Below are positions 1 through 9,396 of a stretch of DNA of 9,396 nucleotides, one piece after another (the stretch's first letter is position 1; the number at the start of each line of letters is the position of its first letter). The notes below the pieces were generated by a model. That model was given only the letters and a program-made list of their open reading frames with translations, was not told where the DNA came from and made no database searches. The stretch is from an uncultured Lacticaseibacillus sp. (GTDB lineage: Bacteria; Bacillota; Bacilli; Lactobacillales; Lactobacillaceae), in contig CAKRHU010000043.1 in NCBI GenBank assembly GCA_934339215.1, positions 1 to 9,396 on the forward strand, read 5' to 3'. The position numbers and the translations under genes were made by a program.

Positions 1-39
1 AAAACGGAAGCTACCTGAAAATTTAGGCGCTTCCGTTTT
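1..39 (-). terminator. Rho-independent terminator of the 46-1467 gene
   Basis: An 11-bp perfect stem pairs 1-11 (AAAACGGAAGC) with 29-39 (GCTTCCGTTTT). A short CCT/AGG pairing lies inside the loop at 14-16 and 25-27. On the minus strand the stem ends in a run of T and lies 6 bases past the stop codon at 46-48. The A and T tracts on the two sides mean it could also stop plus-strand transcription entering from outside the window. Confidence 0.85.
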
Positions 40-45
40 TGTTAT

Positions 46-1467
46 TTATTTTGCATAAATTTTTTGTTGTGATTGCGCGGTTAAATCAGCCTCAACCGCC
101 ATGACCCCTTTAGGCATCCCCAGATATACCGTACCATCTTTAGCTAATACCATGCGGCCGGTATGCTGGATCTGCTTGTCATCGTCTGCATCGCCAGTTC
201 CATAATCTACTTCGACGTCATATAATGCATCGATAGTTTGGTCTTTGAAGTCATCGCCATCAGGCAGATTCAACTTGGCTTTCGTATCGGTCGCCTGTTG
301 CGTCAATTTTGGATCATGTGCATAGTCTTGCGTCGCGATCACCCAATCATAGAAATCTTGGGCAGTGGCAAACACTTCCGTCAATGGCTTGGCTTTGGGC
401 GCTTTGCCTTTAGTCACATCTACGCGCATCGCGTCTAACTGGGCTTTGGTGATGTCTTTAAAGAGGTTGCCGTGTTTGTCCCCATCGCGGCCAGTCATGG
501 TGTAATCCCCATTGCGCGAAATTTTAAGCGTGGCCATTTCATGCGCAGAAGGCCCTGCGCCTGTCAAATAAATGCCCCAAATGCTAGCATGAAAATGTGA
601 CTTGGTTTTGTCCACATATGCGGCAGAAAGATCTTTACCACCACTATAAGCAAAAAAGGCGCGGCGCTGTAATTCGGTGGGCGAAATCTTCTTGATATCT
701 TGGGCGTCGATGGCTTTTTGAACGCCTTGGATCAAGGTTTGATCCCCTTCTGCCAATTTCGGATAGGTCATTTGCTTCAAAAAGGCTTGGAAAGCTTTGA
801 GATCAGTTAAAGTCACCGCTGCTTTAAGCGTGCCGCCATTAGAGATCTTAGCGATCGCGTTTTTCAATTCGCCACGTTCTTTAAGTTGGGCTTCGCAAGT
901 GGTCAGCACTTTCGTCAGCGTTTGTTTCAACTCAGAATTTGTATCCGCGACTTTGAGTTTGGCTTTGGTGATCGCCGCTTGATCGGTATTTTCCACGATC
1001 ATCGCGGTGTCATCCACTTTCGTATCAAGGAGTGCTTCCGGCATCACCAAGGCATTGACGGCGTTGGTGGCTTTGCGGGCCTTTTGTAGCTGGCTTAAGT
1101 TGGTGGCCCGTTTTGCTTGCGCGACATCGAGTTGTTTCAGACGTTTGCGCGTCTGTGCAGTTGGTTTGGCGCGATAAGGCTTGACCTTGGCCAGTAACTT
1201 TTTACCCGAAGCGCTCAAGTTGTTCAATTGTTGAGCCGTAGTGCTGGTTTTGATATACACATTAGGCTTGGCCCAACGTTTAGCGACTGCGGCATCAAGC
1301 TTATGGCTTGTTGTTTCGGCAGTTTTCAGTGCCTGATCGACTTTGGCGGCAGCAAGTTGTTGCGTATGGTTGTGCCACAACCCGATGGCGACTAAAATCA
1401 CCACCACAATTAGTGCCACTATACTCCCCCAAAAACCTTTTGGATCTGCCTGGACCCACTTTTTCAT
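46..1467 (-). CDS. Membrane-anchored extracellular protein of unknown function
   Basis: The gene encodes 473 residues. A short basic N-terminus (MKKWVQADPK) precedes one strongly hydrophobic segment at about residues 13-31, so the likely topology is N-inside with a large extracellular domain. No lipobox cysteine is present; the only cysteine is Cys191. Residues 35-135 are rich in Lys, Ala and Gln and look helical or coiled-coil. Residues 133-210 faintly resemble the small helical repeats annotated as Cry1Ac domain D-VI-related in Gram-positive surface proteins, which I treat as weak. The C-terminal part, about 265-473, is more globular, with a DYTMTGRDGD stretch near residue 321 and a final beta-like segment around 435-460. 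The start is supported by AAGGGAG on the minus strand about 8 bases upstream. It appears monocistronic, with terminators on both sides. I do not recognise a function; a cell-envelope role is inferred from topology only. Confidence 0.85.
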   Translation of the reverse strand: MKKWVQADPKGFWGSIVALIVVVILVAIGLWHNHTQQLAAAKVDQALKTAETTSHKLDAAVAKRWAKPNVYIKTSTTAQQLNNLSASGKKLLAKVKPYRAKPTAQTRKRLKQLDVAQAKRATNLSQLQKARKATNAVNALVMPEALLDTKVDDTAMIVENTDQAAITKAKLKVADTNSELKQTLTKVLTTCEAQLKERGELKNAIAKISNGGTLKAAVTLTDLKAFQAFLKQMTYPKLAEGDQTLIQGVQKAIDAQDIKKISPTELQRRAFFAYSGGKDLSAAYVDKTKSHFHASIWGIYLTGAGPSAHEMATLKISRNGDYTMTGRDGDKHGNLFKDITKAQLDAMRVDVTKGKAPKAKPLTEVFATAQDFYDWVIATQDYAHDPKLTQQATDTKAKLNLPDGDDFKDQTIDALYDVEVDYGTGDADDDKQIQHTGRMVLAKDGTVYLGMPKGVMAVEADLTAQSQQKIYAK

Positions 1468-1498
1468 TTTCCCAAACTCCCTTTTATTCGATACTTCT

Positions 1499-1525
1499 AT
1501 TAAACCATGCCAACTAACGATTCAA
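1499..1525 (-). promoter_or_regulatory. Candidate promoter for the 46-1467 gene
   Basis: On the minus strand TTGAAT (plus 1520-1525) is followed after 15 bases by TTTAAT (plus 1499-1504), which is preceded by TGG. The position between the upstream terminator and the start codon is right, but the spacing is short. An alternative -35 TTGGCA lies a little further downstream. Low certainty. Confidence 0.35.
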
Positions 1526-1536
1526 TACGCTTACAC

Positions 1537-1571
1537 AAAAATAAGCCAAGTCATGATCGACTTCGCTTATT
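1537..1571 (-). terminator. Terminator of the HMA/Dps operon
   Basis: A 13-bp stem with a single C-C mismatch pairs 1540-1552 with 1559-1571 around the loop ATGATC. On the minus strand it is followed by five T (plus 1537-1541), the expected layout for stopping transcription coming from the Dps-like gene. It separates that operon from the membrane-protein gene downstream. Confidence 0.8.
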
Positions 1572-1652
1572 CTCGATTCGCAAGCCCAAACACAATGGGC
1601 GGATTTTATTAACGGGTCAGCAAAACTTTTGGGGACTGGCCGAGGGATTTAA

Positions 1653-2207
1653 TTAATCTTCGTCATCATCATCGTCTTCTTCAACTAAACCTTCCCAAGC
1701 AGTTTTGCCGAGGAATGCTTGCAACTGACGGATGTTGCGATTATTTTCGCCACGTAACTTAGTCAAAGCCTGCGCCATTGCAGGACGATCTTCACGCTCT
1801 GCCAATTTGATGGCACGATCGATGAACAAGTTGGCAAACGTTAAATCATGTGCCGTGGTATCCACCATATCAACGGCTGATTCATACTTCAAACGGCCGT
1901 CTTCTTCAACTTTGGTGTAGCGGGTATATTCATCGACAGTTGATGGTGGTAATTGGTTTTCATCCAACAACACGTCGGCTAAGTCGTCGAGTTGGGCGCG
2001 GTTTTGGGCGATCAAGTCGCGATACACTTGTTGCAGTTGGAAAGCTTGTGGGCCTTTAACAAACCAGAGAATTTGATGATACTTGACGTCTAAATACCAC
2101 ATATTGGCGACGATATGGCCGGTCATCGCCCCAGCAGTGGGCTTGTGATGATCGATATCGGCTTGTTTGATTTCTGCTTGATATTTGGCTTCGATTGCTT
2201 CGGACAT
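1653..2207 (-). CDS. dps: Dps-like ferritin-family protein with degenerate ferroxidase site
   Basis: The protein has 184 residues from ATG at 2207, chosen because AGGAGG lies 9 bases upstream; the longer open frame back to 2315 has no such site and runs into the preceding gene. Dps features are the segment YHQILWFVKGP (residues 43-53), LDDLADVLL (73-81) and the C-terminal QAFLGKTAW (163-171). Aligned from memory with Listeria innocua Dps, the intersubunit iron ligands become His31 to Leu47, His43 to Gln59, Asp47 to Arg63, Asp58 to Asp74 (kept) and Glu62 to Asp78. Iron oxidation by the classical site is therefore doubtful. Dps proteins form 12-mers that store iron and protect DNA. The tail ends in an acidic run (residues 176-184). 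It follows the HMA gene by 16 bases and is probably co-transcribed, suggesting metal or oxidative stress protection. Confidence 0.88.
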   Translation of the reverse strand: MSEAIEAKYQAEIKQADIDHHKPTAGAMTGHIVANMWYLDVKYHQILWFVKGPQAFQLQQVYRDLIAQNRAQLDDLADVLLDENQLPPSTVDEYTRYTKVEEDGRLKYESAVDMVDTTAHDLTFANLFIDRAIKLAEREDRPAMAQALTKLRGENNRNIRQLQAFLGKTAWEGLVEEDDDDDED

Positions 2208-2223
2208 GGGATGATTCCTCCTA

Positions 2224-2454
2224 TTAAAGATCTTTGACTTTGGTTTTTTGGACTTCGTAGCCGAGCTTGGTGACCACATCCGTGAGTTGTTCGGCAGAAT
2301 TCTTGGTGTCGTCAAATTCTGCTTTTACTTTGGCGGCGTTGAACAAGACTTTAACGTTGTCGACACCAGGTTGTTGTTTCACAGCGGATTCAATTTTGGT
2401 TAAGCAAGATGGGCAAGTTAACGCGTCCAGTTGCATCGTGATTTTTTTACTCAT
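2224..2454 (-). CDS. HMA-domain metal-binding protein (CopZ-like chaperone)
   Basis: This 76-residue protein is a single heavy-metal-associated domain. The metal site is CPSC (Cys14 and Cys17) in LTCPSC; the usual GMTCxxC context has Ala-Leu in place of Gly-Met. The babbab fold is visible: KITMQLD strand, IESAVKQQPG helix, VDNVKVLFNAAKVKAEF strands, a second helix around 54-64, and GYEVQ near the end. Such small cytosolic proteins carry Cu(I) or another soft metal to a P-type ATPase or repressor. No ATPase gene lies in this window. AAGGGAG on the minus strand, 9 bases before the ATG, supports the start. It is the first gene of an operon with the Dps-like gene. Copper is the most likely ligand by family, but the exact metal is inference. 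Confidence 0.9.
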   Translation of the reverse strand: MSKKITMQLDALTCPSCLTKIESAVKQQPGVDNVKVLFNAAKVKAEFDDTKNSAEQLTDVVTKLGYEVQKTKVKDL

Positions 2455-2475
2455 GTTGATGACTCCCTTCGTTTG

Positions 2476-2494
2476 ATTACAAATACAGTGTAAT
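2476..2494. promoter_or_regulatory. 19-bp dyad, candidate operator upstream of the HMA gene
   Basis: ATTACA and TGTAAT form a perfect 6-bp inverted repeat with 7 bases between. Nested inside is TACA-G-TGTA (2484-2492), which resembles the CopY-type cop box TACANNTGTA but with one central base instead of two. On the minus strand the dyad lies about 20-40 bases before the start codon, where it would cover a promoter -10 region. A metal-responsive operator is inferred. Confidence 0.5.
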
Positions 2495-2513
2495 TCGGTT
2501 TCACCAAATAGTT

Positions 2514-2547
2514 CTTGATCTATATCAAGTTTGCGTCAAGTTTTGAC
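2514..2547. promoter_or_regulatory. Two adjacent inverted repeats plus 11-bp-spaced direct repeat
   Basis: CTTGAT-CTAT-ATCAAG (2514-2529) and GTCAA-GTT-TTGAC (2535-2547) are both perfect inverted repeats. TCAAGTTT occurs at 2525-2532 and again at 2536-2543, exactly 11 bases apart, about one helical turn. They sit between the divergent HMA and aminotransferase genes. Regulator binding is inferred; no regulator gene is present in the window. Confidence 0.4.
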
Positions 2548-2571
2548 AAATTTCTTCAAAACCGCCACACT
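2543..2571 (+). promoter_or_regulatory. Candidate promoter for the aminotransferase
   Basis: A consensus -35 TTGACA (2543-2548) is followed after 17 bases by CACACT (2566-2571), which matches the -10 consensus at only three of six positions. The -35 overlaps the GTCAA/TTGAC dyad, so a protein bound there could control it. Confidence 0.35.
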
Positions 2572-2604
2572 GAATGCAACACGTTGACAAAAGGAGATTT
2601 TTGC

Positions 2605-3756
2605 ATGAACCCAGCCCTTGATCACATTGCGATTTCTGGCATTCGCCGCTTTAACGACGCGGTGGCCGGCATCCCTGATATGGTGCGCTTAACGTTAGGC
2701 GAGCCCGATTTCAACACCCCTGACCATATTAAACAAGCGGCCATCAAAGCCATCGATGACGACCAGTCTCACTACACCGCAAACGCCGGTGATCCACGCT
2801 TGCGCGCAGCCGTGGCAAAAACTTGGCATGATAAATATGCGGTCGATTATCGCGCCGAGGATGAAATTCTGGTCACAGTCGGTGCCACTGAAGCCATCGC
2901 CATCGCGTTGCAAGGCTTGTTTGCGCCAGGTGATGCGGTGTTAGTGCCAGCGCCAGTTTATCCGGGTTATATTCCTTTATTGACGCTTAATCACATCAAA
3001 CCGATCATTATCGACACGCGTGCGAATGACTTTTCACTGACACCTGACATGATCGATCAAACCATTGCCAACCATCCTGATGATCATATTGCTGGGATCA
3101 TTTTGAATTACCCGAATAATCCCACTGGCATCACTTATGACGCTGAACAACTTCAAGCCTTGGCTCGGACCTGTGTCGCGCATGATTTGATGATTTTAGC
3201 AGATGAAATTTATGCGGAGCTAACTTATGGCGCGCCACATGTTTCGATTGCTAAGTACGCTTGGGCCAACACGGTGATTATTTCCGGCTTATCCAAGTCC
3301 CACGCGATGACTGGTTGGCGGATCGGTTTCCTACTTGCACCGGCTAAAATCACCCAAGCCTTGAAAAAAATCCATCAATATACGGTTACCGCAGCGACCA
3401 CTGTGGCCCAAATCGCTGGGATCGAAGCTTTGGAACATGGTCAAGACGATGGCGCCGAAATGCGCGTGATCTATCAACAACGCCGAGACTACTTATTAAA
3501 GGCCTTGCAGGAAATCGGTTTTTCTGCAATCGATCCGCAAGGCGCCTTTTACTTATTTGCCAAACTCCCTGAACGCTTTGCCCAAGATTCCGAGAAATTC
3601 TGTACCGACTTGGCCAAAGCCGACCGTTTGGCGATTATTCCTGGCACTGCCTTTGGTGAAGTGGGCCAAGGGTATGTGCGGATGAGTTATGCAGCCAGTG
3701 AGGAGAATTTGCATCAAGCCGTTGAACGATTGACGCATTTCGTTACCACGCATTAA
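2605..3756 (+). CDS. patA: PLP-dependent class I/II aminotransferase, PatA/AraT-like
   Basis: The 383-residue protein starts at ATG 2605, with AAGGAG 8 bases upstream; the open frame runs back to 2515 but that part lacks a ribosome site and family similarity. It is a fold-type I aminotransferase. Visible landmarks are SGIRRF near residue 11, LGEPDFNTP (31-39), GATEAI (93-98), NYPNNPTG (168-175) with Asn172, LADEIY (198-203) with Asp200 for the PLP ring nitrogen, SGLSKSHAMTGWRIG (227-241) with the Schiff-base Lys231, and Arg359 in GYVRMSYA for the substrate carboxylate. It closely resembles Bacillus subtilis PatA, assigned to N-acetyl-diaminopimelate transamination, and lactobacillar aromatic aminotransferases. 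It acts in the cytosol on amino acids, probably with 2-oxoglutarate. The family is certain; the substrate is not. No biosynthetic genes flank it, so context does not decide. Confidence 0.93.
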   Translation: MNPALDHIAISGIRRFNDAVAGIPDMVRLTLGEPDFNTPDHIKQAAIKAIDDDQSHYTANAGDPRLRAAVAKTWHDKYAVDYRAEDEILVTVGATEAIAIALQGLFAPGDAVLVPAPVYPGYIPLLTLNHIKPIIIDTRANDFSLTPDMIDQTIANHPDDHIAGIILNYPNNPTGITYDAEQLQALARTCVAHDLMILADEIYAELTYGAPHVSIAKYAWANTVIISGLSKSHAMTGWRIGFLLAPAKITQALKKIHQYTVTAATTVAQIAGIEALEHGQDDGAEMRVIYQQRRDYLLKALQEIGFSAIDPQGAFYLFAKLPERFAQDSEKFCTDLAKADRLAIIPGTAFGEVGQGYVRMSYAASEENLHQAVERLTHFVTTH

Positions 3757-3794
3757 GGTGACTTTGGTTAAACATAAATCGATTAGCATAAAAA

Positions 3795-3851
3795 TTCTTA
3801 AAACCTTTGTTCATTAATTTGATTGAACCCACATCGACCATCTTTTAAGAA
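3795..3851. repeat. Nested inverted repeats in the convergent spacer
   Basis: TTCTTAAAA (3795-3803) pairs perfectly with TTTTAAGAA (3843-3851), enclosing GTTCA (3809-3813) paired with TGAAC (3824-3828). There is no T-run after it, so it is not a standard terminator. Together with the hairpin at 3901 it accounts for most of the 200-base spacer 3757-3958, in which I see no gene. Confidence 0.4.
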
Positions 3852-3900
3852 CATTGTACAAATACGGTTATTATATTTCGCAGAACCATAATACAGCCAA

Positions 3901-3942
3901 AACAAGCTTCGAGCCTCACACTTGCGAGATTCGAAGCTTGTT
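3901..3942 (-). terminator. Hairpin terminator of the FMN reductase remnant
   Basis: A 12-bp perfect stem (AACAAGCTTCGA at 3901-3912 with TCGAAGCTTGTT at 3931-3942) is extended inside by CTC/GAG (3915-3917, 3926-3928). On the minus strand the stem runs into TTTTGG, a short T tract. It lies 16 bases past the stop at 3959 and may also stop plus-strand transcription from the aminotransferase, which has no other evident terminator. Confidence 0.65.
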
Positions 3943-3958
3943 AATTAATGCCGTTGGA

Positions 3959-4558
3959 TTATTCCAGTGGTTGATAAGGATTGGCCTTCAAGACTTGCGC
4001 ATAGAATTCAATGTCGTGGAAAGCTTCAGCCAACCGGCGCGCGAAGTGATCGCTGTTGTCAGCGTCAGCGTTAAGCGCGCCTGCAGTCGTGAAGTTGTCA
4101 TCGCAGCTCCACAAAAGCGCTGGCGTTGGCAAGACCATCAGCTTTAACATCCGCAACACGTTGACCATGCTTTCCGCTGCCAACATGCCGCCATCAGAGT
4201 AATGCGAATAAGTGATGATCTGGACGGGTTTGTTGGCGACTTCTGGGCCGACATAATCCAAGGTATTCTTCAAAGCACCAGTCATCGCGTGGTCATATTC
4301 AGGGCTCATGATAATGTATCCGTCTTGGGCTTTCAACGCATCCAACCACTTTTGTTCAGCGGCGCTTAAGTTCGTCAAAGGCATCGCTAAAGGCGTTTCT
4401 GGGTGGTCGTACAGCGGCAGCGGATAATCGCGTAAATCAAGCTATGAATAGTGGACTTCCGGCGTATCCGTATAGCGCTGGCGTAAGTATGCAAAAATCT
4501 TGGCGCCCAGCAATGGCTTGCGAGTTGTGCCTAAGATAATCCCGATGTTAAGTGTCAA
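3959..4558 (-). pseudogene. NADPH-dependent FMN reductase gene split by an in-frame TAG
   Basis: Reading from TTG at 4558, with AGGAGG about 7 bases upstream, the frame gives MTLNIGIILGTTRKPLLGAK and continues for 38 residues. It then meets TAG (plus CTA at 4442-4444) and resumes in the same frame with LDLRDYPLPLYDHPETP, running uninterrupted to the stop at 3959. Ignoring the TAG, the product is 198 residues, the normal size of this family. Flavodoxin-fold landmarks are present on both sides: the FMN phosphate loop GTTRKP near residue 10, and SPEYDHAMTGALKNTLDY after the stop, matching the family PEYNxxxxGALKNxLD motif. These enzymes reduce FMN or quinone-like compounds with NAD(P)H. One base change explains the break, so it is recent inactivation or a sequencing error. 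Restart at ATG 4384 would give 141 residues lacking the FMN phosphate loop and is unlikely to work. Confidence 0.85.
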
Positions 4559-4606
4559 AGTATTCCCTCCTAAAATTCAAGCTCCTTTTAATTTAGCGCA
4601 GCAAAA

Positions 4607-4635
4607 TACTTATCACAAGTTAGTGGGTATCGCAA
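4607..4635 (-). promoter_or_regulatory. Candidate promoter for the FMN reductase gene
   Basis: On the minus strand TTGCGA (plus 4630-4635) and TAAGTA (plus 4607-4612) are separated by 17 bases, about 50 bases ahead of the TTG start. The promoter appears intact although the gene is interrupted. Confidence 0.5.
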
Positions 4636-4644
4636 AATAGGCTT

Positions 4645-4664
4645 AATGATTGACCAGAATCATT
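4645..4664. promoter_or_regulatory. Perfect 7-6-7 dyad between divergent promoters
   Basis: AATGATT (4645-4651) and AATCATT (4658-4664) are perfect reverse complements separated by GACCAG. The 20-bp element lies 9 bases upstream of the reductase -35 and 17 bases upstream of the -35 of the plus-strand gene, a typical place for a shared operator. Repressor identity is unknown. Confidence 0.5.
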
Positions 4665-4681
4665 GCCCTTTGTGTAAGCGG

Positions 4682-4710
4682 TTGCCTAGTGTACGCCATT
4701 TCGCTACACT
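4682..4710 (+). promoter_or_regulatory. Promoter of the 84-residue unknown gene
   Basis: TTGCCT (4682-4687) and TACACT (4705-4710) are spaced by the optimal 17 bases, about 50 bases before the start codon. The expected transcript would begin near 4717 and carry a short leader. Confidence 0.65.
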
Positions 4711-4717
4711 TTAATTA

Positions 4718-4736
4718 GAAAAGCACGCGGCTTTTC
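4718..4736 (+). other. 5' leader hairpin before the ribosome binding site
   Basis: GAAAAGC (4718-4724) pairs perfectly with GCTTTTC (4730-4736) around the loop ACGCG. It would be at the very 5' end of the predicted transcript and ends 8 bases before the AAAGGAGG ribosome site. A role in mRNA stability is possible; the T run is too short for a convincing terminator. Confidence 0.4.
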
Positions 4737-4759
4737 AAACAGGCAAAGGAGGAATTGTG

Positions 4760-5014
4760 ATGAGCACAATCTTACCACCAGAAGAACGTACCGGGATCCC
4801 TGGCGACACCTTGATCACGGAAACACCAGAAGCGGGCCGAGCTTTAGCAATGTTAATTGCGCGGCATACCGTACACCAGATCCAACCTGACCTTGACGTG
4901 TTAAAAGCCGGCCGCCCAGATTATGCCAGCGATGCGCGGGCATTGACTGCCGCAGCGCAAGTGGTCGCCATTGAATTTCAAACGATTGCCGCTGCCAACA
5001 ATTACTGGCGTTAG
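4760..5014 (+). CDS. Small conserved-looking protein of unknown function
   Basis: The gene encodes 84 residues starting MSTILPPEERTG. GTG at 4757 directly precedes ATG at 4760; the ATG is preferred because AAAGGAGG (4745-4752) is 7 bases from it and only 4 from the GTG. The protein is soluble, with no signal peptide, membrane segment or cysteine. A Pro/Gly-rich first 25 residues is followed by predicted helices at about 24-37 (EAGRALAMLIARH), 40-50 and 56-80 (an Ala-rich helix ending AANNYWR). It is monocistronic, with its own promoter and a strong terminator, and its codon use resembles its neighbours, which supports a real gene. I do not recognise the family and propose no function. Confidence 0.75.
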   Translation: MSTILPPEERTGIPGDTLITETPEAGRALAMLIARHTVHQIQPDLDVLKAGRPDYASDARALTAAAQVVAIEFQTIAAANNYWR

Positions 5015-5020
5015 TCGTCA

Positions 5021-5047
5021 AGCCGCACCAATGGTGTGCGGCTTTTT
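5021..5047 (+). terminator. Terminator of the 84-residue unknown gene
   Basis: AGCCGCAC (5021-5028) pairs perfectly with GTGCGGCT (5036-5043) around a 7-base loop and is followed by five T (5043-5047). It begins 6 bases past the stop codon. Confidence 0.9.
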
Positions 5048-5109
5048 GATAGCAGAAATACGATAGTAAAAAGGATTAAATTTGTTATCTAAAGTAAGTG
5101 TTTCGGCGT

Positions 5110-5128
5110 ATGCTTAAGTTGTAAGCAT
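5110..5128. promoter_or_regulatory. Perfect 7-5-7 dyad upstream of the Cys-rich operon
   Basis: ATGCTTA (5110-5116) and TAAGCAT (5122-5128) are perfect reverse complements around AGTTG. The element lies 29 bases ahead of the first start codon of the operon, overlapping the probable promoter or transcript start. No convincing -35/-10 pair could be fixed in 5048-5157. An operator or a leader hairpin are both possible. Confidence 0.45.
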
Positions 5129-5157
5129 TAATGGGTTAACGATCGGGAGGGATTAGC

Positions 5158-5442
5158 ATGATTGAATATTATTTGATCAATAACCAAGATTACTTTGCGG
5201 CAGGCTACACCGTCAGCCGCGATTTAGCTTATGTCGACACCACCGGCGGCTTAGAAACCGCGGCGAGCTTCAAAGCCAACACTGCCGCAGAAGCCAAAGC
5301 GGCACTGTATGCCCAAGTGCTCGCCCACCCCGCAGCACAAAGCGAACGGCAGACCTTGACCGACGCTGATAAAACTCGTTTAACCGATAAGTTAGATGCA
5401 GACTTTGAAGTGATCGGTACTGCCGATTTAGCCAGTTGTTAA
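5158..5442 (+). CDS. 94-residue unknown protein, first gene of the Cys-rich operon
   Basis: The protein begins MIEYYLINNQDYFAAGYTVS; GGGAGG about 7 bases before the ATG supports the start. It has no signal peptide or membrane segment. The first half looks like beta structure rich in Tyr (residues 1-30), with an Asp-Thr-Thr-Gly-Gly turn at 27-31. An Ala-rich helix follows at about 41-57 (TAAEAKAALYAQVLAHP), and a second charged helix at about 67-80. Its only cysteine is the last residue, Cys94. Its TAA (5440-5442) overlaps the ribosome site of the next gene, so the two are almost certainly co-transcribed and perhaps translationally coupled. I do not recognise the family. Partnership with the Cys-rich protein is inferred from the operon only. 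Confidence 0.78.
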   Translation: MIEYYLINNQDYFAAGYTVSRDLAYVDTTGGLETAASFKANTAAEAKAALYAQVLAHPAAQSERQTLTDADKTRLTDKLDADFEVIGTADLASC

Positions 5443-5456
5443 AGGAGGCAAGGACA

Positions 5457-5642
5457 ATGTCAGAAGAAACGAAACCCGCAACGACGGCCAAAGACGATAA
5501 CCCGTTTTGCCATCACGGCATGACCTGCAAGCCAGGATGCGGTTGCGCTGATGAGCATGGCATTTGCCAATGTAGCATGATTTCAGCGCGTCGTTGCACG
5601 TGTAACGGCTTATGCGGCGTACGCATGAGTGAAAATAAATAG
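5457..5642 (+). CDS. Cysteine-rich mini-protein, possible metal-binding (metallothionein-like)
   Basis: The product has 61 residues from ATG 5457, chosen because AAAGGAGG (5441-5448) is 8 bases upstream; the frame could extend to 5436 but that start has no ribosome site. It holds nine cysteines (18, 24, 28, 30, 37, 39, 47, 49, 53) and His19, His20 and His35. The spacing is C-x5-C-x3-C-x-C-x6-C-x-C-x7-C-x-C-x3-C, with three CxC pairs typical of thiolate metal clusters. A flexible, charged, cysteine-free N-terminus (1-17) and a short tail flank the core. There is no signal peptide, so it should be cytosolic. It does not match the CxxC ferredoxin or zinc-ribbon layout. I do not recognise it as a known bacterial metallothionein (SmtA/BmtA type); metal binding is inferred from composition and spacing. 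It is the second gene of an operon and is followed by a terminator. Confidence 0.8.
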   Translation: MSEETKPATTAKDDNPFCHHGMTCKPGCGCADEHGICQCSMISARRCTCNGLCGVRMSENK

Positions 5643-5659
5643 CGTCGTGATTCAACATC

Positions 5660-5689
5660 AGTCGTGCTCGAATTCGAGCGCGACTTTTT
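5660..5689 (+). terminator. Terminator of the Cys-rich operon
   Basis: AGTCG (5660-5664) pairs with CGACT (5681-5685), then a T-G wobble, then the fully palindromic GCTCGAATTCGAGC (5666-5679). Five T follow at 5685-5689. It lies 17 bases past the stop codon. Confidence 0.88.
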
Positions 5690-5804
5690 GATGAGGTCAG
5701 CGTTTATCGTAAGCAACGTATGATACAAAGTTGACACGCAAACGGAGTGGCGAAATTTTCGCTGTCGCGCGAACCCAATCATCAGGCAGTTGCTCACACA
5801 AATT

Positions 5805-5815
5805 TCTAGTCTAGA
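5805..5815. promoter_or_regulatory. Short palindrome beside the exporter promoter
   Basis: TCTAG-T-CTAGA is a perfect 5-1-5 palindrome ending 5 bases before the predicted -35 of the drug exporter, a plausible regulator site. A second palindrome, GCGAAA-T-TTTCGC, lies further upstream at 5750-5762. The 238-base spacer 5643-5880 holds no gene I can support. Confidence 0.35.
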
Positions 5816-5820
5816 TTGCC

Positions 5821-5849
5821 TTAACAGTTGTCATTTTGAGTGTCATAAT
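5821..5849 (+). promoter_or_regulatory. Promoter of the MFS exporter
   Basis: TTAACA (5821-5826) is followed after 17 bases by CATAAT (5844-5849), with an extended TG at 5841-5842. It lies about 30 bases ahead of the start codon. Confidence 0.6.
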
Positions 5850-5880
5850 ATAAAAATATTGTTTTTTAGGAGGGTCGCAA

Positions 5881-7110
5881 ATGGAAGACAAAACTCGGGC
5901 AAATGGCCCATGGAAACGGAATTTATATGTGTTATGGTTTTGTACCTTTGTGGCCGGCATCGCATTTTCTGAAATTATGCCGTTCCTATCGCTATATGTC
6001 AGCCAAATGGGTGACTTCACCAAACAACAGCTGACCTTTTGGAGTGGCGCGATTTATGCCGTCACGTTCTTGGTCACCGCCATCGTGTCACCTTTATGGG
6101 GACGCTTGGCCGATCGCACGGGACGCAAAGTGATGTTGATCCGTGCTAGCCTTGGGATCGCCGTGTCGATGACGATCATGGGCTTTTGTTCCAATGTTTG
6201 GGCGTTGTTCTTGGCTCGCTTGTTTCAAGGATTCTTTGCCGGATACATTCCTAACGCCCAAGCCTTAGTCGCTTCGCAAACGCCGCGCAAACATGCTGGC
6301 GCAGCGCTTGGAACATTGGTCACAGGTTCTGTTTCTGGGACATTATTTGGCCCGATTGTCGGCGGGGTGTTGGCGCAAGTCTTTTCCATCCGGAATACGT
6401 TCTTCATCACAGCGGGCTTATTGGTGATCGTCTGCTTGATGTCGGCCTTTATGGTGACCGAATCCTTCCAGCCGCAAGTGCAACCTGCAGGCACTAAACA
6501 AAAAGGGTTACTTCAACAAGTCGCTGATCCGAAATTGATCATCACCTTATTAGTCTCCACCATGATCGTGCAAACTGGGAATGCATCGATTTCGCCGATC
6601 ATCGCGCTTTACATTAAAGAACTGATGCACGGCGTCGGCCCAATCACGGTGGTGGCTGGGATCATCGCGGCATTACCTGGGATCTCCAATATTCTAGCTG
6701 CGCCACGTTTAGGCCGCTATGGGGATCGTCATGGTTCTGGGCGCGTGCTGATCGGGTGTTACTTATTTGCCGTGGTCGTGTATTTCCCGCAAGGCTTTAT
6801 CGGCAGTGTCATCGGCTTAGGGATATTGCGTCTGTTAGTTGGCGTATCTGACGCCGGGTTATTCCCCACGATTCAAACGTTATTGACGAAAAACACGCCG
6901 GCCAATGTTACCAGTGCGATTTTCTCTTGGAATCAGTCGTTTCAAGCCCTAGGAAATATGTTTGGGGCGTTACTCGGAGGCGCAATCGCCGGGGTTTTCG
7001 ATTACAATGTGGTCTTTATGTCCACCGCCTTGTTACTATTAATCAACTTGATCGTCTTGCGCGTCAGCCAACCACAATTGTTACAACGTACTGATAAGAA
7101 AGCCGCCTAA
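5881..7110 (+). CDS. MFS multidrug efflux transporter, PmrA/MdtG-like (DHA1)
   Basis: The 409-residue protein has the twelve hydrophobic segments of a major facilitator and starts at ATG 5881, with AGGAGGG 6 bases upstream. Motif A, GRLADRTGRKVML (74-86), lies between segments 2 and 3. Motif C, GSVSGTLFGPIVGG (149-162) in segment 5, marks the drug/proton antiporters. The stretch FFAGYIPNAQALVASQTP (118-135) and the whole N-terminal half closely resemble Streptococcus pneumoniae PmrA from memory. A hydrophilic loop around 195-215 divides the two halves. It should sit in the cytoplasmic membrane and export hydrophobic compounds using the proton gradient; the actual substrate is unknown. It is monocistronic, with its own promoter. 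Its stop codon overlaps the end of the convergent kinase gene. Confidence 0.92.
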   Translation: MEDKTRANGPWKRNLYVLWFCTFVAGIAFSEIMPFLSLYVSQMGDFTKQQLTFWSGAIYAVTFLVTAIVSPLWGRLADRTGRKVMLIRASLGIAVSMTIMGFCSNVWALFLARLFQGFFAGYIPNAQALVASQTPRKHAGAALGTLVTGSVSGTLFGPIVGGVLAQVFSIRNTFFITAGLLVIVCLMSAFMVTESFQPQVQPAGTKQKGLLQQVADPKLIITLLVSTMIVQTGNASISPIIALYIKELMHGVGPITVVAGIIAALPGISNILAAPRLGRYGDRHGSGRVLIGCYLFAVVVYFPQGFIGSVIGLGILRLLVGVSDAGLFPTIQTLLTKNTPANVTSAIFSWNQSFQALGNMFGALLGGAIAGVFDYNVVFMSTALLLLINLIVLRVSQPQLLQRTDKKAA

Positions 7111-7125
7111 TCAAGGCGACTTTTT
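7099..7125. terminator. Bidirectional terminator embedded in two stop codons
   Basis: AAAGCCGCC (7099-7107) pairs with GGCGACTTT (7115-7123) with one C-A mismatch, around the loop TAATCAA (7108-7114). Plus-strand transcripts then meet T at 7121-7125; minus-strand transcripts meet TTTC. The loop contains the exporter stop TAA (7108-7110) and overlaps the kinase stop (7107-7109), so it serves both convergent genes. Confidence 0.8.
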
Positions 7126-7640
7126 ATTTGCGCGAGGATGCGCTGTTTATCTTTGGCATTACGCACCACGATCAATTGTTGATCCGGTCGCAGCTTGGTG
7201 AGGGCTTGCCGTAAATCAGGAACGTTGTCGCGCTTAAAGTGCCAAACAAAACTAAGAAATTCGCGATAATCTTGATCAAAATGCTCAACAAAATTACTGG
7301 GCATTTCCGGTCGTGTCCGTCGATCATGTTTAAAGCGCCACGAGCGTTTCAAAATTCGATAAATTGCCACCAGTCTTGGCACTTTCAACCACAAAATCGT
7401 ATCTGCTTGCGCCAAGCGTAAACTGATCGTGCCGCGGTAGTTGCCATCGATTACCCAATTATCGTGTGTAGCCATAAACTGTTGTTGCGTTTGACAAAAC
7501 TTGATTTTCGCCTCGTCGCTATAATCGCTTTGATGCCACTCATGGTCTAACGACAACAACGGCCAGCCGGTTTGCGCGATCATTTTTTGGATCAAGGTGG
7601 TTTTGCCGGCACCAGGACTGCCGATCACCATGATTTTCAT
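7107..7640 (-). CDS. P-loop nucleotide kinase-like protein, FlaR (topology modulation) family
   Basis: The protein has 177 residues from ATG at 7640, starting MKIMVIGSPGAGKTTL; an upstream in-frame ATG at 7697 would add 19 residues without family similarity and lies across the next gene's start. The Walker A loop is GSPGAGKTT (7-15), followed by LDHEWHQ (31-37), VIDGNYRG (63-70), an ILWLKVP strand (82-88) and an arginine-rich lid around RILKRSWRFKHDRR (95-108). This is the adenylate-kinase-like fold annotated as FlaR or DNA topology modulation protein; many members are probably small-molecule kinases, and the true substrate is unknown. A purine-rich GGGGTGAG precedes the ATG. It is divergent from the hydrolase gene and convergent with the exporter. 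Confidence 0.87.
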   Translation of the reverse strand: MKIMVIGSPGAGKTTLIQKMIAQTGWPLLSLDHEWHQSDYSDEAKIKFCQTQQQFMATHDNWVIDGNYRGTISLRLAQADTILWLKVPRLVAIYRILKRSWRFKHDRRTRPEMPSNFVEHFDQDYREFLSFVWHFKRDNVPDLRQALTKLRPDQQLIVVRNAKDKQRILAQIKSRLD

Positions 7641-7664
7641 AAGCTCACCCCTTTGCAAATTCCA

Positions 7665-7679
7665 TGCTACACTATAGCA
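7665..7679. promoter_or_regulatory. Divergent promoter core with small dyad
   Basis: The 55-base gap between the kinase and hydrolase starts contains TGCTA-CACTA-TAGCA (7665-7679). On the plus strand TGCTACACT is an extended -10 (TACACT at 7668-7673); on the minus strand TATAGT (plus 7671-7676) is a -10 for the kinase. The two overlap and good -35 boxes are lacking, so the two promoters may exclude one another. Confidence 0.4.
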
Positions 7680-7695
7680 GAAAGGACGTGGGCAC

Positions 7696-8745
7696 ATGGC
7701 AGATTATTTTGATTATTTAAATAAATTCGGTGGCGTGACCTTTGAGCAGCAAACCATTTCGATCGTCGATGCCGCGATTTTAGCGCAATTGGCTTATTGT
7801 GACTTTGGGCCACAAACTTACGGGCGCCTCGGTGATCTCACGCAAGCCGACGCGAAAGCCATGATCGCCGGCACTTGGCAAGAAGCGCGCAATTTGCAAC
7901 TGCTCTTGACCTTAGCCAAAACCCCGCGCTATCAAAATGTCCACTGGTTAGCGGCCGTCGATGAATTTGATCCGCAACGTCAACAACAATTTTCTGCGGT
8001 TACCTTTCAACTAACCCCTGACACTTACTACTTGAGTTTTCGCGGAACTCGCGCGAGTTTTGTCGATTGGAAAGAAGATTTCAACCTCACTTTCCTAGAT
8101 GCAATTCCATCGCAACTGGCCGCCAGCAAATATTTTGCGGAAATTGCCGATTATTACCCGGGAAATTATTACCTCGGTGGCCACTCCAAAGGCGGAAATT
8201 TGGCGACCTTTGCATTTGCCCATGCTGGTGAGCTGCAAAACTATGTCCAAATGGTTTACAACTTAGACGGTCCCGGGTTGCAGCACCCCTTGCCCCCTGA
8301 TCCAAAAATTTTAAAACTCGTCCCGCAATCCTCTTTGATCGGGATCATCTTAGATCCGAGTCAAGATTTCGCAGTGGTGCACAGTACCGCCAGCGGGTTT
8401 AACCAACATGATTTGTTTTCTTGGGAAACCCGCCAGCGTGATTTCGTCTATCTACCCGCGTTGGACGTGCGGTCGCGATATGCGCAAAAGCTGTTGAATC
8501 AATGGGTCGAAAGCCTTGATGATGATACCAAGCAACAAGCCTTAGACGCCGCTTATCAAGTCGTGCAAAACACCGAACAAGAAACCTTTGCCGACTTGGC
8601 CAAACAACCAGCAAGTTCAGCCAAAGCGATCTTATCCGGTTTAAAAGACGCCGATCGCAGCGCGTGGAAAACCGCCGCGCATGGTTTAGCGCAAGCGTTT
8701 ATCGATAACGTGCCTAAACCGCCCCACAACAAGCCAGAAAAATAA
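7696..8745 (+). CDS. Mbeg1-like (DUF2974) alpha/beta-hydrolase
   Basis: The 349-residue protein shows the lipase-type nucleophile elbow GHSKGG (162-167) with Ser164. Ahead of it is a YYLSFRGTRASFVDWKEDF segment (111-129), as in class 3 lipase-like proteins. Asp220 (ILDPSQ) and His229 or His238 (VVHSTASGFNQHDLFSW) are the likely remaining triad residues. There is no signal peptide or membrane segment, so it is probably cytosolic. The C-terminal part (about 265-349) is helical and charged, outside the hydrolase core. The family is common in lactobacilli and streptococci and has no settled substrate; an esterase or lipase activity is inferred. AAAGGA about 11 bases before ATG 7696 is a moderate ribosome site. 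It has its own terminator and shares a divergent promoter region with the kinase gene. Confidence 0.88.
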   Translation: MADYFDYLNKFGGVTFEQQTISIVDAAILAQLAYCDFGPQTYGRLGDLTQADAKAMIAGTWQEARNLQLLLTLAKTPRYQNVHWLAAVDEFDPQRQQQFSAVTFQLTPDTYYLSFRGTRASFVDWKEDFNLTFLDAIPSQLAASKYFAEIADYYPGNYYLGGHSKGGNLATFAFAHAGELQNYVQMVYNLDGPGLQHPLPPDPKILKLVPQSSLIGIILDPSQDFAVVHSTASGFNQHDLFSWETRQRDFVYLPALDVRSRYAQKLLNQWVESLDDDTKQQALDAAYQVVQNTEQETFADLAKQPASSAKAILSGLKDADRSAWKTAAHGLAQAFIDNVPKPPHNKPEK

Positions 8746-8759
8746 TGGCTTGTTTTTTT
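8728..8759 (+). terminator. Terminator overlapping the hydrolase stop
   Basis: AACAAGCCA (8728-8736) pairs perfectly with TGGCTTGTT (8746-8754), followed by a T run through 8759. The left arm lies inside the last codons and the TAA (8743-8745) is in the loop. Confidence 0.9.
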
Positions 8760-8777
8760 GATGATCGGTGTTACAAT
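8750..8777 (+). promoter_or_regulatory. Promoter of the quinone reductase gene, overlapping a terminator
   Basis: TTGTTT (8750-8755) lies 16 bases before TACAAT (8772-8777), with an extended TG at 8769-8770. The -35 is part of the preceding terminator's right arm and T tract. A second possible -10, TATAAA, lies near 8796. Confidence 0.6.
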
Positions 8778-8818
8778 TTAAATCACAAGTTACTTTATAA
8801 AACACAGGAGGCATTTTC

Positions 8819-9396
8819 ATGACAACATATGCAGTCACAGGTGCAACTGGCCATTTCGGTCAAGCCGCGATCAAAGCGTTACATCAGTTCTTACAACCAG
8901 GCGACGCGCTGATTGCTTTAGCGCGCAACCTTAAAAAAGCCCAAAAGCTCGTGCCTAACGACGTCCCAGTGCGCTTAGGCGATTACGACGACGTCACCAG
9001 CTTGACGCAAAGCTTAGCTGGCATCGACAAGTTATTATTTGTTTCCAGCCAACCCGGCCAAGCAGTTTCGCGCGCTGATCAACATCAAAACGTGGTCAAC
9101 GCCGCCAAGGCCGCTGGCGTGAAATTCATCGCCTACACCAGCTTCCCAAAAGCCCCCACTAATCCAGCCAGTTTAGCCGCTGATCACAAAGCCACTGAAG
9201 CGATGATCGAAGCTAGCGGTATCGCCCACAGTTTCTTGCGCAACAACTGGTACTTAGAAAATGAATCCAGCACCTTAACAGCTGGTGCTAATGGCAAAGA
9301 TTTCGTTTATGCGGCAGGCGATGGCAAAGCGGGTTGGGCTTTAGAGCGCGAATACGCCGAAGCTGCGGCTCGCGTGATGACCTTATCTACGCCTAA
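8819..9396 (+). CDS. NmrA/QorB-like NAD(P)H:quinone reductase (SDR family), 3' end cut by the window
   Basis: From ATG 8819, with CAGGAGG 8 bases upstream, the frame is open to the window edge, giving 192 residues plus two bases of the next codon. The N-terminus MTTYAVTGATGHFGQ carries the atypical SDR nucleotide-binding loop GATGHFG (8-14). Arg36 (LARN) probably contacts the NADP phosphate. Later landmarks are LLFVSS (72-77), the AAKAAGVKFIAYTS segment (95-108), HSFLRNNWYLEN (137-148) and AAGDGK (165-170). All align well with E. coli YtfG (QorB), a zinc-independent NADPH quinone oxidoreductase, from memory. It acts in the cytosol, probably against quinone or electrophile stress. The C-terminal roughly 90 residues expected for the family are outside the window. 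Confidence 0.9.
   Translation, partial: MTTYAVTGATGHFGQAAIKALHQFLQPGDALIALARNLKKAQKLVPNDVPVRLGDYDDVTSLTQSLAGIDKLLFVSSQPGQAVSRADQHQNVVNAAKAAGVKFIAYTSFPKAPTNPASLAADHKATEAMIEASGIAHSFLRNNWYLENESSTLTAGANGKDFVYAAGDGKAGWALEREYAEAAARVMTLSTP

Follow-up and report, generated by a model that had tools for sequence, protein, structure and literature searches.

The 9,396-nucleotide stretch of DNA analysed here (the window) carries a short gene whose 61-residue product is likely a cytosolic metallothionein, belonging to a Lactobacillaceae family without an entry in Pfam or NCBIfam. We infer metal binding, cluster formation, cytosolic location and metal identity: the nine cysteine thiolates would gather several ions of soft metals (for example Cu(I), Cd(II) or As(III)) into a metal-thiolate cluster, in which these ions would be buffered or detoxified in the cytosol. 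The gene (5457..5642, + strand), recognised by ORF translation, a family profile and codon analysis, starts with an ATG at 5457, comprises 61 codons and ends with a stop codon whose last base is 5642; its product is MSEETKPATTAKDDNPFCHHGMTCKPGCGCADEHGICQCSMISARRCTCNGLCGVRMSENK. The translation agrees with the initial annotation in placing nine cysteines (18, 24, 28, 30, 37, 39, 47, 49 and 53) and three histidines (19, 20 and 34) within residues 18–53, and three CxC pairs are formed by cysteines 28/30, 37/39 and 47/49. The good ribosome-binding site that had been reported is likely AAAGGAGG upstream of the ATG (5441..5448, + strand), which overlaps the stop codon of the gene for a 94-residue partner protein. 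No leader, signal peptide or membrane segment is visible by eye, and the polar N-terminus (MSEETKPATTAKDDN) is in line with the earlier statement that a signal peptide is lacking. The protein is thus smaller than 10 kDa, cysteine-rich, equipped with CxC-type clusters and, as judged by eye, without a signal peptide, traits that belong to the operational definition of a metallothionein along with conserved cysteine positions and thiolate binding of several d10 metal ions. Its AlphaFold2 model, computed without metal, is weak (pLDDT 64) and contains no helix; the low score carries little weight, since the part of the review consulted describes metallothioneins as folding upon metal binding (PMC7558416).

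A single-sequence search with the window protein returned only three proteins, the query among them, and three named loci, from Lacticaseibacillus kribbianus, Lactiplantibacillus dongliensis and Lactiplantibacillus xiangfangensis. A family profile run on 397 genomes of the Lactobacillaceae, the family of L. kribbianus, gave matches in 56 genomes at the reporting threshold of E ≤ 0.01. Fifty of these, about one genome in eight, had E < 1e-10 and were counted as strong, the six weak ones being left out; together with the window and a second copy in one genome they make up 52 strong loci. The spacing C-x5-C-x3-C-x-C-x6-C-x-C-x7-C-x-C-x3-C is exact, without insertion or deletion, in all 52 of them, as retrieved with a profile built from five sequences that themselves carry it, so that the conservation of the cysteine spacing among homologues, proposed earlier as a check, is borne out. 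The conserved core spans 36 residues (residues 18–53; 5508..5615, + strand). Its nine cysteines and Met22, four residues past the first cysteine, are invariant in 46 of 46 distinct cores, and Met41 is kept in 45. The members range in size from 41 to 61 residues (median 51, for the 51 members having a start). Both cysteine codons are used at each of the nine cysteine columns (TGT and TGC each in 19–31 of 50 distinct coding sequences), and the 11 pairs compared, without correction, all show far fewer nonsynonymous than synonymous differences per site (0.133 against 0.861 for the window and locus L061); taken together, this codon usage and the low nonsynonymous change indicate selection on cysteine itself. 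One million residue shuffles of the window protein did not once yield the nine-cysteine pattern. From 45 candidates in a wider database search, 36 family proteins were retained: 28 show the pattern in full, one cysteine has been lost in three, and five are truncated or frame-broken. The four whose names were shown are all “hypothetical” proteins from Lactobacillaceae, and sampling of the order (295) and of the class (398) brought up no convincing member outside this family.

Neither Pfam nor NCBIfam has a match for the window protein, and a scan of 43 members at E ≤ 1 gave one chance-like match per library, without any zinc-ribbon or Fe-S family. A PDB sequence search with the family found no match either, and no non-metal family came up in Pfam or NCBIfam. 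The initial annotation had described the spacing as unlike that of SmtA/BmtA, and the protein does fall outside this Pfam family: the PF02069 profile (Metallothio_Pro) matched none of the 43 members at E ≤ 1 and found nothing in 101 Lactobacillaceae genomes, yet recovered Synechococcus, which served as the positive control. The proposal of a new metallothionein-like family is accordingly upheld at the sequence level, by the conserved spacing, the lack of a non-metal family match and the lack of a PF02069 match.

The same searches bear on the alternative that the protein is a redox switch or a structural zinc or iron-sulfur mini-protein, in which the cysteines would bind a single structural metal, or else a cluster that serves signalling or the stress response. 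Such a role would suit the gene for a hexameric tyrosine-coordinated heme protein (HTHP; 4757-5014, + strand; PF11534, E 1.2e-29) which precedes the two-gene unit formed by the partner and cysteine-rich genes, its counterpart at L061 (89% identical, 474 nt from the cysteine-rich gene) and the Dps-like gene 3.2 kb away in the window. However, the window and L061 are the only two of 51 loci with an HTHP gene nearby, the family scans at E ≤ 1 gave chance-like matches only, and three CxC pairs with nine cysteines in 36 residues amount to more than one structural site. We therefore regard this alternative as very unlikely.

The surroundings of the cysteine-rich gene were checked for metal genes by tblastn at 51 loci, mostly with 3–5 kb of flank per side. 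Eight loci have metal-resistance neighbours, namely ArsR/SmtB genes accompanied by a cation-efflux gene, P1B ATPase genes or arsC, and at 42 the queried genes are absent from the flanks (the window being counted as having an HMA/Dps-like pair, 3 kb away). At L030, L035 and L078 an ArsR/SmtB gene is found on the same strand (105, 1040 and 3228 nt from the cysteine-rich gene, respectively) with a cation-efflux gene behind it, and at L076 an ArsR gene on the opposite strand is convergent with the cysteine-rich gene, 193 nt downstream of it, and a P1B ATPase of the cadmium family follows at 656 nt. Cyanobacterial members of the SmtA/BmtA family have a divergent SmtB-type repressor next to the gene; here none of the four ArsR neighbours is divergent, and no ArsR protein is present among the nine window proteins scanned. 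At L048, a P1B ATPase gene 168 nt from the cysteine-rich gene is transcribed away from it, followed by HMA and Dps-like genes. Within 3.5 kb, four ArsR genes were observed against 0.51 expected (50 genomes), three of the four coming from one clade; counted as two independent events they give P = 0.09. P1B ATPases are not enriched (2 observed, 1.19 expected, P = 0.33). The enrichment of metal genes around the family is thus modest. None of the 51 members has a CopY box (TACANNTGTA) in its 400 nt of upstream sequence, which speaks against CopY control of the gene.

In a third group of loci (L068, L071 and L075), arsC is located 81–190 nt upstream and an alcohol-dehydrogenase-like gene 0–2 nt downstream, all on one strand; the L068 arsC scores above the TIGR02691 cut-off. 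These tight neighbours, found in one clade, argue against reading the product as a bacteriocin or another secreted peptide rich in disulfides. A small cysteine-rich protein of lactobacilli with a patchy distribution (50 of 397 genomes) could be expected of such a peptide, but the N-terminus is polar with no visible leader, and the invariant cysteines, being nine and hence odd in number, are a poor fit to full disulfide pairing. This reading is barely credible.

Two plasmid records contain the cysteine-rich gene without an annotated feature. In that of L. plantarum K25, a cation transporter 73–75% identical to the one at L030 lies some 1 kb from the copy, and L. fermentum pLF25067 (AP017974.1; L081 and L082) carries the gene twice, CopY and P-type ATPase genes being some 4–7 kb distant. 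Plasmid pLF25067 has two segments that resemble each other and contain RepB, cupin, CopY, P-type ATPase and cysteine-rich genes, and one of the ATPase copies is annotated in three pieces. In the window itself, the gene pair for a Dps-like ferritin and a CopZ-like HMA protein (1653-2454, − strand), related to the L048 genes, is on the opposite strand from the cysteine-rich gene, at 3.0 kb (HMA, 55% identity to L048) and 3.2 kb (Dps-like, 40%). In the translated frame of an NADPH-dependent FMN reductase gene (3959-4561, − strand), residue 40 is an in-frame stop that interrupts the gene. The window's own neighbours of the cysteine-rich gene are not a metal operon.

The operon setting first suggested for the gene is borne out by the conserved partner gene, which ends 14 nt upstream. 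This first gene of the unit (5158..5442, + strand; ribosome-binding site GGGAGG at 5145..5150, + strand) was characterised by family search, alignment and fold prediction, and encodes a protein ending in an invariant cysteine, Cys94. No promoter-like match for the unit was found in the window. Terminator-like hairpins at 5024..5038 (+ strand, between the HTHP gene and the unit) and at 5660..5685 (+ strand, 11 pairs with a T run, 3' of the cysteine-rich gene), from the same hairpin scan, would frame the unit; they are weak evidence, because the three sites in the scanned stretch are not above chance (shuffle mean 1.9, sd 1.6). The partner gene is directly upstream of the cysteine-rich gene at 14 of the 51 loci, two of these being broken pieces (L001 and L064), and the gap is about 12–36 nt across genomes. 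The pieces lie in two frames (5702-5988 at L001; upstream of 5001 at L064). The two-gene unit occurs in one clade. Named partner holders are Levilactobacillus, Lactiplantibacillus and Lacticaseibacillus. The partner's predicted fold is confident (pLDDT 92.7) and has no match in the PDB at E ≤ 0.001.

This arrangement raises the question of whether the cysteine-rich protein is a metallochaperone or delivery module, exchanging metal with the partner through the C-terminal cysteine of the latter, rather than a general buffer. Intact or near-intact partner genes were found only beside the cysteine-rich gene (strong matches in 13 of 397 genomes, directly upstream of it in 13 of 13; four further matches are weak), and Cys94, the last residue, is invariant in 23 of 23 partner proteins. 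Yet it is the partner's sole invariant cysteine, genome G056 retains a stop-broken partner remnant without a cysteine-rich match in the 397-genome search, and no partner is found upstream at 37 of the 51 loci, so that the cysteine-rich protein must function partnerless in most species. We consider a dedicated delivery role unlikely. Cooperation with the partner, which we likewise infer, is part of a broader and tentative proposal that we find possible but doubtful: lactobacilli would have a new soft-metal system made up of two proteins, in which a nine-cysteine, two-methionine metallothionein family unrelated to SmtA would exchange metal with the co-transcribed 94-residue protein, whose invariant C-terminal cysteine would dock to the cluster. 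The partner with its C-terminal cysteine would then be a testable route for metal hand-over.

Returning to the metallothionein reading, the CxC-x6-CxC arrangement and the two conserved methionines favour Cu(I), whereas the metal-gene neighbours point rather to Cd, Zn or As; a broad soft-metal sponge is for this reason the best single reading. Against a metallothionein stand the 42 of 51 loci without metal genes, the modest neighbour statistics, the weak model and the loss of one cysteine in 3 of 36 database proteins. If true, it would provide a concrete candidate gene behind metal tolerance and metal uptake in food and probiotic strains.

Amongst known systems, the family is, by its sequence profile, separate from the SmtA/BmtA Pfam family; MymT, the mycobacterial copper metallothionein, was compared by description only. 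With SmtA/BmtA (PF02069; Synechococcus, Pseudomonas) it shares the trait of a small cysteine-rich bacterial protein, and differs in its two conserved methionines, the lack of a PF02069 match and the absence of a helix from the weak model. The cysteine spacing of SmtA probably also differs from that of the nine-cysteine family. SmtA/BmtA proteins have a GATA-type zinc-finger fold, on which the weak metal-free model (pLDDT 64) of the nine-cysteine protein has little bearing. MymT has CxC pairs in its middle part; it is mycobacterial, whereas the nine-cysteine family was found only in Lactobacillaceae in the samples searched, and this comparison too is by description only. As described in part of a review (PMC7558416), MymT is small (4.9 kDa), cysteine-rich, encoded by a non-annotated ORF and has a predicted capacity of up to six Cu(I), and the nine-cysteine protein resembles it, by description, in size, cysteine content and origin from a non-annotated ORF. 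The same part of the review extends SmtA homologues into the firmicutes (PMC7558416); the presence of a metallothionein in that phylum is therefore no novelty in itself. According to the portion of another source used here, the Pseudomonas metallothionein PflQ2 MT forms Zn3Cys9His and Cd4Cys9His clusters, and is thus like the 61-residue protein in having nine cysteines plus histidine; the Pseudomonas metallothionein operons are described there as having no metal regulator and containing genes of unknown function, which resembles the setting in the window (PMC7387436). The C-terminal motif for putative copper binding of CopY/CopR, given as CXCX6CXC in the excerpt cited (PMC5651008), equals the spacing of Cys28-30-37-39, although the nine-cysteine protein has no DNA-binding domain, five more conserved cysteines and no sequence family match. 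A literature search returned no paper on the nine-cysteine family among the matches listed. By 2020, as stated in the portion of PMC7387436 used here, biological function had been investigated for just two bacterial metallothioneins, SmtA and MymT, to which the Pseudomonas one was added. A separate, widespread metallothionein family of lactobacilli, invisible to Pfam and NCBIfam, would, if true, widen this set of SmtA, MymT and the Pseudomonas protein.
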